The notes beneath the pieces were generated by a model. That model was not told the DNA's origin, ran no database searches, and saw only the letters and a list, made by a program, of their open reading frames with translations. DNA of 64,000 nucleotides from a virus. Positions 1 to 64,000 of this stretch are shown piece after piece; position 1 is the first letter of the stretch, and every line of letters starts with the position of its first letter. The stretch spans positions 62,001 to 126,000 of IMG/VR virus record IMGVR_UViG_3300049893_001984, one strand, 5' to 3'. The position numbers and the translations under genes are program-made.

Positions 1-3000
1 CTCGTCTACATGCTTGTCTGTAAGAGCGAACAGATGCAGCTTGTTGCCGTCCTTTTCCACGTTTATGCCTGCGCCCTTCAGGTGGGCTAGGAACTTATTG
101 TAGATCAGCGGTTCCTTAGGTGAAGGAGGGGTAAGCCCCATACGGAAGGCTTTCCAGTAGTCGTCATTGCGCTGACCACGGATAACCTGTGCTTCCCTAA
201 GAACGTTAGGAACGCCGTGAGACAGCAGGGAGAAAGTCTCCATCTGGGAGATTCTCTTCGCACCCTCATCGCCGCCCCTGGCGGGAAGGCCCTCACTTGT
301 GTACCCACCAACGTCTCTACCTTTACCTTTACCTTCTGCCAGGTGGTGCAGCTTCATCATGAAACGCTCACCAGTCAGAACCCCAGGTATTGACTTCCCT
401 GTTTCAGGATCAACCAGGTCCTCTGTGTCCTTAAGCCCATGCTTAGCCAGCTCTTCTTGTACGTGGTCAACGCTAGCCTTACCTTTAAGACCAAACCCAG
501 GCAGAAGAACAGGTTGTCCTGTCTTACGAGCGATCTTACCGAGCAGCGCTTCATACACCTGGCTGGGGTTGATACGGGAGATGATACCCAGGGAGTTAAG
601 GATCAGTTCCAAGGGTTTGCCGTCTTTGGAGTGAGGCATCTGGTGGTCAGGGATAACCCGGCTGATAACACCCTTATCACCGAAGAACCCGGCCAGCTTA
701 TCGCCCTCTTGGGCAGGGGCATGGCTCTTGACAGTGATGTTCCAATCACCGTTCTTGTTCTGTGTGACGTCGGTTACAACACCATCGTGTACGTGATCCC
801 ATTCCATGGCTCCGTTGGAGAACATGGGTTTATGCCCTTTATGCACAGCGTCCTGCTGGCTGCGTCTAAGGGACAAGAACAGAGGATCTCCATGCTTAAC
901 GACCGTGCCAACCTTCACCACACCGTTTTCATCGATAGGCTTCAGCTGGTTTGGTTTATAGGCCCCAGGATATAGTGACAGAAACTGTTTTCTGCCTAAC
1001 ACTGTTTCACCCGGAGTGTGTTCTAGCACGCGCTGATACATGTGCTCACTACGCAGGCGCTGGGCGGCTGACTCACTGATGATCACACCGTCTTCGAAGG
1101 CCAAACCCTTGTACGGCATATAGCCAGTACGCAGGTTAGTGCCCATGGCTATCTGGCCTTTGTCGTCCGTGTAGTTACTCTTGGCCAGGAGCTGGCCTTT
1201 GCCAACTGCGTCGCCAATCTTAACAACGGGCGTGTTGTGCAGGAACGTGTTATGGACGATCAACCCACCGCACACTGCAAAGTTCTCGGAGCCTTCCACA
1301 CAGAGGTCATAAACGAAGTCTTCGTTAGGGTGTGGGGTGATGTCCGTAATCAAATCCCACATAACATCGGACCTGCCCCACTTGCCGTAGGTGCCAGAAC
1401 CTTCTCTCAACCTATCCTTAGCTACAAATCCCAAAGAAGCGGTTTTGTATCTAAACATTGAAGCCGACTCAAACTCCTTGTACATAGCCTTTCTACCAGC
1501 TTTAGTTACTGGCACAGACTCAAAAGGAGATGCCCTGAACTTCTTCTTGAGTTTACTGGCAAACCTGGCTTGTTTGTCTGCGTAGAAGAACCAGCTATCC
1601 AACTTTCCAAGGTGTCTGCTAATTACTCTCAGACTGTAAACATCGCGCCAATTGGTATTTTCCAGGCGCTGCTCTTTATGTGCTCTGGTAGTGAAAATAC
1701 CAAGAGAAGCTAGTAAATCACACAGGTCGTCACGCAGCTGCTTGGAGACAGACGCGGCCCCTAGTTGTATGGCTCCATTGCTATCCGACCAAACACAACC
1801 ATCCCCGCCAAAGTACCCGCTGATAAGGCCTTGTTTAAATTCATTAGAGGCCGACAAGTACTTTTCAGGTATCCGCTTGTTGTGGGCAAGGTGACCGAAC
1901 GAGCTAGTAAGCCAATCGCACAAGGCGTGATCCGTCAAACACACAGAACCGCCATTGCGATAAGGCTCTCTACCGTTGGTTACTTTTCTAAGCAGGCTAA
2001 TAACTTCTTCAGCCCTATTGTCTGGCTGAACTGCAATTATTACCAACCCAGGTTGAGAAGGTGGGCAATGTCCTTCTGACAAGTAAAGTCCAGCGAACAA
2101 ACCCATATCATGTGACATTGTAACCTGCACCGGAACTTCAGGAAGCATGGCTACAGGCGAGCGTGTCTGCCCGATCACGCAATCCAGCGGATAGATTGGT
2201 GAAAGCTCACCCTTATCATTCAAAGTTATAAGGCTGTGGTCTTCTGTGACCGTAACGTGCCTACCTGAACTAAATGTCACAGTAAACAAGCGCTTATCGT
2301 TACTGTGTTTCAAATATCCAGTTACGATCATCCAAGCTGAAGCCTGTGTTTTAGGATCAACAGACAGAACACGGTCCCCAGCTTCCCAGCGGTACTGTTC
2401 AATGGGTCCACGCCAAAGCTCTTCATTCTCTTTTCTAATAATGATCTGCGTGTTGCCTGTCACACTTTTGCGGTTGAATGGAAAATTATCATAAATTTCG
2501 TGCAACTCTTCTTTGCCATCAGCGTATTTAACAGTGATGCCCTTCCTGTCCATCTTGCTGACAACACCATCCCCCTTAGACTTAATCGCCCCTACGTGTT
2601 CGGCATAATGGTCAGCGAACGACTTACCTTCCTCAGTAGTAGGCTGTACCAGTGGTGCTTCCGGCTTCTCCAAAGGAAGTGCCTGCAGAGCGAACTTGGC
2701 ACCCATCAACAAGCGGCCACCCTTGATGCTGTTAATCATGGGTACCATGTTGGACGAAGCGGTGAACATACGAGTGGGGTGAGGCAGTTCATAATCAGCC
2801 TCGCCCTTCTTAACGTAGATCAACTGTTTGGCCTTGCTCATGGCACGCACAGTGTCACCTTCCCTTTCGTGTTCACCGGGGAAAGCAACAACTGACTTTG
2901 CAGCCTGTTCGGCTGAAACCATCTCCGTCTTACCGGTTCTCATATTCTTCATAGGCGAGTAGAGTCGGCCATCGGAGCCTTTAACAGTTCCATGGGCAAT

Positions 3001-4608
3001 ACGACTATCTACGCCGATGTTTCCCGACTCAGGGGCTCGAATCGGGTCGAAAAATCCGAAGTGTGAAGGCTGCACATTGCGTGATTCGTCAGGCACAGCA
3101 TCCGCCGAGCTGATACCGCCTTCACCCAGGCGAAGCACTCTTAGATGCTGGTCAAAGATTTCGAGCGGATTGGTTTCTTCGAGGTTCTGCCCCATTCCAG
3201 ACCGAAGCAGTACACCTCGCAGCTGGGGCGTAAGTGCGCCAGACGGCATGTGTTTCAAGTGTCCGCGCAGCGTGGACTTCCACAGCAGCTTACGACCAAT
3301 CATCCCGGCGTCACGCTGAACACGCTCGGCAAAGAAATCCTCAGGGCCGTGCATTGTCTGATAAGCCAAGGAGTCGCGGTCGTCAGTGTCCTCAAGACCC
3401 TTGTGCACGTTAAGCAGCTTCTGGCTAGTGCGCAGAAGCATAGGTACATCGGCATTCTTGTGCGGATGACCCAGGGTTGATTGTGTTACTTCTGGATCCA
3501 GCTCCATCTTATTAAAGACAGCAGCGATCCCTTGCCCGTGGGTGTTACCTGTGGGCAACGGTTTAAACTCTGTTTCGTTCTCTTCTTCTGGCTCACCTTC
3601 AGCCGCACTCTTTATTACCGTCTTGTTTAGTAGCGCTTTCTCAAGTGCTTTAATTGAGGCATTTTCAAGGCAGTAACGGTGAAAATGTCCGCGCTGGTAA
3701 GCGACAGGTGGGGGTGGTCCAAAGGGCTTATGGCAAAGACCACAGATGCGGTGCGGGTCGTGCTTGTTAAAGGCTGCCTCTTTAACTTCGCCATCCTCAT
3801 CCTTATTCTCTTCAGAGACACTGGCTTCGCCGCGCGTGCCTACCAACTTGGCGTAAGCACGCTGCACGGCTCGCGGATCATCGGCTTCAATATTCTGCTT
3901 GAGCAGGTCCTTACCCCAGTGCTTCTCAATCTCTTTATCCTGTACGCCCATAGCCTTCAGGATCGGGTACATTTTGAGCGTAGACTGGCCGACTCCCAAA
4001 CGGAAGATGCCTGTGGAGGGCTCCATGTAAACACGGAAGGAGGGCCCTGTACCGTTCTTGACGTTTACATGGGCCTCCAACTCACCGTTCTCTTTAACAC
4101 GGGTGTAAACCCCTGACTTCAACCGCATCTGGTTCGCCACGGTGTATTCGTTACCGCTGTAGATAAATGTACCGCGATGTGTGGCATATGGGACGTGCGC
4201 GATAACGCCGCCCTTCTTGTCTACGACCTTATTTGTAGCTTTATCAATTAGATGCCATTCACCGCCAAGTCGCCGCTCAAGCGACTGACCTTTAAGAATA
4301 GCCTCTTTCTGCTGCTCAATAGAAACCTTGTCTGGGTCCATGTATTTAAGCCCATGGATCTCCAGACGATAGCGCGTGTTCTCTATCGGGTACTTTTGAG
4401 ATATGGCTTTGTGGACATTGTCGAAGATGGTTGAACGCATTTTATCTGCGTCACCAAAATTTCGATAAGAGACTGGTTCTTGTGAGGCGGGCGCCAAAGT
4501 GCTGCCCAGCAAACTAGTCGGCTGGGCTGCACTAGGCTTTTCTTCAGGCTTCGGTTGGCTTGCTCCGCCTGGGTTTACAAGAATGTTCTCGAGCGGGGAA
4601 GTTGCCAT
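1..4608 (-). CDS. rpoB: RNA polymerase beta subunit (partial, C-terminus off window) with intein
   Basis: Catalytic beta subunit of a multisubunit DNA-directed RNA polymerase. The frame starts at 4608 and is still open at base 1, giving 1536 codons. Bacterial beta-like blocks appear in order: QLRGVLLRSGMGQNLEE, then ESGNIGVDSR (compare EGPNIGLI), then after the intein GDKLAGFFGDKGVISRI (compare GDKMAGRHGNKG), LNSLGISSRINPSQV (compare LNPLGVPSRMNVGQ), and a C-terminal stretch with RGGDEGAKRISQMET. Without the 406-residue intein the chain is about 1130 residues, so one protein covers regions that are split in phiKZ-type phages. The window probably ends close to the natural C-terminus. Residues 286-313 carry a CxxC...HxHxxC knuckle (C289, C292, C313) that may bind zinc. 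The other subunits are not in the window. Whether this is the virion or the non-virion polymerase cannot be told from the sequence. The family assignment is secure. Confidence 0.93.
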   Translation of the reverse strand, partial: MATSPLENILVNPGGASQPKPEEKPSAAQPTSLLGSTLAPASQEPVSYRNFGDADKMRSTIFDNVHKAISQKYPIENTRYRLEIHGLKYMDPDKVSIEQQKEAILKGQSLERRLGGEWHLIDKATNKVVDKKGGVIAHVPYATHRGTFIYSGNEYTVANQMRLKSGVYTRVKENGELEAHVNVKNGTGPSFRVYMEPSTGIFRLGVGQSTLKMYPILKAMGVQDKEIEKHWGKDLLKQNIEADDPRAVQRAYAKLVGTRGEASVSEENKDEDGEVKEAAFNKHDPHRICGLCHKPFGPPPPVAYQRGHFHRYCLENASIKALEKALLNKTVIKSAAEGEPEEENETEFKPLPTGNTHGQGIAAVFNKMELDPEVTQSTLGHPHKNADVPMLLRTSQKLLNVHKGLEDTDDRDSLAYQTMHGPEDFFAERVQRDAGMIGRKLLWKSTLRGHLKHMPSGALTPQLRGVLLRSGMGQNLEETNPLEIFDQHLRVLRLGEGGISSADAVPDESRNVQPSHFGFFDPIRAPESGNIGVDSRIAHGTVKGSDGRLYSPMKNMRTGKTEMVSAEQAAKSVVAFPGEHEREGDTVRAMSKAKQLIYVKKGEADYELPHPTRMFTASSNMVPMINSIKGGRLLMGAKFALQALPLEKPEAPLVQPTTEEGKSFADHYAEHVGAIKSKGDGVVSKMDRKGITVKYADGKEELHEIYDNFPFNRKSVTGNTQIIIRKENEELWRGPIEQYRWEAGDRVLSVDPKTQASAWMIVTGYLKHSNDKRLFTVTFSSGRHVTVTEDHSLITLNDKGELSPIYPLDCVIGQTRSPVAMLPEVPVQVTMSHDMGLFAGLYLSEGHCPPSQPGLVIIAVQPDNRAEEVISLLRKVTNGREPYRNGGSVCLTDHALCDWLTSSFGHLAHNKRIPEKYLSASNEFKQGLISGYFGGDGCVWSDSNGAIQLGAASVSKQLRDDLCDLLASLGIFTTRAHKEQRLENTNWRDVYSLRVISRHLGKLDSWFFYADKQARFASKLKKKFRASPFESVPVTKAGRKAMYKEFESASMFRYKTASLGFVAKDRLREGSGTYGKWGRSDVMWDLITDITPHPNEDFVYDLCVEGSENFAVCGGLIVHNTFLHNTPVVKIGDAVGKGQLLAKSNYTDDKGQIAMGTNLRTGYMPYKGLAFEDGVIISESAAQRLRSEHMYQRVLEHTPGETVLGRKQFLSLYPGAYKPNQLKPIDENGVVKVGTVVKHGDPLFLSLRRSQQDAVHKGHKPMFSNGAMEWDHVHDGVVTDVTQNKNGDWNITVKSHAPAQEGDKLAGFFGDKGVISRVIPDHQMPHSKDGKPLELILNSLGIISRINPSQVYEALLGKIARKTGQPVLLPGFGLKGKASVDHVQEELAKHGLKDTEDLVDPETGKSIPGVLTGERFMMKLHHLAEGKGKGRDVGGYTSEGLPARGGDEGAKRISQMETFSLLSHGVPNVLREAQVIRGQRNDDYWKAFRMGLTPPSPKEPLIYNKFLAHLKGAGINVEKDGNKLHLFALTDKHVDE
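1249..2466 (-). mobile_element. Intein with LAGLIDADG homing endonuclease in the beta subunit
   Basis: An in-frame insertion of 406 codons (residues 715-1120 of the beta frame). It begins SVTGNTQIII (Ser1, block A). Block B follows with TEDHSLIT near intein residue 74. Two endonuclease motifs come next, LFAGLYLSEGH near 123 and GLISGYFGGDGCVW near 213. It ends with block F VYDLCVEGSENFAV and block G GGLIVHN, followed by Thr as the +1 residue. Removing it rejoins NFPFNRK to TFLHNTPVV, which aligns with the conserved bacterial beta segment RSNQNTCINQRPIV, so the insertion falls exactly before the conserved Thr. The penultimate His, terminal Asn and Thr nucleophile are all present, and so are both endonuclease acidic motifs, so splicing and homing both look intact. 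Known for the family: such inteins move between alleles by homing. Host and phage alleles lacking it are not visible here. Confidence 0.93.
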
Positions 4609-4641
4609 CGTCTGTTTTTACCTTTACATGGTCTGGTCAGC

Positions 4642-5583
4642 TTAGTTTGCCTCTTCAGCAAGATCGGGAGGGGCGACTTGAACAGGCGGAGGGCTTGCTC
4701 TGAGTCTTGCTTTTAGCATACGCCTCAGCTCCTTTAGCTTGTATCGCTCAGGATCATTGTCCTCAATGTAACCCTTAGCCGCCTGGTGAGCACCATATCC
4801 AAGCAGGGATGCAATACCAAGGTAAGGCCCAGCCATCTCAACTAGTTCCCCGGCAGCTGCCTTTGTATACGCTTGAGCTAAAGCATCCACAAGCTCACCA
4901 GCTGAACTCGCCTTGTTTAACCCTTTACTTGAGGCGTACTCCATTTTAAGCGCATTTTCAAATTCCTGCTTTGCTTTGGACAGGTGTTTATCCAGAACAG
5001 CGGAATGTGAGTCTATGGCTTTTTCAGAGGCATCCTGGTACCCCTTCTTCAGTTCTCTAGCTCCGGTCAATGCAGCTGCCGGATAGAACCATGGAAGGGA
5101 TGTGGGATTACTATTTGGCCTAGTTGCATGTGTAAACTTTTCATCGATAAGGCGTGCACCATATGCCTTTGCATCTTGTGCCGTTTCCAGCACCGGGCTA
5201 ACCATGGTGTCCCATATGATACCGGCATTCTTTGACAACAGCCGCTCATCGAGCCACTCTGCTGTCTTGCGTTGAGGCTCTGCTTTGCTTCCAGGTACGG
5301 AAGGCATCGTAATAGTCATATCGCGGCCAGGAGGCGCATCAGAGCCAGACCGTACAGGTAGAAGGCTTTCTATGCCGCTGTCCTGAACTTTTTGCTGTCT
5401 TATTCTTTGACCAGCAGCGTAACTCGCTTCACGTACCTTATCTATAATGGCCATCGCCTTAGCCGTGGCCTCTTCTTGTGAGGACGGTATGTGCTGATGC
5501 AGCACAGCCTCCTGTTCCTTAAGCTTCTGTTTCCAGGCTGGGCTTTCCATCAGTTCGTTGGCTACTTTTGCAAATTCGCCCAT
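4642..5583 (-). CDS. Unknown protein, probable virion-associated
   Basis: A 313-residue protein of unrecognised family. I place the start at 5583 (MGEFAKVANELM), 6 bases after GAGGTGGATA; a longer in-frame form from 5595 is possible. The N-terminal half is charged and probably helical. Around residues 250-280 there is a small-residue-rich, weakly hydrophobic stretch (GPYLGIASLLGYGAHQ). The C-terminus is basic, then proline-rich, then acidic. It is the first gene upstream of the polymerase gene on the same strand and overlaps the stop of its upstream neighbour by three bases, so it belongs to the same operon. Position next to the polymerase and structural genes suggests a virion component, but this is inference only. 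Confidence 0.75.
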   Translation of the reverse strand: MGEFAKVANELMESPAWKQKLKEQEAVLHQHIPSSQEEATAKAMAIIDKVREASYAAGQRIRQQKVQDSGIESLLPVRSGSDAPPGRDMTITMPSVPGSKAEPQRKTAEWLDERLLSKNAGIIWDTMVSPVLETAQDAKAYGARLIDEKFTHATRPNSNPTSLPWFYPAAALTGARELKKGYQDASEKAIDSHSAVLDKHLSKAKQEFENALKMEYASSKGLNKASSAGELVDALAQAYTKAAAGELVEMAGPYLGIASLLGYGAHQAAKGYIEDNDPERYKLKELRRMLKARLRASPPPVQVAPPDLAEEAN

Positions 5584-5591
5584 TATCCACC

Positions 5592-5963
5592 TCACGCCTT
5601 CGGCATATATGTATAGTTTAGAATCCAGCGGATAAACACACGCCAGCTCTTTATGCTTTCGTCGTATGTTTCCCTCTCGAAGGATATCTCTGCGTAGCCA
5701 TTACCAACCAGCTGGCATATGTCTTGGTAATAGTCCAGATCTTCCTCTTTTGAGAGGTCAAGTACATCGACATGTACATCACGACCCTGCTTCGGACGTT
5801 TTGAATCAATGTCGTCTTCTTTTATGTCTGGTATTGATTTTCCTTTAAAAGGAACACCGTCAATACCAGGAAGGATCATGTCCTGGTGTCTTGTCTTGTA
5901 GGGATCAACCAGAACAGCAGGTATTACTCGCCGTCTATTAATTTCCGCTTCAGGCAGTGACAC
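5592..5963 (-). CDS. Unknown small protein
   Basis: A 123-residue protein of no recognised family. It begins with GTG at 5963, preceded by AAGGAG with a 7-base spacer, and overlaps the end of the gene before it by 14 bases, which supports translational coupling. The N-terminus is basic (EINRRRVIPAVLVDP), the middle is acidic (KEDDIDSKRPKQGRD), and the C-terminus is mixed with aromatic residues and ends WILNYTYMPKA. No signal peptide, membrane segment or metal-binding pattern is visible. It resembles small baseplate or head-completion proteins only in size and location. Confidence 0.75.
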   Translation of the reverse strand: MSLPEAEINRRRVIPAVLVDPYKTRHQDMILPGIDGVPFKGKSIPDIKEDDIDSKRPKQGRDVHVDVLDLSKEEDLDYYQDICQLVGNGYAEISFERETYDESIKSWRVFIRWILNYTYMPKA

Positions 5964-6366
5964 CCTTACTCCTTGCCGCCATGCGGCTATGAATTTCTTG
6001 TGTCAGTTTCTTGTAGTTTTCGATCAACTCTTGTTTACGCAAATGCGTTATGTCTTCAGCCAGAGGCTTATCGGCCAAGCCTTCAGCTGCTCCGGTAATT
6101 CCACCTGCCACAAGAGGTGCACCAACTGCACCAATTGCGCCATAGTTGGCAGCGGAACCAAGTATACTCTTAGCTTTATCAAGAGCAGCCCCGCCCCTCT
6201 CAACAGCCATTCCACCTACGGCTAGAGGGAACCCTATCGGGCTATTGAAGGTGAAGTCATCCGCCTTCTTCTTAAACTCGTCTGGCGTAATACCTGCGTC
6301 AGCCAGACCATGTAGAAAGCCGACCTTGTACGCGTCGGCTTTCTTTCTCAGCTCACTATTATTCAT
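5950..6366 (-). CDS. Unknown protein with glycine-rich hydrophobic segment
   Basis: A 138-residue protein. It begins MNNSELRKKADAYKVGF, a charged helix. It then has two small-residue-rich stretches, FPLAVGGMAVERGGAALDKA near 46-65 and YGAIGAVGAPLVAGGITGAA near 75-94, that look like glycine-zipper membrane or packing segments. The C-terminal 35 residues are charged and probably coiled. It shares this build (charged ends, Gly/Ala-rich core) with the next three upstream genes. That suggests a group of internal or membrane-active virion proteins. No enzyme motif is seen. Confidence 0.75.
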   Translation of the reverse strand: MNNSELRKKADAYKVGFLHGLADAGITPDEFKKKADDFTFNSPIGFPLAVGGMAVERGGAALDKAKSILGSAANYGAIGAVGAPLVAGGITGAAEGLADKPLAEDITHLRKQELIENYKKLTQEIHSRMAARSKGVTA

Positions 6367-6393
6367 CGCAGTTTCCCTTACATGTAACTTAAA

Positions 6394-7572
6394 TTAGTCT
6401 TCAAGCATACGGTTGATAAGGCTACTGCATTCCTCTCCGAGTTTACCTTCGTAAGAAGCACCCTTCTGAAGGACGTCAGCGACCTGCTCACCGTTCAATC
6501 CCATCTCCTGGCAGGCAAACAGAAGCCCATCAGTGAAAGGGGTGCCGAGGCTGGCCTTCTTTTCTTCCTTCTTTTCTTCCTTCTTGTCGTCTTCTTTGTC
6601 CTTACCCTTCATCGCTTTGTGGGCAAGGTAGCCAGCTCCGCCAACCGCAGCGGCTCCAGCCGCTCCAATGCCAATCTTCCCGGCAGTGCTGGTGTTGTTC
6701 CACTTATCCTTAACGTAATTACCAGCGTCAGAAACAGCGCCTTTAGTCTTTTCCCAGAGGCTTGGTTTCTTAGGGCCACTACTGACACCAGCGTACCGTT
6801 CAACTGTATTAGGACCACCACCGGCACCTGCATATTCCTCGGTAGTCATAGCGAATTTGAACAGGTGGTTGTACTTGTTTCGGATGTAAGCAGCCTGCTT
6901 CTTTGCTTCTTGCTCGGGCTTTTTACCGAAAAGCTTATCATAACCGAGATAGCCGAGCCCACCAAGTGCAGCTGCGCCTCCGATCAGGCCAGCTTTTCCG
7001 CCAGCGCCCCTGTTCCAAGTGTTCTTAATCCAGTTACCGGCCCTGTTCATCGCTCCAGGCCCAGCGGCAGGGGCAGCCGGTGAGACCATTCCAGCATACC
7101 GTTCAACTGTATTAGGACCACCACCGGCACCTGCATATTCCATCGTGGACATTGCAGGTTTTGCAGAAACGGGAGCGGCTCCACCTGCATATTCCATAGT
7201 TGACAGTCCGGACCCTTTATTGGAAGGCTGAAGAGCGTAGGGGCCGAGGTCTTTAACCGTAGGGTTAGCGCCTGGCCTAGAGGCAAGAGCGAGGTCTCCG
7301 GTATCTCTAACATTAGAGGTAGGGATAGCACCTGGTCTAGAGGCAAGGGCGAGATCGTCTTTTGGCATTTTATTGTTTCCTTTCGGGGTAGGCCCGCGCT
7401 TTATCACTTGTGTTTTGTCTGACACATCAGGATAAATAGCGCCATTAGGTAACGTCTGCAATTGGTTATACTTTTCTGGATTCCACTTAAGTGTTTCTGC
7501 GTAAGGGTCAGCTGCTTGTTTGGCCAAAATGCCGGACAGCTTTCCTATACTTTTTATATCAATTTTAGCCAT
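6394..7572 (-). CDS. Repeat-containing protein with two glycine-zipper segments
   Basis: A 392-residue protein built from duplicated modules. A 16-residue block containing AGAGGGPNTVERYAG occurs twice, encoded by a near-identical 48-base direct repeat. Each copy is followed by a Trp/Lys-rich helix (NWIKNTWNRG; NYVKDKWNNT) and then a Gly/Ala hydrophobic segment (GLIGGAAALGGLGYLGYDKL; GKIGIGAAGAAAVGGAGYLA). Near the N-terminus DLALASRPGA also occurs twice. A highly charged lysine/glutamate tract precedes the C-terminal 60 residues. The start at 7572 follows AAGGAG. The two hydrophobic stretches are long enough to cross a membrane or to pack in a capsid. I do not recognise the family. The duplication and location suggest an internal or ejected virion protein. 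Confidence 0.8.
   Translation of the reverse strand: MAKIDIKSIGKLSGILAKQAADPYAETLKWNPEKYNQLQTLPNGAIYPDVSDKTQVIKRGPTPKGNNKMPKDDLALASRPGAIPTSNVRDTGDLALASRPGANPTVKDLGPYALQPSNKGSGLSTMEYAGGAAPVSAKPAMSTMEYAGAGGGPNTVERYAGMVSPAAPAAGPGAMNRAGNWIKNTWNRGAGGKAGLIGGAAALGGLGYLGYDKLFGKKPEQEAKKQAAYIRNKYNHLFKFAMTTEEYAGAGGGPNTVERYAGVSSGPKKPSLWEKTKGAVSDAGNYVKDKWNNTSTAGKIGIGAAGAAAVGGAGYLAHKAMKGKDKEDDKKEEKKEEKKASLGTPFTDGLLFACQEMGLNGEQVADVLQKGASYEGKLGEECSSLINRMLED
6791..6838 (-). repeat. Direct repeat copy 1 (48 bp) inside the module-duplicated gene
   Basis: This 48-base stretch matches 7094-7141 with a single difference (GCG versus GCA near its left end). Both copies are in the same reading frame and encode the segment EYAGAGGGPNTVERYA. 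Near-identity at DNA level, including third codon positions, indicates a recent duplication or gene conversion. A shorter third relative lies near 7177-7200. Confidence 0.9.
7094..7141 (-). repeat. Direct repeat copy 2 (48 bp) inside the module-duplicated gene
   Basis: Partner of 6791-6838, about 300 bases away on the same strand. Recombination between the copies would delete one helix plus one glycine-zipper module in frame. Confidence 0.9.
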
Positions 7573-7587
7573 TATCAGCTCCTTAGT

Positions 7588-8331
7588 TTATTGCTGCTGC
7601 TGCGGACCACTAAATGCACCCATGAGAGAGTTTGCGGCCATACCAGTAGCCGCTTGTCCGCCAATATTCATAGCTTGATTACCAGCCCAACCTCGCCAGG
7701 TTGTCGGTGAAGTTGCTCCAGGCGCTACTGAGCCTACGCCTGTCAAGCTTTTTGCTGTGTTGCCAACCCAGCCAGCCGCCCTACCAAGGTAGGGTAGAGC
7801 CCTGGCGCCCCAGGTAGCCGCAGTTGCTAGAATCGGAGCCCATGCTTCCTTTTCCATACCACGTGACTGAGCAAGCTTCATGAGCAAAATAGCCTCTTTT
7901 TCAGATCGTACCATAGACGCGGCCTTAATGAAGGCCTTGTTCTCTTGAGCTTGTTTACTGAAGGCAATCAAGTCACCCAGGTAAGAAACCTTAGCAGAAG
8001 AGGGTCTGTTAGACAAGCGTGCACATGCTTCCTTCACCGCATCAAGCTGCTTCTTCTGGCGCTTTTTGAATTGGTCGCCTTTTTCGTACTTCTTAACGTC
8101 TTTAGCTTGAAACTTCTTTCTGGCTGGAAGGTCTTGGTACTTAGTCTCAGCCTCCTCGGGCTCTTCTGGTTCTTTCATCTGGCTCTCCTTTGTACTTTCT
8201 TCAACTTTGTCTGGAAGTGATTTTATATCCTTGGTGTGGTGCGCCCATCTACGAGCGGTACCTTTGGGCAGTTCGCCTTTAGCCTCTGCTGCAAACATAA
8301 ACCTCTGTTGTGCCTTGGACTTAAATGGCAT
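7588..8331 (-). CDS. KSKAQQR-type N-terminal domain protein
   Basis: A 247-residue protein. The first 45 residues (MPFKSKAQQRFMFAAEA, then PKGTARRWAHHTKDIKSLP) match a short domain common in phage and mobile-element proteins; its function is unknown to me. Residues 45-100 are strongly charged and coiled. Residues 140-170 include an alanine-rich helix (LLMKLAQSRGMEKEAW). The rest holds hydrophobic small-residue stretches (APILATAATWGARALPYLG) and ends in a Gln tract. It is two bases from the upstream gene, so they are one operon. No catalytic residues are apparent. Likely a virion or virion-assembly protein by context. Confidence 0.75.
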   Translation of the reverse strand: MPFKSKAQQRFMFAAEAKGELPKGTARRWAHHTKDIKSLPDKVEESTKESQMKEPEEPEEAETKYQDLPARKKFQAKDVKKYEKGDQFKKRQKKQLDAVKEACARLSNRPSSAKVSYLGDLIAFSKQAQENKAFIKAASMVRSEKEAILLMKLAQSRGMEKEAWAPILATAATWGARALPYLGRAAGWVGNTAKSLTGVGSVAPGATSPTTWRGWAGNQAMNIGGQAATGMAANSLMGAFSGPQQQQ

Positions 8332-8333
8332 TT

Positions 8334-9080
8334 TTAGCCCTCGCTGTATAAGGCCCTATCTATGGCTGTCTCTGCTCGAGATGCAATGTGGCTTCCTTCT
8401 TTGCCAAGTATAGCATCTTTCAATCCACTCAAGCCATAAGATATACCAGTAACAGGGTGCATGATACCGTGAAGCGTTTGAAGTGGAAGCCCTAAGAGGC
8501 CATACTTTTCCCGGATCTCTTTCTGTTTATTGTCAAAACTGTTTATATCTCCCTTTAACCCTTCCTTAAAGCTACTAAAGTAGCCCCTTCTACCCATTTT
8601 GTACTCAGGGTCGTGCAGAGGGTTAGTGGCCAGGGAGCCTGCGTCAAAAATAGTGGATAATGCTGTGGCTGAAGGCAGGACTGGATGCAAGAGGGCATGT
8701 GAAACGGACATAGGGGCCCCAACCAGTTTTGCTGCCCCGTAGTTTAGTGCCCCGTGGCCTAGCCCAAACTTTAGAGCAGCCCCAGCACTAGTCGGAAAAC
8801 TGCTTGGATTTCTACCTTGCCCTGCATGAGAGTAAGCTTCGCTGGACAAGACTTGTTCGTTCTTCAGAAGCTTTTCACGTTCTTTGTCTAAATAAGGCGT
8901 AAGCCGGTCAGACTTTACTTTACCAGAGTCCAGGGCATTTCTTGCCTTTTCTTTGGCGATTGAATCAAGCTCTTCGTGTACATCATCTGGACCTATATCG
9001 CCCCTGTTGATTCTATCCAACAGTTCACGCATACGAGGGTCAGCTCGCCGCCGCATAATCTCTACAAGTGATTCCGGCAT
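8334..9080 (-). CDS. Unknown protein with Gly/Ala-rich central segment
   Basis: A 248-residue protein starting at 9080 behind GAGGAAT. Residues 1-75 are charged and helical (EIMRRRADPRMRELLDRI). Residues 95-150 are rich in Gly, Ala and Leu (AALKFGLGHGALNYGAAKLV), and the remainder is mixed. It is first in the leftward group that follows the terminator at 9100-9126, so the six genes from here to the polymerase may share a promoter just upstream. No family recognised. Confidence 0.72.
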   Translation of the reverse strand: MPESLVEIMRRRADPRMRELLDRINRGDIGPDDVHEELDSIAKEKARNALDSGKVKSDRLTPYLDKEREKLLKNEQVLSSEAYSHAGQGRNPSSFPTSAGAALKFGLGHGALNYGAAKLVGAPMSVSHALLHPVLPSATALSTIFDAGSLATNPLHDPEYKMGRRGYFSSFKEGLKGDINSFDNKQKEIREKYGLLGLPLQTLHGIMHPVTGISYGLSGLKDAILGKEGSHIASRAETAIDRALYSEG

Positions 9081-9099
9081 AACTTATTCCTCGAAACAA

Positions 9100-9126
9100 G
9101 ACAACCCAGGTATATCCTGGGCTGTC
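9100..9126 (-). terminator. Probable rho-independent terminator
   Basis: An 11-pair stem (9100-9110 with 9116-9126, two G-T pairs) with a 5-base loop, followed on the minus strand by TTGTTT. It lies between the gene ending at 9168 and the gene starting at 9080. Confidence 0.6.
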
Positions 9127-9167
9127 TCATCTTCTTATAAAAACGCCTTGTGTTCAATACTGATTAT

Positions 9168-9557
9168 CTACTCTTCCGGACTCTCAAGATTTGAGTCAAG
9201 TTCTTTACCCTCAAGCTGGTAACTGAGTTCGAGCCATGCCTCAATGTTGTTAGAGCTCTTACCCTGCTGCTCATAGTGTTTCATGACTTCTCTGAAGCGC
9301 GAGATGAAACTCGCTTTTACTTTGCCCTGCCACGCTCGGATCTCAAACTCACCGTCATCGTTACGACACACCTTCTTTTCAAGCCAGCGCTGAATAGAGA
9401 CTACCTGCAGGCTTCCAGTTTCATCAGCGGCGGTGTACGGTTGAAAGTTCGGCGGTACAAGCGGTTGTCCTGATCCGTTAAAAGGGAACAACAGAATAGG
9501 TTGCCGGAACAAAGCGTTAAGCATCCCAACAGACGCGCGCGACAACTTCAGCTCCAT
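9168..9557 (-). CDS. Unknown small protein
   Basis: A 129-residue protein of unknown family. I choose the ATG at 9557 (MELKLSRASVGMLNALF) because GGAGGAG lies 6 bases upstream. The frame is open to 9623 and could start there (151 residues), but no ribosome binding site precedes the earlier ATGs. The middle contains an aromatic segment and SLQVVSIQRWLEKKV; the C-terminus is acidic. No signal peptide or motif. It ends in front of a terminator, so it is probably the last gene of the transcript carrying the metalloprotease. Confidence 0.68.
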   Translation of the reverse strand: MELKLSRASVGMLNALFRQPILLFPFNGSGQPLVPPNFQPYTAADETGSLQVVSIQRWLEKKVCRNDDGEFEIRAWQGKVKASFISRFREVMKHYEQQGKSSNNIEAWLELSYQLEGKELDSNLESPEE

Positions 9558-9665
9558 CTTTTTCTCCTCCGAGGGCTTGAACCTCTTGGCCATTCGTAGA
9601 CTTCTTATCTTGCGGTTACCCATGCCGGAGATGGTAGCGCTGTCGTTATATCCGTCAAGCAGCTT

Positions 9666-10493
9666 TCACTTCTTGGGAATAAGCTTTGGCTTTTTCTTGG
9701 GTCCTCGCCACTCAACCTCTTGATACCATCTTCTCCCATTACGCAGAGCGAAAATTGTTTGCACGCCCTCGGTAGCAAAACCAGCATGGATTTCATCGTT
9801 TTCGTGAACCATGGTCTCACCGTACTGCCATTCAGTTTGACCTTTTGCTCCCTTGTCTACGCACACTATTTTCCACTTACCATCCACCCGTTTAACTTTG
9901 GCTTCAATGGTATCCAGTGTCGTATTTATGCAGACAAGCTTTGTTTTGTCGTAAAGGTTTATAACAGATTTTATATCATCAACATGCAAGGAGGATGACC
10001 AATTGCCAACTGATGGGAACATGGTTGGAAGATCGATTAACATCTCGGCGTTAAATTTCGTAGCATGGGCAATACCTAAAGCATGCCCAATCTCGTGGAG
10101 CAAAACTCCGTCCAGAACATCGTCATCTACTTCGTTTCTAATTTCAATTCTAGCTGCTTGCATCACGGATGTGTCTTCAGCAATGCAAGGGGTGGTGTAT
10201 CCCACAATGAAGAAAGGATACTGCCACTGTGCGTCTCGCTTAACTAAAATATGCGCATCACCACAAGGAGCTTCAGTGAACTGTACTACTCCGAACGTCT
10301 CTTTCTGCCAAGTAGCGAACGCCTTGGCTGCTGCCTCATGCAGCTTGTCATTAGGGTCGTGGCTCTCGACACGCCACGTAAGTTGTTGCGGTTCTTTCCA
10401 GCGAAGAGGTTTACCTTCCTCATTTACGAAGTACTCAAAGGCACTAGCGAATCCAGAAGACAGTGCCAGCACTACTGTAATCACTGTTTTCAT
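9666..10493 (-). CDS. Secreted matrixin-like zinc metalloprotease
   Basis: A 275-residue protein with an N-terminal signal peptide (MKTVITVVLALSSGFASA). The zinc-binding motif of metzincins, HEIGHALGIAH (H133, E134, H137, H143), is complete and a Met-turn (TMFPS, M158) follows. That arrangement is typical of matrixins (peptidase family M10). Residues 60-125 resemble the usual beta-sheet preceding the active helix (AFATWQKETFGVVQF). About 80 residues follow the catalytic domain and may form a small binding domain. Four cysteines (C77, C103 and two C-terminal) could form disulfides, consistent with export. The gene sits between structural genes. Its product may be exported to the periplasm or act during entry or release; which of these is not shown. 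Confidence 0.88.
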   Translation of the reverse strand: MKTVITVVLALSSGFASAFEYFVNEEGKPLRWKEPQQLTWRVESHDPNDKLHEAAAKAFATWQKETFGVVQFTEAPCGDAHILVKRDAQWQYPFFIVGYTTPCIAEDTSVMQAARIEIRNEVDDDVLDGVLLHEIGHALGIAHATKFNAEMLIDLPTMFPSVGNWSSSLHVDDIKSVINLYDKTKLVCINTTLDTIEAKVKRVDGKWKIVCVDKGAKGQTEWQYGETMVHENDEIHAGFATEGVQTIFALRNGRRWYQEVEWRGPKKKPKLIPKK

Positions 10494-10508
10494 ATAAACT
10501 CCATTGCG

Positions 10509-11171
10509 TTACACCGAAGCAGCCGCCGTAGCTGCTGCCTCAGCCTCTGTGTCAGCTGTATCGTACGCACTCTGCACCAATGTGACCCTCGAAGCACACG
10601 CAGCAGCTGAAGCCTCGGCCGATGTAAGGCTAGAGAGGGCAACCGCCGCTGCATTCGTTTTATCTGTCAGATCGGCTTGAGCTGCAGCCAAATCGTCTTG
10701 TAGACCCGTGTTGTTGGGGTCTGCATCCAACGCTGCTTGAGCCGCTGCAACAGCAGCGGTAGCACTGACAACCTGCGCATCTGCAGCATCTTTACTCGCT
10801 TCAGCCGCTACGACCAAAGTATCTGCCGCGTCCTTTTCTGCTTGTGCTATTGTTAACCTGGCCTGAATTTGTGACGCCTTTTGGGCCGCCTGAGCTGCCC
10901 TGTGCCGGAATGTTGCTTTATCCAGGGCGGATGCTATATCCGTCGCCAGGTCAGGGTACTCCGGTACAAGCGCCAAGAGTTGAGTCCAGGACATGGACAA
11001 GCGTTCTAACGGTGTCTTCTTGACAATAGTCCCGTTTTCTGCAAACACGACTTCTCGCTCCCAATGAATCATGGGGACAAGATTAACTGTCGAAAAAACC
11101 GTAAATTGAGCAGTCCGCTCTGTCTTAGCATAAGTCGTGTTGACTGTTTCAGTCCCAATGCTAACAGCCAT
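10509..11171 (-). CDS. Coiled-coil structural protein
   Basis: A 220-residue protein. The first 90 residues look globular (TVNTTYAKTERTAQFTVFST). From about residue 95 to the end it is almost wholly Ala, Asp, Thr and Val with heptad spacing (QAAQKASQIQARL, then AQAALDADPNN), indicating a long coiled coil. It lies directly downstream of the large fibre gene with an 11-base gap and its own AAGGAG. A likely role is a fibre-associated or chaperone-like protein, by context only. Confidence 0.75.
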   Translation of the reverse strand: MAVSIGTETVNTTYAKTERTAQFTVFSTVNLVPMIHWEREVVFAENGTIVKKTPLERLSMSWTQLLALVPEYPDLATDIASALDKATFRHRAAQAAQKASQIQARLTIAQAEKDAADTLVVAAEASKDAADAQVVSATAAVAAAQAALDADPNNTGLQDDLAAAQADLTDKTNAAAVALSSLTSAEASAAACASRVTLVQSAYDTADTEAEAAATAAASV

Positions 11172-11182
11172 GGTTCTCTCCT

Positions 11183-14100
11183 TTAACCAACTCTTTGAAC
11201 GGTAAGGGTCGTGTTACCGTCTGCGACCAGTGTACTGCCAGAATCCTGGCGAGCAACAAGTTCAAAGAAATCATTTGCAGCACAGTTTACAACCGCAGAA
11301 AAGCTGACGTACGTCGTTTGCGAGGCCGCAGTGTTAGCCTGGGTATCGCTTGCACATGGAACGACTGAATTGTTCCACAATATGTAGCCTCTTCTATTAC
11401 CCGTAGAATTTGTTCCGAATGATATAAATCCAATCACCAGGTAACGACCAGCGATCGGAACAGTAATCCTGGTGTTATTAGTGGTAGGATCGTGCATAGC
11501 ATGAGTGTCAAAATTCTCAGTCGCACTTGATCCAAACGCTATAGTGGTATCAGACCCGCTTGTTATGTTTACTGTGGTGGCGTTCAAGCGGCATTGACAG
11601 GCTACATCGCTGGTAACCAAGTCAACAACAGTACCACCATTCTCCGATACTCTAAACTTATTCGGAGTAGAATCGTAGTAAAGCTTGCCCTGTGAGGACG
11701 CTGAGCCATTCTTTCCGTTGGTGGCTATATTATCAAAATTCCATGCACCATACTTATCAATAGTAGCCCTTGTCGAACTGGAGTTGAATTCAGCTGTCTT
11801 AAACCGGATAGACCCTCCACTTACTGAAGAAGAGCCACCAACACCACTTTCGATAGATAAAACACCACCTACCCCGCTATTCCCAGCGGTTACACTGGCT
11901 GTTCCTCCGTTTCCAGCGCGCAGGAACAGGTCGCCACCAGCTCCAGCAGCTGCAGTGGTTGATCCGCCGCCAGTTCCTGCTTGCAATATAACTTGTCCGC
12001 CAAAACCTCCGGTGCCTCCAGCAGACGACGCAGCACCACCAGTTCCTGCTATAAAGCTAAAGCCGCCACCCGAGCCGCCAGCTCCCGTAGAAACAGCACC
12101 GCCTGTTCCGCTGTTTATTGTAACGTCATTACCTAAACCACCTGAACCTGTAGTGTTTGATCCGCCGCTACCACATATAAGGCTCAAAGCACCACCAGCT
12201 CCGCTTGTACCTCCAACAGTTGTTCCACCTGAACCGGTGGTCAAAGTGAGTGCTCCACCGGCTCCAGAGGTACCTGCTCCAGACGTGTTTCCCGCAGTGC
12301 CCGAAGTAATGTTTACAGCGCCGCCACTACCAGCAGTGCCGCTAGCCGTGCCGCCTCCAGCACCAGCGGTTAGGTAAGCTGCACCACCGTTGCCAGCATT
12401 GAAAGTAGAGGTTGCGGTAGAACCATTGCCAGCAATAAGCCTAGCTAATCCGCCTGTACCTGCACTGGCATTAGACCCAACAGTATTACCTCCGTTACCA
12501 GCCGTAATAACTGCCGCGCCGCCTTGATTACTGATTCCAGCACCAGAAGCGGCTCCAGCGTTTCCAGCTGTGATATTTATGGCTCCGCCCAGGCCACATG
12601 TTCCAGTTGTAGTGGATCCACCATTTCCGGAACGAAGTGTCAACGCGCCTCCAGCAGTAGCGGTTGCTCCGTCAGAAGTGCGCCAAACCGTGGTTGTGGG
12701 ATTTGTCGTTGTATTCCCGCCGCCTACAACAAAATCAGTGTAATATGCAAATCCTGTTGCTCCGATCATGACCTGTGCGGCAGCAGAAGTTGTAGAGCCA
12801 TAGCCAAGTGCGATAGACCCAGTATGGCCGCTGGCAATAGTGCAACTCTCGCCTATGCACACAGCTTCTGAAGTGCTGACGTTCAATGTATTGCCAACCA
12901 ACACATTGCGCTGCGCTATGGTGTCACCAATTCTTAAATCGTAACCAACAAGTGTATTAGTAGAATTATTCGACGTTCCCAAGTTAATGGTGTTACCAAT
13001 TACCGTATTGCCAGTACCACTAACAACCCCAGTCAGGACATGCGACTGGCCAATAAACGTATTAGCACCACCGGTCCCGCCCCAGCCTGGGACCACAAAG
13101 TACGCCTTTGACAGTGCATCAAGACTAGCCGTAGTGACAGTTAGGGTGCCCGGAAGACCGCCTCCAGATCCGGCCCCCATAATAATCTTTAATGCTCCAC
13201 CGGTTCGAGAAGAGAGCGATTGTGCTGCTCCAGTGGTGATGTTTACTGCACCGCCAGCCGCATTTCCGGAGCCTTGGGCTGAGCCTGCTCCAGCAGTGAT
13301 ATTGACTGCACCACCATCGCCTGCTCCATTTGGAGAAGAGCTGACGCCAGCAGAGGCGGTGACCGCAACCGCTGTCCCGGTAGCAGGGCCAGACGCAGCC
13401 GCGTTTGCAACAACGCCTGTTGCAGTGATTGTACCAGTGGTCGTCGCAGAAAGAGTAGCACCAGCACCAACAACCATTGCAGCAGTTGTGTTAGTTCCGC
13501 TAGTGAGTGCGCTAAATGCGGCTCCGCTGGATGGGGTAGCCCAAGTAGGCACACCACCAGAAACAGTCAAAACCTGGCCAGCAGTTCCAACTGCAAGTTT
13601 AGAAAAGGCTGTCGTGGTGCTAGCGTAAATAAGATCGCCCACTGCGTAGGAAGCGAAGCCAGTGCCGCCGTTGGTTGCTGCAAGTGTTCCTGTCACGCTG
13701 CTTGTATTGGACAGGGTTATGGCAGACCAAGAAGGTACGCCGCCAGAAACAACCAAAACCTGTCCAGCGGTGCCAATGGCTAGTTTGCTTAACGTATTAG
13801 TCGCCGAGCAGTAGAGCGTATCTCCTGTTGTAAACGTATTGAAGCTCGTTCCACCACTTGTTACCGGCAGCGCTGTTGTTAGCGCCAAACTGCCTACAGA
13901 AAGCGTTCCTGCACTAAACGTGAAGGTGGAACTGCTACCAAGGGTGGAATCACCTGTCCAATAAGCAACTCGAGTATTTACGCCTGTTCCCGCAGATGCC
14001 CCAGAAAAGCGAACCCAGGCGCCGCCTAGGTATCCCTCAATCCCTGGCGCACTTGAGTTGTACCGTATCATCCCATTAATAGGGGTTACAGGACTTGCAC

Positions 14101-15478
14101 TGTCCAGAAGCAAGGCCCGTGTAATTTGGACATAATCAGGGTGTGACCACTTGAGCGCCAAAGAAGGAGTCGGTTCTCCGTCGTAAAGCTCTCTTTCATA
14201 GAAGAAAACAGAGTCAGTGAGGATAGAAGAGCCATTACCAGCGGACGCTTTTCCATTCCCCTTTAAAGTAAAACGAGCCAACGAGTCCCCTGTGACGTAC
14301 GGAGCAAAAGCTACGTCTGTGGCTGCCGCCACCATAGGAACGAGTTGCCCGTCCGATTGTATGGTACATACATTACGGGTATTGGCGTAGCTGTATACGG
14401 CAAGGGCTCGACCACTGCCGTAGATATGCACATCGTCCCATATACTCAGATGATAGACAGCGTCCTTAGACCAAGCTATCTCCGTATAACCAGCGCCACC
14501 TGTCGTGGATTCAAGCGAAATTACCTGGTCGCCTTCTTTAGTCAGACCTATCTGCGCGGTTGACGAAACTCTACCGGTTGTGGCCCAGTCTAATACAGAA
14601 TTGCTACCAGGGTCCAGAAGCTGACGATTTTCCCAGGTCAAAGCGGAGTTGTTAGAAGTATCCTGTAAAGTACGACCAAAAAGGTCAATAGATCCTACGG
14701 GGGTGGCAGTGCCATCTCCGGCAGTTATCACTCCATCTGTTTGCACTATGACCCGATTGAACGAGTCTCCGGTCACAAAAGTTGCATAGGCAGGGTCGGT
14801 TGAAACACCTCTAGTTAGCAGCAAATAACTTGTAAAAGTCAGGTCGCTGCTTCCAGTTAAGGCCGACGCGCCTGACCAATAAGCAACTTGATTGGCTGCG
14901 CCAGATCCAGTGATTGAGCCACCAGTAGTAAACGAGACCCAGCTGGATCCGTTGTAACCCTCAAAATCAGAGCCTGTCCAGCGAATCTGACCAGCAGCAT
15001 CGGTAGCTGCGCTGGTCCCTATCTGAATTTTACTTGTGCTTGTATTTATGAGCCCAGGGGTTGTCCAATCCAAGGCAGTGCTGGCATCGCTAGCTTTAAG
15101 CTGCCGTGCTGTCCATTCCAAAGAGCTTACAGCACCTGAATCTTTGAGTAACCGGTTCTCCCAGTCAAAGGCGACGTTAGCACCTGAATCTGTAAGGGTT
15201 CTATCGTTTGTACCGGTTCCACCGTTGGCGACAGGCAGAATGCCAGTAAGACCGCTACCAATACTGGGAAGGTCACCAGTAACGAGGGCTCTCCACGTAG
15301 GGGCACCAGACGCTCCATTCGGGGAGGCAAAAACTCTGTTTGCTGCTTGTGATTGTGTGAGCCCACCGGGGGTCACGGCAAGCGTAGTTGACGCACCGTA
15401 AGTTTCAGCGGTAGTCGCTAGCTCAACTGTGCCCCTCTGCGTGGTAGTGGATTCTGTAACTTGTTTTCCGCTAATCAT
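11183..15478 (-). CDS. Large tail-fibre-like protein with Gly-rich repeats and C1q-like tip
   Basis: A 1431-residue protein. I place the start at 15478 (MISGKQVTE), behind AAGGAAGGAG; an earlier in-frame start lacks a good site. The N-terminus (ISGKQVTESTTTQRGTVELA) and the next 400 residues, with repeated ALDWxxR-type and NGGTG motifs, are typical of phage fibres. Residues from about 700 to 1250 hold many imperfect glycine/serine/threonine repeats of the type GGAxxITAGxGGxxxGxxG. The last 130 residues (DTTIAFGSSATENFDTH, AGRYLVIGFISFG, DFFELVARQD) look like a C1q/TNF-like jelly roll, a common trimeric receptor-binding tip. Its N-terminal GKQ motif is shared with the two other fibre proteins at 15568 and 18613. 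Probably a host-recognition fibre. Confidence 0.85.
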   Translation of the reverse strand: MISGKQVTESTTTQRGTVELATTAETYGASTTLAVTPGGLTQSQAANRVFASPNGASGAPTWRALVTGDLPSIGSGLTGILPVANGGTGTNDRTLTDSGANVAFDWENRLLKDSGAVSSLEWTARQLKASDASTALDWTTPGLINTSTSKIQIGTSAATDAAGQIRWTGSDFEGYNGSSWVSFTTGGSITGSGAANQVAYWSGASALTGSSDLTFTSYLLLTRGVSTDPAYATFVTGDSFNRVIVQTDGVITAGDGTATPVGSIDLFGRTLQDTSNNSALTWENRQLLDPGSNSVLDWATTGRVSSTAQIGLTKEGDQVISLESTTGGAGYTEIAWSKDAVYHLSIWDDVHIYGSGRALAVYSYANTRNVCTIQSDGQLVPMVAAATDVAFAPYVTGDSLARFTLKGNGKASAGNGSSILTDSVFFYERELYDGEPTPSLALKWSHPDYVQITRALLLDSASPVTPINGMIRYNSSAPGIEGYLGGAWVRFSGASAGTGVNTRVAYWTGDSTLGSSSTFTFSAGTLSVGSLALTTALPVTSGGTSFNTFTTGDTLYCSATNTLSKLAIGTAGQVLVVSGGVPSWSAITLSNTSSVTGTLAATNGGTGFASYAVGDLIYASTTTAFSKLAVGTAGQVLTVSGGVPTWATPSSGAAFSALTSGTNTTAAMVVGAGATLSATTTGTITATGVVANAAASGPATGTAVAVTASAGVSSSPNGAGDGGAVNITAGAGSAQGSGNAAGGAVNITTGAAQSLSSRTGGALKIIMGAGSGGGLPGTLTVTTASLDALSKAYFVVPGWGGTGGANTFIGQSHVLTGVVSGTGNTVIGNTINLGTSNNSTNTLVGYDLRIGDTIAQRNVLVGNTLNVSTSEAVCIGESCTIASGHTGSIALGYGSTTSAAAQVMIGATGFAYYTDFVVGGGNTTTNPTTTVWRTSDGATATAGGALTLRSGNGGSTTTGTCGLGGAINITAGNAGAASGAGISNQGGAAVITAGNGGNTVGSNASAGTGGLARLIAGNGSTATSTFNAGNGGAAYLTAGAGGGTASGTAGSGGAVNITSGTAGNTSGAGTSGAGGALTLTTGSGGTTVGGTSGAGGALSLICGSGGSNTTGSGGLGNDVTINSGTGGAVSTGAGGSGGGFSFIAGTGGAASSAGGTGGFGGQVILQAGTGGGSTTAAAGAGGDLFLRAGNGGTASVTAGNSGVGGVLSIESGVGGSSSVSGGSIRFKTAEFNSSSTRATIDKYGAWNFDNIATNGKNGSASSQGKLYYDSTPNKFRVSENGGTVVDLVTSDVACQCRLNATTVNITSGSDTTIAFGSSATENFDTHAMHDPTTNNTRITVPIAGRYLVIGFISFGTNSTGNRRGYILWNNSVVPCASDTQANTAASQTTYVSFSAVVNCAANDFFELVARQDSGSTLVADGNTTLTVQRVG

Positions 15479-15507
15479 GAGTAGGGCGCTCCTTCCTTTT
15501 CCATCAC

Positions 15508-15540
15508 TAAACCAGCCCCGCACTGCGCGGGGCCGGTTTA
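15508..15540 (-). terminator. Probable terminator between fibre genes
   Basis: A GC-rich hairpin (15508-15521 with 15527-15540, one A-C mismatch, 5-base loop) lies between the fibre gene ending at 15568 and the one starting at 15478. The minus-strand tail has little T, so efficiency is uncertain. Confidence 0.6.
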
Positions 15541-15567
15541 TAGTGAAGGTTACGGACTACTGCAATA

Positions 15568-16953
15568 TTACTGCAGGAGCGAGTTATACACGACATCGAT
15601 TTTATCGGTAGTAGCCAACTGGTAACCAGCCACCGAGCCGTTCCAACGTATTGTATCGCCAGACACAATGTCGTTGAACTGACGGGCCGTCGCAGTGTCG
15701 CCAGCGCCGATATATGCTTCTCCAGAGTTGTTTTCAGTGACATAAACCTTTACGCCGTTAACAAAAATACTTACACCGCTGTCAAGTGCTGGCGTCTTGG
15801 TCAACGTGGTTGCCGTAGCCTTGTCATTGTCAGTGGTGGTAGCAAGTGCCGTAAGGTTGGATTTGTCCTTGATCGGCTCAGCCGCGTATACACCAGCCGA
15901 GGTTACACCGATGGAGTTGTTTCTCGGCTTAACAGAGATATTGGTGGTGTTATCCTGGATACCATTGCCCGCAAGGGAGGTTGTGTCCAGCTTGAGCTCA
16001 CCAGAGCCGTTAAAGTCTATCAAGCTTTGAGTAGCATCAACCTTGATAAACAGCTCGTTGTTACCATCCTGGTCAATACCCTTGTTTTCATCGCAGATGT
16101 CGCCAAGCTTCGCCGCCGTAACCGCGTTGGCATTGATCTTGGCAGTCGTAATACCAAGGTCTTTGACCTGAACAGCATTCGTTGCTATTTCAACAGTAGA
16201 GTCGTCAACATTAACTTTGATACCGCTGGCAGTAAGACCGACAGCTCCGGATCCATCGCGCTTAACAATCACGCTATTAGGGCTAACCGTCAGCGAGTTG
16301 TCACCAGTAGCAAAGTCAATCGTGTTACCAGACTGTGTGAGACCGGCACCAGCAACAATCGCAGCTGCGCCAGTGAACTGCACCCACAGATCTGTACCTG
16401 CGCCATTGTCGTCGAAGACAAACCCGTTGTTCTCGTAGTAGCTGGCTTCACCAACCACAAGCAGGGCGTCACCATCAACAGGGCTATACAGCGTGGGGGT
16501 GTTGGACGAGCCGGAGAAGGTTGCAACCTTGGTCTCGTCCGTACCGTCAGTCAACGGGGAGAAAAGGGTGCCATCACCAACCACAACACGAGTATTAGCT
16601 GCAACAAACCCGCCAGACCCTGAAACGATCTTGAGCCAGGCTGTCCCGCTATACTCAACCAGGTCGCCAGCCACCACAGCGAGAGAGCCGGTAGTCAACG
16701 TGCCGCTGTCTGTGACAACGTAAGAATCGCCGCCAGCAGGGGTTAGTGCGTTTATCTGGGCAACCGTGCGGTTACCGAGATAGCTCCTAACCGCAACAGG
16801 AGACTTCCAGTTAAGGCCGACAATGGCGGCATCAACGTCGGCTTTACGAGCCGCATCGTTGGCGGCCGTAGGCGCGGCGAGGTTGGTGATTTTCTTGCTG
16901 TTAAGATTGAGGTCATCGCTAAAGCGAAGTTGTTTGCCTTCAATTCTGGGCAT
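15568..16953 (-). CDS. Tail-fibre-like protein
   Basis: A 461-residue protein starting MPRIEGKQLRF behind AAGGAG. Residues 15-60 (NLNSKKITNLAAPTAAND, then DAAIVGLNWKS) match the shaft-start motif seen in many phage tail proteins. The middle has repeated NTIDFATGDNSL and ITTAKINANAVTAAKL units, a beta-rich shaft. The last 65 residues contain the module with FNDIVSGDTIRWNGSVAGY that recurs in three neighbouring fibre genes. It lies 12 bases downstream of the next fibre gene, so they form one operon. Likely a trimeric fibre subunit. Confidence 0.82.
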   Translation of the reverse strand: MPRIEGKQLRFSDDLNLNSKKITNLAAPTAANDAARKADVDAAIVGLNWKSPVAVRSYLGNRTVAQINALTPAGGDSYVVTDSGTLTTGSLAVVAGDLVEYSGTAWLKIVSGSGGFVAANTRVVVGDGTLFSPLTDGTDETKVATFSGSSNTPTLYSPVDGDALLVVGEASYYENNGFVFDDNGAGTDLWVQFTGAAAIVAGAGLTQSGNTIDFATGDNSLTVSPNSVIVKRDGSGAVGLTASGIKVNVDDSTVEIATNAVQVKDLGITTAKINANAVTAAKLGDICDENKGIDQDGNNELFIKVDATQSLIDFNGSGELKLDTTSLAGNGIQDNTTNISVKPRNNSIGVTSAGVYAAEPIKDKSNLTALATTTDNDKATATTLTKTPALDSGVSIFVNGVKVYVTENNSGEAYIGAGDTATARQFNDIVSGDTIRWNGSVAGYQLATTDKIDVVYNSLLQ

Positions 16954-16965
16954 GGGTTACTCTCC

Positions 16966-17913
16966 TTATACGGTCGCTTGCCTTACTAGATACGTTAAGT
17001 CTATGCTGTCAATAGAGTTGTCGAGGCCAAACCCGGCAACCACTCCATTAAAGTATAGCTTATCGTTGTGCTGTATTGCTGTTAGCGCACGTGCACTAAC
17101 GTTACTATCGCCTGTGAAATAAAATTCGCCGGTCTTGTCTCCATCACTCACGGCCATTGGCACGCCATTAAGATAAACGTCAATAGTTGAACTAGCAATA
17201 GGGAACCCCGAAACAACAATTCCAGTGTCCTGTTCATTCAAGGCTGGTACCGTGTTTGGAATCAGATCCCTATCTCCGAGATAAGACACCGGCAAATCCC
17301 CCATAGATGCAACAGTTGGTAACACAACTCCAGCAGAGTTAACAAGATATAGGAACGTAAACTTGTCAACAGCCTGTAATTCGTAACCCGCCACACTTCC
17401 ATTCCAATAAAGCTCATCGCCAATCGTTATGTTGCTTAAGTTAACAGCAGTTAAACCACCGTCGTTACTGAAGTAACAGGCGTTGCTTGTCCTTTCAGCC
17501 TCATTTTTAGCCATGCGCTGAACTGCCCCGTTAAGAACTACAGAGATAAAACTGTCATATTTTGGTTGCTCCAAGATCGGAGTTGCGCAAGCCAAATCAC
17601 CGTCTGCTGTCGTAGTAAGGGCATTCATATCCACATTAAGGATAGAAAATTTTGCGTCGGTTGCAGTTACGTTAGCCGTACCAATCGGAACTAGCCCTAT
17701 GAAGTGTTCAACCTCGACCAAGAGAGCATCCAGGTCTGCTTGCAACTGGGCTATTAAGGCTGGGCGCTGAGAAAGTGCGATCGTACTCTCAAGCACACCA
17801 GGTACAAATATTTCTTCGTTTGTTGCTAAAAACTTTCCGTTTGGAAGGATATAATGCAACCGGCGAGGAGCCCCTAGATTTTTAATTCTAGTGCGGAGTA
17901 AACCTATAGCCAT
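16966..17913 (-). CDS. Fibre protein with two copies of the shared tip module
   Basis: A 315-residue protein. The first 110 residues form an unknown domain (RIKNLGAPRRLHYILPNGKF). Two copies of the tip module follow. One has CYFSNDGGLTAVN and DELYWNGSVAGYELQAVDKF (about residues 120-190). The other has FYFTGDSNVSARAL and DKLYFNGVVAGFGLD (about 250-310). It is the first gene of the leftward fibre operon and faces the rightward fibre operon across about 100 bases. Its N-terminal domain resembles that of the divergent gene at 18016 (both have a short YFG/LPNGK-type start and a LESTIALS/LEAELASL stretch), so the pair may have arisen by duplication. Role inferred: fibre or fibre-tip protein. Confidence 0.75.
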   Translation of the reverse strand: MAIGLLRTRIKNLGAPRRLHYILPNGKFLATNEEIFVPGVLESTIALSQRPALIAQLQADLDALLVEVEHFIGLVPIGTANVTATDAKFSILNVDMNALTTTADGDLACATPILEQPKYDSFISVVLNGAVQRMAKNEAERTSNACYFSNDGGLTAVNLSNITIGDELYWNGSVAGYELQAVDKFTFLYLVNSAGVVLPTVASMGDLPVSYLGDRDLIPNTVPALNEQDTGIVVSGFPIASSTIDVYLNGVPMAVSDGDKTGEFYFTGDSNVSARALTAIQHNDKLYFNGVVAGFGLDNSIDSIDLTYLVRQATV

Positions 17914-17958
17914 ATGGCACCTCTTTCAGATACACACTAAAATAAACCGCTTGAGTGT

Positions 17959-17986
17959 TTGACATATAGTACTTACACTCTACACG
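17959..17986 (+). promoter_or_regulatory. Possible sigma70-type promoter of the rightward fibre operon
   Basis: TTGACA at 17959-17964 is a perfect -35 match. With a 16-base spacer the -10 would be TACACG (17981-17986), which is weak. It lies 30 bases upstream of the start at 18016 in a divergent intergenic region. No equally clear element is seen for the leftward operon. Confidence 0.4.
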
Positions 17987-18015
17987 AGTGGCGAATCAAA
18001 ACTGTGAGGTTTATT

Positions 18016-18597
18016 ATGGCCGGATCTTCAACCGTTATCACTAATATTTCTGGCGTAACCAGATACTTCGGGTGGTTTCCGCCTCACGGAAAGACCATTG
18101 AGAATGGTGCATCTCTGTCCACAAGAGGTGTTCTTGAAGCAGAATTGGCATCGCTTAAAACTGATGTTAAGTTGAAATCGTTTTTAAAAGACCTTCAAAA
18201 TGGGTTTATTGAGGTCAACTACAACCTTATCAACTCCGATGGGTCAGGTCAAGGCGGAACAGGTGTGCCAAGTGACGCTGTCGAGGTTATTCCGACCTCT
18301 GATAAAGACCTTGTACCGCTGACGACAGCAAACCTTAATTACGTATGGACTGGCCTTATAATTTCACAAACCCCTGCTGGTGACGGGTTTGTGGATGTAA
18401 AACTTAACGGAGTGTCTTACCCGTTGAGCGACGGTGACCGTTCAAAAGTGTTCTATTTTTCAAACGACAATGGGGCGACCGGCAGACCGATTCAAAACAT
18501 AACTGCCGGGGATAAGCTTTATGTGAATTGTATCATCTTGGGGTTTACGTTGGACCCCTTAGATAGGGTTGACTTCCTATACAACGTAACAGTCTAA
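18016..18597 (+). CDS. Fibre-tip-like protein (rightward operon, first gene)
   Basis: A 193-residue protein starting at MAGSSTVITNISGV behind GTGAGG; an in-frame start at 17959 is possible but falls within the promoter and lacks a ribosome site. The N-terminal 80 residues (TRYFGWFPPHGKTIENGA, then RGVLEAELASLKTDVK) form an unknown domain. Residues 120-190 carry the shared tip module (VDVKLNGVSYPLSDGDR, FYFSNDNGATGR, AGDKLYVN). It is followed after 15 bases by the next fibre gene. It appears to be a divergent relative of the protein encoded at 16966. Confidence 0.75.
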   Translation: MAGSSTVITNISGVTRYFGWFPPHGKTIENGASLSTRGVLEAELASLKTDVKLKSFLKDLQNGFIEVNYNLINSDGSGQGGTGVPSDAVEVIPTSDKDLVPLTTANLNYVWTGLIISQTPAGDGFVDVKLNGVSYPLSDGDRSKVFYFSNDNGATGRPIQNITAGDKLYVNCIILGFTLDPLDRVDFLYNVTV

Positions 18598-18612
18598 TAA
18601 AAGGAGCCGCCT

Positions 18613-20229
18613 ATGGCCTCACTAATTCGTGGTAAACAGATATCGACCGGTTCAAACGGCATTAAGGCCGTTAATGTTGATACGTCGGAAATTCCTACAC
18701 TCGCAGCGAACAACACGTTCACTGGGACAAACATCTTTAACACAGCAGCTGTCACGGTTAGCGGAACCGCTACATTGACAGTTCCAACGCCTACGTCTGG
18801 TGGGCACGCTGTCAACAAAACGTATCTGGATCAGCGCCTCAATGGGTTGGACTGGAAAGAGTCGGTGCGCGTTGCAACGACCGCTAATGTTGACCTCTCT
18901 AGCATGCCAGCGATCGTTGACGGCGTAACACTGGCTAGCGGCAACAGATTCCTGGCCAAAGACCAGACGACTGCCTCTGAAAATGGTATCTATATTTTCA
19001 ATGGCAACGGATCGGCGGCTACCCGTGCTACAGATGCGGACGAGAACGCAGAGGTAACTGCCAACCTTGCTGTTATGGCATCGGAAGGTACGGCTAACGG
19101 CGATATCGGGTTTACGCTGACGACAAATGATCCAATTGTGGTCGGCACTACTGCGCTTACGTTTGTGCAGTTTAGCTCCATGGCTAACGTCACGGCTGGC
19201 GACGGTTTGTCTCGTACAGGCAACGAGCTGGACGTGGTGACTGACGACGCCACGTTGACAATTAACGGTGGTGTTACGTCCGGTGGTGCGGTGAAGATTA
19301 AGGACCTTGGTGTTGGCACTACACAGCTGGCTGCGAACGCTGTGACTACGGCCAAAATCCTGGACTCTAATGTCACCTCTGCCAAACTTGCCACGGATGC
19401 AGTCATAACGATTAAGATCGCTGACAATAACGTAACTACGGCAAAAATTGCCGATGCGAATGTCACGGATGTTAAGCTGGCTACCGACTCTGTGACTACG
19501 GCAAAAATTGCCGCCCTTAACGTGACGGCAGCTAAACTGGCCGTAGATTCAGTCACTACGACCAAGATCGCAGACCTCAACGTAACCACGGCCAAGATCA
19601 ATGATGATGCAGTTACAACGGTCAAGATTCTTGACTCGAATGTGACGGCAAACAAGCTTGCCGCTGACTCAGTTACGACGGCCAAGATTCTTGATTCAAA
19701 TGTAACTGCAAACAAACTGGCCACTGACTCTGTAACTACTGCGAAGATTGTTGATCTAAACGTCACTACGTTAAAGATCAATGATGCGGCAGTTACGCCA
19801 GCTAAGCTGGCCACTTCTGTTGCGGGTAACGGGCTTACTGGCGGAGGTGGCTCTGCGCTCTCAGTCGTTGCAAACGGAGACTCTATCAGCGTTTCCGGGT
19901 CTGGTGTTAAGGCCGCTGTGTTTAACACTGGTAACAGAAACATGACTGCCTCTGTTACAACGGCGGATAACCAGGTGGCTTGCGCTACGACGCTGGCGGT
20001 CACGCCTGCGGGTGACGGTGGTATCAATGTGTACGTTAACGGACTTCTGTATGAAGTTGGTAACGGAGTTAAGACCAAAGACTGTTACTTCTCTGACGAT
20101 GGTGGTACAAACGCGAAGTCATATGCACTCGCTGCTTCCGGTGATACACTGTACTGGGTTGGGTCAGTTGCTGGTTTCCAATTGGATGCAACAGACCGCA
20201 TTACCTTCGAACACGCTGCCATTGTCTAA
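18613..20229 (+). CDS. Tail-fibre-like protein with 15-residue shaft repeats
   Basis: A 538-residue protein starting MASLIRGKQISTG behind AAGGAG. An N-terminal domain with GHAVNKTYLDQRLNGLDWKE is typical of phage tail proteins. Residues 235-400 are a run of about eleven repeats of the type VTTAKIxDxNVTxxKLAxDS, likely a triple-stranded beta shaft. The C-terminal 70 residues hold the shared tip module (INVYVNGLLYEVGNG, CYFSDDGG, GDTLYWVGSVAGFQLD). The organisation matches the gene at 15568 on the other strand. Likely a trimeric host-binding fibre. Confidence 0.83.
   Translation: MASLIRGKQISTGSNGIKAVNVDTSEIPTLAANNTFTGTNIFNTAAVTVSGTATLTVPTPTSGGHAVNKTYLDQRLNGLDWKESVRVATTANVDLSSMPAIVDGVTLASGNRFLAKDQTTASENGIYIFNGNGSAATRATDADENAEVTANLAVMASEGTANGDIGFTLTTNDPIVVGTTALTFVQFSSMANVTAGDGLSRTGNELDVVTDDATLTINGGVTSGGAVKIKDLGVGTTQLAANAVTTAKILDSNVTSAKLATDAVITIKIADNNVTTAKIADANVTDVKLATDSVTTAKIAALNVTAAKLAVDSVTTTKIADLNVTTAKINDDAVTTVKILDSNVTANKLAADSVTTAKILDSNVTANKLATDSVTTAKIVDLNVTTLKINDAAVTPAKLATSVAGNGLTGGGGSALSVVANGDSISVSGSGVKAAVFNTGNRNMTASVTTADNQVACATTLAVTPAGDGGINVYVNGLLYEVGNGVKTKDCYFSDDGGTNAKSYALAASGDTLYWVGSVAGFQLDATDRITFEHAAIV
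19330..19815 (+). repeat. Tandem coding repeats of the fibre shaft
   Basis: Imperfect tandem units of 45 bases (two 30-base to 60-base periods can also be drawn) encoding alternations of TAKIxD, NVTxxKLA and DSVT. The units differ at many third positions, so they are old repeats kept by protein structure and not a fresh expansion. Confidence 0.75.
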
Positions 20230-20240
20230 AGGAGTTAACC

Positions 20241-20657
20241 GTGGCCCAGAAGATGAGGAGCAAACAAGCGGTTCGGTCGGAATTTTCGACCGACCCGCTT
20301 ACGGCGTCATCCGACTCAAGTGAGGGTATCGCTAGTACCACTTATGTAGCCAAGACTACGCCGTGCACCCTCACCCTACCTGCTGTAACTGGCACATACG
20401 TGGTTACGCTACACACAGAGTTTTCGAACTCTTCAGCTAATCGTGATGTAGCAGCTGCTATTTACGATATAGGAGCCAGCACTGCTCTAGCTGAGGGTCA
20501 AGCTAGGCCAACAAGCGTAGGTTCACTTTACACCGTTAACGCTATTGCCTTTGTAGCGTTAACAGGAACCTCTAAGTCAATAGGCGTGTACCTTAAAACA
20601 GCGAATGGAACTTTGACCGCTAAAAATGCAAGGCTATGCGCCTGGAGGATTTCATAA
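20241..20657 (+). CDS. Small structural protein of the fibre operon
   Basis: A 138-residue protein starting with GTG at 20241, 7 bases after AAAGGAG. It begins VAQKMRSKQAV, and residues 35-138 are beta-rich (PCTLTLPAVTGTYVVTLHTE, ALTGTSKSIGVYLK). This resembles a small jelly-roll or fibre-tip domain, but no family is certain. Its TAA overlaps the ATG of the next gene (TAATG), showing translational coupling. Confidence 0.7.
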   Translation: MAQKMRSKQAVRSEFSTDPLTASSDSSEGIASTTYVAKTTPCTLTLPAVTGTYVVTLHTEFSNSSANRDVAAAIYDIGASTALAEGQARPTSVGSLYTVNAIAFVALTGTSKSIGVYLKTANGTLTAKNARLCAWRIS

Positions 20658-21799
20658 TGCCCGACGTTGATTACGTTTACAGTATTCAAAACGATGTTGC
20701 TGGCGGTATTGTAAACCTTGAAAAACTGAAAACAGAGATTCAAGAGTCTGCTATATCAATAGCCTTGCATTATCTAGGTACAAGCGGAGATGATCTCCAT
20801 ATCTACTTTAGAGATGAGTTGACTGCTGGTGACTTGCTTATTCTCGACGGTGGAACTACTAATCCAGCAGGAGGCCTATTAGCCGCGCATGACGGGACGC
20901 CAACAGCTGAATCACAGGTAACAGGTGTGCGTCTTGTTGATCCAGACGGTATCCCTCAGCCAGCTATATTTAGTTCTGACGGTAACCTCAAGGTTGTTAG
21001 TGCGTCGCCGATATCCACTAGGCATAACGCGTTCACATTTAACTTCTGCGACAAGACTACGTGGTACGAAGGTTCTATACAGGTCACGAATGCAACCCTT
21101 ACCAATTCTGGCAACGACCGGTTGTTCACATCCGCTCACGACAACTGGATTGATATGACACACGGTAAGGTGACGTTTGAGGACGATATTGTTGCTAAGA
21201 ACTCAAACAAGTGGCTGGTGGAAGTTAAGGTCGACGGTGTTACCAAGACGCAGTCAACTTTTGGCAATGGTAACGATGGAGATTATCAGGTTAACTTTGC
21301 AGACGGATCGATCACGTTTAACGCTGATGTAACTGGCACAGTCACCGCCTCTTATTGGTATGCTGACACTGGTGTTTTCACGTATAAGCCAACCGCTGGT
21401 AACGTTGCCATTATTGAGACCGTTGAAGTTCAGTTCTCAAAAAATATAGACCTCAACCAGGCCATGGTGTTCCAGATCTATGGTTATGCTGGTGTGTTTG
21501 CTCCCGGTCTTGGTCTTCCTTCGACAACGCTTATCCCTATTCTTACAAACAAGTACAAGCGTGCAGACGATTATATCAATGAGTCAAACGGCTCATTCGA
21601 CCCTATACCAGCTTTTGGTGGTACAACTCGGGGGTTCACCTCGGATAGGATTATTCTGCGCTGGGATTATAAAATGGTTAGTCGTATCGACCTTCGGTCT
21701 GACTACGGGATGGAAATCAGAATGTATCCTGAACTGCACACGCCTTTTGGCGGTGAGTCTGCGACACTGGCTATCTATGGAACAATGGAAGCGCTGTAA
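20657..21799 (+). CDS. Unknown structural protein, last gene of the rightward operon
   Basis: A 380-residue protein starting MPDVDYVYSIQNDV behind GGAGG. It is beta-rich with many aromatic residues (TFNFCDKTTWYEG, GSITFNADVTGTVTASYWYAD, MVFQIYGYAGVF). No catalytic or metal motif is visible. It overlaps the previous gene by one base pair of the TAATG junction and is followed by a strong terminator 30 bases later. A virion surface or fibre-attachment protein is likely from context. Confidence 0.75.
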   Translation: MPDVDYVYSIQNDVAGGIVNLEKLKTEIQESAISIALHYLGTSGDDLHIYFRDELTAGDLLILDGGTTNPAGGLLAAHDGTPTAESQVTGVRLVDPDGIPQPAIFSSDGNLKVVSASPISTRHNAFTFNFCDKTTWYEGSIQVTNATLTNSGNDRLFTSAHDNWIDMTHGKVTFEDDIVAKNSNKWLVEVKVDGVTKTQSTFGNGNDGDYQVNFADGSITFNADVTGTVTASYWYADTGVFTYKPTAGNVAIIETVEVQFSKNIDLNQAMVFQIYGYAGVFAPGLGLPSTTLIPILTNKYKRADDYINESNGSFDPIPAFGGTTRGFTSDRIILRWDYKMVSRIDLRSDYGMEIRMYPELHTPFGGESATLAIYGTMEAL

Positions 21800-21817
21800 C
21801 TCATAACTGTAACTGTA

Positions 21818-22429
21818 TTAAAAACATGACCCCTCGAGAAGCCAGTGATCGAGGGGTTTTTTATTTAGTTTGATACGGCGAGCCGTCCACCCAGGTTTCA
21901 ACCCGAGCGCTGAAACGAAGAATTCGGGCTTCCTAGGCTTAACATGGGGAGCCCGGTCTACGGCGTTATCAATAATGATAACCTTGGCCTTAGGCAGAAG
22001 GACCCGCTTAAGCTCACGTAGAACAGAGGTAAGAACTGAATCATCGATCATGTGCTGAAACACTAGGCTTGAGAACAAAAAGTCTATGTGCGGGTTATTA
22101 AACGGCAATGAAAACGGCCGCGTGGCATGAATAGGGGTCACAGCGGGTGATAAGCTTGCAGCCTTCTTCAACGCCCCTTCTACGAGGTCAACCGCCCATA
22201 TGTGCTTAGACCTCTTACAGAGGAACGGTATGAACCTCCCGATCCCACATCCAAAATCCATCGTGTTTGAATAGATAGTTTTCGGATCAAACATTGGTGC
22301 TAAATAGTTCTCTATGGTTTTCTTTTGCTCTAGGTGGTCCAGGTCAATGTGGCCCACGTACGCTTCCCCTTGATCAGAGAAGCGCTTATTCCAATAGTCC
22401 TGTTGTTCGTCCAGGGTGTTTAGAGCCAT
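21818..22429 (-). CDS. SAM-dependent methyltransferase (class I fold)
   Basis: A 203-residue protein. The start at 22429 (MALNTLDEQQDYWNKRF) overlaps the end of the upstream glycosyltransferase gene by 10 bases. Motif I is MDFGCGIGRFIPFL, followed by an acidic residue strand (HIWAVDLVEGALKKA) and a post-motif FLFSSLVFQHM, the usual order for Rossmann-fold methyltransferases. The N-terminal WNKRF/EAYVGH segment resembles small-molecule or sugar methyltransferases. Coupling to a GT9-like gene suggests methylation of a glycan, but the substrate is unknown. The 3' end overlaps the terminator of the convergent operon. Confidence 0.82.
   Translation of the reverse strand: MALNTLDEQQDYWNKRFSDQGEAYVGHIDLDHLEQKKTIENYLAPMFDPKTIYSNTMDFGCGIGRFIPFLCKRSKHIWAVDLVEGALKKAASLSPAVTPIHATRPFSLPFNNPHIDFLFSSLVFQHMIDDSVLTSVLRELKRVLLPKAKVIIIDNAVDRAPHVKPRKPEFFVSALGLKPGWTARRIKLNKKPLDHWLLEGSCF
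21829..21863 (+). terminator. Rho-independent terminator of the rightward fibre operon
   Basis: An 8-pair stem (CCCCTCGA at 21830-21837 with TCGAGGGG at 21849-21856) is followed by TTTTTTATTT. It lies within the last codons of the convergent methyltransferase gene, so its bases also encode the end of that protein. Confidence 0.85.
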
Positions 22430-23220
22430 TTGTGCGCACATTCCCGTATGGCAACCGTAACAGCTGACGGTTCTGGGTTCCAACCTGACTCGAGGACAAC
22501 ACAGGGGGTCTTAAGCGGGTTCCAGACTTTCTCGTACCTGGCTTTGTTGGTGCTCTTTATGGCGCTATTAACAGCGGCGTCTGACCAGACCAAATGGTTT
22601 GCCCCGCAAAGGCTTGCAAGATGCATAGGGCCACTTGAGGGCCCAACAACCATGCCACACGCGGCCATCATATCCATCAAGCGTGAAAGCGGTATGTTTC
22701 GACGATCCTCGGCCCACTTTGGGCAATAGGCTTTCGTTCCTATAGCTCCAATCCGATACTTCTTATGGATGGGAGCCAGCACTTCATCCCACTTCTCGAC
22801 TGGGTAGGAGTGGTCTTTGTGTTTACCGATAGGCTCTCTGGCGTGAATGAGGATGTCAAACCTATCCTCTTCCGTGCAGTGAGTTGAGTCGCCAAACTGG
22901 ATGAAGTTCTGCCGGTTGATCGTGATTGACGACGTGGGACGAACAATATGCCCGTCCACGCTAGCCAGCTCTTCTTTCAACGCCGTCAACGACTCCTTGT
23001 CTTCCTGGGTCGCTGGCGTAAACAAACAACAGTCTGACAGTCCTACTAGGGAGTGACCTATAAACTCCGTACAGAAGTCTTCATATAGGACTTCGTGCTC
23101 TTGCGGAGCGCAGACAACTATCTTGTCGTAATTTTGGGATAAGGCCCGTAGGTAGCCTTGCCACGACATGAGCTCCCAACCAAACTCACCAACCCACGGT
23201 CCTGCAACCAAAGTCTGCAC
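22420..23220 (-). CDS. GT9-like glycosyltransferase (heptosyltransferase family fold)
   Basis: A 266-residue protein. The C-terminal half has GMVVGPSSGPMHLASLCGA, the hallmark of the ADP-heptose:LPS heptosyltransferase family (GT9, GT-B fold), where the canonical form is GPDSGPMHLA. The N-terminus MQTLVAGPWVGEFGWELMSW resembles the first nucleotide-fold loop. The family usually has 320-360 residues, so this is a compact member. It is upstream of and overlapping a methyltransferase gene. Donor and acceptor sugars are unknown. A heptose-kinase-like gene is found 6 kb away (29049). Confidence 0.75.
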   Translation of the reverse strand: MQTLVAGPWVGEFGWELMSWQGYLRALSQNYDKIVVCAPQEHEVLYEDFCTEFIGHSLVGLSDCCLFTPATQEDKESLTALKEELASVDGHIVRPTSSITINRQNFIQFGDSTHCTEEDRFDILIHAREPIGKHKDHSYPVEKWDEVLAPIHKKYRIGAIGTKAYCPKWAEDRRNIPLSRLMDMMAACGMVVGPSSGPMHLASLCGANHLVWSDAAVNSAIKSTNKARYEKVWNPLKTPCVVLESGWNPEPSAVTVAIRECAHKWL

Positions 23221-23231
23221 TTTTTGTCCCC

Positions 23232-23603
23232 TTATGGTTTTAACTTATCGTTCTGCTGCTGCCTAACCCACTCTGCGATCAGACGAACGTCTGACTTAAT
23301 CTGATTAAGGTCGTCGCCCAGGCGACGCTGTTCTGTCTTAAGCATTGTTATATCTTTATCATGTAAATCCACACTCCATTTTATGGCTCGTGTAGGCTCA
23401 CATCCGGTTTTGTCCAGGGAGTGAACGTGCGTCCTAAGCTCTTCTAGGTTTAATTGCATCGTTCTAATCGTCTGTTGCATATTACCATCTCGGTAGAAAT
23501 AACCTGCTACCAGAGAGGCTATGACGAAAAGCACACTCGCAACGGAAAACCACTGTTTTGACCATACGCTTTCTTCGTCTTTGTCTTGTCTTATGCTAGG
23601 CAT
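23232..23603 (-). CDS. Small membrane protein with coiled coil
   Basis: A 123-residue protein. The start at 23603 (MPSIRQDKDEESVW) has GGAGG upstream. A single transmembrane segment (WFSVASVLFVIASLVAGYFY) lies at about residues 18-37, followed by a heptad-rich helix (QLNLEELRTHVHSL; MLKTEQRRLGDDLNQIKSDV). This resembles a membrane-anchored coiled-coil such as a spanin or a holin-associated protein, but there is no lipobox or lysis cassette next to it, so the role is open. It lies downstream of the portal gene. Confidence 0.72.
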   Translation of the reverse strand: MPSIRQDKDEESVWSKQWFSVASVLFVIASLVAGYFYRDGNMQQTIRTMQLNLEELRTHVHSLDKTGCEPTRAIKWSVDLHDKDITMLKTEQRRLGDDLNQIKSDVRLIAEWVRQQQNDKLKP

Positions 23604-23664
23604 GTTAACCTCCCATACAAGCGCACACAATGTATGTGCGCCGCCTCCATATATAGTTTATAGC

Positions 23665-25554
23665 TTATCCGCCACCTAACTGTTGCTGTAACATCTGCTG
23701 CCCGCCCTGTGATTGGGCTTGCTGCTTAATCGTCTTCATCTTCGATATTATAAGCGCATGTAGTGTCTCATTGCTCTTTTTAATCTGAAGAAGTTGACTC
23801 TTTCTTTGTTCGTAAGGCATACCTAGCATTTGGTAAGCTATTTGCTCTGCCTGTGCCATCATATCATCCGGCGTAATACCAGAACCGCCAGGTCCGCCTC
23901 CAGTTGGCATACCACCACCCATTGGCATCCCTCCACCAGGAGGCATTCCACCACCACCGGGTGGCATTCCACCGCCCTGACTAGGATCCATAGGAGGCAT
24001 GGCAGGTCCACCTGGTGTCCCAGGTTGAGCCATACCAGCCGAGCCCTGCGCCATGGTCTGCTGAAGCTCCTGACGCTGGGCAGCGCGTTCCTGGTACTTG
24101 GCCTGGGCCTCTTCCATAAACTCCTGCTCGTCGAACTTCTTCTTGGTTTCTTCTCGGAAGTTGATACCAAGGGGACGAAGAGAGGTGTCGTTGGAAATCT
24201 GACCGGACGCCGCAAGCTGAAGCTGTGTCTGCTTCTTCTCGAGATCGTCAGACAGGGTAACAGGCAAAAGTCTGCCTTTGAGGTTTTCCCAGTTCTGGAG
24301 CTCGCTGGTGCGCTTGAACATCCAATTAAGGAAGCCATTCATACCGTTAACAAGGTGCACCCAGGTTCTTTCAAACAAGCGCAAAGCCACCGGGGCAGCC
24401 TGTATCTGAAGGCTGCCTTTGTAGAGCTCAGCGGGGACACCTTGGCTGTTCAGGAACTCGTCGGTTGCCTTATCTATGAGGTCTGTAGGCGCCAAGTTCT
24501 TGGCATCAGCCCCCAACATCTTAAGGTCGATCGAGAACGGAAGGGCGTGTATGGTAGTAGGGTCTCTCCTGTGTTGCCTGAACATATTCATTACGCGGCT
24601 GTAGAAGTTGCCCACGTTCATATGCAACAACGGATCGGCCTCTCTGGAGGTTCCAGGGGTCGGTGTAATTACTCGGAAGGGTATGATGTAGTCCAAGGCT
24701 ATAGCTTCGTTGTACCGCTTCAAAACCTGTATGTACCACGCCTGCTTGAAGTTAGCCATAATCAACGGCAAACCCCAACCATGCATGCGCACACCAGCCA
24801 AGGTCTCATCCTTAACGTGATAGATGAAATCGTTGTTGAACCGGAAAAGCTTGTCGTGCTTGATTGCCTCGATGATTTCCCAGCTGGTTTCTTCTAGGTA
24901 GAAGGGGTTCCCCTTCTTGATCTCGTTTTTAAACAGGGCATTAATTTCCCACAGGTAAATCTTCTTACCAGAGACAGGGTGGTACATAATGCGTATTTCA
25001 TGCGGGGACCAATGGACAACCTTGATCTGGTCCTGGCCTAGGGAGCGTCTGTCTACACGAGTAAAATGACCTTTGTAGCTGCAGCTTTCGCAGGTTCCAA
25101 GAAACTGGTAGTTTTCCCACTGCCAGTTTATGGCATTCAAAGGACGTTCAAGGTGACACTTAGGGCACCGTAGATAACGACGAAACGGTACGTGCAGAGA
25201 AACAAAAGAGTTACCATAGGCCATATAATTGTCGCCTACGGTGGCCAGAACTTCCATGATCTTGATCTGGTTATTCAGGAACTCTTCGTACTTCTCCTTC
25301 TCGTCATCTGAGGCATCGGTCAGTTCTACTTCCGTTAGAAAGTATCTAACGACACGCTGCGCAGCCATACGATATGTGCCGTACGTCAGCCAAACGTATT
25401 CGGCCCAACGGAACACGTCGTAGATGCTCCTAGGCATCTGTGTTGACGCGTAGTCCAGGTAAGGATCCGGAAAGGCACCGGAGAACCTGTTATTGGACGC
25501 TGACCCCGTAGGTATAACTGGAAAGGCTGGGATTGTGGACTGTCCATCTGCCAT
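23665..25554 (-). CDS. Probable portal protein with inserted zinc ribbon
   Basis: A 629-residue protein. Portal features are the long helical C-terminal half, the segment DEFLNSQGVPAELYKG typical of dodecameric phage portals, and a tail rich in Gln, Met, Pro and Gly. An unusual feature is a zinc-ribbon-like insertion at residues 130-158 (CPKC...CESC, 21 residues between pairs). The last 130 residues contain a coiled segment and a GGGMPPGG-type tract. Expected role: the ring at the capsid vertex through which DNA is packaged and ejected. Neither terminase nor major capsid genes are in the window. The call rests on overall build and one motif, so a related head-neck protein is possible. Confidence 0.72.
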   Translation of the reverse strand: MADGQSTIPAFPVIPTGSASNNRFSGAFPDPYLDYASTQMPRSIYDVFRWAEYVWLTYGTYRMAAQRVVRYFLTEVELTDASDDEKEKYEEFLNNQIKIMEVLATVGDNYMAYGNSFVSLHVPFRRYLRCPKCHLERPLNAINWQWENYQFLGTCESCSYKGHFTRVDRRSLGQDQIKVVHWSPHEIRIMYHPVSGKKIYLWEINALFKNEIKKGNPFYLEETSWEIIEAIKHDKLFRFNNDFIYHVKDETLAGVRMHGWGLPLIMANFKQAWYIQVLKRYNEAIALDYIIPFRVITPTPGTSREADPLLHMNVGNFYSRVMNMFRQHRRDPTTIHALPFSIDLKMLGADAKNLAPTDLIDKATDEFLNSQGVPAELYKGSLQIQAAPVALRLFERTWVHLVNGMNGFLNWMFKRTSELQNWENLKGRLLPVTLSDDLEKKQTQLQLAASGQISNDTSLRPLGINFREETKKKFDEQEFMEEAQAKYQERAAQRQELQQTMAQGSAGMAQPGTPGGPAMPPMDPSQGGGMPPGGGGMPPGGGMPMGGGMPTGGGPGGSGITPDDMMAQAEQIAYQMLGMPYEQRKSQLLQIKKSNETLHALIISKMKTIKQQAQSQGGQQMLQQQLGGG

Positions 25555-25557
25555 TTG

Positions 25558-25770
25558 TTACTCCTTGTGGTCGTGAAGTCCGACCAGGGAATCGGCTATA
25601 TCTTTGAGCGGGGGAGTTTCCTCAGATGCACTTTTTGTATTGGCACTAGAGGCACAACCGGCGCAAACAGGAACATGCCCGATAAAAGCGGCAGCTTTTG
25701 AGGAGCAGCGGCTACACGTTGACCGTTTCTCTTCGGCTACATTTCGTTTTTCCATTTTAACCTCGCTCAT
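25558..25770 (-). CDS. Small zinc-ribbon protein
   Basis: A 70-residue protein starting MSEVKMEKRNVAEEK, overlapping the end of the upstream gene by 14 bases. CSRC and CAGC pairs, 15 residues apart (STCSRCSSK and PVCAGCASS), form a probable zinc ribbon. The rest is charged. It sits between the portal gene (3-base gap) and another unknown gene. Function unknown; may bind nucleic acid or act in head assembly. Confidence 0.72.
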   Translation of the reverse strand: MSEVKMEKRNVAEEKRSTCSRCSSKAAAFIGHVPVCAGCASSANTKSASEETPPLKDIADSLVGLHDHKE

Positions 25771-26494
25771 CAATAAGAAAGACAGTCAGTGCCACCTTAC
25801 CATCTGGAAAGGGTGCATATACTATCGGATAGCAGTCAAATGACATGTCACCCAGTGTAACCTTAAGTGGATTCTGTAAATCACTAGGTGGTTCGTAAAA
25901 CAAACCTTCCTCATCGTACTGAAAGAGTATCAAAGAGTCATTGTGCCTAAAAGCTTTTTGGTACACAACGGAAAGCTTACCAAAACTTCCCTGGATTTGC
26001 ACCTTGATCCTCTGAAGGGGTTCCTTCTGCGAGGGGGCAGTACCAGCTATAGCTGTAACTATTGCCGCAGGTGTGGCGTTGGCTTCAACCTCTTTAATTT
26101 CCTTACTGTTATGGAAATCAACCTGCTTATCTTTACTTGCTGCTTCCTTCTTACTCTTCCTGTCTACGGTTGGCTTTATTTTTGCCGTGGTTCCAGACGC
26201 AAGTTCCTCTGCTTTTTCATAAGAAATCGGTTTACCCGACATGGCTGCCTGTTTTAACAGCTCAGCCGCTTTTTCGCTCACTTTGGTTATCTTTTGGTTC
26301 TCTGTCCCGTAACCTTCTATGACGTTAAAAGCCATTACACCGTCAAGTCTTCCAGAATAACCAGAGCTTTCGGAGTTTGATCTTTTAGCGTCGTCTATCT
26401 TAGGTACTATGACCGCGTTCGAGAAACCGTAGAGAGATCCATCTCTGTACTTTTTGGTTTCTTCGTCGCTTTCAACAAATGGGTTGGAACTCAT
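25757..26494 (-). CDS. Unknown protein
   Basis: A 245-residue protein starting MSSNPFVESDEETKKYRDG behind GGAG. The first 150 residues are polar and charged (low-complexity Lys/Glu/Ala). The last 80 residues look like a folded beta domain (VQIQGSFGKLSVVYQKAF, PFPDGKVALTVFLIDER). It is the first gene after the terminator at 26577-26609 and is followed by the zinc-ribbon gene and the portal gene, with overlaps. It may be a structural or scaffold protein. Family not recognised. Confidence 0.72.
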   Translation of the reverse strand: MSSNPFVESDEETKKYRDGSLYGFSNAVIVPKIDDAKRSNSESSGYSGRLDGVMAFNVIEGYGTENQKITKVSEKAAELLKQAAMSGKPISYEKAEELASGTTAKIKPTVDRKSKKEAASKDKQVDFHNSKEIKEVEANATPAAIVTAIAGTAPSQKEPLQRIKVQIQGSFGKLSVVYQKAFRHNDSLILFQYDEEGLFYEPPSDLQNPLKVTLGDMSFDCYPIVYAPFPDGKVALTVFLIDERG

Positions 26495-26576
26495 TGTGCT
26501 ATCTTCTCCAGGTTAAACCAGCTGCATCGTATCTTCAGGCCCGTGATCCGTCTAGCTGATAGCTAAAGAAAAAGAA

Positions 26577-26609
26577 TAACCAAGCGGGCCAAACCGGCCC
26601 GCTTGGTTA
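26577..26609 (-). terminator. Strong hairpin terminator
   Basis: A perfect 14-pair stem (26577-26590 with 26596-26609) and 5-base loop. T-rich sequence follows on the minus strand (ATTCTTTTTCTTT) and a shorter CCTTTT on the plus strand. It ends the transcript of the gene at 26631. Confidence 0.9.
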
Positions 26610-26630
26610 CCTTTTGACATGCCATTCAAC

Positions 26631-28109
26631 CTACTTCACATTACCATTCACCTCCACGGGAGGATAAGGCAATATGCGCGCCCGGTATGAAGGCGAGGAC
26701 TGTGCCTTCATATATTTGTTATACGTTGTGGTGTGCAGCAGGTCCACGTCGTACCCAGGCCCAACCAGTTTGAACGAGTCAGGATGTGCACGTAAGTGCT
26801 GCATCCTACTGGGAAGAGAATCCAAATCTGCCCAACACTCGTCAACACCAGGAACAACCAAGGTGGCATCGTACATGTTCAAATTAGCGTGGTTTTGCCT
26901 ACCAGCCAAAACCGTCATGTACTGTACCGCCTGGTATGTGTCCCAGTCCAGGTTGTCCAACTCTGCCAGCGTCATTCGTTTTACTGCCTGAAGTGGTCCG
27001 AAGAGTGCTTTACCTCTAGAGACATTCTGACTGGCTCCACTTGGTATTCTAGGGTAAAGCTTGACGTAAAGACGAGGCCCGAACAGGCTCTGTATCCGTT
27101 CCTCGATGTCTTCAGAGCACGAAGATTCTGAGGTGACGAAGAATTCGTCTTCCCCAGGTCCGTACCTCACCTGGACATCGCCAGTCTGAGGGTCGTATGT
27201 TGCTTCCCCACGCACAGGCGTACATAACTCGCGTAATGGAAAATCACTGACTGCGAGTTGCCATAACGTCCTATCCTCAAGCGGATTAGGTCGGCGCGGT
27301 CTGTTGTTGACGGCACGGTACTCGCTGAGACGAGTATTATATGCCGTCTGCGAAGCTCGCATTATCTTGTAAGCTTCTTCTACAACTCTTTCAGCTGCTT
27401 CTATTTCCTGCTTGGAGGCGGAGAGGGCGCGAAGACGTTTTACCTCTTCTCTTCTCTCTGCGAGCTCTTCTTTAAGGCGTTTGCGTTCCGCACTTGTCTT
27501 ATCGTCCAAGTTATCCTTGAACAGCCGGTAACTTGACCGCTGAATTGGGTAACGGAGCGTAAAGTGGCTACCGGGTCTTGGCTCAGGGACCAGCAGCCTT
27601 GGTACGCGCAAATTAACATCGCCAGACCTGTTTACGTGCATTTCATCGAGATACACGCTAAGCGCGTATGACGCTTCCTGAAAGGCGCGGATGTGTTCGA
27701 TCTGCTTTGAATCGCGCGCGCGGGCGAAGTCAGTGAGGTCGGGAGAATATGGTCCCTGCCTAACTGAGGTGTCAACCAGCATATCTACTGGTACGAAACT
27801 CTCTTTTGTTGATCTTCCATTCTGTACAAGTTTACCGTCAGGTCTAGTAACAAGATACTGTGTCCCTACTCTCACAAGTCCGTCAACCTGCATGGGTTTT
27901 AGTATGTGGATGAGTGTTGGGCGGTTCGGATCATCAAGGGTCAACCCCCTGTGTATCAGGATACAACGGAGCCGGTGCAAGGGAACATACTGTTCGCTTC
28001 CGCCGTCTATGTCGTACCAGACAACTAGGGCCCTCCCAAACCTATCGTACTGTCCTCCTTTCAAGGTCTTGCCTAGCTCAATTACACTGTCAAGCGTGTC
28101 ATCTTGCAT
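26631..28109 (-). CDS. Unknown 492-residue protein with central coiled coil
   Basis: A large protein of unknown family. The start at 28109 (MQDDTLDSVIELGK) is preceded by AAGGGAC; a GTG at 28139 is also in frame. The N-terminal 100 residues include VVWYDIDGGSEQYVPLHRL, perhaps a small beta domain. About residues 205-270 form a strong coiled coil (KRLKEELAERREEVKRLRAL). The C-terminal half contains no recognised motif but has many Tyr and Pro. It is a single-gene transcript bounded by terminators at 28162-28188 and 26577-26609. It could be a structural, tape-like or assembly protein; nothing decides. Confidence 0.75.
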   Translation of the reverse strand: MQDDTLDSVIELGKTLKGGQYDRFGRALVVWYDIDGGSEQYVPLHRLRCILIHRGLTLDDPNRPTLIHILKPMQVDGLVRVGTQYLVTRPDGKLVQNGRSTKESFVPVDMLVDTSVRQGPYSPDLTDFARARDSKQIEHIRAFQEASYALSVYLDEMHVNRSGDVNLRVPRLLVPEPRPGSHFTLRYPIQRSSYRLFKDNLDDKTSAERKRLKEELAERREEVKRLRALSASKQEIEAAERVVEEAYKIMRASQTAYNTRLSEYRAVNNRPRRPNPLEDRTLWQLAVSDFPLRELCTPVRGEATYDPQTGDVQVRYGPGEDEFFVTSESSCSEDIEERIQSLFGPRLYVKLYPRIPSGASQNVSRGKALFGPLQAVKRMTLAELDNLDWDTYQAVQYMTVLAGRQNHANLNMYDATLVVPGVDECWADLDSLPSRMQHLRAHPDSFKLVGPGYDVDLLHTTTYNKYMKAQSSPSYRARILPYPPVEVNGNVK

Positions 28110-28161
28110 GATTTGTCCCTTACCAGACAGCCAGCTCACACGGTCGCATGTGAACCAAATA

Positions 28162-28188
28162 AAAAACGACCATTCGATGGCCGTTTTT
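28162..28188 (-). terminator. Rho-independent terminator
   Basis: A stem of about 11 pairs with one mismatch (28162-28172 with 28178-28188), followed on the minus strand by TTTTTTATTT. It ends the transcript from the genes at 28245-30640 and beyond. Confidence 0.8.
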
Positions 28189-28244
28189 GTGTCTCTACTG
28201 AAGTGACCCGAGCGGTCTTCGTCAGCAGCTGGTACTTTCGGGCG

Positions 28245-28571
28245 TCAGTCGGACCTTGGTCGGTCAATTAAGGTCCTAAACCGATTGTCATTTTCCCACA
28301 CCAGCTCAGTGCTTTCCGGGAGTTCGAACGACACCCCATTGGAAGCCTTGAGGTGGAACGTCTGCACAGGAGTGCTGAGCTGCAAAGGTGTACCATCAAT
28401 TTTAGGGTAACACCACCCAGCCCCTGTTCTTAACAGTAACGAGTAAAGCTCTCTCTTGAACGCATCCAGGTTTTCGGTGTCTCCGGATATGGGTGGATCC
28501 CCATTGTCAGGCACGACTACAAACGAATAGACATGGTTGACTTTACTCTCTTCACCCATTCCGTCGCTCAT
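28245..28571 (-). CDS. Unknown small protein
   Basis: A 108-residue protein starting MSDGMGEESKVNHVYSF, behind AAAGGAGG, with an ATGA overlap with the upstream gene. It is a mixed alpha/beta-looking protein (FVVVPDNGDPPISG, TFHLKASNGVSFELPES). No motif. Last gene before the terminator at 28162-28188. Confidence 0.68.
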   Translation of the reverse strand: MSDGMGEESKVNHVYSFVVVPDNGDPPISGDTENLDAFKRELYSLLLRTGAGWCYPKIDGTPLQLSTPVQTFHLKASNGVSFELPESTELVWENDNRFRTLIDRPRSD

Positions 28572-29068
28572 GACTTACCTCCTTTCTCGGGTATGTTTCC
28601 AAACAGACCCACATACCGCTGCAGGTCAAGGTCAGGTGACAACAGCGGAGGGAACGCTATGCAATCGTCGTCTGGATGTAACTTACTTCCCTCTGGAGCA
28701 CAGCAAATTCCTGCCATTACATGCTCTACTTGCTGACTAGTCCCGTCAGGTGCAACCCTGCGAGCTTCTACAGTCAAAGCCTTTTTAACTGTAGGCTGGC
28801 TAGCGGCTATGTTTCCATCTTCGTAAAGAATTACGTATGAGACTACGACATCTCTTTCCTGCCTGTTTTCTATCCGGTTGTAGACGGAGCTGCCTCTGTT
28901 AACAGCAACGTTAACAGTGTGTATCAACGCCCCAGTTTGGTCGGACCAGTCAGAGACCTGTTTATCTATCGGAGCTTTACGGTCCAATAAAATCCAAGCA
29001 TCAGAGTCGACACGGCATTCCTTAAAGTGTTCCTCGAACAAACGTGTCTTACGCCTTTGGCTGCCCAT
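28568..29068 (-). CDS. Unknown protein
   Basis: A 166-residue protein. The start at 29068 (MGSQRRKTRLFEEHF) lies inside the end of the PfkB kinase gene (20-base overlap), so the two are translationally coupled. It contains a beta-rich middle (TGALIHTVNVAVNRGSS, DVVVSYVILYEDG) and a possible metal site CC...DDDC near residue 130-145. Family unknown. Coupling to a sugar kinase may be significant or may only reflect tight packing. Confidence 0.68.
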   Translation of the reverse strand: MGSQRRKTRLFEEHFKECRVDSDAWILLDRKAPIDKQVSDWSDQTGALIHTVNVAVNRGSSVYNRIENRQERDVVVSYVILYEDGNIAASQPTVKKALTVEARRVAPDGTSQQVEHVMAGICCAPEGSKLHPDDDCIAFPPLLSPDLDLQRYVGLFGNIPEKGGKS

Positions 29069-30056
29069 TTTGCAGTTCCTTCTTAAGTTCATCTCTTGTA
29101 ACTACGTGGACACCAACGTGATCAAACGCACAACTTCCAGCTGCAACAGCCAGCTTAGACGCGTCATCAAGTGACCACTTACACCCAAGGCCATAAGCTA
29201 GTGCAGCTAGCGCAGAATCACCGCAACCAGATGGATCGCCAAACACCCTACGTTGTGCTTCTATTTCCAAAATGTTGAACTGGGATTCATCACTATCAGG
29301 ATCTGGCGCGTCAAACAGCACCGCGCCATCTGGTCCACGTGTAACCAACAAAGACTTTGCCTTCATAGGACAAATGTGAGCTAGGAGGTCCAGCGGATCC
29401 TCCTCGTCACCAAACACGTCGTTCGTATGCCGCCTTATGACTTGCTGCAGTTCGTGTAAGTTAGGTTTTATACATACAGCAGCCCCGTACTTTAGAAAAT
29501 CTGTGCCCTTTGGATCAACAACGTAGGGCACCTTCATCGCCTCCAACTCCCACATAAAGGGTTCAGTTATCACCCCCTTAGCGTAGTCGGAGACTACAAC
29601 GAGGTCGTACGCCCTTTGCTCTTCTATTAAGTCAAGAAGGGTGGCGGCAAAGGAGATGTCAACTGCATGCTTATCTTCATTGTCAATCCGCACTGAGTGT
29701 CTGTTTCTAGGAAGAACAATCCGCTCTTTTCGTGTTGTCTTCCTATCGGTATCAATGAACAACCTGTCCCCCAGGTCAACGCGGCTTAGCAATGCCTGGA
29801 GAACCTTTCCATCGTGGTCATCACCTACTGCGCCGTACAGATCTACCTTGGCCCCAAGTGACTGCAGGTTGAGGGCTACGTTAGAGGCGCCTCCTGCTTT
29901 AAATTCCTGCTTCAGCTCAGTTACAACAGGTGTGAGCTCGTCTTCTGGAGATAGACATTTAGCTGTACAGTGTCTGTACACATCAAGTATTACGTCACCA
30001 ACAACCGCAACATAAGGCTTGCGCTTGGGTGACGAGAACAGATCACATAGACTCAT
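29049..30056 (-). CDS. PfkB-family sugar kinase, heptose-7-phosphate kinase (HldE N-domain) like
   Basis: A 335-residue ribokinase/PfkB-fold kinase. Motifs in order: VVGDVILDVYRHC near 18-30, GGASNVALNLQSLGAKV near 55-71, DYAKGVIT near 157, DPKGTDFLKYGAAVCIKPNL near 181-200, and the anion-hole/base motif GDPSGCGDSALAAL (D280 as base; GCGD replaces the usual GAGD). The DPKGTDF...KPNL segment is characteristic of D-glycero-beta-D-manno-heptose-7-phosphate kinase, the N-terminal half of HldE. The cytidylyltransferase half is absent. Known for that family: phosphorylation of heptose 7-phosphate on the route to ADP-heptose. In a phage, it could feed a heptose-type sugar to the GT9-like enzyme or alter the host pool of heptose metabolites. 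Substrate is inferred. Confidence 0.85.
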   Translation of the reverse strand: MSLCDLFSSPKRKPYVAVVGDVILDVYRHCTAKCLSPEDELTPVVTELKQEFKAGGASNVALNLQSLGAKVDLYGAVGDDHDGKVLQALLSRVDLGDRLFIDTDRKTTRKERIVLPRNRHSVRIDNEDKHAVDISFAATLLDLIEEQRAYDLVVVSDYAKGVITEPFMWELEAMKVPYVVDPKGTDFLKYGAAVCIKPNLHELQQVIRRHTNDVFGDEEDPLDLLAHICPMKAKSLLVTRGPDGAVLFDAPDPDSDESQFNILEIEAQRRVFGDPSGCGDSALAALAYGLGCKWSLDDASKLAVAAGSCAFDHVGVHVVTRDELKKELQNGQPKA

Positions 30057-30640
30057 ATTCCACCTGTTTCTAAAACTGCCTTACCGATCGCCACTACGTC
30101 TTGTTCTGGTGGATCAAATTTAAAGTCTATGCAAAGAGGGGCATCTTTCTTGTCTATTCCGCTAAGAAGAGGCTTGAGCACGCCACTCAAACCAGAGAGT
30201 CCAAACACATCAACATGGTCTGGCGTAGGTTTAACCTTTCCCAGGTCTACTTGTATGGGGTCCAGAATAGGGGCGGTAAACATCTTTGGTACGTAAAACT
30301 TCTTTTTGTCCCGGTTCACGAAGTTGAGTGAGCTCATCCACCTTTTAAACCACATGTAAGAGTTTGCATCCATCACCTCTAACATGTTGCTCCACCCAGG
30401 ACAACGTTTAAGCACTTCGTGCTCAAACTCAATCTGAGTGGAAAGTATCTCACCCTTCCTGTTCTTCATATCCTCGCCAGTAGCTGCTGCGAAGGACTCT
30501 GGAAGGGACTCTGCTACCTGCGCGTAGATGTAGACCGGGGCCAGAGAGAAGATGACAAATCCCTCTTCTCTCAGCTTTTCAAACGAGTCTACGCCAGTTA
30601 GCTTTGGCGCCTTTAAACTACATGGGGGTACAGGGTTCAT
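30053..30640 (-). CDS. Unknown protein
   Basis: A 195-residue protein starting MNPVPPCSLKAPKLTG, with a 4-base overlap into the kinase gene. It has an aromatic helix-rich middle (EVMDANSYMWFKRWMSSLNF) and a C-terminal DLGKVKPTPDHVDVFGLSGL. No family recognised. It sits directly upstream of the sugar kinase and downstream of the gene at 30655. Confidence 0.68.
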   Translation of the reverse strand: MNPVPPCSLKAPKLTGVDSFEKLREEGFVIFSLAPVYIYAQVAESLPESFAAATGEDMKNRKGEILSTQIEFEHEVLKRCPGWSNMLEVMDANSYMWFKRWMSSLNFVNRDKKKFYVPKMFTAPILDPIQVDLGKVKPTPDHVDVFGLSGLSGVLKPLLSGIDKKDAPLCIDFKFDPPEQDVVAIGKAVLETGGI

Positions 30641-30654
30641 CTCTAACCTTGTGG

Positions 30655-31674
30655 TTAAGAAATTGGCTCTTCGTTGACAAGGAGATGTCCAACGTCGTTT
30701 ACAGTTACGTTAACAGCGGGCACACCTTCGTAGAGGCCAGGCATGCTTCCAGTGGTATCGCATACCACGAACGCCACCTGCTTTTCTTCTGCTAGCTGCA
30801 AAATGTTGCTTAGTATGCTAGCTTTCTTGGTCGTCCTTTCCTCGTCTGTCGGCACCTGCTTACCTTCGCCAAGCTCATACTTATTACCCAGGTCCTCAAT
30901 ATTGTCTACGAGAACAAGGAGGCTGGAGGATTCGTGTATGTGTTTGGTGTAATCGAAGAAGCTGGCGTAATCTTCGCCCTCACCACTTGGTGCAGCTTTT
31001 ATACGCGCAGGCAGCTCTTTGTACTTAGAGAAGAAATCTGATTCTATCTCTTTGAGAAGCTGTTGGGTGGCGTATGCGCTGCCGCGCAAAACAAGCATGC
31101 CACAAATAAACTTGTGGCCAATTGCCTTGTTCATCTCTGTACCAGGCAACTTGATGCCCTCTGGCCCCACAACCTTTATGACAGACTGAAGCTTGTTATT
31201 TCGTCTGCCCTGCTCTGCTTTGTAGTGTCTGCGTTTGTCTTTCATCAGTGGAAGCAAGTTTGTTTGAATGTGGGCTATGACGTCGCCCAGGTCAAACTTG
31301 TTCTGCATAGCTGCGGCGTGTATGCGCTTTGCCAAATCGTTAACAAGGGGTTTCTTGACCCCATCCTGCGCAAGTATCTCCGCCGTAATCCAATGACACG
31401 CACGATACAGGGCCAATAGGCCGTCTGCCATGCGTTTCAAATCTGGGCTTCCACGGAAAAGCTCCTCGAGCTCCTTCGTGTTCTGGTCGTACTGCGCATC
31501 GCGTTCTTTCCGCATGCGTTCAAGCTCAGCCTTAGGATCTATCGGCGTGTCTGTCTCAACAGGCCGACCGTCAGGTCCGACCAATCCGCTCTTTTGCGGC
31601 TGGGAAGCTGCGATTGCCTTGAGCATATTGTTTCCTTCCTGCATCAAGGCTCTCTCTTGGGGGCTAAGTTCCAT
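30655..31674 (-). CDS. Unknown protein, possible degenerate RecA-like domain
   Basis: A 339-residue protein starting at ATG 31674 (MELSPQERALMQEGNN) behind AAAGG; the preceding in-frame GTG is less likely. The first 150 residues are helical and charged. The segment SSLLVLVDNIEDLG followed by ILQLAEEKQVAFVVCDT resembles a Walker B strand and following strand of RecA/DnaB-type ATPases. However, no P-loop is present, so ATPase activity cannot be claimed. It precedes a group of DNA-processing genes (RuvC-like, DnaQ-like), so a DNA-metabolism role is plausible but unproven. Confidence 0.7.
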   Translation of the reverse strand: MELSPQERALMQEGNNMLKAIAASQPQKSGLVGPDGRPVETDTPIDPKAELERMRKERDAQYDQNTKELEELFRGSPDLKRMADGLLALYRACHWITAEILAQDGVKKPLVNDLAKRIHAAAMQNKFDLGDVIAHIQTNLLPLMKDKRRHYKAEQGRRNNKLQSVIKVVGPEGIKLPGTEMNKAIGHKFICGMLVLRGSAYATQQLLKEIESDFFSKYKELPARIKAAPSGEGEDYASFFDYTKHIHESSSLLVLVDNIEDLGNKYELGEGKQVPTDEERTTKKASILSNILQLAEEKQVAFVVCDTTGSMPGLYEGVPAVNVTVNDVGHLLVNEEPIS

Positions 31675-31695
31675 TTTCACCTTTCTGGTTTTGGG

Positions 31696-32307
31696 TTAGC
31701 AAACCATGTCTGCACAAAACGAATCAAGCCTTATGCCGTTGTATAAGGTGCCAAGGCTCCTAGCGGCTATAAATGTAGCTGCGGAGTCATAGGCGTCTTC
31801 TGCTAATGCTTTTGTACTCGGCCAATCCTTGAACAAAGGCCATTCAGACATGGCTGCCTTTTTAGATCTTTCCTTCTTGAACTTCTGGCGCTCTGATGCC
31901 TTCATGCCCTTGCCTTTGCCAGCCTTTAGCTTTATGCCCAAGGCCTTTTCAACCTCACCAGCTCTAAACATTTCAAACGGTATCCCGTGCGTATAAAGCA
32001 ATGAACCGACCAACCCGGTTATCATGCCCATGCATCTTGTTGCTCTCGCCGACTTTGAACCCCCAGACGGCATCTCAGCGAAGATTGCTTTGGGTTTCCA
32101 CTTTATAAAAAGGTCAGTCAGCTTCCTCGTCATGTTGCATATGTCCACGACGTCCTTCTCAAACACGTCCTCATCTTCTTCACAATCTCTTTCACTGCTA
32201 ACCACTGTTGTTGCGTAAACCAGGACATCCCTAGCCGGTTCTAGCTTAAAAACCGTAACACCTGTTTTACGAAACCCAACGTCCAGGCCCATCACGAAAG
32301 TGGACAT
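31696..32307 (-). CDS. RuvC-like Holliday junction resolvase
   Basis: A 203-residue protein of the RNase H-like fold. It has the first acidic strand MGLDVGFRKTGVTVF (D9), the second IFAEMPSGGSKSARA (E78) and a C-terminal acidic pair LAEDAYDSAATFIAA (D171, D174), matching the spacing of RuvC-type resolvases. A lysine-rich loop (LKAGKGKGMKASERQKF) lies between. Expected role: cutting branched DNA during recombination or before packaging. It overlaps the upstream exonuclease gene by 16 bases. Assignment to the superfamily is firm; exact substrate is inferred. Confidence 0.82.
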   Translation of the reverse strand: MSTFVMGLDVGFRKTGVTVFKLEPARDVLVYATTVVSSERDCEEDEDVFEKDVVDICNMTRKLTDLFIKWKPKAIFAEMPSGGSKSARATRCMGMITGLVGSLLYTHGIPFEMFRAGEVEKALGIKLKAGKGKGMKASERQKFKKERSKKAAMSEWPLFKDWPSTKALAEDAYDSAATFIAARSLGTLYNGIRLDSFCADMVC

Positions 32308-33029
32308 TTTTCCCTCATGGTCTCTAGCAGGTAGTGAGTCAAAGCGCAGTCAACCCCGGCGTTGTGTGCCTTTGACCGATCGATCCCGCTTCTGCTGCCT
32401 AACTCATACGCGGCGTAACAGTATCTGTCCAGTGACCATTTTACGGTAGAGTAGACTTGCCCAATCCTGCTATAGAATTGTGACAAGTTCTCATCGGAAC
32501 GCATGTTCTCGTTAAGCTTTGCAGCCTTAACGATTATGCCCGTGTCCAGTATTTCGTTGGGTTCAAACTTCCAAGGTTGCCCTATTTCCTTGGTGTGCTT
32601 AAGCAAAAACTCGGCGTCAAACTTGAAGGCATTATGACCTACGAACATATTTCCACATTTACGGTTTGTATTTAAACCGTCCAACATCACGTCTAGTGCG
32701 TCCTCGTTTGGAATTCCAGCTTCCTTTAGGAATTCTGCGGTCAGGCCGTGGACCTCTGTTGCTTCAGGATGGATATCAACTTTTGTATGACAAACGTACA
32801 AACTACCGTACCTGTGAAGGACAGTGTTTATTACCGCAGCCCAGCCCCATTCCAAAACTTTATCATGAACAGGGCTAGTTCCGCTTGTTTCAGTATCGAA
32901 GACCATGTAGCTCTTGGGAAGCTTCTGGTTAGGACACCTTTTTTCAATTTCCCGTAGCACAGCCGAAACAGCACGTAACTCCTGCTCACTAGCTACGGGA
33001 ACCTGGTCCCTACTTGATGCGGCTTGCAC
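32292..33029 (-). CDS. DnaQ-like 3'-5' exonuclease (DEDDh)
   Basis: A 245-residue protein. I start it at GTG 33029, which follows GGAGG by 9 bases; a TTG at 33056 is also in frame. Exonuclease motifs: Exo I YMVFDTETSGTSP, Exo II VGHNAFKFDAEFL, and Exo III KAHNAGVDCALTHYLL with the histidine of the DEDDh class. VHGLTAEFLKEAG is also typical. The proteins of this family proofread or trim DNA or RNA ends. No polymerase domain is attached. It overlaps both neighbours, suggesting one operon of DNA enzymes. Confidence 0.88.
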   Translation of the reverse strand: MQAASSRDQVPVASEQELRAVSAVLREIEKRCPNQKLPKSYMVFDTETSGTSPVHDKVLEWGWAAVINTVLHRYGSLYVCHTKVDIHPEATEVHGLTAEFLKEAGIPNEDALDVMLDGLNTNRKCGNMFVGHNAFKFDAEFLLKHTKEIGQPWKFEPNEILDTGIIVKAAKLNENMRSDENLSQFYSRIGQVYSTVKWSLDRYCYAAYELGSRSGIDRSKAHNAGVDCALTHYLLETMREKCPLS

Positions 33030-33414
33030 GTGCGAAGTCCTCCGTGACACGGTCAAGCAGTTCTGTATTCACATCCTGCATCGGAGCATCGCCCTCTCGG
33101 ATGGGGCGGACTTCGTCACACCAAACACGAAATTCTCCAAGAGTTGCGAACAGATAAGCACGCCCTATGTGCCCTATAGCCTCAGGATCAAGCTCTTTTA
33201 ATCGAGCAGATAGATCCTCAAGGGTGATATTACCTTGCACGCATTCTCGAACAAGCTGCCCCAGCATAGAAGCTGTTTGGGGTATCTTGTCCGAGGTTGT
33301 ATTGTCAAACGCCTGGAGCGATTTAACAATCAACCTACGCATGGCATAGGCCATATCACGTTCTGGGTTGAACCAACGTCGGTCTTCACCAGAGGGCGGG
33401 CGCATCTGCAACAT
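33010..33414 (-). CDS. Unknown protein
   Basis: A 134-residue protein starting MLQMRPPSGEDRRWFNPERD, behind AAGGAG. Mostly helical and charged (YAMRRLIVKSLQAF, LEDLSARLKELDPEAIG). No motif. It overlaps the exonuclease gene by 20 bases and follows the gene at 33426 by 11 bases. Confidence 0.68.
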   Translation of the reverse strand: MLQMRPPSGEDRRWFNPERDMAYAMRRLIVKSLQAFDNTTSDKIPQTASMLGQLVRECVQGNITLEDLSARLKELDPEAIGHIGRAYLFATLGEFRVWCDEVRPIREGDAPMQDVNTELLDRVTEDFARASRIK

Positions 33415-33425
33415 CTTGAAACTCC

Positions 33426-34304
33426 TTAGTTCTTCCTACGTGATTCCCTGGTTTCACAAACCAAGCAGATGGGAACTGTTCTACTTGGGTCAAAGTACGC
33501 ATGTTCATTTCCACAAGCCGAGCAAGGCCGTTCAACAAACTCGTATCTGTGCGTAGCTTGGGGGCAGGCATTTTTACCTTTATACCCCAAGGGACATACC
33601 CTGCATTTCATATCAGGATATTCACGAATGCAAGTTAATCTAGAGGTCCGTAGCTGCTTGTTGCTGGCTTTTGTAGATGTAGTGGCATCGAACTCCCTGA
33701 CTTCCGCTCTCTGCCCATCCTCATTCCAGCCTATCTCTCCTACAAATAACCCTTGTACAGCGTCTCGGTAAGATCTCTGGTCATTTCCAAATTCGTTGTC
33801 CTCACGTTTGAATCCTATATCCAACATGAACCGCCACATAACGAAGTCGTAAGCCATAGTCTGTTGCAGACTTAATCCTGCATACGGACCGCTTAAGATT
33901 CTCATATGTAGCTTAAGTTGTTGCGTACCCTTCTTTGAGCTCGGAGCCCTGTAGATGTCCTCTATGAAGATTAAGCACCAGTGTGGAGGCTCCGCTGCTG
34001 TAAATGTTGATCGCAGCTCTTCTCCGTTAACTATTCTTTCTTTGCCAGCAGCTAACCGCCAGCAAATGTCTTCTACCACTTCCACACCGCCCTTGCCTTG
34101 AAAGCAGGAAAGTGCCTGGTATAGCGCCCTTGTTGTGTCTTGTTCGAGCTTAGTTACCAGCGATGCTACGAACAGGATTCGGTCAAAGGCCGCGCCTTCC
34201 AGTGTTACGTCTGTGAATGAGGGGGTGCAAAGTTCGGACATCAACTTACCCATTAAGTTGAAAACCGTTTTCACCTTTGTTTTCATTCCTTTAGGAAGAG
34301 GCAT
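33426..34304 (-). CDS. Zinc-ribbon protein of unknown function
   Basis: A 292-residue protein starting MPLPKGMKTKVKTVFNL, behind GGAGGG. The C-terminal 75 residues hold two cysteine groups: CRVCPLGYKGKNAC near 218-231 and CSACGNEHAYFDPS...CLVC near 250-283. These suggest two zinc sites, the second being a ribbon. The N-terminal 150 residues are helical with an aromatic segment (HWCLIFIEDIYRAPSSKKG). Its start lies within the gene upstream (14-base overlap). Nucleic-acid binding is likely from the zinc ribbons only. Confidence 0.72.
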   Translation of the reverse strand: MPLPKGMKTKVKTVFNLMGKLMSELCTPSFTDVTLEGAAFDRILFVASLVTKLEQDTTRALYQALSCFQGKGGVEVVEDICWRLAAGKERIVNGEELRSTFTAAEPPHWCLIFIEDIYRAPSSKKGTQQLKLHMRILSGPYAGLSLQQTMAYDFVMWRFMLDIGFKREDNEFGNDQRSYRDAVQGLFVGEIGWNEDGQRAEVREFDATTSTKASNKQLRTSRLTCIREYPDMKCRVCPLGYKGKNACPQATHRYEFVERPCSACGNEHAYFDPSRTVPICLVCETRESRRKN

Positions 34305-35229
34305 TTGCCCTCCACCGTTCGTAAGCAACCCAGAGTTTCTTGTCCACAAACTGGTCTACGGATTGGAAAATGTCTTTGCTTAAATTCAAACGCACTAAAT
34401 CTTGCTTACCGGATGCTGCCGCTATGCTTATGGATTTTAACTCTTTCAAGGATCTAGCCATCGGTTCAACCATAGTTGAAATAGACTTGTACACCGGATG
34501 CATTAGCAGCAGTGGAGAACATCCAGAAGCCATGGCTCCAATTAAGTTAGGCGAAACAATTGACGCAGCTAGATCAGTTATGCGTGGCGCTGGTACATAG
34601 TTTTTTATCCGCATGTACGAGATCTGATCACGGTCTACGTACGTGATGTCGCTGATCTCTTCTGGTATACGGTGGTGTGGGTCGCGGAATGCAAGAACTT
34701 CAAGCTTAAGGCCATCTCCGGCTTGTTTGAGCCACTTTTGGGTCTGAGCTATCTGAGAGAAATCTGTATCGTTAACGGTGTTAATCACAGTCCCAAGTTT
34801 TATCTCTTCCTGACCCAATGAAACTTTGGCGCTAGCTAAAGGTTTCCAGCTAAAAAGGACAGGGAATGCGGCTGACGCTCTTTTAACCACCGTAACGCTG
34901 TTTGTGAACAAACAATGAAACCCAGATTCATGGATTGAGACGTTAAGTTGAATCAAGTGTCTAAGATCATCAAAGCAAGTTGAAACCAGTACGGTCCAGG
35001 GTCTTCCCAGTATGATAAGTTTGTTTGCCAAGTACCATTCTGCTGCATCAAGACACAGAATCATGTCATACTCTAAATAGAAGACTGACGGGTCGATGTT
35101 GTCGGTATCAACTGCTATTACTGTTACCTCTCCGCCAAACCCAGAATGGGCTGAGAGGCTAGCCGCCATTTCCTTAACGTAAGGATCTGTCCCAAGCTGT
35201 TTCACAGAGTAAAGGACCAACGTCTTCAT
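34291..35229 (-). CDS. Possible glycosyltransferase (GT-B-like)
   Basis: A 312-residue protein starting MKTLVLYSVKQLGTDPYVKE. The N-terminus resembles a nucleotide-fold first strand. Around residues 225-265 there is AASIVSPNLIGAMASGCSPLLL, similar to the donor-binding region of GT-B enzymes, where a conserved E or D followed by GxxxxEAMAxGxP is usual. The canonical Glu is not clear here, so the enzyme may be divergent or inactive. Its location among other sugar enzymes makes a glycan role plausible. Alternatives: a Rossmann-like protein of another family. Confidence 0.5.
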   Translation of the reverse strand: MKTLVLYSVKQLGTDPYVKEMAASLSAHSGFGGEVTVIAVDTDNIDPSVFYLEYDMILCLDAAEWYLANKLIILGRPWTVLVSTCFDDLRHLIQLNVSIHESGFHCLFTNSVTVVKRASAAFPVLFSWKPLASAKVSLGQEEIKLGTVINTVNDTDFSQIAQTQKWLKQAGDGLKLEVLAFRDPHHRIPEEISDITYVDRDQISYMRIKNYVPAPRITDLAASIVSPNLIGAMASGCSPLLLMHPVYKSISTMVEPMARSLKELKSISIAAASGKQDLVRLNLSKDIFQSVDQFVDKKLWVAYERWRANASS

Positions 35230-35288
35230 TCGGTATCTCCTTGCCTCCTTTATAGGTGTTACTGAAAATACGTCTAGCGCAAAAGAAA

Positions 35289-35312
35289 GGGCAGGCGCTC
35301 ACGCACCTGCCC
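35289..35312 (-). terminator. Rho-independent terminator
   Basis: A 7-pair GC stem (35289-35295 with 35306-35312) followed on the minus strand by TTTCTTTT. It ends the transcript of the lipoprotein gene at 35345. Confidence 0.75.
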
Positions 35313-35344
35313 TTACCCCCCTTTCTTGTAGGCGGTTTACCGCT

Positions 35345-35821
35345 CTACGGGGTTATGCTCTTACGAATAGTTTCAAGGCCGGTTGCAGCCCCATCACAAA
35401 ACGCAGCAACTAGCTCAGCCGAGCTACTGCCTTTTACCTTCCAGTCTGGATGCTTTTCAAACAGACGATCAAGTTCAGACAGCAGTAGTTTGGCTGCCTT
35501 CTTTGATGCAACCTTGTACAACTTCTGGTCATCTCGGAAAGCCTTATCAAGGGCAGCTTCAACTTCTGGGAGAATGACCGTGAAGCCTTCGTCTGTCCAT
35601 CCGTGAAGGTTCTCACGCAGTTTGTCTGTAACAATTCGGATACCGGAGACAACATCCGGAGATGGCTTGTCTATGGCCACGTAGAGAGCCATCGCTGCAC
35701 GTCCAGCAAGCTCCGCCATGTCCTTTTTGCTCTCGGCTGACGTAGTGTTGTTGCCACAGCTTGTGCACGTCAAAGCAGCGAGAGCAACCAAATAAACACT
35801 GATGGCCTTTAGGTTATGCAT
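35345..35821 (-). CDS. Probable lipoprotein
   Basis: A 158-residue protein. The start at 35821 (MHNLKAISVYLVALAALTCTSCGNN) is preceded by AAGGAA. The N-terminus is a classic signal peptide ending in a lipobox-like LTCTSC, implying lipidation on the cysteine and a membrane-anchored, periplasm-facing product. The mature part is helical and charged (KKDMAELAGRAAMALYVAI, FRDDQKLYKVASKKAAKLLL). Phage lipoproteins of this kind often act in superinfection exclusion or as spanin parts, but no partner is seen. It precedes a terminator. The function is inferred only from export. Confidence 0.75.
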   Translation of the reverse strand: MHNLKAISVYLVALAALTCTSCGNNTTSAESKKDMAELAGRAAMALYVAIDKPSPDVVSGIRIVTDKLRENLHGWTDEGFTVILPEVEAALDKAFRDDQKLYKVASKKAAKLLLSELDRLFEKHPDWKVKGSSSAELVAAFCDGAATGLETIRKSITP

Positions 35822-36164
35822 CTTTTGTCTTTCCTTTTCTTCTTTCACCAGCCCTCAGCCTGAAAAGACCTAACGAGATCTCATCCGAAGGGAAGAAGGC
35901 CCTGAAACAGTCGTACTCCTTTATAAGCCAAGGATCCACATATATGACCTGTGGAGTTTTGGTTAAAGGTTTACTTAGCTGAACCGACCTCCCTGCTTTA
36001 CTGCAAAGAAGTTCGAAACAGTTTGAACAGTAGAACGTGAACCTGGTTACGTCGCCTCTGTAACTAAGCTGAATCACAGGTTCATTGTTTTCGGAGGGTA
36101 ACATACACAAGCGACAGCTTGCCGGTAAGTCCAGCAGCTCTGCTGTGAATGTAACCATTTCCAT
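35814..36164 (-). CDS. Small protein with cysteine pairs
   Basis: A 116-residue protein starting MEMVTFTAELLDL. A CRLC pair near residue 17-20 and CSNC at about 46-49 could bind one zinc ion. The middle includes RDVTRFTFYCSNCFELL-type alternation (RGDVTRFTFYCSNCFELLCS). The C-terminus is strongly basic (LRAGERRKGKTKDA). It overlaps the lipoprotein start by 8 bases. Function unknown. Confidence 0.65.
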   Translation of the reverse strand: MEMVTFTAELLDLPASCRLCMLPSENNEPVIQLSYRGDVTRFTFYCSNCFELLCSKAGRSVQLSKPLTKTPQVIYVDPWLIKEYDCFRAFFPSDEISLGLFRLRAGERRKGKTKDA

Positions 36165-36527
36165 TTATCTGTTATCGCCTTCGCTCTTTATCACATTGCG
36201 AATTTGACGATCTTTTAGCTTTTCCAAGTTTATCTTAGCCACGTCACCAAGCGTGAAACCGAGACGCAAAGCAAGATCGGCTATATACCATTGAACATCA
36301 CCAAGCTCCTTTATGAGCTCGATCTTCTGTTCTGGTGTATAGTCCTTGATCTCCCGCGCTTCGAAATTACGGTAGTACTTTCCAACCTTCTCCGCAAACT
36401 CACCTGATTCTCCAGCGAGCTTAAGGGTGGAGTACATTATAGACTTGTCTTTATCCGGGTATTGTGCAGTCAAGACTGCCAAAGCCTGGTATTCGTCTAA
36501 TGTCATTTTGTTGGTGAAGTTGCTCAT
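36165..36527 (-). CDS. MazG-like nucleotide pyrophosphohydrolase
   Basis: A 120-residue protein with the MazG/all-alpha NTP pyrophosphatase pattern. It has MTLDEYQALAVLTAQYP at the start, KLAGESGEFAEKVGKYYRNF (metal-binding ExxE pattern), then IELIKELGDVQWYIADLALRLG, then LEKLKDRQIRN. The family hydrolyses nucleoside triphosphates to monophosphates. Phage members have been linked to nucleotide-pool or (p)ppGpp control. It overlaps the small gene upstream by 4 bases (ATGA). Confidence 0.88.
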   Translation of the reverse strand: MSNFTNKMTLDEYQALAVLTAQYPDKDKSIMYSTLKLAGESGEFAEKVGKYYRNFEAREIKDYTPEQKIELIKELGDVQWYIADLALRLGFTLGDVAKINLEKLKDRQIRNVIKSEGDNR

Positions 36528-36718
36528 TGCCTATCCAACTCGGGTGGTATCTCAAGAGACGTTAGTAGATTAACTACCCCTGAGACGTCTTTTATGTTTG
36601 CACGACACGCAATTTGCGTGGCGTCATCGTAATTAAAATTAACTGGAATCCTAGGCCGTAGCCTATCCATCATTAGAACTTCTAGAACTAGTGCTCTGAC
36701 TTCGCGTTCATCCATCAT
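36524..36718 (-). CDS. Unknown small protein
   Basis: A 64-residue protein starting MMDEREVRALVLEVLMM, overlapping the MazG-like gene by 4 bases. No strong ribosome site precedes it. It contains TQIACRANIKDVSGVVNLLT. No motif. The overlap with MazG supports it being a real gene. Confidence 0.6.
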   Translation of the reverse strand: MMDEREVRALVLEVLMMDRLRPRIPVNFNYDDATQIACRANIKDVSGVVNLLTSLEIPPELDRQ

Positions 36719-36773
36719 GGCGGCAGTTTCCAGTTACTGTTACTGTTTTAATTAACCCCCAGCCTCCTCCTTT

Positions 36774-37439
36774 CTAAATGGACCCAGCAGGTTGCTCAGA
36801 CAACCCACGTCTAGCTGAGTCGTTTGTTTTAACACCGTAGCTATACGCCTTGAACTTATATCCATTTTGGCGTACAGCTTCCCCCAACTTTGTATCACCA
36901 CCATTGTGACTAAGCCTGGGGTCAGGCCAGTCAATGGCCCTTAGCACGTCAGTACGTATCCCCCAATAGGATCCTTGCGCAAATGTGACCCCTGGGACAT
37001 TACGTACCTTTTCAGGCGATATGCCTTTGTACCACGACGCTTTCTGTATGAACTCCAGCTCGCCCGGACGCCAAATCCAAAGCCAAGGTTCACCGAAGTA
37101 ATGGAAATCAGCAGACGGCGAAAGCATGTACCGAACACTCAAGAGCCAGTCTGGCTTGACTATGTGAGCATCGTCATCAAACCAAATAACCCATCTTGCC
37201 TGTATGTCTTTTTTGAACATGTTTCGCATGGCAATGTACTTGGGTACATTTTCACTGCTAAAGTGACAGTTAAACCCAAGATTGCCAACCAGTTCAACTG
37301 TTTGACTGCAGACCTGGTTACCCCAGAGATTAACTTCAATATCACTAACGCCACCAACCTGCTTATAGAGGCTAGTCAAGAACCTCTTATGCAGATCGTG
37401 GTAATCACCGTATAGCAGTCCAAATATCGATAAAAACAT
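36774..37439 (-). CDS. Glycosyltransferase (GT-A fold)
   Basis: A 221-residue protein. It has a GT-A start (MFLSIFGLLYGDYHDLHKRFLTSL), a metal-binding DxD-type motif in RWVIWFDDDAHIVKPDWL, and a C-terminal HNGGDTKLGEAVRQNGYKF similar to the end of family 2 enzymes (catalytic Asp in GGDT). Expected to transfer a sugar from a nucleotide donor. Acceptor unknown. It is upstream-facing on the same strand as a small gene and the YiiX-like gene. Confidence 0.8.
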   Translation of the reverse strand: MFLSIFGLLYGDYHDLHKRFLTSLYKQVGGVSDIEVNLWGNQVCSQTVELVGNLGFNCHFSSENVPKYIAMRNMFKKDIQARWVIWFDDDAHIVKPDWLLSVRYMLSPSADFHYFGEPWLWIWRPGELEFIQKASWYKGISPEKVRNVPGVTFAQGSYWGIRTDVLRAIDWPDPRLSHNGGDTKLGEAVRQNGYKFKAYSYGVKTNDSARRGLSEQPAGSI

Positions 37440-37448
37440 TTTTACGCC

Positions 37449-37751
37449 TTAGGGTAGTATTAACGGGCGAAGGGTGGTTCCTGGCACACCTCCAGCTCCT
37501 GATCTTATTTCACGCATTCTGTCAAAATCGTTCTTCTCTTCGCCGTTCCTACTCCTGGCGGCTTGGTATGAGTGTTCGAGCTTTGACACAGTGCGCTTCA
37601 ACTCGCAAAGCATTGCCCACACCTGCTCAGGCGCCAGTTGTTTCTCAATTATCTTCTCCTCGAAGATAATACTATTCCGTTCTAGCGGCATACCATTTAC
37701 CGTAACCTCTCGGTTACCGTGAAGTTCCGCTTTGAACAAAATTAAAATCAT
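37449..37751 (-). CDS. Unknown small protein
   Basis: A 100-residue protein starting MILILFKAELHGNREVTVNG behind GGAGAG. N-terminal half looks like a small beta domain, the C-terminal half is helical and basic (AMLCELKRTVSKLEHSYQAA). It is 9 bases from the GT-A glycosyltransferase gene and 20 from the papain-fold gene. No family recognised. Confidence 0.65.
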   Translation of the reverse strand: MILILFKAELHGNREVTVNGMPLERNSIIFEEKIIEKQLAPEQVWAMLCELKRTVSKLEHSYQAARSRNGEEKNDFDRMREIRSGAGGVPGTTLRPLILP

Positions 37752-37771
37752 CGTCTCTCTCCAAGTTGACT

Positions 37772-38677
37772 TTACTGCGACCTACCTTTTCTAACATTAC
37801 GCCAGTATTCATCAAGCACAAGCAACGAATCTTCTTCCATCCCAGCCTTAGCTGCCTCTTCCATGGTCAAGTTTGTCCATACTATCTTGAGGGAAGGGTT
37901 TACAAATTGGTCGGCGATTATGGCTAGGCGTCCAAGAACCTTATGCCTGTAAATCTGCAAGTCACGACGTCTGTGCCACCATGCTGTGGCCACTACTTCT
38001 GTACACGAGAAGGCGACGTCGTACTCAGCTTTAGTTGAATTGTGCGCAGACCAATGCAGCTCATCAAGCGTATCGTCGTCTGGCAAATCACGCGTGTTTA
38101 GATGAAAAGCGGAGATTGCGTCTTCTATGTCAAATCTGAACCTGTCGTCGTAAACAGACCCCACCAACCTCTTTGCGTTGTCAGCCGCCAAGGTTGCGTC
38201 CACGTCAGTTACACTTACAGGTCGAAGTATCATCATCTTATCTGACAGCGCGTGTATTGGATGGCGCTCAACTACACCCTCCGAAATAGCCTCGACTATT
38301 CGGCATTCGGTTACATCTACAACCCTTTTCTTTTCACTGCGAATTGATTTGGGGCCCTGTGTAAATATAAAAGCGTGCTTAAACACGCCAGGTATGGCCA
38401 TATTTGAAAAAATAAAACCATGTTTAGTGGATACCCCAATGTCACCCTGCTCCACGTATTTAAGCGCTTCAAGCCACTCGTCATAGGATGTTTTGTAGGA
38501 ATGAACGCCAAACCCGATGTACGGGAAATGAGGGAAAACGCGTATATCGCCAGCCCAGAATGCTAGTCTTCGCCAGCCGCGCTGTAGCCGTGAATAATGC
38601 CCAACTGATCTGTCGGGTCGAGTGATGTACATAAACCACAGTACAAATACAAGCGTACAAATTAATCCGTATAGCAT
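37772..38677 (-). CDS. YiiX/NlpC-P60-like permuted papain-fold protein
   Basis: A 301-residue protein. It has an N-terminal transmembrane segment (residues 3-19, YGLICTLVFVLWFMYI). The papain-like domain shows GDIGVSTKHGFIFSN near 78, GVFKHAFIFTQG with H101, and FSCTEVVATAWW with C225, in the order H before C that marks circularly permuted members such as YiiX/YebB. VYDDRFRFDIEDA precedes the Cys motif, as in the family. Known relatives are lipid- or peptide-directed hydrolases or acyltransferases. The anchoring suggests action at the inner membrane or periplasm. Start is behind AGGAGG. Substrate unknown. Confidence 0.7.
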   Translation of the reverse strand: MLYGLICTLVFVLWFMYITRPDRSVGHYSRLQRGWRRLAFWAGDIRVFPHFPYIGFGVHSYKTSYDEWLEALKYVEQGDIGVSTKHGFIFSNMAIPGVFKHAFIFTQGPKSIRSEKKRVVDVTECRIVEAISEGVVERHPIHALSDKMMILRPVSVTDVDATLAADNAKRLVGSVYDDRFRFDIEDAISAFHLNTRDLPDDDTLDELHWSAHNSTKAEYDVAFSCTEVVATAWWHRRRDLQIYRHKVLGRLAIIADQFVNPSLKIVWTNLTMEEAAKAGMEEDSLLVLDEYWRNVRKGRSQ

Positions 38678-38759
38678 AAGCAGGCCTCCTGATTGTCTTT
38701 ACAGTTTAAGGCTAGCTTATGCTACAGGCAATAAGACTGATATTTATTCGTTAGACATT

Positions 38760-38969
38760 TCAGAAACCTTCATCATCACCGTCATCATCATCATCCGAAT
38801 CTTCCTCAGAAATTAGTGCGTCATCAAGGGTTTCGAGCAGCTTGTGCAAAACTGTATCGTCGTCTGCCGCCGATATCTGACTGATGAGTACCCCAGAGCG
38901 GTTATAACCTGCAATGTAAAAACCGCCTGGGAACTGTTTCTCCAACAGTTCTAGAATATATTCTGGCAT
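38760..38969 (-). CDS. Unknown small acidic protein
   Basis: A 69-residue protein starting MPEYILELLEKQFPGGFYIAG behind GGAGGG. The second half is very acidic (EEDSDDDDDGDDEGF). Such tails are common in phage DNA-mimic or regulatory proteins, but no family is recognised. Confidence 0.62.
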   Translation of the reverse strand: MPEYILELLEKQFPGGFYIAGYNRSGVLISQISAADDDTVLHKLLETLDDALISEEDSDDDDDGDDEGF

Positions 38970-39030
38970 GGTAGGCCCTCCAAGCGAAGACTCTATAACG
39001 ATAACGCTTAGCCTACCTCCCGTCCATTAT

Positions 39031-39267
39031 TTACTTGTACCACAACCGATAGTCAAACTCGTCGAACCCAAACCACGTTTTGCCGTCTTTTGACCACTTC
39101 CACACATCGTTCTGCCAGAAATCGTACTTGTGAGGGAGATCTATGCACCCGTTCTTTATTAGCTCCCGTACCTTACGGCGCTCTGCACGGTGCGCTCTTA
39201 CTTTATCTTCTTTCTCGGATTCGCTGCATGCGCCCATTTTAGGTGTGTGTCGTAGGCTTCTGCTCAT
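39031..39267 (-). CDS. Unknown small basic protein
   Basis: A 78-residue protein starting MSRSLRHTPKMGACSESEKE behind GAGGAGG. Basic and helical (VRAHRAERRKVRELIKNGC), ending with an aromatic tail (FWQNDVWKWSKDGKTWFGF). No motif. Contiguous with its neighbours with small gaps. Confidence 0.62.
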   Translation of the reverse strand: MSRSLRHTPKMGACSESEKEDKVRAHRAERRKVRELIKNGCIDLPHKYDFWQNDVWKWSKDGKTWFGFDEFDYRLWYK

Positions 39268-39282
39268 TATGTCCTCCTCGAG

Positions 39283-39447
39283 CTAATAAAGATTTTCTGT
39301 GTCTTCCTTCTCACTCTGCGTACGTTGCCTGGTCTTGGCTGTGCCGCATCGGCTACACTTCCCTTTATGTGCTCCTTTCGGGAACAGGTGTTTAGTGGTG
39401 GTCATACAGAACGAACAGTAATTAAGATCTTTTTGTCCTCGGCGCAT
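39283..39447 (-). CDS. Small zinc-ribbon protein
   Basis: A 54-residue protein. I choose ATG 39447 (MRRGQKDLNYCSFC) because AGGAGGT precedes it by 5 bases; a longer frame to 39495 overlaps the upstream gene. CSFC and CSRC pairs, 18 residues apart, form a likely zinc ribbon; the tail is charged. Function unknown. Confidence 0.7.
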   Translation of the reverse strand: MRRGQKDLNYCSFCMTTTKHLFPKGAHKGKCSRCGTAKTRQRTQSEKEDTENLY

Positions 39448-39455
39448 ATAACCTC

Positions 39456-39851
39456 CTACTCGTATCCGGGTAGGGTTATAGTCGCCATAAGGCACCAGGC
39501 CTCCGGATTAAGCTTTTCTATTATACATAAAGCAAGTGATCGTTCCCCGGATTCATTTGAAGAAGTCCAGACCCATCCTTTTTTACTGTCCAAAACGGCC
39601 CTTACTTGAGGGGTCCACCCTTCCCTAAGAACTGCTTCGCTAACCAGCTTGCCAGGTACAACAATGCTTGGCTGATCAAACTTATTGTCCATGTCCGCTC
39701 TAATATACCGCGCTGTAAGCGGAAGAGACCATGGAATAATCCTAAACTTAAAGTTAGGGGCCATCTTCTTTAACAGGTGTAGCGCACTCATTCTTGGATG
39801 CCGACCGCAGTTACTCAGCACAGTCAGTATGTTGTTATTTTCAGAGTGCAT
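39456..39851 (-). CDS. Unknown protein
   Basis: A 131-residue protein starting MHSENNNILTVLSNCGRHPR behind AAGGTGA. Mixed sequence with SIVVPGKLVSEAVLREGW and a C-terminal ALCIIEKLNPEAWCLMATI. No motif. 19 bases upstream of it lies the end of the GT25 gene. Confidence 0.66.
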   Translation of the reverse strand: MHSENNNILTVLSNCGRHPRMSALHLLKKMAPNFKFRIIPWSLPLTARYIRADMDNKFDQPSIVVPGKLVSEAVLREGWTPQVRAVLDSKKGWVWTSSNESGERSLALCIIEKLNPEAWCLMATITLPGYE

Positions 39852-39869
39852 AATTCACCTTAGCAAAGG

Positions 39870-40565
39870 TCATACCGATTTTCTTTTAATGGTTTCTCTT
39901 AAAGAAGATTGGAAGTAAGGGTCGCTGCAGTTTTCTACGAAATTATCTGCGTCTAAAGTTACATCAAGTAACTCGGCCCTTTTATCTTTTATGTTTGACC
40001 ACCCCAATTCCTGGTAAGCCAGGATTGGACGAACTTTGTACTTAGTGGCGATCGCGTGGTTATACGCCAGGTCTATTGAAAGCCCTTCTCTTCTTTCTGT
40101 TGACCTCAGCGCCTCAGCTGCGCAGCTTAAATTAATCCCAATCAGGTGTGTCTGGACCTGTTTTTGTATTAGTTCCAAATGTTTGCTGACCTTTACGGTC
40201 TTGTGAGGAGCCAGGTCTAAGCCCCCCATAAAAAGAAAGCCCCAGGTTTTTAAGGCCGCTATCTCTTCCAGGGTCTCCTTCCATATTTCGTGAAAGTCAT
40301 CCCTGAACACAGCGTCGTCTTCAATTATTAAAATGCTTTTCCATCTCTTGTCTATCATCTCATCAAGTAGCTTTCGGTGCATCATGGCAATACCTCGGTC
40401 ACCAATAGAGTGAAACTTACCTCTATCGGGAGGTCTTGTGGCTTCCAGCCTTTCCGCCTTGATACCGAGTTTATCTAGACGAGCTGTCATGCGTTCGAGC
40501 CTATCCGTACGTATGCTTAGATTAATTAAAAACACCTTTTCGAATAAACCTAAATGCAGACTCAT
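39870..40565 (-). CDS. Glycosyltransferase family 25-like
   Basis: A 231-residue protein. I start it at ATG 40565 (MSLHLGLFEKVFLINL) behind GGGAGGGG. It shows the GT25 signature: FLINLSIRTDRLERMTARLD at the start, then SILIIEDDAVFRDDFHEIW with the acidic metal-binding motif. GT25 enzymes act in lipooligosaccharide biosynthesis in bacteria and in collagen modification in eukaryotes. The target in this phage is unknown; host surface glycan or a virion protein are both possible. Confidence 0.85.
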   Translation of the reverse strand: MSLHLGLFEKVFLINLSIRTDRLERMTARLDKLGIKAERLEATRPPDRGKFHSIGDRGIAMMHRKLLDEMIDKRWKSILIIEDDAVFRDDFHEIWKETLEEIAALKTWGFLFMGGLDLAPHKTVKVSKHLELIQKQVQTHLIGINLSCAAEALRSTERREGLSIDLAYNHAIATKYKVRPILAYQELGWSNIKDKRAELLDVTLDADNFVENCSDPYFQSSLRETIKRKSV

Positions 40566-40582
40566 TAACCCCTCCCTTAATT

Positions 40583-40608
40583 GCCCCCAGAGCAATCGCT
40601 CTGGGGGC
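40583..40608 (-). terminator. Probable terminator
   Basis: An 11-pair GC stem (40583-40593 with 40598-40608, 4-base loop) lies between the gene ending at 40617 and the GT25 start. Tails are AATTAAG on the minus strand and GTTTGACTT on the plus strand, so termination efficiency is uncertain. Confidence 0.55.
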
Positions 40609-40616
40609 GTTTGACT

Positions 40617-41153
40617 TCACGGAACATAATACGGACGTGGCTGCTGCGAAACCTCGTCATTGTACTTTTTGCCAGCTCTTTCAATTTCTTCCCACTCTCT
40701 GTTCTTCTTCTTCTGCTCGCGCAGATAGATCTCGAACATGTCGCACTCCATGGGAGACTTGCTCATGTCCAGCTTGTGAATGGGGTCTACGTGGATCTGA
40801 CCAAGACGATCGGCGGCACTTTTGGCTTTTGCTTCCGTGTCAAGGAACGAGAACGGAACGGGGCCAGAAATGGAAGCCGGTACAACTGGTCCAGGTCCTG
40901 AACTTTTCTTGAGGTTTGACACCCTCCACTCATGCCGACCGCTGTCGATGTCCAAGAGGGCGCATACCTGGTTCCACGGATCAAATCCAGTGAATCCAGT
41001 TATCTTGGCTCTCAATCCAACGTATTGATCCATGTCCTGACTCCAGTGGTCTGAACTTGGGTCGGTTGGATCAATTTGAATGTGCTTGCTGGCGATTACT
41101 TCCTCGCCAACATTAAACCCAGCGTAATTCTTTATGCTTGTCCAACTAGCCAT
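40617..41153 (-). CDS. Unknown protein
   Basis: A 178-residue protein. The start at 41153 (MASWTSIKNYAGFNVGEEV) has GAGGAG upstream and lies just after a terminator hairpin; the longer frame to 41273 would run through that hairpin and is rejected. Residues 30-90 look like a small beta domain (YVGLRAKITGFTGFDPWNQV). The C-terminal 70 residues are helical and charged (FEIYLREQKKKNREWEEIER). No family recognised. Confidence 0.7.
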   Translation of the reverse strand: MASWTSIKNYAGFNVGEEVIASKHIQIDPTDPSSDHWSQDMDQYVGLRAKITGFTGFDPWNQVCALLDIDSGRHEWRVSNLKKSSGPGPVVPASISGPVPFSFLDTEAKAKSAADRLGQIHVDPIHKLDMSKSPMECDMFEIYLREQKKKNREWEEIERAGKKYNDEVSQQPRPYYVP

Positions 41154-41164
41154 TTTCTCCTCAA

Positions 41165-41530
41165 AGCAAAACCCCGAGTGAGAGGCTCGGGGTTTATCTT
41201 TTGATGCCGAGCAGACTCCTGGCGCTGCTCGTGCCCGCCTGTCTACAGGCTTCCGTCGTTGTAAGGCCGCCACTCCTCTAAGTGACGAATTAATTTATGG
41301 GTTTGGAGTCTACCACATAAGAACAAGCGTGGTAGACCCCAAACGAGGTGGAGGTCAGAGTTAGCTTTACAGATTGAGAAAAAGCTTTGCCAGAGGTGTC
41401 ACGAGTTCCCTTTACGCCCTAAGTGGCTGCAGCAGCCAAGCGTACTTAGCGGGTATAGTGTGAACCTTGGTCTAGGCTGTTAGTCATTGTATTTCTACAA
41501 TCACGCTTGTGTATAACTAACTCGCACCCC
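41165..41530 (-). ncRNA. Candidate structured non-coding RNA
   Basis: A gene-free stretch with many self-complementary segments, read on the minus strand. From its 5' side: GTTAGT/ACTAAC (41516-41521 with 41479-41484) encloses a hairpin ATTGTA-GAAA-TACAAT with a GNRA-type loop (41486-41501). CTAAGT/ACTTAG (41444-41449 with 41419-41424) encloses GGCTG/CAGCC. AGCTTT/AAAGCT (41381-41386 with 41363-41368). A 16-position stem with one mismatch and a 12-base loop (41329-41344 with 41301-41316). GCCTGT/ACAGGC (41237-41250). GAGCAG/CTGCTC (41209-41230). It ends at a rho-independent terminator (41169-41195). The exact 5' end and a promoter are not seen. No tRNA, tmRNA or RNase P pattern fits. It lies between the genes at 41537 and 41153. 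Function unknown. Confidence 0.6.
41169..41195 (-). terminator. Rho-independent terminator at the end of the structured RNA region
   Basis: A 10-pair stem (41169-41178 with 41186-41195, 7-base loop) followed on the minus strand by TTTTGCTTTG. It directly precedes the ribosome site of the gene starting at 41153. Confidence 0.85.
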
Positions 41531-41536
41531 ACACCT

Positions 41537-42046
41537 TTACTCTTCCTTCGGGAAGTGCTCTTCAGTCAAGAAGGGCACTTCGATTTCGTTATTGTTTGCC
41601 TCAGCAATAGCCGAGCGAAGTTTACCTGCAAACTTAGCTGCGCTAGTTGCTTTTGAAAGTACTACTTGGTTATGAACCTTCTGAACAGCCGCTACTTCTC
41701 CAGCCGACCTGTAGGTTGAGTAATGGTCTCTTTTTCCTTTTATTACGGTTCTCCACAGCTTTTCAAGCCGACCTGCGCCGCCGATCAACTTAACAGCCTC
41801 AGCCAAAGAGCCAGAACTAAGCCCTTCAACCTTTACCTGCACTTGTAGGTTGAACAGCGACTGAGCGGTCTGCAACAGTGCAATGTTCCTCTCGCACACC
41901 TCAACCTCCTTGAAGAATAAAAGAGGGTCGCCGTGGTCTTCGTCCGCGAAAGAAACTATGGACTGGGTGAAGCCATTGGTAGCTGCTGTTTTACGCAGCT
42001 CCCAAACCCGTATGCCTTCACGTAGTTTGTATCCTGTGACTTTCAA
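41537..42046 (-). CDS. Unknown protein
   Basis: A 169-residue protein. The start is TTG at 42046, 4 bases after GGAGGT. N-terminal TGYKLREGIRVWELRKTAATN and a helical, charged middle (LLQTAQSLFNLQVQVKVEGL), with a C-terminal Ala/Lys helix. It resembles the KLREA-type hypothetical proteins of large phages, but I cannot name a family. It sits upstream of the structured RNA region. Confidence 0.68.
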   Translation of the reverse strand: MKVTGYKLREGIRVWELRKTAATNGFTQSIVSFADEDHGDPLLFFKEVEVCERNIALLQTAQSLFNLQVQVKVEGLSSGSLAEAVKLIGGAGRLEKLWRTVIKGKRDHYSTYRSAGEVAAVQKVHNQVVLSKATSAAKFAGKLRSAIAEANNNEIEVPFLTEEHFPKEE

Positions 42047-42058
42047 GATTACCTCCGA

Positions 42059-42745
42059 TTAGACGATTGTGAAAGGGTCCACTCGAGAAGCGTTATGGGA
42101 GCCATCCGCCCTGTTTGTCGGTATGGAGCTCAAAATACTTGAAACAGTCGAAAGTTCGCTCCGTGGTACCAGTACCTCTCCAATTTTGAATGGTATCTTG
42201 CTGGCCATCTCTTGCACTTTGTCCATTGTTCTTTCGTTAAACGGCACTATCTCACCGTCGTAACTAACAAGGTGATTTGAAACTTCGGCAAACTTAATGC
42301 AAGCATTTCCAGGAATAAACAGCGTGACCAGTTCTAAGCGTATACCTGATCCGCAGTCGCTTAGGTTTTCCTCGTCAGTGTGAAAACTTCCAAGGCACTC
42401 TGACATTTGGAAACTCACTTGTTTATTCTCCAAGAAAGTGGCTAGCTCGCGTATTGAGCTGGGTTGGCCATTAAAAATAAGTCTTTTCTCTCCCCTGACA
42501 GCCATAGCCACCTTCAACTTATCGAGGGAGGTTAATGTGTCGCAGTGCAATCCTGACGGTCGGCCGTCCTCGTCATCGTCATAATATTCGTCATCATCTT
42601 CATCCTCATCTTCGCCGACCATCTGCTCTTTTTGCCCTACTTCGGGTAAGTTGATGCACAGGTCTTTACCGTGACTGAAAAGTAGAACCTTTTCCATAAC
42701 AGCCTTACTCACTGCCCCACCAATCTCAACCATGGCAATGCTCAT
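42059..42745 (-). CDS. Unknown acidic protein
   Basis: A 228-residue protein. The start at 42745 (MSIAMVEIGGAVSKAVMEKV) has AAGGAG upstream. A run of Asp, Glu and Tyr (EDEDDDEYYDDDEDG) near residue 45 separates two folded parts. The C-terminal half includes LELVTLFIPGNACIKFAEV. No family recognised. It follows the terminator at 42774-42801 and precedes the gene at 41537. Confidence 0.68.
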   Translation of the reverse strand: MSIAMVEIGGAVSKAVMEKVLLFSHGKDLCINLPEVGQKEQMVGEDEDEDDDEYYDDDEDGRPSGLHCDTLTSLDKLKVAMAVRGEKRLIFNGQPSSIRELATFLENKQVSFQMSECLGSFHTDEENLSDCGSGIRLELVTLFIPGNACIKFAEVSNHLVSYDGEIVPFNERTMDKVQEMASKIPFKIGEVLVPRSELSTVSSILSSIPTNRADGSHNASRVDPFTIV

Positions 42746-42773
42746 TGCGTTCTCCTTTAGCGATGTCACAAAA

Positions 42774-42801
42774 AAAAGCCACCATTTAAATGGTGGCTTT
42801 T
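42774..42801 (-). terminator. Rho-independent terminator
   Basis: A 28-base perfect palindrome (stem AAAAGCCACCA with TGGTGGCTTTT) ending in T's on the minus strand. It follows the stop of the gene at 42806. Confidence 0.88.
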
Positions 42802-42805
42802 ATTC

Positions 42806-43105
42806 CTACATCCAGCTGTTCTTTTTTGACGAAAAGGTGAACGTTATTTGTTCATCCTTCTCTAGTATGAAAGACTCGAAGCCCTTTACACTTAATGGGT
42901 TTCTTTTGTAGTTCTTCTTGAACTCTATGGCTTTAGCCCTCAGCGCTGCTTTAGATCCTGAGGGCCCTACTGCAACTATCGATGGTTCTTTCTTTTTCCT
43001 TCTCCTCTTTGCGGCCTCGAGGCAGTTTATAAACCTTTGAATCTCCTTAGCACTGTTGAAGGAGATAAATGTTATGCCATCCTCACCTGGCAAATGAAGT
43101 TCCAC
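42806..43105 (-). CDS. Unknown small protein
   Basis: A 99-residue protein starting with GTG at 43105 behind AAGGGGG. It is helical and very basic in the middle (NCLEAAKRRRKKKEPS) with a C-terminal beta-like segment (EQITFTFSSKKNSWM). It ends just before a terminator and lies 9 bases downstream of the ribonucleotide reductase gene, so the two share a transcript. Confidence 0.66.
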   Translation of the reverse strand: MELHLPGEDGITFISFNSAKEIQRFINCLEAAKRRRKKKEPSIVAVGPSGSKAALRAKAIEFKKNYKRNPLSVKGFESFILEKDEQITFTFSSKKNSWM

Positions 43106-43114
43106 TCGACCCCC

Positions 43115-45088
43115 TTATTTAATTGGGCACTGTCCAGAAGAACACTCTAGTGAGCTCTGGAGCTGGCTCATGCCGTCGTCCTTTAGAGAGTTTATTGGGC
43201 GAGTCTTTGCCACCATGCTCTCATACTGCTCCTTCGTTATCTCCTCGTAAGGAGCCTGAACAAACCCATGTCCAGAGTGCAGCAGGAAAGAAACGGTTTT
43301 TATTCCGTCGTCGTAATTCTTGGAAAGCCAATCCTTTATGGCATCCAGCTCTTCCAGCTTGTAGTAAACAGTAACAGAAACTGAATTGTCCGCCCAATAC
43401 GCCTGCATGTGTTTAGTCTTTTCCAACTGCTCAATCGCTGTCATGTCCTTGGCCAGGATTGCCTTGCTATTAGGTTTGCAGGGGAACGAGACAACCATGC
43501 TGTCGTAGTTGATAGTACCGTCCAGGTTCTGTTTAGGTTCAACGTGGAACCCGTGCTCACGACACACTTCGATCAGCGGATCATTAGTGGCCATCATGAT
43601 CCGCCTAATATAGTACTGTGCAAAGGCCGGATGGATTCCAGGAGTCACACCTGCCAAGAGGGACAGGGTACCAGATGGCTTGACCGTTGTCAGTTTGATG
43701 GACTTACTAACACCGATCAGCTTGGAGTAATTTTCATCTTCCAACTCAATGCGGCGGTAGACACGATCGAGAACTTCCTTGGTAGTAAGTTCAGGAGCCT
43801 CGAGAACACCAGTGACGCCAATTCCCAGACGGTGGTTACGACTAACAACCTCGTTTGTCTTCTCGTGAATAAACGGAAGACAGCTTATTGTCTTAACAGC
43901 CTTCAGCATCAGAGCCGCAACATCTTCAAATTCTTCAATGGAACGGATGTTGGGCAAGAACAGCTCAGCCAAATTGCAGCTCTCATACGGTTCCAACGGA
44001 ACTTCACCGCAAGGGTTTGTACCTATAACACGTGGGTCAGGCCGGTAGTTTGGGCCGTCAACCAGACGTCCGTACTTCCGACAGTTGTTAAGGTTGACAA
44101 GGCCATAAGGCTCGCCCTGGCCATTGTAGCCAGACCAGAACGTGTTTGTAAGGCGTTTGATAATGTTACAGATCACGCTGTTGTTGCTCATTGCGCGCCA
44201 TTTAGGGATGGATCCCTTATCCCAGCGCTTGGCGTCCAAGTACTGTTCGTCAGAGGCGTCGCCAAGCGCAATCTGCGCTGAACGGCGTACATTCCCCGCG
44301 ACAACAATGCTGCCAATAATGTTCATGATGTCCAGGCAGTCTATAGGCCGGAGCTTCTTACCAACCCGGCTACGCAGTACCGTGCAAATGCGGTCTATGC
44401 CTTCACACAGTTCCTCAGGACCAGATGCCGTGCCACCAAATCTCTTAATAGGCACACCTTTTCCACGCACGCAGGTCGTGGAATAAGTAAACCCTTTTCC
44501 AGTAAAGAAGAACGCCGTCAATGTGCGACGAAGAAGCTCAACCCAACCTTCCCGGTTATCCGGGATGATAAAGTTGACGTCCTTCTCATCCTTACGCACA
44601 ATTTTCACATTGTACTTAACCTTAGGCATTTCATACACGTACTCTGCCTGGAGGTTATAACCAAGGCCACCACCGAGCATCAGCTCATCAAACGTAAAGC
44701 AGAAAGGCTCAATGGGGTCATTAACAACACATGCCCAACAGTTCTGAAGACTGTCGCCACCAAGGGCGTCAACAGTCTCTGTCCCCAACTGCCACAGCGC
44801 CCTACCTGAAAACGAGCATCGAAGATTGAAGACGTGGTCGTACATCCGCTCCGCTTCATCCTTCGTAAGTTTACACCCTATGTGGATAATACCGTTAACA
44901 CACCGCTCAACGGTCTCGAACCACTCCTCTGTTGTGTCCTTGGAAACACGGCGAGCGTAAGTACGCTTGTACGTAATATAGCCCACAGGGCCCCAAGGCG
45001 GCATCTTTGTACGGTAGGACTCAACAAACGCAGGTTCGAGTTCGTCCACGTAAAGTCCGGTGTTCTTTGTTTCTGTTGTCTTCAGCAT
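43115..45088 (-). CDS. Adenosylcobalamin-dependent ribonucleoside-triphosphate reductase (class II)
   Basis: A 657-residue enzyme that reduces ribonucleotides to deoxyribonucleotides using adenosylcobalamin. It resembles the monomeric Lactobacillus leichmannii RTPR. Key residues: the first active Cys in SLQNCWACVV (about C117), the thiyl-radical Cys in GTNPCGEVPLEPYESCNLAE (NPCGE, about C360), the second active Cys (ESCNLAE, about C371), and the C-terminal redox pair ECSSGQCPIK. Length is shorter than the reference 739 residues. The start at 45088 (MLKTTETKNTG) has AGGAG 8 bases upstream; an in-frame start at 45112 is weaker. No intein, no NrdA/NrdB genes nearby. It needs cobalamin from the host or its surroundings. 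Oxygen is not needed, so it would work aerobically or anaerobically. Confidence 0.95.
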   Translation of the reverse strand: MLKTTETKNTGLYVDELEPAFVESYRTKMPPWGPVGYITYKRTYARRVSKDTTEEWFETVERCVNGIIHIGCKLTKDEAERMYDHVFNLRCSFSGRALWQLGTETVDALGGDSLQNCWACVVNDPIEPFCFTFDELMLGGGLGYNLQAEYVYEMPKVKYNVKIVRKDEKDVNFIIPDNREGWVELLRRTLTAFFFTGKGFTYSTTCVRGKGVPIKRFGGTASGPEELCEGIDRICTVLRSRVGKKLRPIDCLDIMNIIGSIVVAGNVRRSAQIALGDASDEQYLDAKRWDKGSIPKWRAMSNNSVICNIIKRLTNTFWSGYNGQGEPYGLVNLNNCRKYGRLVDGPNYRPDPRVIGTNPCGEVPLEPYESCNLAELFLPNIRSIEEFEDVAALMLKAVKTISCLPFIHEKTNEVVSRNHRLGIGVTGVLEAPELTTKEVLDRVYRRIELEDENYSKLIGVSKSIKLTTVKPSGTLSLLAGVTPGIHPAFAQYYIRRIMMATNDPLIEVCREHGFHVEPKQNLDGTINYDSMVVSFPCKPNSKAILAKDMTAIEQLEKTKHMQAYWADNSVSVTVYYKLEELDAIKDWLSKNYDDGIKTVSFLLHSGHGFVQAPYEEITKEQYESMVAKTRPINSLKDDGMSQLQSSLECSSGQCPIK

Positions 45089-45228
45089 GACAGTTCTCCT
45101 GAACCCAATCAACTATTTCGATCGACATCTCACCAACTCCGATGGAGAGATTAACCGAATCGCAAACAAAAACAACTGCGAGTTGAAGGAATTCAGTTTC
45201 CTTTGTTTTAAAAATTAATCTTTGAATA

Positions 45229-45256
45229 TTGAACCAATGATTACCGTCTTTATATT
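45229..45256 (+). promoter_or_regulatory. Probable sigma70-type promoter for the small secreted-protein gene
   Basis: TTGAAC (45229-45234), 16-base spacer, TATATT (45251-45256), 28 bases before the start at 45284. Both boxes are good matches to the host-type consensus. The region is AT-rich. It is the clearest host-type promoter in the window. Confidence 0.65.
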
Positions 45257-45283
45257 AGAGGTAACCCCTTGGAGGATAAGGAA

Positions 45284-45586
45284 ATGCTTAAGTATATTGC
45301 AGCCGCTATTCTATGCGTAACAGCACTTTCTGGTAAAGCCGAAGCCGCCGATGTTCATGTGGGCTTCGGATTTAATTTTTGGCCAAGACCGGTTTACGTC
45401 GTCGATCCTTGTCCTCCGGTCTACGTACCTGTATGCCGACCAGAGGTGACTTACGTCACTGTTTGCGTGGAACGTGAGTATATTTCTTACGAATGGGTCT
45501 GTGGACCCGGTGGCAGACACTACTATAGGTCTGTCTACCACCCCGCAAGATATGAAAGACGACCAGTCAGGGCTTATGGCAGATAG
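45284..45586 (+). CDS. Small secreted Tyr/Cys-rich protein
   Basis: A 100-residue protein on the plus strand, one of only five such genes in the window. The start at 45284 (MLKYIAAAILCVTALSG) is 9 bases after GGAGGATAAGG. The N-terminus is a signal peptide, probably cut after GKAEA. The mature part is rich in Tyr, Val, Pro and Cys (NFWPRPVYVVDPCPPVYVP; YVTVCVEREYISYEWVC) and ends with Arg. Cysteines (about four after the signal) suggest disulfides in the periplasm. It has its own promoter and its 3' end overlaps the convergent gene by 20 bases. Role unknown; an exported host-surface or moron-type protein is possible. Confidence 0.75.
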   Translation: MLKYIAAAILCVTALSGKAEAADVHVGFGFNFWPRPVYVVDPCPPVYVPVCRPEVTYVTVCVEREYISYEWVCGPGGRHYYRSVYHPARYERRPVRAYGR

Positions 45587-46106
45587 ATAAGGGCTTATTG
45601 TTGTGGCCAAAATCAGTGGCCACAACCTTGCCTGCCCAGTCCATAGGAAAATCTACCCCAGGAACTGGTGCTTTTTGTTCTGTCTGCGTGCTGGTATTGT
45701 CCTTGGTTGTCTTACCTTGTCTAACAACAGTCTGGGGTGGGTAAGTGGGCTTAATCCCCGATGCGCCGCACCACTTCTCAAAATTAGCAAGCGCACGCTT
45801 CTTCTTACTTTTCTTGTAACTCAAAAACTTCTCCTCCAAACTGTCAAGATTCCCCAGAGGAAAAAGCAGGGGCGCCTCAGTAGCTGGCGCCTCTGTCTTC
45901 ATTGGTAATGAGTAGATTGTCGTCTCACCGCCAGACGGGCAGCTCGTTACCAAGCTGCCACTAGGCGACCTGACGATAATTCTTTCGGAATTGAGGCTCG
46001 GAACAATCTCTATTTTAGGGCTTTCCTTGCCTATGAAGACTATCTTGTCCCCAGGTTTTAGCAGCATCCGGCCGCCATTCGGGGTTTCAACCGCAACGTA
46101 AAACAT
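45567..46106 (-). CDS. Unknown protein
   Basis: A 179-residue protein starting MFYVAVETPNGGRMLLKPGD. The first 60 residues look like a beta domain (DKIVFIGKESPKIEIVPSL). Then a Lys-rich helix (LSYKKSKKKRALANFEKWC). The C-terminus is polar. Its 3' end overlaps the convergent plus-strand gene by 20 bases. No family recognised. Confidence 0.62.
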   Translation of the reverse strand: MFYVAVETPNGGRMLLKPGDKIVFIGKESPKIEIVPSLNSERIIVRSPSGSLVTSCPSGGETTIYSLPMKTEAPATEAPLLFPLGNLDSLEEKFLSYKKSKKKRALANFEKWCGASGIKPTYPPQTVVRQGKTTKDNTSTQTEQKAPVPGVDFPMDWAGKVVATDFGHNNKPLSICHKP

Positions 46107-46124
46107 TTATCCTCCTGTAATGAG

Positions 46125-46301
46125 TTAAAGTCCCATTTGCTCCCGCTGTCTCTTAAGTTGACAGACAAAGCATAAAGAGGAATTGTTATAAGCACTAAGT
46201 ATCGAGATACAGTCCTTGCAGCTCCGCCCTTGCTTTGTACCTGATTTTATATTTTCGGTTTTGGGTTTTCGGCGAGCTGTCAGGGGTTTCTTCGTTGACA
46301 T
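46125..46301 (-). CDS. Small zinc-ribbon protein (overlapping gene)
   Basis: A 58-residue protein from ATG 46301 (MSTKKPLTARRKPKTENIKS). CKDC and CFVC pairs 15 residues apart and basic flanks suggest a zinc ribbon. Its first 107 bases overlap the 3' end of the gene at 46195 in another frame. No strong ribosome site precedes the ATG. The upper part of the same frame (to 46514) reads as a random translation, so it is excluded. Expression is uncertain. Confidence 0.5.
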   Translation of the reverse strand: MSTKKPLTARRKPKTENIKSGTKQGRSCKDCISILSAYNNSSLCFVCQLKRQREQMGL

Positions 46302-46602
46302 GATTGGGCGACTCTGTGCTTTGAGAAGATAGAAGGCATGGATAAGACGTTCGGCATTCAACTCCACAAAACAAAGCCATACGAGCAGCGGACATGTCAG
46401 AAGAAATAGTGTTGCATACGTCGCATGACTTAACCGCAAGTTTACCGTTACAGTCAAGCCATTCCTCGCGGCCGTAGTTGGACACTCTGAAAACAGCCCA
46501 ACCACGCCCAGCACATATGTTACAGTTAGGGTCTCCTGACGGGTCAGGTCTCCCTATGTTTCTCATGTCGTACTGCTTTTCAACTTTGTAATGAGGTGCC
46601 AT
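46195..46602 (-). CDS. Unknown protein with cysteine motifs
   Basis: A 135-residue protein starting MAPHYKVEKQYDMRNIG behind GGGAGGT. Cysteine pairs are CNIC near 27 and CDVC near 60, then CGVEC near 79. These suggest two zinc knuckles. The C-terminal third is polar and basic and overlaps another gene's frame. Function unknown. Confidence 0.65.
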   Translation of the reverse strand: MAPHYKVEKQYDMRNIGRPDPSGDPNCNICAGRGWAVFRVSNYGREEWLDCNGKLAVKSCDVCNTISSDMSAARMALFCGVECRTSYPCLLSSQSTESPNHVNEETPDSSPKTQNRKYKIRYKARAELQGLYLDT

Positions 46603-46658
46603 GTTACCTCCCTTGAACTAAAATTAACATCAAGGGAAATTTTTGTAAAATGCAGAAC

Positions 46659-47333
46659 CTAAGCAGCCACCTTTAGGTCATTCTGGTGCTCAATGGCCAC
46701 TTTTACAATTTCCTCTTCCATCACCTTTAGCATCAACAACTGTGCGGCAAACACATCAAAGTTTGGCATGAAACCACCATTTACAAACTTAGGTGGGTGG
46801 GCGCACAGCCGTCTTACTGCCACAAGTTGCGGTACCCCTTCAGTAGATAACCTCTCCGCCATCTGGTAGACGTTGGCTATCGCTGTCGTGCATTTAATCC
46901 GGTAAATCTTTCCGGATGGGGCCCTAACTGTTACAAACTTAGTTCTTTCGAACTCCTCTCTCTGGTCTCGGGTTAACAAACCTAAGAACAGTTCTTTTGC
47001 TTTTTTATCTGCTGCTTCCGCAGATATCTTCTCTATGGCAGCTATCTTAGGGTCTACTACGACTGGTTTGTCCCACGCTGAAGACGTACAGGAGGTTGTT
47101 GCATAAACCGAGTGCCAGTACAAACCGTCCCTGCATTTAAGTTTAACCAATGTGGCGTCCGGGTAGTATAGCGTAGACGTACCTACTGTGCTGATTGAAT
47201 ACGTATCGCTATAATATGTTTCATACGTGTTAAACAGAGGCGTAGTGGCAGTGGTCGGTGCTACTTTTTCCTCTGGGGCAATTAACGTCGCTGAGTCTGT
47301 CAAGAGGGTTCGACCTGCAACCGCTAACTCCAT
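46659..47333 (-). CDS. Unknown protein
   Basis: A 224-residue protein starting MELAVAGRTLLTDSATLIAP behind AGGAGG. First 90 residues are rich in Thr, Tyr and Ser (TYETYYSDTYSISTVGT). Then a charged helix and FVTVRAPSGKIYRIKC. The C-terminal half includes LCAHPPKFVNGGFMPN and a helical tail. No family recognised. Confidence 0.68.
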   Translation of the reverse strand: MELAVAGRTLLTDSATLIAPEEKVAPTTATTPLFNTYETYYSDTYSISTVGTSTLYYPDATLVKLKCRDGLYWHSVYATTSCTSSAWDKPVVVDPKIAAIEKISAEAADKKAKELFLGLLTRDQREEFERTKFVTVRAPSGKIYRIKCTTAIANVYQMAERLSTEGVPQLVAVRRLCAHPPKFVNGGFMPNFDVFAAQLLMLKVMEEEIVKVAIEHQNDLKVAA

Positions 47334-47334
47334 G

Positions 47335-47691
47335 CTATCCTCCTACTGGTGGTTTTGTGAAGATCAGAGTCTCAGCTCCTGGATCAAATGAATCGACACG
47401 CTCGCCTTGTTCCCCGTTCCTACCCACAGAAAATGCGATGTGGCCTTCGGCTAAAAGCTTGTTGAACAGGCTCCTTGCCTTTTCCACCGCTATCTCATCT
47501 CCGGAATCCCACACGTGGCGTGTGTCACCTGTGCGGTCCAACACCCTGAAAAGCCTTGACGTTGGTTTAGATAAAGCCTCGGCGAGAGCCTTTTCGGCCT
47601 CCGCCTCTTCTTCTACATTACCAGCTTCGTAATAAAACACTTTGTTAGTAACTAGATCCCGGTACATTGCCGGCTTGACACCTTCTTCCAT
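47335..47691 (-). CDS. Unknown protein
   Basis: A 118-residue protein starting MEEGVKPAMYRDLVTNKVF behind AAAGGAG. N-terminal mixed, middle Glu/Ala-rich helix (NVEEEAEAEKALAEALSK), then SFDPGAETLIFTKPPV. It overlaps the upstream zinc-finger gene by 47 bases. Unknown function. Confidence 0.66.
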   Translation of the reverse strand: MEEGVKPAMYRDLVTNKVFYYEAGNVEEEAEAEKALAEALSKPTSRLFRVLDRTGDTRHVWDSGDEIAVEKARSLFNKLLAEGHIAFSVGRNGEQGERVDSFDPGAETLIFTKPPVGG

Positions 47692-48079
47692 CGTCCTCTC
47701 CTTTGCTTAAGTCCTTAAGAAAAATCTTTCTAAGCTTTTTAGCAACTTCAACCGCTTTACTGCACTGCTCCAGGTCAAACATACCTATATGACACATAGA
47801 TACGTCAACACCTAACTCAGAAGCTAGCTTATGGTAAGCCTCCGAACGGGTCAGGGCGCCTGACTTCCATAACGGATCAAATTCATTGTGAGCTTCAATC
47901 CTAGCCTTACGCACGTCAGCGTCGGCAGGAGTTCCTCTCGGATTCTTTGTTACCTGATTAGCCGCCTGTGTGAATGTGCAGTTCGGCCAGTTTGGGCAAC
48001 CAAAGAAATAACCGTACCTTCTTCTCTTCTGGAGTAGAAACGGCACGGCGCATCGTGGGCAACAAGGTGTTCTGCTCAC
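47645..48079 (-). CDS. Zinc-finger-containing phage protein (DUF3268-like)
   Basis: A 144-residue protein starting with GTG at 48079 behind AGGAA. The N-terminal zinc-finger segment (CCPRCAVPFLLQKR, then GCPNWPNCTFT) is followed by the signature RKARIEAHNEFDPLWKSG, EAYHKLASELGV and CHIGMFDLEQC. That order matches a phage and plasmid zinc-finger-containing domain I recall as DUF3268. Its biochemical function is not established to my knowledge. Confidence 0.75.
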   Translation of the reverse strand: MSRTPCCPRCAVPFLLQKRRRYGYFFGCPNWPNCTFTQAANQVTKNPRGTPADADVRKARIEAHNEFDPLWKSGALTRSEAYHKLASELGVDVSMCHIGMFDLEQCSKAVEVAKKLRKIFLKDLSKGEDDGRRCQAGNVPGSSY

Positions 48080-48096
48080 GAGTATTCCTATAGATG

Positions 48097-48579
48097 TTAC
48101 GGGTATTCATGCGAAGCGCGATTCGCCTCTGCTACTGAGATGTTTTCAGCCACAAACGTGGCTCTTCTTAATTCGTGTTTACCAACGACCCAGGTTTCGG
48201 CTGGTTTGACCACCAGGCTTATGTCTTTGTCCAAGGTTGCTCCGGTGAACCCAAACATCGGGGCAAGTGTGTATACCAAGAAGGGATGTGGGTATCCGCC
48301 CGTCTTGTTTATACACAGTAGATACCTGACCAGGTCGTAGTTTACCTTTGAAACTGTCTTGTTGATCCAAACAAAGGTAAATCTGTAATCCTTCAGCTCG
48401 AGCACGTGGTCTGCCTCTATGCCTCCAGGTGCCCATTTCGCATGTTCAGGGTTCCACCAGCTGCCTGGCAGCTTAGAGCGAGACTTTATCATGTTAATGC
48501 GCCGGATATGATCATCCGTGAACCCGAGTCTTGGTACTGTTTCAAGTGCTCTGACTTCTTCCAGAGTTGCTTCTTCCAA
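48097..48579 (-). CDS. Unknown protein, paralog of the gene at 56036
   Basis: A 160-residue protein starting with TTG at 48579 after AAGGAGG. The central region (GGYPHPFLVYTLAPMFGF, then the TWVV segment) resembles the protein encoded at 56036 (PNPTIVFTLASLLGF, then SWRYE): both have P-x-P-x-x-V-x-TLA, GF-x-G and a Trp about 20 residues later. So the two are likely distant paralogs. Function unknown. Confidence 0.66.
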   Translation of the reverse strand: MEEATLEEVRALETVPRLGFTDDHIRRINMIKSRSKLPGSWWNPEHAKWAPGGIEADHVLELKDYRFTFVWINKTVSKVNYDLVRYLLCINKTGGYPHPFLVYTLAPMFGFTGATLDKDISLVVKPAETWVVGKHELRRATFVAENISVAEANRASHEYP

Positions 48580-48611
48580 AAGGCACCTCCTTTACCAAGG
48601 GTTAAAAAAAA

Positions 48612-48633
48612 GCCCCCACCATTAGGTGGGGGC
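48612..48633 (-). terminator. Rho-independent terminator
   Basis: A 9-pair stem (48612-48620 with 48625-48633, loop ATTA) followed on the minus strand by CTTTTTTTAAC. It ends the VWA gene's transcript at 48642. Confidence 0.9.
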
Positions 48634-48641
48634 CAAGTCCT

Positions 48642-49271
48642 CTACTGTGAGTACTGACTCACAGCTATTGCGTCGTTAAAACTACCAGTGGCCTTAGCTG
48701 AACACAGAACAGTTCCGACGTCGGCAAGTGCTTTCTTGATTCCGCAGTCGGTCTGAACGTAATTCATTGCATTCCGGGCTCTAAATCCGTACTGGAGTGC
48801 TTGTTTAACGCTTTCAAGGTCAGCTCCCAGGAATATGAACCCCCAGGAGTACACACTTGTCTGGTGTTCGATCCTCCGTTTGATCTCCTCTTTTGTAAAC
48901 CTCTTAGAGGAGTTCTCCTGTCCGTCTGTCATTACTACAAATACCACCTTATTGGGACGCTCAGACTCAGGGATAGACGAGAAGTATGTACCTCGCATAT
49001 CCATGACATCACCAATAGCATCAAGCAGTGACGTTGATCCGCCGTCAGGGATGTAGAGTTCAGGAGTTATCAACCCCACCTCCTGTGCTGGGCGGTTGAC
49101 AAACACAGGCTCAACGTTAGTGGAAAACAGATACAGGTTCATTACTGTGGGGTAAGGATCCTGTTTTTGCTTCATAATGAACGCATTTACACTTTCTATG
49201 GTGCTATTAGCTGTGGCAGCCATAGAAGCCGACTTGTCCAGCACAATGGTGATGTCCATCTGGTCTTTCAT
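48642..49271 (-). CDS. VWA-domain protein
   Basis: A 209-residue protein that is essentially a single von Willebrand factor A domain. The MIDAS metal site is complete: DKSAS (DxSxS, D12, S14, S16), then the Thr in DGGSTSLLDAIG (about 76-87), then the Asp in VFVVMTDGQENSS. Family proteins bind ligands through a divalent metal and often work with AAA+ ATPases. The start overlaps the upstream gene's stop (ATGA), and a terminator follows. No signal peptide, so it is cytoplasmic. It is 0.8 kb from an AAA+ ATPase gene, a pairing like the MoxR/VWA systems. Confidence 0.9.
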   Translation of the reverse strand: MKDQMDITIVLDKSASMAATANSTIESVNAFIMKQKQDPYPTVMNLYLFSTNVEPVFVNRPAQEVGLITPELYIPDGGSTSLLDAIGDVMDMRGTYFSSIPESERPNKVVFVVMTDGQENSSKRFTKEEIKRRIEHQTSVYSWGFIFLGADLESVKQALQYGFRARNAMNYVQTDCGIKKALADVGTVLCSAKATGSFNDAIAVSQYSQ

Positions 49272-49888
49272 TTTTGATCAGCCCTAGTGTATTTTGAAAG
49301 GAAAGATTTTACGGGCAAAGACTTTGCCCTTACTCTCTCTCCCTCGTCTGTTATCGGTTTGAAGACGACAGAGTACTCCCCTGTTAACACAGTAACAGCT
49401 AGTACATTGACTTTGTTTCGGGGAGCTCTGTTTTCTCGCCATACCTCGCAGGCAGATACGCGTGTATGTTCTTCTTGTTCTTCCTTGTCTGCTTCTTTCT
49501 TATTTGTAAAAAGATCGAGCTTGCGTGGAATCGGGTCAATGTTGTCCCAAACATACTCAACTAAGTCTTTATTGTTAAAGCAGAGTGAGACACTTAATAC
49601 CCTGATCATCGATCTTCCAAACTGTAATGCACTGTGGTCAACAATTAGGCGTGCAATCCCCATTGCGACCTCCATGTCTTCTGAAAAGATATAGCCAGGG
49701 TCAACGTCAAGACTTGAAAGTAGTCTGTCGATGGTTTTCTTATCCAAGTGAAATGCGTACGGTGCGTCTGCGGCATATGTCACTTTGATAACCCTGCTGG
49801 CGTTAATCTTCTCGATCTTTTCTTTGGATCCGTCATTCGCAGCCTTGGCGACAGTAACGGTTCCTGCGTAACTCGTGACAAGTTTCAA
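49268..49888 (-). CDS. Unknown protein coupled to the VWA gene
   Basis: A 206-residue protein starting MKLVTSYAGTVTVAKAAN behind AGAAAGGAGG. A beta-rich first half (RVIKVTYAADAPYAFHLD) and charged second half (NKKEADKEEQEEHTRVS; GEYSVVFKPITDEGER). Its stop overlaps the VWA start by 4 bases, so the two products are probably made together. No family recognised; it may be the partner of the VWA protein. Confidence 0.7.
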   Translation of the reverse strand: MKLVTSYAGTVTVAKAANDGSKEKIEKINASRVIKVTYAADAPYAFHLDKKTIDRLLSSLDVDPGYIFSEDMEVAMGIARLIVDHSALQFGRSMIRVLSVSLCFNNKDLVEYVWDNIDPIPRKLDLFTNKKEADKEEQEEHTRVSACEVWRENRAPRNKVNVLAVTVLTGEYSVVFKPITDEGERVRAKSLPVKSFLSKYTRADQK

Positions 49889-49904
49889 CTATACCTCCTT
49901 TCTA

Positions 49905-50085
49905 AGTATGTTTAGTGGTGTCCCGTGGATTAACATGGCCGACACCAGGTAGCCTTTCCCACGCCCACGCCCTCATCGGTCGTGGGCTTGTACGGCTCTC
50001 ACGGTTTGCCGCCTGATCTAAGGGGGTCCGTATTCAGTTTTACGCTGAGTAGGGTATCAGCCAATGAAACGGTAGATCAGAATTT
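49905..50085 (-). ncRNA. Candidate structured RNA or leader
   Basis: A 206-base gap without a gene. Minus-strand sequence contains nested complementary segments. An 8-pair stem CTGATCTA/TAGATCAG (50073-50080 with 50013-50020) encloses CCGT/ACGG and a hairpin GCTGA/TCAGC (50057-50061 with 50044-50048). Further on are a 7-pair hairpin GCCCACG/CGTGGGC (49981-49987 with 49963-49969) and TGGTGTC/GACACCA (49941-49947 with 49916-49922). It lies between the AAA+ gene and the VWA-linked gene. No T-tract terminator is seen, so it may be a leader of the downstream gene instead of a separate RNA. Confidence 0.45.
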
Positions 50086-50094
50086 TAAGCTGGG

Positions 50095-51582
50095 TTAGCT
50101 CCGGACTTCTTCGCCAGAGTAAGTCAAGGTTTCGCTCTTGTTGACAATTTCACCCTCGACGATGGGTCGGGGGCTTTCATTTGCTGACTTAAGGGCAGAC
50201 GATGCTTCGATGATGCCCTGTCCGACCATGTCGCCAATAGTGCGGCCGATCTGGTTTGCCACCATCGACCACACTATTTCGGGCGATTTTCTCAGGTTTG
50301 ATGGAGCCTGCCCGATCACTCCCTTGGCAGCGATCATAAGATCGTTCTCGTTCAAAGAGAGCTTGTCGCTCTCGTGCTTCATACGACGTATGGCCGAAAG
50401 CTTCGCACGCTCCACAACTTCGCGGATACGCGCTGGGATTGACTGTGCGCTGGTCAACAGCTTGGCCACGTTATCCAGCTGCACAGCGTTGTCGATCAGT
50501 CCACGCCCGTACTTTACCAGCAGGCGCTTTGTGGTTGCTTCGTTTGGAACGTCGAAATGGATGATGGCATCCATACGACCTTCACGAAGCATGGCCGGGT
50601 TGATGTTCTCAACGTGGTTCGTGGTCAGGATGGTCATAAGTTCGACCCCCTTGAGCTCGATACCGTCGATCGTGTTGAGTACGTCGTTCACGTCTCCGTC
50701 TCTGGTCGTACCCACGTACTGGTCGACGTCTTCGGCGAAGACAATCGAAGGGGCGTACTGCTTGGCGAACAGCAGTGCCTCAGCAAGGCCTGTCACCTTG
50801 CTCAAATAAATAAACGTCCACCCGTTTTCGGTGCCCACCTTGGCAACCACGGATCCAAGCAGCGTCTTGCCGGTTCCATACCGGCCAGAAGCAAGGACGC
50901 CTCTTTTCAGAGGAATCCCCAACTTCCGACACATATTGCTGCTGCGCAGGGGGGTCAGCACAGCCGAGTCAACAAGGTCCATCGTGTCCTTGTTCAGCAT
51001 GAGGTCCTCGGCCCGGATCTTCGTGGCGTCCACGAAGGAGGGGACTTCTTTCGTCGGATCAAATGAGTCTGGATCTGCCCCGTCGAAGTCCACCTTGATA
51101 GCCTTACCTTTGTAAAGAGACTCCTCCAAAAGGATCTTTCGGATGAGTGTGGAGATTTTCAGGACTTCGTCCTGGAACTTGCGCTGAACTTGGCCGCACA
51201 GTGAGAACACCCACCGGCCCTTGTCGAACACGGCCCCAGCGGAAAGCCAGCCGCCTTCGAACTTGGCCACCTCAAGCCGCCCCCACGGAACGGAGATAAC
51301 CTTGCCCAGGTGGTCCACTGGCACCTGGAGCATGTGCGGTGGGCGATTTCCGAAGAACGAGGGGGTAGGCACCATGTCCACCCAGCGGTAGATGGTGGAC
51401 AAGGCCTTATGGAGAGCGTATGCACCCTCAATGGGGAAGCACTCCATTTTCTCGTTTATGTCGATGATTCTGGCCTGATCCTCATCGTGCCGCTTGATAG
51501 CGCGTATAGCATCAGCCGAAGACATCCCTTCGGGAAGTATGATTTGATCCCCCTGACGCTTGACCTGGTGTTCGTCGGACAT
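50095..51582 (-). CDS. AAA+ ATPase
   Basis: A 495-residue AAA+ protein. Residues 1-200 form an unknown N-terminal domain with conserved-looking aromatic segments (GRLEVAKFEGGWLSAGAVF). The ATPase domain has Walker A GRYGTGKT (233-240), Walker B SIVFAEDVDQ (about 279-288), sensor-1 TTNH (320-323), and the second region of homology LREGRMDAIIHFDVPN with arginine finger. These match the FtsH/Cdc48-like class, suggesting a hexameric unfoldase or remodeller. No protease domain. The C-terminal 120 residues are helical. It starts behind AAGGAG and lies between the VWA neighbourhood and a caspase-like gene. It may supply the energy-dependent step of that cluster. Confidence 0.92.
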   Translation of the reverse strand: MSDEHQVKRQGDQIILPEGMSSADAIRAIKRHDEDQARIIDINEKMECFPIEGAYALHKALSTIYRWVDMVPTPSFFGNRPPHMLQVPVDHLGKVISVPWGRLEVAKFEGGWLSAGAVFDKGRWVFSLCGQVQRKFQDEVLKISTLIRKILLEESLYKGKAIKVDFDGADPDSFDPTKEVPSFVDATKIRAEDLMLNKDTMDLVDSAVLTPLRSSNMCRKLGIPLKRGVLASGRYGTGKTLLGSVVAKVGTENGWTFIYLSKVTGLAEALLFAKQYAPSIVFAEDVDQYVGTTRDGDVNDVLNTIDGIELKGVELMTILTTNHVENINPAMLREGRMDAIIHFDVPNEATTKRLLVKYGRGLIDNAVQLDNVAKLLTSAQSIPARIREVVERAKLSAIRRMKHESDKLSLNENDLMIAAKGVIGQAPSNLRKSPEIVWSMVANQIGRTIGDMVGQGIIEASSALKSANESPRPIVEGEIVNKSETLTYSGEEVRS

Positions 51583-51666
51583 TCTTTTTCTCCTTTTCAG
51601 TTATCCACACTTTTCACGCTGTTACACACTATTCGCAGGTTGCCACTACCTCCTTTCAGGCAACAA

Positions 51667-51692
51667 AAAACCCCGCCACAAGGCGGGGTTTT
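51667..51692 (-). terminator. Rho-independent terminator
   Basis: An 11-pair stem (51667-51677 with 51682-51692) followed by TTTTTTGTT on the minus strand. It ends the transcript of the caspase-like gene at 51714 and separates it from the AAA+ gene. Confidence 0.9.
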
Positions 51693-51713
51693 AACAAGAT
51701 TGGTACTGACTAA

Positions 51714-52532
51714 CTAAGCAAGGAACGGTTTATTAATCAGGGAGCCTTCTGCTTGCGGTACCTGATCAAAGCCGTCACGTGCCAAAGATGTTGCAGTTTC
51801 AGCCACTACGTCTGCCACGGAGGTGTTTACTGGAAGTCTGCGCAACGCATCCAGCAGGTAGTAGGTTAGTGCTCCGTTAGGCCGATTGTTAAAGTAGGCA
51901 TCAGCACTTGTCTGATCTGACCGACACCCTGAGATGAAAGCACATTCCAGTTTGTTGGTTACGAAATCCTTCAGGTCGTTGCTTTTGACAATGGAAAGCT
52001 CGGACAACTTTTCATGGTCAAAGCCAATCTCCATAGGAATGTTCGGGTACGCTCGCGGCTTAACCTTATACTTTACAGCATGCGGATTAATGTCACGAGT
52101 CATTCCTCCTGAGTGGCAACTATCCGAAACCCAGAACAGCCGAACGCCGGGTGCAAACTGCTTAAACAGTTCTATAAGCTGCTTGTCCCGGATCATGTGT
52201 TCATCTGACCAGTCGAAGTCGACAGGGCAGATGACTTCATCCAGACCATCGGGCTCCAGATCGGGCGTGTAGGTCGGAGCGGGGGCACCGTGACCAGAGT
52301 ACCAGAACAGAACTACGTCTCCGCCTTTGGCCTTGCGCACCATACGCGGAAGACGTTCGTTAAGAATGTTCCGTGTAGTGGCCTTACTATCAGTGAGTGT
52401 AGCAAAATCCCAAGAGCTCCACCCTCTGTTTCTCTGTGCCCAGGATCGGGCATCAGCAATATCGTTCTTACAGCCAGACAAGGGAGCCCCAGGATAGGCG
52501 TTAATCCCTGTCAACGTTCCGTAATGGGCCAT
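51714..52532 (-). CDS. Caspase-like / metacaspase (peptidase family C14) protein
   Basis: A 272-residue protein that is close to a bare caspase-fold domain. It starts MAHYGTLTGINAYPGAPLSG, the typical first strand with a G-I-N/D-x-Y motif and a following Cys-rich LSGCKNDIADA. The catalytic His is in LFWYSGHGA (H81) and Cys in WVSDSCHSGG (C139). DGLDEVICPVDFDW precedes, and ISGCRSDQTSADAYFNNRPNGALTYYLLDAL follows, as in type I metacaspases. Known relatives cleave after Arg/Lys. No death or effector domain is fused. It starts behind GAGGAG and is flanked by a terminator. It is cytoplasmic by sequence. Roles to consider: processing phage or host proteins, or countering a host defence. Confidence 0.93.
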   Translation of the reverse strand: MAHYGTLTGINAYPGAPLSGCKNDIADARSWAQRNRGWSSWDFATLTDSKATTRNILNERLPRMVRKAKGGDVVLFWYSGHGAPAPTYTPDLEPDGLDEVICPVDFDWSDEHMIRDKQLIELFKQFAPGVRLFWVSDSCHSGGMTRDINPHAVKYKVKPRAYPNIPMEIGFDHEKLSELSIVKSNDLKDFVTNKLECAFISGCRSDQTSADAYFNNRPNGALTYYLLDALRRLPVNTSVADVVAETATSLARDGFDQVPQAEGSLINKPFLA

Positions 52533-52607
52533 CTCTATCTCCTCGAGGTTTAACCTCCACCTTCACCCCCGAAGAGTACGTCTGGTCCTTTTTATTTCAA
52601 ATGCATT

Positions 52608-54134
52608 TTACAGAATATGGCCCGTTCCGATTATTGACATAGAGATAAGCCTACCGGGAGCGAACCCCCTGTCCTCCAGTTCCTTTCTTGTTTCCTTTAC
52701 CTTGTTTGTCATATCGTCCTCATTGGCAACCTGTCTAACAACCACCAAGTTTTCCTTCTTTCCCGTGTGGTTGTTGTTTATCTGCGCTTCATACGTAAAC
52801 AGGACCAAGGTGTTGCCGGTTTCGTCCACAGGACCGTATGCGCCTATGTTGGGCGTAGACTTACGCTTAACAGCTTTTATGTTCTGATGCTTTTCATACT
52901 CAGAGTCCACAGGCTTATGTACAGACAAACCGAACGGACATCCTCGGTTTATGCACGGACTATCGTACGCAAGTTGGAACTTGCCTTCGATCGGGTTTAA
53001 AAACCCAGGATCCGTTCCACGGATGGAGGGTAGTGCTTCTTTTACAGCTCCGTTTCCTGGTGTGCAGATATCTCCAACATCTGTCCTTAGCCAGTTGGAG
53101 CGGGTTATTATTTCTCCGTGCTCCTCAAGCAAATACAGCTCTCCGCCGTAACCATGGAATATGTTATTGTGCACAGACCCAAACCCTTTGTAATGGGGGT
53201 TGATTGAAAGCAAGACCGTGCGGTTAGTGTTCATGGCAATAAAAGTATTGTTGTCTATGTACAGATTCTGTGCCCTGATCGTGTCCTCTTCGTCAAAATC
53301 TGAAGAGACTTTGATCATTGTGTTACTTAGCCTTTGTATCTGATGGGCTATAACGATATTTCCGTAAATGCCGTCAACATGGTACTTTACGCCTTTGAAT
53401 TCTGGACTTACAGCCGCGAGCTCAATTTGAGGGTCGCCGCCCTCGATCCAGTTGTAGCGCAAGGTCATGTTTGCCGACCTGTCCTGGATGTTGCTACCAC
53501 GTGCGTTTTCAATCAATGGTCCGTACCAATTTCCTTCGTACAACATGCCATCTACTTCGCATTGGCTGTTGTTCTGGTCGGATTCCTCTGCGACTCCATT
53601 GTTGTAGAAGCGGCAGTTCTTTATGGACATCTCCGATACTCTGTTCCACGTGACAAGCCCGTTTGCATTATTTGCAAATACGCAGCGTGACACATGGATG
53701 TTGTTGCCGGTTACAACGAACAACCCAGCGGCTTGTAAACTGTAGTTTCCAGGGTTGCTGTTGTTATCCAGAAACGTGTTGGTCGGGTGCGCCCCAGAGA
53801 ACTTTATGTTACGGATGTGGATATGCTGCGGTTGTTCTCCGCCGTTGAGTAAAGCTGACAGATTGCCAACCTGCACTATTGACTGTTCCTGCCACTCTAC
53901 TTCCGTACAAGCCACGGCGCCGTCTCCAAACAGCACCGGCATCTCCCCTTTCTCGGAGAGCACGCCCTCTATTACAATGGGCTTATCTGCGCTCCCTACC
54001 CCATACACATTGAACTTACAGTGGTAAGCGCCAGGTTCCAAGCGCACTACATCACCGGCCTGTAGGTTACTCCAAGGAACGCCCCCTATGGTTTGGGGTG
54101 AGACTTTATACTCAGTTGACACTGTACCCTCCAT
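52608..54134 (-). CDS. Right-handed beta-helix protein (pectate-lyase-like)
   Basis: A 508-residue protein. The start at 54134 (MEGTVSTEYKVSPQTIGG) overlaps the previous gene's end by 23 bases. Repeated beta-helix coils are visible: AGDVVRLEPGAYHCKFNV, HIHIRNIKFSGAHPT, NIHVSRCVFANNANGLVTW, MSIKNCRFYNNG, MTLRYNWIEGG, LYIDNNTFIAMN and SVHNNIFHGYGG. This resembles parallel beta-helix enzymes and tailspikes, which bind or cut polysaccharides. There is no virion N-terminal anchor or signal peptide that I can see. An approximately 70-residue C-terminal domain follows. Candidate depolymerase or structural protein; catalytic residues not located. Confidence 0.78.
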   Translation of the reverse strand: MEGTVSTEYKVSPQTIGGVPWSNLQAGDVVRLEPGAYHCKFNVYGVGSADKPIVIEGVLSEKGEMPVLFGDGAVACTEVEWQEQSIVQVGNLSALLNGGEQPQHIHIRNIKFSGAHPTNTFLDNNSNPGNYSLQAAGLFVVTGNNIHVSRCVFANNANGLVTWNRVSEMSIKNCRFYNNGVAEESDQNNSQCEVDGMLYEGNWYGPLIENARGSNIQDRSANMTLRYNWIEGGDPQIELAAVSPEFKGVKYHVDGIYGNIVIAHQIQRLSNTMIKVSSDFDEEDTIRAQNLYIDNNTFIAMNTNRTVLLSINPHYKGFGSVHNNIFHGYGGELYLLEEHGEIITRSNWLRTDVGDICTPGNGAVKEALPSIRGTDPGFLNPIEGKFQLAYDSPCINRGCPFGLSVHKPVDSEYEKHQNIKAVKRKSTPNIGAYGPVDETGNTLVLFTYEAQINNNHTGKKENLVVVRQVANEDDMTNKVKETRKELEDRGFAPGRLISMSIIGTGHIL

Positions 54135-54816
54135 CCTGTCTTTCACCTGATTTCTTGCCCAGGTGCTCTTTCTCAATCTGCTTAACCATTACCTCCAGGA
54201 GCTTAAGCTTCCCTGGGTTAATAATAAGTTCAAAGTCGTTCTTACTAATAATGCTATGGTCTGCGTTTACCTGCTTCAGTATGTTGGTTGCTGCGAAGGC
54301 CTTGACTAGATAGTAAAACGGAAAGTCTGAATTGGCGCTTGTCTCAACCATTTTGACACTTAAGGGCTTAACCAGTTCAGTTTCTTCCTTTCCAGTGCAA
54401 AGGTCCATAATGATTACACTACGTGCTACCTCTTTCAAAAAGCATACATCCATGACGAGCTTCTTTTCGTTGTTGTTGTTAACGCCAAGATGATACTTTG
54501 TTTTGTTGTTGTTATCGGTGCTAACAAGAGCTTCGGTTAAAAAGCAGAACGAGCTTGGGTAAACACTTGTCCTTGCCCCAATATTGTATCCTATCTCCGC
54601 CATTTCAACCTTCTGTTGCTCTTCTGTCATACTTTTAAAATTGTGCAATGATATTCCTGTCACACCTATGTGTTCACCTCCTTCATCCAGGGCTAAAGGA
54701 TACATAACCGTGGGCATAAGTCTTTTCCCGTCAGACTCTTCGATGAGCCTTGTCATGCTTTCCTTGAACACGTACATGTCTGCCACCATTGACGCCGAGA
54801 GTGGTGCATTAAGCAT
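54112..54816 (-). CDS. Unknown protein
   Basis: A 234-residue protein starting MLNAPLSASMVADMYVF. Contains FKESMTRLIEESDGKR, GYNIGARTSVYPSSFCFL and a long helical C-terminal half (LKLLEVMVKQIEKEHLG). Overlaps the beta-helix gene start by 23 bases. No family recognised. Confidence 0.68.
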   Translation of the reverse strand: MLNAPLSASMVADMYVFKESMTRLIEESDGKRLMPTVMYPLALDEGGEHIGVTGISLHNFKSMTEEQQKVEMAEIGYNIGARTSVYPSSFCFLTEALVSTDNNNKTKYHLGVNNNNEKKLVMDVCFLKEVARSVIIMDLCTGKEETELVKPLSVKMVETSANSDFPFYYLVKAFAATNILKQVNADHSIISKNDFELIINPGKLKLLEVMVKQIEKEHLGKKSGERQDGGYSVN

Positions 54817-54834
54817 TATTGGCCCCCTAAAAAG

Positions 54835-54865
54835 ACAGGCGCCCCGCTGTTAACAGGGCGCCTGT
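54835..54865 (-). terminator. Rho-independent terminator
   Basis: A 10-pair stem (54835-54844 with 54856-54865) followed on the minus strand by CTTTTTAG. It lies just after the stop of the small gene at 54870. Confidence 0.85.
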
Positions 54866-54869
54866 GACT

Positions 54870-55019
54870 TTACTTCTTCTTTGCCTTTCGCCACCTTTTC
54901 ACTTTTGTAATCGCCTTATCAGCGACTGCAGTCGTGGCTTCGACTGCAACTCTCGTTGCGGCATCACGAAGAGCAATTACTAAAGCTCCGACAACCGCCT
55001 TTCCAGCGGCTTTCCACAC
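54870..55019 (-). CDS. Very small Ala/Lys-rich protein or read-through extension
   Basis: An open frame of 49 codons from GTG at 55019 to TAA. It directly follows and is in the same frame as the TAG stop of the gene at 55020. The product would be WKAAGKAVVGALVIALRDAA plus a lysine-rich end. It ends 5 bases from a terminator, so it is part of the transcript. No separate ribosome site is visible. It could be made by read-through of the TAG, adding a basic amphipathic tail, or start at GTG by coupling. It is not clear that it is made at all. Confidence 0.45.
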   Translation of the reverse strand: MWKAAGKAVVGALVIALRDAATRVAVEATTAVADKAITKVKRWRKAKKK

Positions 55020-55382
55020 CTACCGCTGCTCGACTGGTAACTGTGGGCGGCGGGTTGCCCGGTACACAGTCAACCCTTCGAACTGATTGAAGTGTTGGGC
55101 AAACTTAGTCCACTCGTTGACATCGGTGGTCAACGCCCGATGCCGCAGTGCTGAAGCGTTGACCTTCATTATCTTTCGGTCCTCACCTTCACCGTCTTCC
55201 AACCCGAGGAAGTCGTGACGGGAAGGCATGGTTGTAACGACCAAGGAATCAATCACCTTGACCGCTGTATTTGCCTGCGACATGTCCTTACATTGTAAGG
55301 CTTCACGCAAGACGATTGTCGCCTCGTCGTCCTGCTTGACGTCGAAGTCTTTGAAGTAATCATCGAACTGTGGTTTGTTCAT
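55020..55382 (-). CDS. Unknown small protein
   Basis: A 120-residue protein. The start at 55382 (MNKPQFDDYFKDFDVKQDD) has GAGGAG 7 bases upstream; an earlier TTG is less likely. Acidic N-terminal third, then a mixed domain (TAVKVIDSLVVTTMPSRHDF; WTKFAQHFNQFEGLTVYRA). It ends in a TAG directly followed by an open frame. No family recognised. Confidence 0.66.
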   Translation of the reverse strand: MNKPQFDDYFKDFDVKQDDEATIVLREALQCKDMSQANTAVKVIDSLVVTTMPSRHDFLGLEDGEGEDRKIMKVNASALRHRALTTDVNEWTKFAQHFNQFEGLTVYRATRRPQLPVEQR

Positions 55383-55470
55383 CTGGCTCTCCTCTTTTGA
55401 CAACTGAATTCACGCGAATCCAGAGTTTAACACGGCGTAGCCACACGGGCTACTTACAAGACTTCGGTGT

Positions 55471-55728
55471 TCACCTGAGTACGTGGGTCTCTGAATGGAA
55501 CGAGACGCGGGTTGTGACGATTCCGTTTTGCTTCTGTAGGTATTCGTCATAAGCCGCTGGGGAGAACCCAGGTGCGTATATCCACTGATTAGGACTGACG
55601 AATATTCGGCCCCACTTATCGTGCAGGGGGGCCTCTGGTGTGACTTCTGGTTTGACTTCGCGCTTACCATCCTCCGCGTAGCAGAAGCTGCCTACAAGAA
55701 GTAGTGCGCTTAATCCAACAATCCGCAT
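55471..55728 (-). CDS. Small exported protein
   Basis: An 85-residue protein starting MRIVGLSALLLVGSFCYAEDG behind AGGAGGAAG. The N-terminus is a signal peptide, likely cut after FCYA. The mature 65 residues contain WGRIFVSPNQWIYAPGF and a Gln/Lys tail. No family recognised. Export suggests action in the periplasm. Confidence 0.72.
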   Translation of the reverse strand: MRIVGLSALLLVGSFCYAEDGKREVKPEVTPEAPLHDKWGRIFVSPNQWIYAPGFSPAAYDEYLQKQNGIVTTRVSFHSETHVLR

Positions 55729-55740
55729 TCTTCCTCCTCA

Positions 55741-56046
55741 TCACGAACCAAGTTCCTTCTCCACTCTGTTTTGCAAATCCACGAGACACTTTACAGCTGC
55801 GTTAATCATGACGGGTATCTTATCCTCTGTGCTGCATACCCGTATCTTAACGCTATTGTAAGACTTTTTGTTCTCTAGATAAGCAAAAACATTGACTTTA
55901 CCTTGCAAACGAACATCACCACTTTCAACATTCTTGCTAACGCTTACCATGACATTCCTGTCGCCCGGAAGCTTGACTTTGAAAAATGCGTCAGATCCAG
56001 TCTTCCTGTGCTCTTCCGGGTCCAGCCTTTCAATCTCATACGTCAT
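55741..56046 (-). CDS. Unknown small protein
   Basis: A 101-residue protein starting at ATG 56046 (MTYEIERLDPEEHRKTG) behind GGGAG. A beta-rich middle (RNVMVSVSKNVESGDVRLQG; SVKIRVCSTEDKIPVMI) and a helical end. It overlaps the stop of the gene at 56036 by 11 bases. No family recognised. Confidence 0.65.
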   Translation of the reverse strand: MTYEIERLDPEEHRKTGSDAFFKVKLPGDRNVMVSVSKNVESGDVRLQGKVNVFAYLENKKSYNSVKIRVCSTEDKIPVMINAAVKCLVDLQNRVEKELGS

Positions 56047-56470
56047 GTTCACTCCCCAAAAGCTGAACTACCCAGGCTACGCTTTCTTCTGGGTCAGCTT
56101 CGTATCGCCAACTCCTTCCTGGGTAGTAAGTTAGGTTATCACATTCAACTCCTCCCTCAAACCCCAACAAGCTTGCTAGTGTGAAAACAATTGTTGGGTT
56201 TGGAACCTTCCCAGGTACAGGCGTTCTAACTGTTATGCATCTAAACAGTTCGCCGGGGTATCCCTTTTTAATGTAGTAAGATACTCTGTACCCATTTATA
56301 TGAAGAGCGTACTCTTCACATTCATCGGGAGAGAACCTAGAAACATAGGGGTCGTATAGGGCGGCTGGGTCATTTGCAAACCTAGCTAGATTTTCCAGCG
56401 CCTGTCTAGCCCCCTTGTCTATTATCAGGTTTGTTGACATGCGAAGCCTTTTGTATGTACCTATCTCCAT
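56036..56470 (-). CDS. Unknown protein, paralog of the gene at 48097
   Basis: A 144-residue protein starting MEIGTYKRLRMSTNLIIDKG behind AGAGGAAA; a second start at 56440 is possible. The segment PNPTIVFTLASLLGFEGG and the Trp in GRSWRYE match the pattern of the protein at 48097. It overlaps both neighbours. Function unknown. Confidence 0.66.
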   Translation of the reverse strand: MEIGTYKRLRMSTNLIIDKGARQALENLARFANDPAALYDPYVSRFSPDECEEYALHINGYRVSYYIKKGYPGELFRCITVRTPVPGKVPNPTIVFTLASLLGFEGGVECDNLTYYPGRSWRYEADPEESVAWVVQLLGSEHDV

Positions 56471-56834
56471 TTTCCTCTGTTAACTTATATATTTCCCCTG
56501 ACCTGACATGAAGAAGAAGCCCATCGCCTTCGTCTTGCCACCGCCATCCTAGATATTGGTTTATTACGATGTTACGCCCTTCCTTCATTTGGCCAGTGTC
56601 TAGAACGTAAAACTCAACAACCTTTACCTTGGCACCAGATCCGAGCTCATGGTTAGGGTAAGAATACATACGCGGCGGTGGGTGTTTCAACGGCTCGTTG
56701 CCTAGCAGCATCCACCGTAGCAAGGCCGAGTGTGTGATGTCTGCGGCTGTCGGTTCTCTGCCTGTCTCTTTTGTAAAAATTATTTTCCAGGCTGAGAACG
56801 TGTGGATGGCAAAAACGAGGTCTTCATTATTCAT
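56406..56834 (-). CDS. Unknown protein
   Basis: A 142-residue protein starting MNNEDLVFAIHTFSAWKIIF. It contains REPTAADITHSALLRWMLLG and a C-terminal part with QYLGWRWQDEGDGLLLHV. It overlaps both adjacent genes (4 bases upstream, 65 downstream). No family recognised. Confidence 0.66.
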   Translation of the reverse strand: MNNEDLVFAIHTFSAWKIIFTKETGREPTAADITHSALLRWMLLGNEPLKHPPPRMYSYPNHELGSGAKVKVVEFYVLDTGQMKEGRNIVINQYLGWRWQDEGDGLLLHVRSGEIYKLTEENGDRYIQKASHVNKPDNRQGG

Positions 56835-57688
56835 GTTGACAGAAGATTCCTTAGAAAGGTTCTTGATGCAGTGGTCTTCTCTTTTTCTATGTAGCTAAGC
56901 ATGATGTCAAACAAATGCTTAAGCGCCTTTACGTCAACCTTTGCGGAATCAAACCTTCCATAATGAAGTGCTACGTTTAAAAACTTAGTTATATGCTTAC
57001 CTAAATCTGTACGAGGGTTGACGCTGTTTAGCGTCTTGTTACCATATTCATTACCACCCGTCTTTACTACAAACGCACATGTGTGCGGGTACCATTCCAT
57101 ATTAATTCTCTTGTACGTAGTTCTGTTCTGTTCTATTCCACGCACGGCTATACTTAAGCACCCCTCACTTTCGTGTGTACTTATAATAAATCCATTTGCG
57201 TAGTTTGCGACTATACGTGCTAAGTCACTTATTGATTGAACCTCCGGTTCTGCCGCTGTAGCCGCAGGAGCTTCGATCTCCGTTTTAGCCTTCGGCTTTT
57301 GGTCAACCCCGTTATCCACAAGGGTTTCCAGGTTATTGAAATGCTGCACTAGAGCACGGACAGTGGGCGACAGTTGCTCTTCTGGCATCGCCTGTAGCTT
57401 TTTAATGAAGCTGACGAACCGTGGGTTGACCACAAAAGGGTTGCCCCCGTTATGTTCAACATTTACAAACAGGTCCATCAGGTCGTTGACGGGCTCCACG
57501 TAGTCTAGAAACCTATCAAAATTTAGCTGTGATGCAATTTCTCGCATGAACGTTCTCGCAAAAACGCTGGCAAGAACGTCCTCCACTTTGGAAGAAAACC
57601 GGTGTACGTGTTTTTCGGGTGTTTGAACTTCTTCCACGACTTTCTTCGCTAATTTCTTCTTCAACTTAGCTTTACTTTTGCAGCTCAT
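56831..57688 (-). CDS. Unknown protein
   Basis: A 285-residue protein starting at 57688 (MSCKSKAKLKKKLAKKVVEE) behind GGAGGAA. A very basic N-terminal helix is followed by a helical domain (FARTFMREIASQLNFDRFL) and, after an Ala/Glu-rich linker, a beta-rich domain (SEGCLSIAVRGIEQNRT; PHTCAFVVKTGGNEYG). No family recognised. Confidence 0.68.
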   Translation of the reverse strand: MSCKSKAKLKKKLAKKVVEEVQTPEKHVHRFSSKVEDVLASVFARTFMREIASQLNFDRFLDYVEPVNDLMDLFVNVEHNGGNPFVVNPRFVSFIKKLQAMPEEQLSPTVRALVQHFNNLETLVDNGVDQKPKAKTEIEAPAATAAEPEVQSISDLARIVANYANGFIISTHESEGCLSIAVRGIEQNRTTYKRINMEWYPHTCAFVVKTGGNEYGNKTLNSVNPRTDLGKHITKFLNVALHYGRFDSAKVDVKALKHLFDIMLSYIEKEKTTASRTFLRNLLST

Positions 57689-57707
57689 TATTCCTCCCAA
57701 GGTGTGC

Positions 57708-58418
57708 CTACTGGCTGTTAATTAAATCCTGTAGCTGCTTATGAAGAAGTGATGTTTCCACTTTCTTACCACAGGTACCACACGTTGGTACTGTTGCCCT
57801 CTTCAACTCGTACTTCACGCCATTTAGGACGGTGCTGAAGTCTTCAACAACTTTATTAACAGTTTTTGTAGCGCAGGCCACGCAGGTCCATGGCATAGGC
57901 TTTAGTGCCACCCCGTCCCTATCAGGGCTGTACTCACGGCTAATAATCTTTATTTCTTCCTTAGGCGCTGCGACAGCGCCTAACTCCGCCGCAGGCCTCT
58001 CTACTACACAAGCTTTAGCCTTTTTTACGGGGATATCACGCACAGAACGTGCAAGGGCCATACGCATGTAGCTCTGCAGTGACTTATCGTCGTGAACACC
58101 ATGAGCCTTAAGCATAGTGAACAAGGGGTACTTACCTTTTCTACTTACTGCCTTAAGAACGTGAAGACATCCGTAAAGCCTTGACACCTCTTTCTTTAAC
58201 CCCTTGTACGTTCTCCAAAGAGGGTGTCCAGGTCTGATACCTCTAACCAAGGTCGGAACTGTCTCTCGTAGAGCGATCGACCTTGTGACCTCTACTGGGA
58301 AAACTACTTTGTGCTTCCCAGTTACAGCAATTGAAGACGTGGCGGCTATGCGCTTAATCCAGTATATAGCCGTGCATGTCGTTGCTATGGCTTTACGGAT
58401 GTCTTCCTCTGATTTCAT
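57708..58418 (-). CDS. Unknown protein with C-terminal zinc ribbon; paralog of the gene at 62103
   Basis: A 236-residue protein starting MKSEEDIRKAIATTCTAIYW behind AAAGGAA. The middle (IRPGHPLWRTYKGLKKEVS, KYPLFTMLKAHGVH, RMALARSVRDIPV) resembles the protein at 62103 (ICPRHPLWNRYNAVRLEAA, FPYFVTASGMPT, YANYVRGVPS). The C-terminal 60 residues carry CVAC and CGTC pairs, a likely zinc ribbon lacking in the paralog. Function unknown; perhaps nucleic-acid binding. Confidence 0.7.
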   Translation of the reverse strand: MKSEEDIRKAIATTCTAIYWIKRIAATSSIAVTGKHKVVFPVEVTRSIALRETVPTLVRGIRPGHPLWRTYKGLKKEVSRLYGCLHVLKAVSRKGKYPLFTMLKAHGVHDDKSLQSYMRMALARSVRDIPVKKAKACVVERPAAELGAVAAPKEEIKIISREYSPDRDGVALKPMPWTCVACATKTVNKVVEDFSTVLNGVKYELKRATVPTCGTCGKKVETSLLHKQLQDLINSQ

Positions 58419-58421
58419 GGT

Positions 58422-58697
58422 CTATTCCTTTACCACCAAGTTCCTGAGTTCAACGTAAGGTATTCGCGCAAGTATCACGCGGTCGTCCACCAAGTGTATA
58501 TTGGTATGTTCGAACTCGGCCTCATCCACCGCTTCAAGCCCTTCGGCCTCCAGTTCTTCTTCGACATCTTCATTGTCGTCTGGTGGATCTTTGACGATTT
58601 CCTCAATGCTAATTATTGCTGATATGTCAATCAGCTTGAGGCTGGTGCTTGCGTCGTACTCAGTCTCCACACAGGGGACTTGTATAAAACGTGGCAT
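58422..58697 (-). CDS. Unknown small acidic protein
   Basis: A 91-residue protein starting MPRFIQVPCVETEYDASTSL behind TAGGAGG. The middle is strongly acidic (EIVKDPPDDNEDVEEELEAE). The C-terminus (DDRVILARIPYVELRNLVV) looks beta-like. No family recognised. Confidence 0.66.
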   Translation of the reverse strand: MPRFIQVPCVETEYDASTSLKLIDISAIISIEEIVKDPPDDNEDVEEELEAEGLEAVDEAEFEHTNIHLVDDRVILARIPYVELRNLVVKE

Positions 58698-58708
58698 TGC
58701 GTGGCCTC

Positions 58709-58927
58709 CTAAAATTTGTTTTTGCCCCGTGGTTGCCTGCCTAAGGCAAATCCCTCTAACTGGGTTGGCGGTTTGTAGAAGTAGATGGCTCTTTTACCTT
58801 CTGGCGTACGGCTTGGCGGTGGCAATTTTTCTCCACACTCTTTGAGCCTTTCTACCGCCATTTTGTGCTGCAAAAGATCTTCCTCTTGTCTGACTGTGAG
58901 ATCTTCTTTTCGTGCTTTTGACGACAT
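58709..58927 (-). CDS. Unknown small basic protein
   Basis: A 72-residue protein. The start at 58927 (MSSKARKEDLTVRQEEDLLQ) follows AGGAGGAAG; a longer frame to 58960 is less supported. Basic, with PPPSRTPEGKRAIYFYKPPT near the middle and a Gly/Arg-rich end. Unknown function. Confidence 0.65.
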   Translation of the reverse strand: MSSKARKEDLTVRQEEDLLQHKMAVERLKECGEKLPPPSRTPEGKRAIYFYKPPTQLEGFALGRQPRGKNKF

Positions 58928-58940
58928 TACACTTCCTCCT

Positions 58941-59345
58941 TTAGTGTATTGATGACACAACTACCCACTCGGATGGAGCAGACAAACAGAAAGTAACAGT
59001 GTCGTGGTGGTCCCAGCGGCCAGCTGGAAAAAGCAGGGCGCACTCAGCTACTGCCTTAAGCTTTTCTTTATCTGTGGAGGCATGGTCGATGACCATAATC
59101 TCGCCTTTATTCTCTCTATTTACTCTCCACCTAACACCGAGTGACCCTCGTATGTCAGTCAGTAGAGGAATAAAGTGCAATCTTGCCTGCGAAGGTGCAC
59201 CTGCGTCGGTCATGCATTTCTTTATTCGCCCCTTAAGTTCCAGAATGTCTTTACCGTCCTTGAACAAACACAGATCAACAGCCAAGGACGCTGCAATGGA
59301 CATTGGGCCGTGGATTAGGGGGTGGCTTATATTTCCAGAGGTCAT
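58941..59345 (-). CDS. Unknown protein
   Basis: A 134-residue protein starting MTSGNISHPLIHGPMSIAAS behind AAAGGAA. It contains DLCLFKDGKDILELKGRIKK and FPAGRWDHHDTVTFCLSAP. No family recognised. It is 12 bases from the gene at 59357. Confidence 0.66.
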   Translation of the reverse strand: MTSGNISHPLIHGPMSIAASLAVDLCLFKDGKDILELKGRIKKCMTDAGAPSQARLHFIPLLTDIRGSLGVRWRVNRENKGEIMVIDHASTDKEKLKAVAECALLFPAGRWDHHDTVTFCLSAPSEWVVVSSIH

Positions 59346-59356
59346 GTTTGTTTCCT

Positions 59357-60037
59357 TTATTTCACACCATCCTTTCTCATTGCCTTATCTACCATTTGCA
59401 TATCCGCCTCTAGTTTCTTTAACCCTTTGTCGTACCAGTGTCTTTGGTGTTTGGAGTATTTATCAAGGTTGCCTAAATACTCTTCCACGTACTCATACAC
59501 ACCGTCAAGGGTAGCCTCTCCATCAGCGTAACCCAGGTTATAACACTTGCTTGCCTGTATAATATTCTTCGAGGTTAACAGGTCGAACTCCGGGTCGTAA
59601 GGACACTCCGGAGAACTTGAATCTGTTAAGAGCTTGTCATAGTTTTGGTAGGATACAATGGCGATAGCCATCAGCTCTTGTACTACCGGAGCTGTGGTTA
59701 CGCTTTTTAACCTTGTCTCGTCTATAACTGGTTTTTTGATTCTAGGCGGTATAAGAGAGCACATCTCTCGGCCGCTAATCAATGTGTAGTAACACCTCGA
59801 CCAAGCCCTCCATTTTCTGACATCTTCTATTACCACCTCGGGAGTTCTTGCGGACAAAAACCCAACCTCTACCTTATGTTTAAAATACTCTTTATTTATC
59901 CTTTCAACCCTGAGCGATCGCTGACTAAACAGCGTTTTCTTGCCTGTACTTCTTAACAACTCCGCAGACGCTCTCGCCACCAGCTCTAGAATGGCTAATC
60001 TGCTTAGTCTGGATGTTGCAGCTCGGTTGTGAAGCAT
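59357..60037 (-). CDS. Unknown protein
   Basis: A 226-residue protein starting MLHNRAATSRLSRLAILEL behind GGAGGAG (9-base spacer). Helical N-terminus with a basic charge (RVERINKEYFKHKVEVGF), then DVRKWRAWSRCYYTLISG and a C-terminal long helix (LEADMQMVDKAMRKDG). It overlaps the gene at 59925 by 113 bases. No family recognised. Confidence 0.66.
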   Translation of the reverse strand: MLHNRAATSRLSRLAILELVARASAELLRSTGKKTLFSQRSLRVERINKEYFKHKVEVGFLSARTPEVVIEDVRKWRAWSRCYYTLISGREMCSLIPPRIKKPVIDETRLKSVTTAPVVQELMAIAIVSYQNYDKLLTDSSSPECPYDPEFDLLTSKNIIQASKCYNLGYADGEATLDGVYEYVEEYLGNLDKYSKHQRHWYDKGLKKLEADMQMVDKAMRKDGVK

Positions 60038-60434
60038 GGTTTTTGACTCCTCCTTTCTTTAATTCTAAATATCTCCTATCTACATATTGAAGAGCACGCA
60101 TGCGTAACAACTTTATTGTGTCTGAGCAACACAGGAGCAACGAATTGTAATCGTTGGTTAACTGTATCTGTTGCCGCCTTTCTGGTGGCATAACAAACGG
60201 TCTGTACATATACAAAAATTCCTTAAGGCAATATTCTATTCTTTCAACATCTTCCTCGAGACTTTCAACATCGAAATCTAGAAGTTTAATAGTTTTAGGG
60301 CGACGCAATACTTTGGAAATCAAGAACATGTGTCTCATTAACTCATTGGCAGTTGCTGCTAATATTTTATTAGCTGTTTGGATTGTCATCTCGCCACCCT
60401 TACTGCCCTTACAACCCCGTATCTCTACCGCCAT
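59925..60434 (-). CDS. Unknown protein with out-of-frame overlap at its end
   Basis: A 169-residue protein from ATG 60434 (MAVEIRGCKGSKGGEMTIQ) behind GGGAGGGGG; a weaker start lies at 60389. The first 120 residues are helical (NKILAATANELMRHMFLISK; LEEDVERIEYCLKEF). The last 38 codons overlap the 5' end of the next gene in a different frame and look like a random translation (ASQPSCNIQTKQISHSRAGG), so the functional end may be around residue 130. Confidence 0.6.
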   Translation of the reverse strand: MAVEIRGCKGSKGGEMTIQTANKILAATANELMRHMFLISKVLRRPKTIKLLDFDVESLEEDVERIEYCLKEFLYMYRPFVMPPERRQQIQLTNDYNSLLLCCSDTIKLLRMRALQYVDRRYLELKKGGVKNHASQPSCNIQTKQISHSRAGGESVCGVVKKYRQENAV

Positions 60435-60520
60435 CGCTACACCCCCTCCCATCCTCGCTTAGACTAAAAGTCTAACTCGGTTGTGTACCACAAACTTAAC
60501 GATTGCTCTTTGCTTTAGAA

Positions 60521-60556
60521 AGCAGGGTTGGCGGCCGGTATGCTGCCAACCCTGCT
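60521..60556 (-). terminator. Hairpin, possible terminator
   Basis: A 12-pair stem (60521-60532 with 60545-60556) in the 155-base gap between the genes at 60590 and 60434. The following minus-strand T's are few (TTCTAAAG), so it may be a terminator or an attenuator. A second small hairpin TTAGACT/AGTCTAA (60459-60475) lies just upstream of the 60434 start. Confidence 0.55.
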
Positions 60557-60589
60557 TCATAGGCAGCAGACCTAGCCATGTTTACCCCA

Positions 60590-60823
60590 TCATCCCCGGA
60601 CGAGTTTCTTCCAGAACGCACCATTAGGAGCGTAGACTTGCTCGAACAGCGACAGATCCACAAGACATTGCGGGATTGACACCGACATCGTCCCGTCTTC
60701 CTTAACCGTTACAAACAAGTGTGCCCTTGAGTTGCGAGGCAGAACCTCGTAGGTTCCTGGGGCGAGTTTACTCACGTCTACTGGACGATGAGTTTGACCT
60801 CGCCCTGCTTTCCGTCTATCCAT
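60590..60823 (-). CDS. Unknown small protein
   Basis: A 77-residue protein starting at ATG 60823 (MDRRKAGRGQTHRPVDVSKL) behind TTAGGAGG. It has a basic start and then YEVLPRNSRAHLFVTV-type beta structure. No family recognised. It follows the larger gene by 8 bases. Confidence 0.65.
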   Translation of the reverse strand: MDRRKAGRGQTHRPVDVSKLAPGTYEVLPRNSRAHLFVTVKEDGTMSVSIPQCLVDLSLFEQVYAPNGAFWKKLVRG

Positions 60824-60831
60824 GTTTCCTC

Positions 60832-61401
60832 CTAACGCCGTCTCGTAGCATTTGCCGCTCGAGATGGTGTTTTTACCTTTCTGACCGTCTTCTTTGCGGT
60901 CCACTTTACCTTTTTGTCTTTAGCTGCTCTGAGCTTCTTTAGCTCAACCTCCATCAGCTGTAACGTATTCTTCAAATCCTTCTCTGGATCAGTCGCCATC
61001 AGGCTAATCAATAGGTCTGCATTTCTAGCGCTGGTGGTTCCCACTATCGGTATTACGTCGTCTTCAATAGCCACATTACCGTGGTTATATCGGGCATAAT
61101 TAACAGCCTTTTCTTTATTTAATGCTCCCGGAGCTACGCATAATAAACGCGCAGTTAAACCTGAAAAGATAAGGGTGACTGTCTCCCCGTTTCTTGATTC
61201 TTGCTTCATCTTCTGCACATCCATAAGGGATTGCCTGAACTCACTTAGAAACCGGGCGTCGATGAGGTCGGGGTTGTATCCGAATGTTGAACTAATTTCC
61301 TGGTATAGTTTTCTGTACTTATTATATAAAATACACAGGCAGGCAGACATAGTTTTATCTATGTCTGCCGTCATCGTAGCTCTGCTATAGTTGTTCGACA
61401 C
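60832..61401 (-). CDS. Unknown protein
   Basis: A 189-residue protein. I start it at GTG 61401 (VSNNYSRATMTADID), which lies 5 bases after GGGAGGT; the open frame runs to 61461 inside the previous gene. N-terminal helix (MSACLCILYNKYRKLYQEIS), mid-region IFSGLTARLLCVAPGAL, and a very basic C-terminus (WTAKKTVRKVKTPSRAANAT). Unknown function; basic tail may bind nucleic acid. Confidence 0.66.
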   Translation of the reverse strand: MSNNYSRATMTADIDKTMSACLCILYNKYRKLYQEISSTFGYNPDLIDARFLSEFRQSLMDVQKMKQESRNGETVTLIFSGLTARLLCVAPGALNKEKAVNYARYNHGNVAIEDDVIPIVGTTSARNADLLISLMATDPEKDLKNTLQLMEVELKKLRAAKDKKVKWTAKKTVRKVKTPSRAANATRRR

Positions 61402-61424
61402 TTGCACCTCCCTTCTTCGGCTGG

Positions 61425-62102
61425 CTACCAAAGACCACTTTCCTTTAGTAGACTCTCCCACGCTTCAAGCTGTGAGAACGGGACTGTGGATGTTATGCCG
61501 TCTGCGTTGTCCGGTTGGCTGAAGAACCGTATCCTTACCCCTATGCTAGAAACGAGGAGGCTGGTCTTCATCGAATTTGCAACCTCCTTCTTTTCAAGAC
61601 GAAAAACCTCATTTTCAGGAATTGTCTTATCCGCATAGAGGATTGTGTTCTGAGTCCAATCCACTATGGGACGGCTGTACATCTCACCCAAACTGTACTT
61701 TGGACCGCCTTTTACCAGTTCGTACTTATGCGCCGGAAATGAGTTAGCTAGCGGGGTTACCTTTGAGATAAATAACCCCTTTAGCAGCAGCTGCAGCTCC
61801 GTAGGCAGTGTCGCTTCTACTATTGAAAGGCCAGCCATGCTGACGGTTGGCTCTATCTCCTTAAAAGCCTTGAACTTACTTTCAAGATATCGGAGAGCCT
61901 CCACGTGTGCTCTGTCCAGAGGCATGCCCCAACACCTTAGGGTGCCCAGCATTGTGTCTGGGCTTGACAGGTTGTAAGACATGAACGCATACCTGTTTAT
62001 CCCCATTATGTACGGCTTAGACACAGGCCGGAATGATACCGGGTCTACGCCTCCGAGCTTATTTGCAGCTTCAGTGGCCTTTGTAACTGCCGCTACATCC
62101 AT
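61425..62102 (-). CDS. Unknown protein
   Basis: A 225-residue protein starting MDVAAVTKATEAANKLGGVD behind GGGGGAA. Contains PYIMGINRYAFMSYNLSSPD, LPTELQLLLKGLFISKV, and a C-terminal SIGVRIRFFSQPDNADG. No family recognised. It abuts the stop of the gene at 62103. Confidence 0.66.
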   Translation of the reverse strand: MDVAAVTKATEAANKLGGVDPVSFRPVSKPYIMGINRYAFMSYNLSSPDTMLGTLRCWGMPLDRAHVEALRYLESKFKAFKEIEPTVSMAGLSIVEATLPTELQLLLKGLFISKVTPLANSFPAHKYELVKGGPKYSLGEMYSRPIVDWTQNTILYADKTIPENEVFRLEKKEVANSMKTSLLVSSIGVRIRFFSQPDNADGITSTVPFSQLEAWESLLKESGLW

Positions 62103-62597
62103 TTACTGTTCCCCCGAGGTGGTTATCTCTTGCAGTGAGGGCACCCCCCTCACGTAATTAGCGTAAAGTTTTACGGCTCTTAACTTCGCTTTTTCCCATA
62201 TATGATTACTTTTTGTAGGCATGCCAGAAGCCGTAACAAAATAGGGGAACGCTCTTCCTGTTTTTGGACAGGAGGAGTACGTTCCCCAGTAATCAAGCGC
62301 GTCTTTAAGACTTCCGTACACAAACACTAGAATAAGAATATTTACACATGTACGCCAAACCGCCGCCTCTAGCCTTACAGCGTTGTATCTGTTCCACAGG
62401 GGGTGGCGAGGGCATATGTGTTTAAACTTTAAAACGCTTCCATTTACCTGCTTTATAACTTCGCCTTTACTGTTATTACTGATGTCCCTCACAAACTGTT
62501 CTGCTAGGGACTGATGCCGCATAGCTTTCAAAACCATCACATCTATGTCCTTCTCCGACACTTGGGTTTTGAGAGCCTTCTCCATGTCGGCTTTCAA
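62103..62597 (-). CDS. Unknown protein, paralog of the gene at 57708
   Basis: A 164-residue protein. The start is probably TTG at 62597, behind GAGGAGGGG; ATG at 62585 is an alternative. Middle segment (ICPRHPLWNRYNAVRLEAA, NILILVFVYGSL, FPYFVTASGMPT, YANYVRGVPSL) resembles the protein at 57708, but the C-terminal zinc ribbon of that protein is missing. It overlaps the end of the HNH gene by 122 bases. Function unknown. Confidence 0.66.
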   Translation of the reverse strand: MKADMEKALKTQVSEKDIDVMVLKAMRHQSLAEQFVRDISNNSKGEVIKQVNGSVLKFKHICPRHPLWNRYNAVRLEAAVWRTCVNILILVFVYGSLKDALDYWGTYSSCPKTGRAFPYFVTASGMPTKSNHIWEKAKLRAVKLYANYVRGVPSLQEITTSGEQ

Positions 62598-63009
62598 TGT
62601 GCCCCTCCTCTAATCTCAGAGATTTTTTGCGGGACAAGATTTCTTGATACGTAACACGCCTATGGCAGTTAGCGCACATGGGTACACACTTGGCTAATTC
62701 CTGCTTAACCTTTTTGGGAGAAAAGCCACCGCTCATTAGTCTTGAAATTGTGGCTACCTTTTGTCGCGGGTCTATATGATGAAATTCGATAACAACAGGG
62801 TCTGATTCACCGCACAATATACACTTGCACCCCCGCTTATACTCCCAGAACATCTCTCTATTTCTTCTTGCCTTTCGACGGCTTCTAGCTTTCTCACACT
62901 GAAGGCACATGGTTAAAAAACACGTGCTTCCGTCGGGTCTATTCTTTCGGGTGAATAAATTAGCCGCCTTTTCTTCTTTACACACTCTACAGATTTTTAA
63001 TTGTACCAC
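62476..63009 (-). CDS. HNH endonuclease
   Basis: A 177-residue protein. I start it at GTG 63009, 8 bases after GGAGG. The N-terminal CRVC...CLQC groups form a zinc ribbon, followed by KCILCGESDPVVIEFHHIDP and CVPMCANCHRRVTYQE. Together these are a complete HNH motif with its structural zinc cysteines, as in phage HNH homing nucleases. The last 45 codons overlap the next gene in another frame and look like read-out sequence, so the original stop may have been lost. Likely a free-standing homing or DNA-nicking endonuclease. Confidence 0.88.
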   Translation of the reverse strand: MVQLKICRVCKEEKAANLFTRKNRPDGSTCFLTMCLQCEKARSRRKARRNREMFWEYKRGCKCILCGESDPVVIEFHHIDPRQKVATISRLMSGGFSPKKVKQELAKCVPMCANCHRRVTYQEILSRKKSLRLEEGHIESRHGEGSQNPSVGEGHRCDGFESYAASVPSRTVCEGHQ

Positions 63010-63040
63010 GTGGTATTCCTCCAAAGATTACCACATGGTA
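63004..63040. promoter_or_regulatory. Twin palindromes over the HNH start (possible operator)
   Basis: Two 12-base inverted repeats, TACCACGTGGTA (63004-63015) and TACCACATGGTA (63029-63040), lie 25 bases apart centre to centre. They differ at one position. The first covers the GTG start of the HNH gene and its ribosome site lies between the two. This spacing (about 2.4 helical turns) suggests two adjacent sites for one dimeric DNA-binding protein, or an RNA structure controlling translation. No repressor gene is identified nearby. Confidence 0.45.
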
Positions 63041-63068
63041 CACGCTGTGCTGTAAATTCAAGTTACAG

Positions 63069-63500
63069 TTACAGTTTGATATTGTGCCCAGCCTTTAAAA
63101 GGTGCCGCCTTTTTAAGAAAAACCTCGCTATTTTGTCGTCCAACCACTCCGCAAGATCTGCGCTGCTGGAGGTGATGCTCACTTTCATGTCGTCACCCGC
63201 TGGACTCCAGGCGCTGGGCCTTATCCCTGGGTCCATTACACGTAGAATCAAGTGCTCGCTACTAAAAGCGATCTGCATCTTGAATCTATAAGGACATACT
63301 ATTTGTAAGAATGGCCACTTAACAGGCTGCTCTTCTGAGGGTGGTTTGCATTCTACTACACAGTCCTTCTCGAGGTCGTCTCTTATGTTATTGAGCACCA
63401 TCACCAGGAAAAATCCCCTTGCCTCCTGGTACGCCTCGTTCAAGTAAAAGAGGGTGCCCTCTCTACTCGGTCTTGCCTTTCGAAATTTCCTGCTATCCAT
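63069..63500 (-). CDS. Unknown protein
   Basis: A 143-residue protein starting MDSRKFRKARPSREGTLFYL behind AGGAGTAG. Basic N-terminus, then a mixed domain (YQEARGFFLVMVLNNIRDD, PFLQIVCPYRFKMQIAF) with a Lys/Arg-rich end (ARFFLKRRHLLKAGHNIKL). Unknown function. It follows the gene at 63507 by 6 bases. Confidence 0.66.
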   Translation of the reverse strand: MDSRKFRKARPSREGTLFYLNEAYQEARGFFLVMVLNNIRDDLEKDCVVECKPPSEEQPVKWPFLQIVCPYRFKMQIAFSSEHLILRVMDPGIRPSAWSPAGDDMKVSITSSSADLAEWLDDKIARFFLKRRHLLKAGHNIKL

Positions 63501-63506
63501 TTTTAA

Positions 63507-64000
63507 CTACTCCTTTTTATTAACAACGAAAATGGATTGAAACATGTCGCGCAGACTTCTTTTCACTGACTCTGCGGCCCTGATCATGTCTTCGTCTTCG
63601 TCATCTTCATCATCGTTCGCAACGTCAGCGGATGTGACAGGTGTTGGAATCTCGTGTTTCACGTCTGGCTTGTTTTTGCTCATGGGTTTAAAGACTGATG
63701 GCGGCGTCTCGTCTTTCAGCGGTTCACTGTCCATTATAAGATCGAAAAGCGGTTCACCTTTGGGGGTGTAGAGCATTTGGAACTTGTCGCTGAGATTATC
63801 TTTTAAAACTTTCTCAGCCTCTTGCTTGGTTTCACCCTCTGCGTACACGGTGAGGTTCACGACTGCATGCTCATTAAGAGCACCAGTCTTCTCCACAACT
63901 GGCAGCTTGTTATCAAACAAGCCGAGCTGAACGCCCACAAGGTTCAACGCTGAAACTTGTGCTGCTTCAATTGAGTTGTTTTTGACCGTGACAAACAACT
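63507..64000 (-). CDS. Unknown protein, partial (5' end off window)
   Basis: The open frame runs from the right edge to a stop at 63507 (at least 163 residues). No start with a ribosome site is visible, so the N-terminus is probably beyond base 64000. Visible part: FVTVKNNSIEAAQVSALNL, an acidic linker (ANDDEDDEDEDMIRAAE) and a charged helical end. No family recognised. Confidence 0.65.
   Translation of the reverse strand, partial: LFVTVKNNSIEAAQVSALNLVGVQLGLFDNKLPVVEKTGALNEHAVVNLTVYAEGETKQEAEKVLKDNLSDKFQMLYTPKGEPLFDLIMDSEPLKDETPPSVFKPMSKNKPDVKHEIPTPVTSADVANDDEDDEDEDMIRAAESVKRSLRDMFQSIFVVNKKE

What the first reader, a model, noticed from the sequence alone, without database searches (positions are those of the whole stretch)
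41165..41530. A gene-free 383-base stretch full of hairpins, ending in its own terminator
At least six stem-loops on the minus strand, including a 15-of-16-pair helix, a GNRA-loop hairpin inside a closing stem, and a CTAAGT/ACTTAG stem enclosing a second, lead to a rho-independent terminator. In a genome where genes overlap, this much non-coding, self-complementary DNA is a strong sign of a functional RNA. It does not fit tRNA, tmRNA or RNase P by eye. It could be a novel phage RNA (compare the large ornate phage RNAs such as GOLLD and ROOL).
Basis: partly seen in the sequence, partly recalled or inferred. Interest (0 to 1): 0.75.

Follow-up and report, generated by a model that had tools for sequence, protein, structure and literature searches.

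The report
Orphan structured RNA in large phage
A large bacterial virus carries a roughly 370-base gene-free stretch that would fold into an elaborate RNA ending in its own transcription stop; it matches no known RNA family, and one distant phage keeps a shorter similar element after the same gene, so it is probably a new phage RNA of still unknown job.

Summary
Window 41154-41536 (383 b, minus strand) has no credible gene and folds far better than shuffled sequence (MFE -145.5 kcal/mol, z -6.6; z -5.4 without the terminator). It contains a 23-pair closing helix around a GNRA hairpin and a branched arm, then a separate hairpin of about 17 pairs, smaller hairpins and a rho-independent terminator just before the next gene's Shine-Dalgarno. 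Nothing in Rfam matches; GOLLD and ROOL are not supported. The upstream gene (MKVTGYKLRE..., 169 aa) has one relative in IMG/VR (194-kb phage, 35% aa identity). There too the gene is followed by noncoding DNA with a closing helix, a GNRA hairpin 11 nt before ACAGCC, and a terminator. Covariance models built from either RNA alone pick the other as best hit in the syntenic 800 b (E 0.009 and 0.0005), but the first is not significant across the whole 64-kb window. The downstream genes are unrelated. Best reading: a structured RNA co-transcribed with the upstream gene, forming a stable terminated 3' UTR or a processed trans-acting RNA. With only two members, covariation cannot be shown; no transcript data exist. 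Function is unknown.

The parts
41154..41536 (-). noncoding interval holding the whole candidate RNA
   Evidence: no credible ORF; z -6.3 to -6.6
41346..41536 (-). domain A: multibranched domain closed by helix P1 (41510-41536 with 41346-41371, 23 pairs in the MFE)
   Evidence: recognised end to end by a model built only from the other phage
41486..41501 (-). P2: GAAA-loop hairpin AUUGUA-GAAA-UACAAU inside P1; the loop is followed, 11 nt on, by ACAGCC (41475-41480)
   Evidence: the relative has GAGA in the same place
41390..41470 (-). P3: branched arm with the UGGCUG/CAGCCA hairpin; CUAAGU/ACUUAG is an alternative stem
41301..41344 (-). hairpin B: about 17-pair stem, 10-nt loop (15 of 16 perfect core); not found in the relative
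41202..41290 (-). two or three small hairpins (UCGUCACUU/GAGUGGCGG, GCCUG/CAGGC, CGAGCAG/CUGCUCG)
   Evidence: z -4.7 for 41202-41345 without the terminator
41169..41195 (-). rho-independent terminator AAACCCCGAG...CUCGGGGUUU then UUGCUUU; symmetrical, so it also scores on the + strand
41537..42046 (-). upstream gene, 169 aa, MKVTGYKLRE..., unknown function; the conserved neighbour
   Evidence: relative in L002
40617..41153 (-). downstream gene, 178 aa, unknown, Shine-Dalgarno GAGGAG just after the terminator; no relative found

Best explanation
The stretch encodes a structured noncoding RNA of about 340-370 nt, read on the minus strand together with the upstream MKVTGYKLRE gene and ended by its own rho-independent terminator. 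The long closing helix begins at the first base after the stop codon, so the RNA most likely forms the 3' end of the upstream operon transcript and is either kept as a protective, terminating 3' UTR or cut free to act in trans, perhaps as the RNA partner of the neighbouring protein or of a host target. Shown: gene-free, unusually strong predicted fold, terminator, same arrangement after the same gene in one distant phage. Inferred: transcription, processing, stability, partner and target.
For: z -6.6 for the RNA strand, still -5.4 without the terminator; top-ranked of 11 gaps in the window. Closing helix of 23 pairs, 0 of 300 shuffles. The only relative of the upstream gene (L002) is also followed directly by a noncoding structured stretch with GNRA hairpin, ACAGCC and a terminator. 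Model R1 from L002 alone hits window 41347-41536(-) end to end as its best match in 801 b (8.4 bits, E 0.009), the bounds predicted independently from the window fold; model R2 from the window alone hits L002 from 4525 as its best match (13.3 bits, E 0.0005). In IMG/VR, of 45 exact matches to the shared spacing pattern only the relative is noncoding and forms the hairpin; none of the 80 listed in GTDB contigs does. No strong promoter-like site was found at the RNA's 5' end, in keeping with co-transcription. Precedent: phage PhiKZ makes an ~100-nt RNA from the 3' UTR of PHIKZ298 whose second stem-loop may be the gene's terminator (PMC8545117).
Against: Only two members, about 35% identical in the neighbouring protein and not significantly alike in plain sequence. 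The CM matches are significant only in the syntenic interval: across the whole 64-kb window R1's hit ranks tenth with E 0.73, and R2 with default filters found nothing in the whole relative. The relative's fold is only moderately special (z -2.3 without terminator, closing helix reached by 24 of 300 shuffles), and its closing helix has two competing versions. The relative lacks hairpin B. No transcript data. The best long cousin phage (G015, 57 of 249 proteins shared) has neither gene nor RNA.
Confidence: 0.58

Rival explanations
1. It is a cis-acting leader (riboswitch or attenuator) of the downstream 178-aa gene: the terminator stops transcription before the gene unless the upstream structure changes.
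For: The terminator sits just before the Shine-Dalgarno and ATG in both phages. By eye, GCUCGG in the 3' arm of the last hairpin can pair with CCGAGC in the terminator's 5' arm (6 bp), a possible antiterminator (sequence).
Against: Downstream genes of the two phages are unrelated, while the upstream gene is the conserved one. A 6-bp match over so short a distance is not rare. No riboswitch family matches.
Confidence: 0.2
2. It is a non-functional spacer or relic: a real terminator plus DNA that folds well by chance, and the resemblance to L002 is over-read.
For: Whole-window CM search is not significant; plain alignment is no better than shuffles; some DNA that reads as coding folds as strongly.
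Against: z -5.4 without the terminator and 0 of 300 shuffles for the closing helix; reciprocal best hits in the syntenic interval; 383 b without a gene in the middle of a tightly packed same-strand gene cluster.
Confidence: 0.17
3. It is a DNA-level element (origin, packaging or protein-binding site) whose inverted repeats matter as DNA.
For: Perfectly paired arms and a symmetrical terminator also fold on the + strand.
Against: The minus strand folds clearly better, as expected with GU pairs and GNRA loops in an RNA; the element is in the middle of a same-strand gene cluster and ends in a terminator; no direct repeats.
Confidence: 0.05

Closest known systems
PhiKZ 3'-UTR RNA of PHIKZ298 (PMC8545117)
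   Same: large-phage RNA downstream of a gene whose last stem-loop may be the gene's terminator
   Different: about 100 nt and two stem-loops there; 340-370 nt and multibranched here; no transcript evidence here
GOLLD RNA
   Same: large structured phage/prophage RNA of unknown function
   Different: GOLLD members often exceed 800 nt and lie near tRNA islands (PMC12286853); no Rfam match and no tRNA in this window
ROOL RNA
   Same: structured phage RNA, no known protein partner
   Different: no Rfam match; not near tRNAs; nothing suggests the ROOL fold
terminator-type riboswitches and attenuators
   Same: structured RNA with a terminator just before a start codon
   Different: conserved neighbour is upstream, not downstream; no known aptamer matches

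Membership tests
GOLLD / ROOL | match to the Rfam covariance models | tested here: not met
   no match at gathering score anywhere in the window, none of these families at E up to 10
GOLLD / ROOL | encoded near tRNA islands (typical, per PMC12286853) | tested here: not met
   0 tRNAs in the 64-kb window; only two scattered tRNAs in the rest of the 192-kb record
GOLLD / ROOL | homo-oligomeric RNA cage | not testable with these tools
   needs cryo-EM or native gel
tRNA / tmRNA / RNase P | ARAGORN or Rfam match | tested here: not met
group I intron and other ribozymes | Rfam match, split host gene | tested here: not met
   flanking genes are separate and complete. A group I intron elsewhere in the same phage was found by the same search
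riboswitch / attenuator | known aptamer match | tested here: not met
riboswitch / attenuator | conserved association with the downstream gene | tested here: not met
   downstream proteins unrelated; based on two loci only
phage 3'-UTR-derived noncoding RNA | located after a gene and ended by a terminator | tested here: met
   same in L002
phage 3'-UTR-derived noncoding RNA | discrete stable RNA in infected cells | not testable with these tools
   no transcriptome for this metagenomic phage
conserved structured RNA | compensatory base changes across homologues | tested here: inconclusive
   only two loci, alignment of the closing helix ambiguous

The most novel reading that the evidence does not exclude
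A new family of phage ribonucleoprotein: the RNA works in trans together with the MKVTGYKLRE protein encoded just before it, the pair being inherited as a unit by otherwise distant large phages while everything downstream changes.
Probability: 0.14. Interest if true: 0.7.

Novelty: new member of a known kind. Interest (0 to 1): 0.42.

Why it matters
Few noncoding RNAs of phages are known (a 2021 paper counts 21, PMC8545117), and some large multibranched ones have turned out to be unusual RNA-only assemblies (PMC12286853). If real, this is an Rfam-absent RNA linked to a protein family that none of the searched libraries covers, giving a concrete pair to test.

Tried and rejected
Rfam at gathering score and at E up to 10: only weak sub-threshold hits, the best of which rest on the terminator. 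blastn against phage records: seven weak Flavobacterium phage hits, E 0.1, confined to the terminator end of the query. Relatives of the upstream protein in phages, plasmids, IMG/VR and GTDB: only L002; weak StxB profile hits of one member (E about 0.01) taken as chance and not pursued. L004 was a chance match of the degenerate start pattern. Relatives by portal (L005-L019) and by the B12 ribonucleotide reductase (80 loci): none carries the gene or the RNA; a 23-nt match in L008 lies inside an open frame that looks like an intein. AlphaFold of the upstream protein: pLDDT 39, unusable. A 9-nt complementarity between the P1-P2 junction and the loop of hairpin B could be a pseudoknot, but 13% of shuffled loops do as well. 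No phage promoter motif emerged.

Full report
Setting. The window is bases 62001-126000 of a 192,334-b virus record, a large phage with a portal protein, tail fibres, a B12-dependent ribonucleotide reductase and a GT25 glycosyltransferase. Its nearest long relative found is a 207,857-b record (G015) sharing 57 of 249 predicted proteins, mostly at about 25-56% identity.

Observation. Between the stop of a 169-aa gene (41537-42046, minus) and the ATG of a 178-aa gene (40617-41153, minus) lie 383 bases without a credible gene. On the minus strand 41165-41536 folds at -145.5 kcal/mol, z -6.59, no shuffle of 100 as good; the plus strand gives z -3.1. It is the most structured of 11 gaps examined in the window, and the signal remains without the terminator (z -5.44). 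As a caution, a stretch of another phage that reads as protein-coding gives z about -9 to -10, so z alone does not prove an RNA.

Anatomy, 5' to 3' on the minus strand. Domain A (41536-41346) is closed by helix P1: AGGUG, GGGGU, GAGUUAGUU and UACA pair with UGUA, AGCUAACUC, ACCUC and CACCU, mean pair probabilities 0.94 or more; 0 of 300 shuffles of the domain pair their ends as fully (bounds chosen after seeing the fold). Inside are P2, a hairpin with a GAAA loop, then the unpaired or weakly paired ACAGCC, then a branched arm P3. After domain A come hairpin B (15 of 16 perfect), small hairpins, and the terminator at 41169-41195, followed by GAGGAG and the next ATG.

Relatives. The upstream protein has a single relative in IMG/VR, in a 194-kb record, 35% identical over the alignment, and none in phage or plasmid records or GTDB contigs. 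After that gene too lies a noncoding stretch (L002:4520-4753) with a fold of z -3.2 with its terminator and -2.3 without, an 11-pair hairpin with a GAGA loop, ACAGCC exactly 11 nt after the loop as in the window, and a terminator just before the next gene. Plain sequence alignment is not better than shuffles. I therefore built covariance models from each sequence alone. The model of the relative finds the window domain end to end (41347-41536 minus) as its best match in 801 bases, 8.4 bits, E 0.009; its bounds are those predicted from the window's own fold. The model of the window finds the relative's RNA from its first base, 13.3 bits, E 0.0005. Both are local tests with roughly calibrated E-values: in the whole 64-kb window the first hit has E 0.73 and ranks tenth, and with default filters the second finds nothing in the whole relative. 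The two models also disagree on the 3' half of the closing helix in the relative, where two versions compete. So homology is probable rather than proven, and covariation cannot be judged.

A pattern made of the shared spacing (AGGTG, GCGAG, GNRA, 11 nt, ACAGCC) has 45 exact matches in IMG/VR; only the known relative is noncoding and forms the hairpin. The pattern was derived from the two sequences, so this shows rarity, not significance.

What it is. The conserved neighbour is the upstream gene; the downstream genes are unrelated. The closing helix starts right after the stop codon, and no strong promoter-like site was found. That argues for an RNA made as the end of the upstream transcript, kept as a terminating 3' UTR or cut free, over a leader of the downstream gene. 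PhiKZ offers a smaller precedent (PMC8545117). An attenuator remains possible because a 6-base antiterminator pairing can be drawn. GOLLD and ROOL, which lie near tRNA islands and in the case of GOLLD often exceed 800 nt (PMC12286853), are not supported.

Verdict. A real, well-structured, Rfam-absent candidate RNA with one probable distant homologue; function unknown. Interest is moderate: it is a new orphan of a known kind until transcripts or more homologues appear.

Noticed in passing
G000:160990-161446 (L048:15989-16445, minus), outside the window: Group I intron (RF00028, 65.3 bits) about 0.8 kb past a predicted gene (158346-160157) whose relative in G001 lies at a terminase-like gene.
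   Followed up: no
window 62103-62475 and 60463-60831: Two other gaps of about 370 b with raised folding (z about -4.4 to -5.8 on + for the first, about -3.6 on both strands for the second); no Rfam match.
   Followed up: partly
L023, L030, L032 (record G015): The 208-kb cousin phage carries 38 predicted tRNA genes, a wide set, whereas G000 has only two and none in the window.
   Followed up: no
L039:2788-2942 (record G001): Predicted tRNAs with a four-base anticodon (ctta) and with anticodon cta (would read UAG), side by side.
   Followed up: no
L008:1-1100: Open frame upstream of the portal gene that looks like an intein.
   Followed up: no
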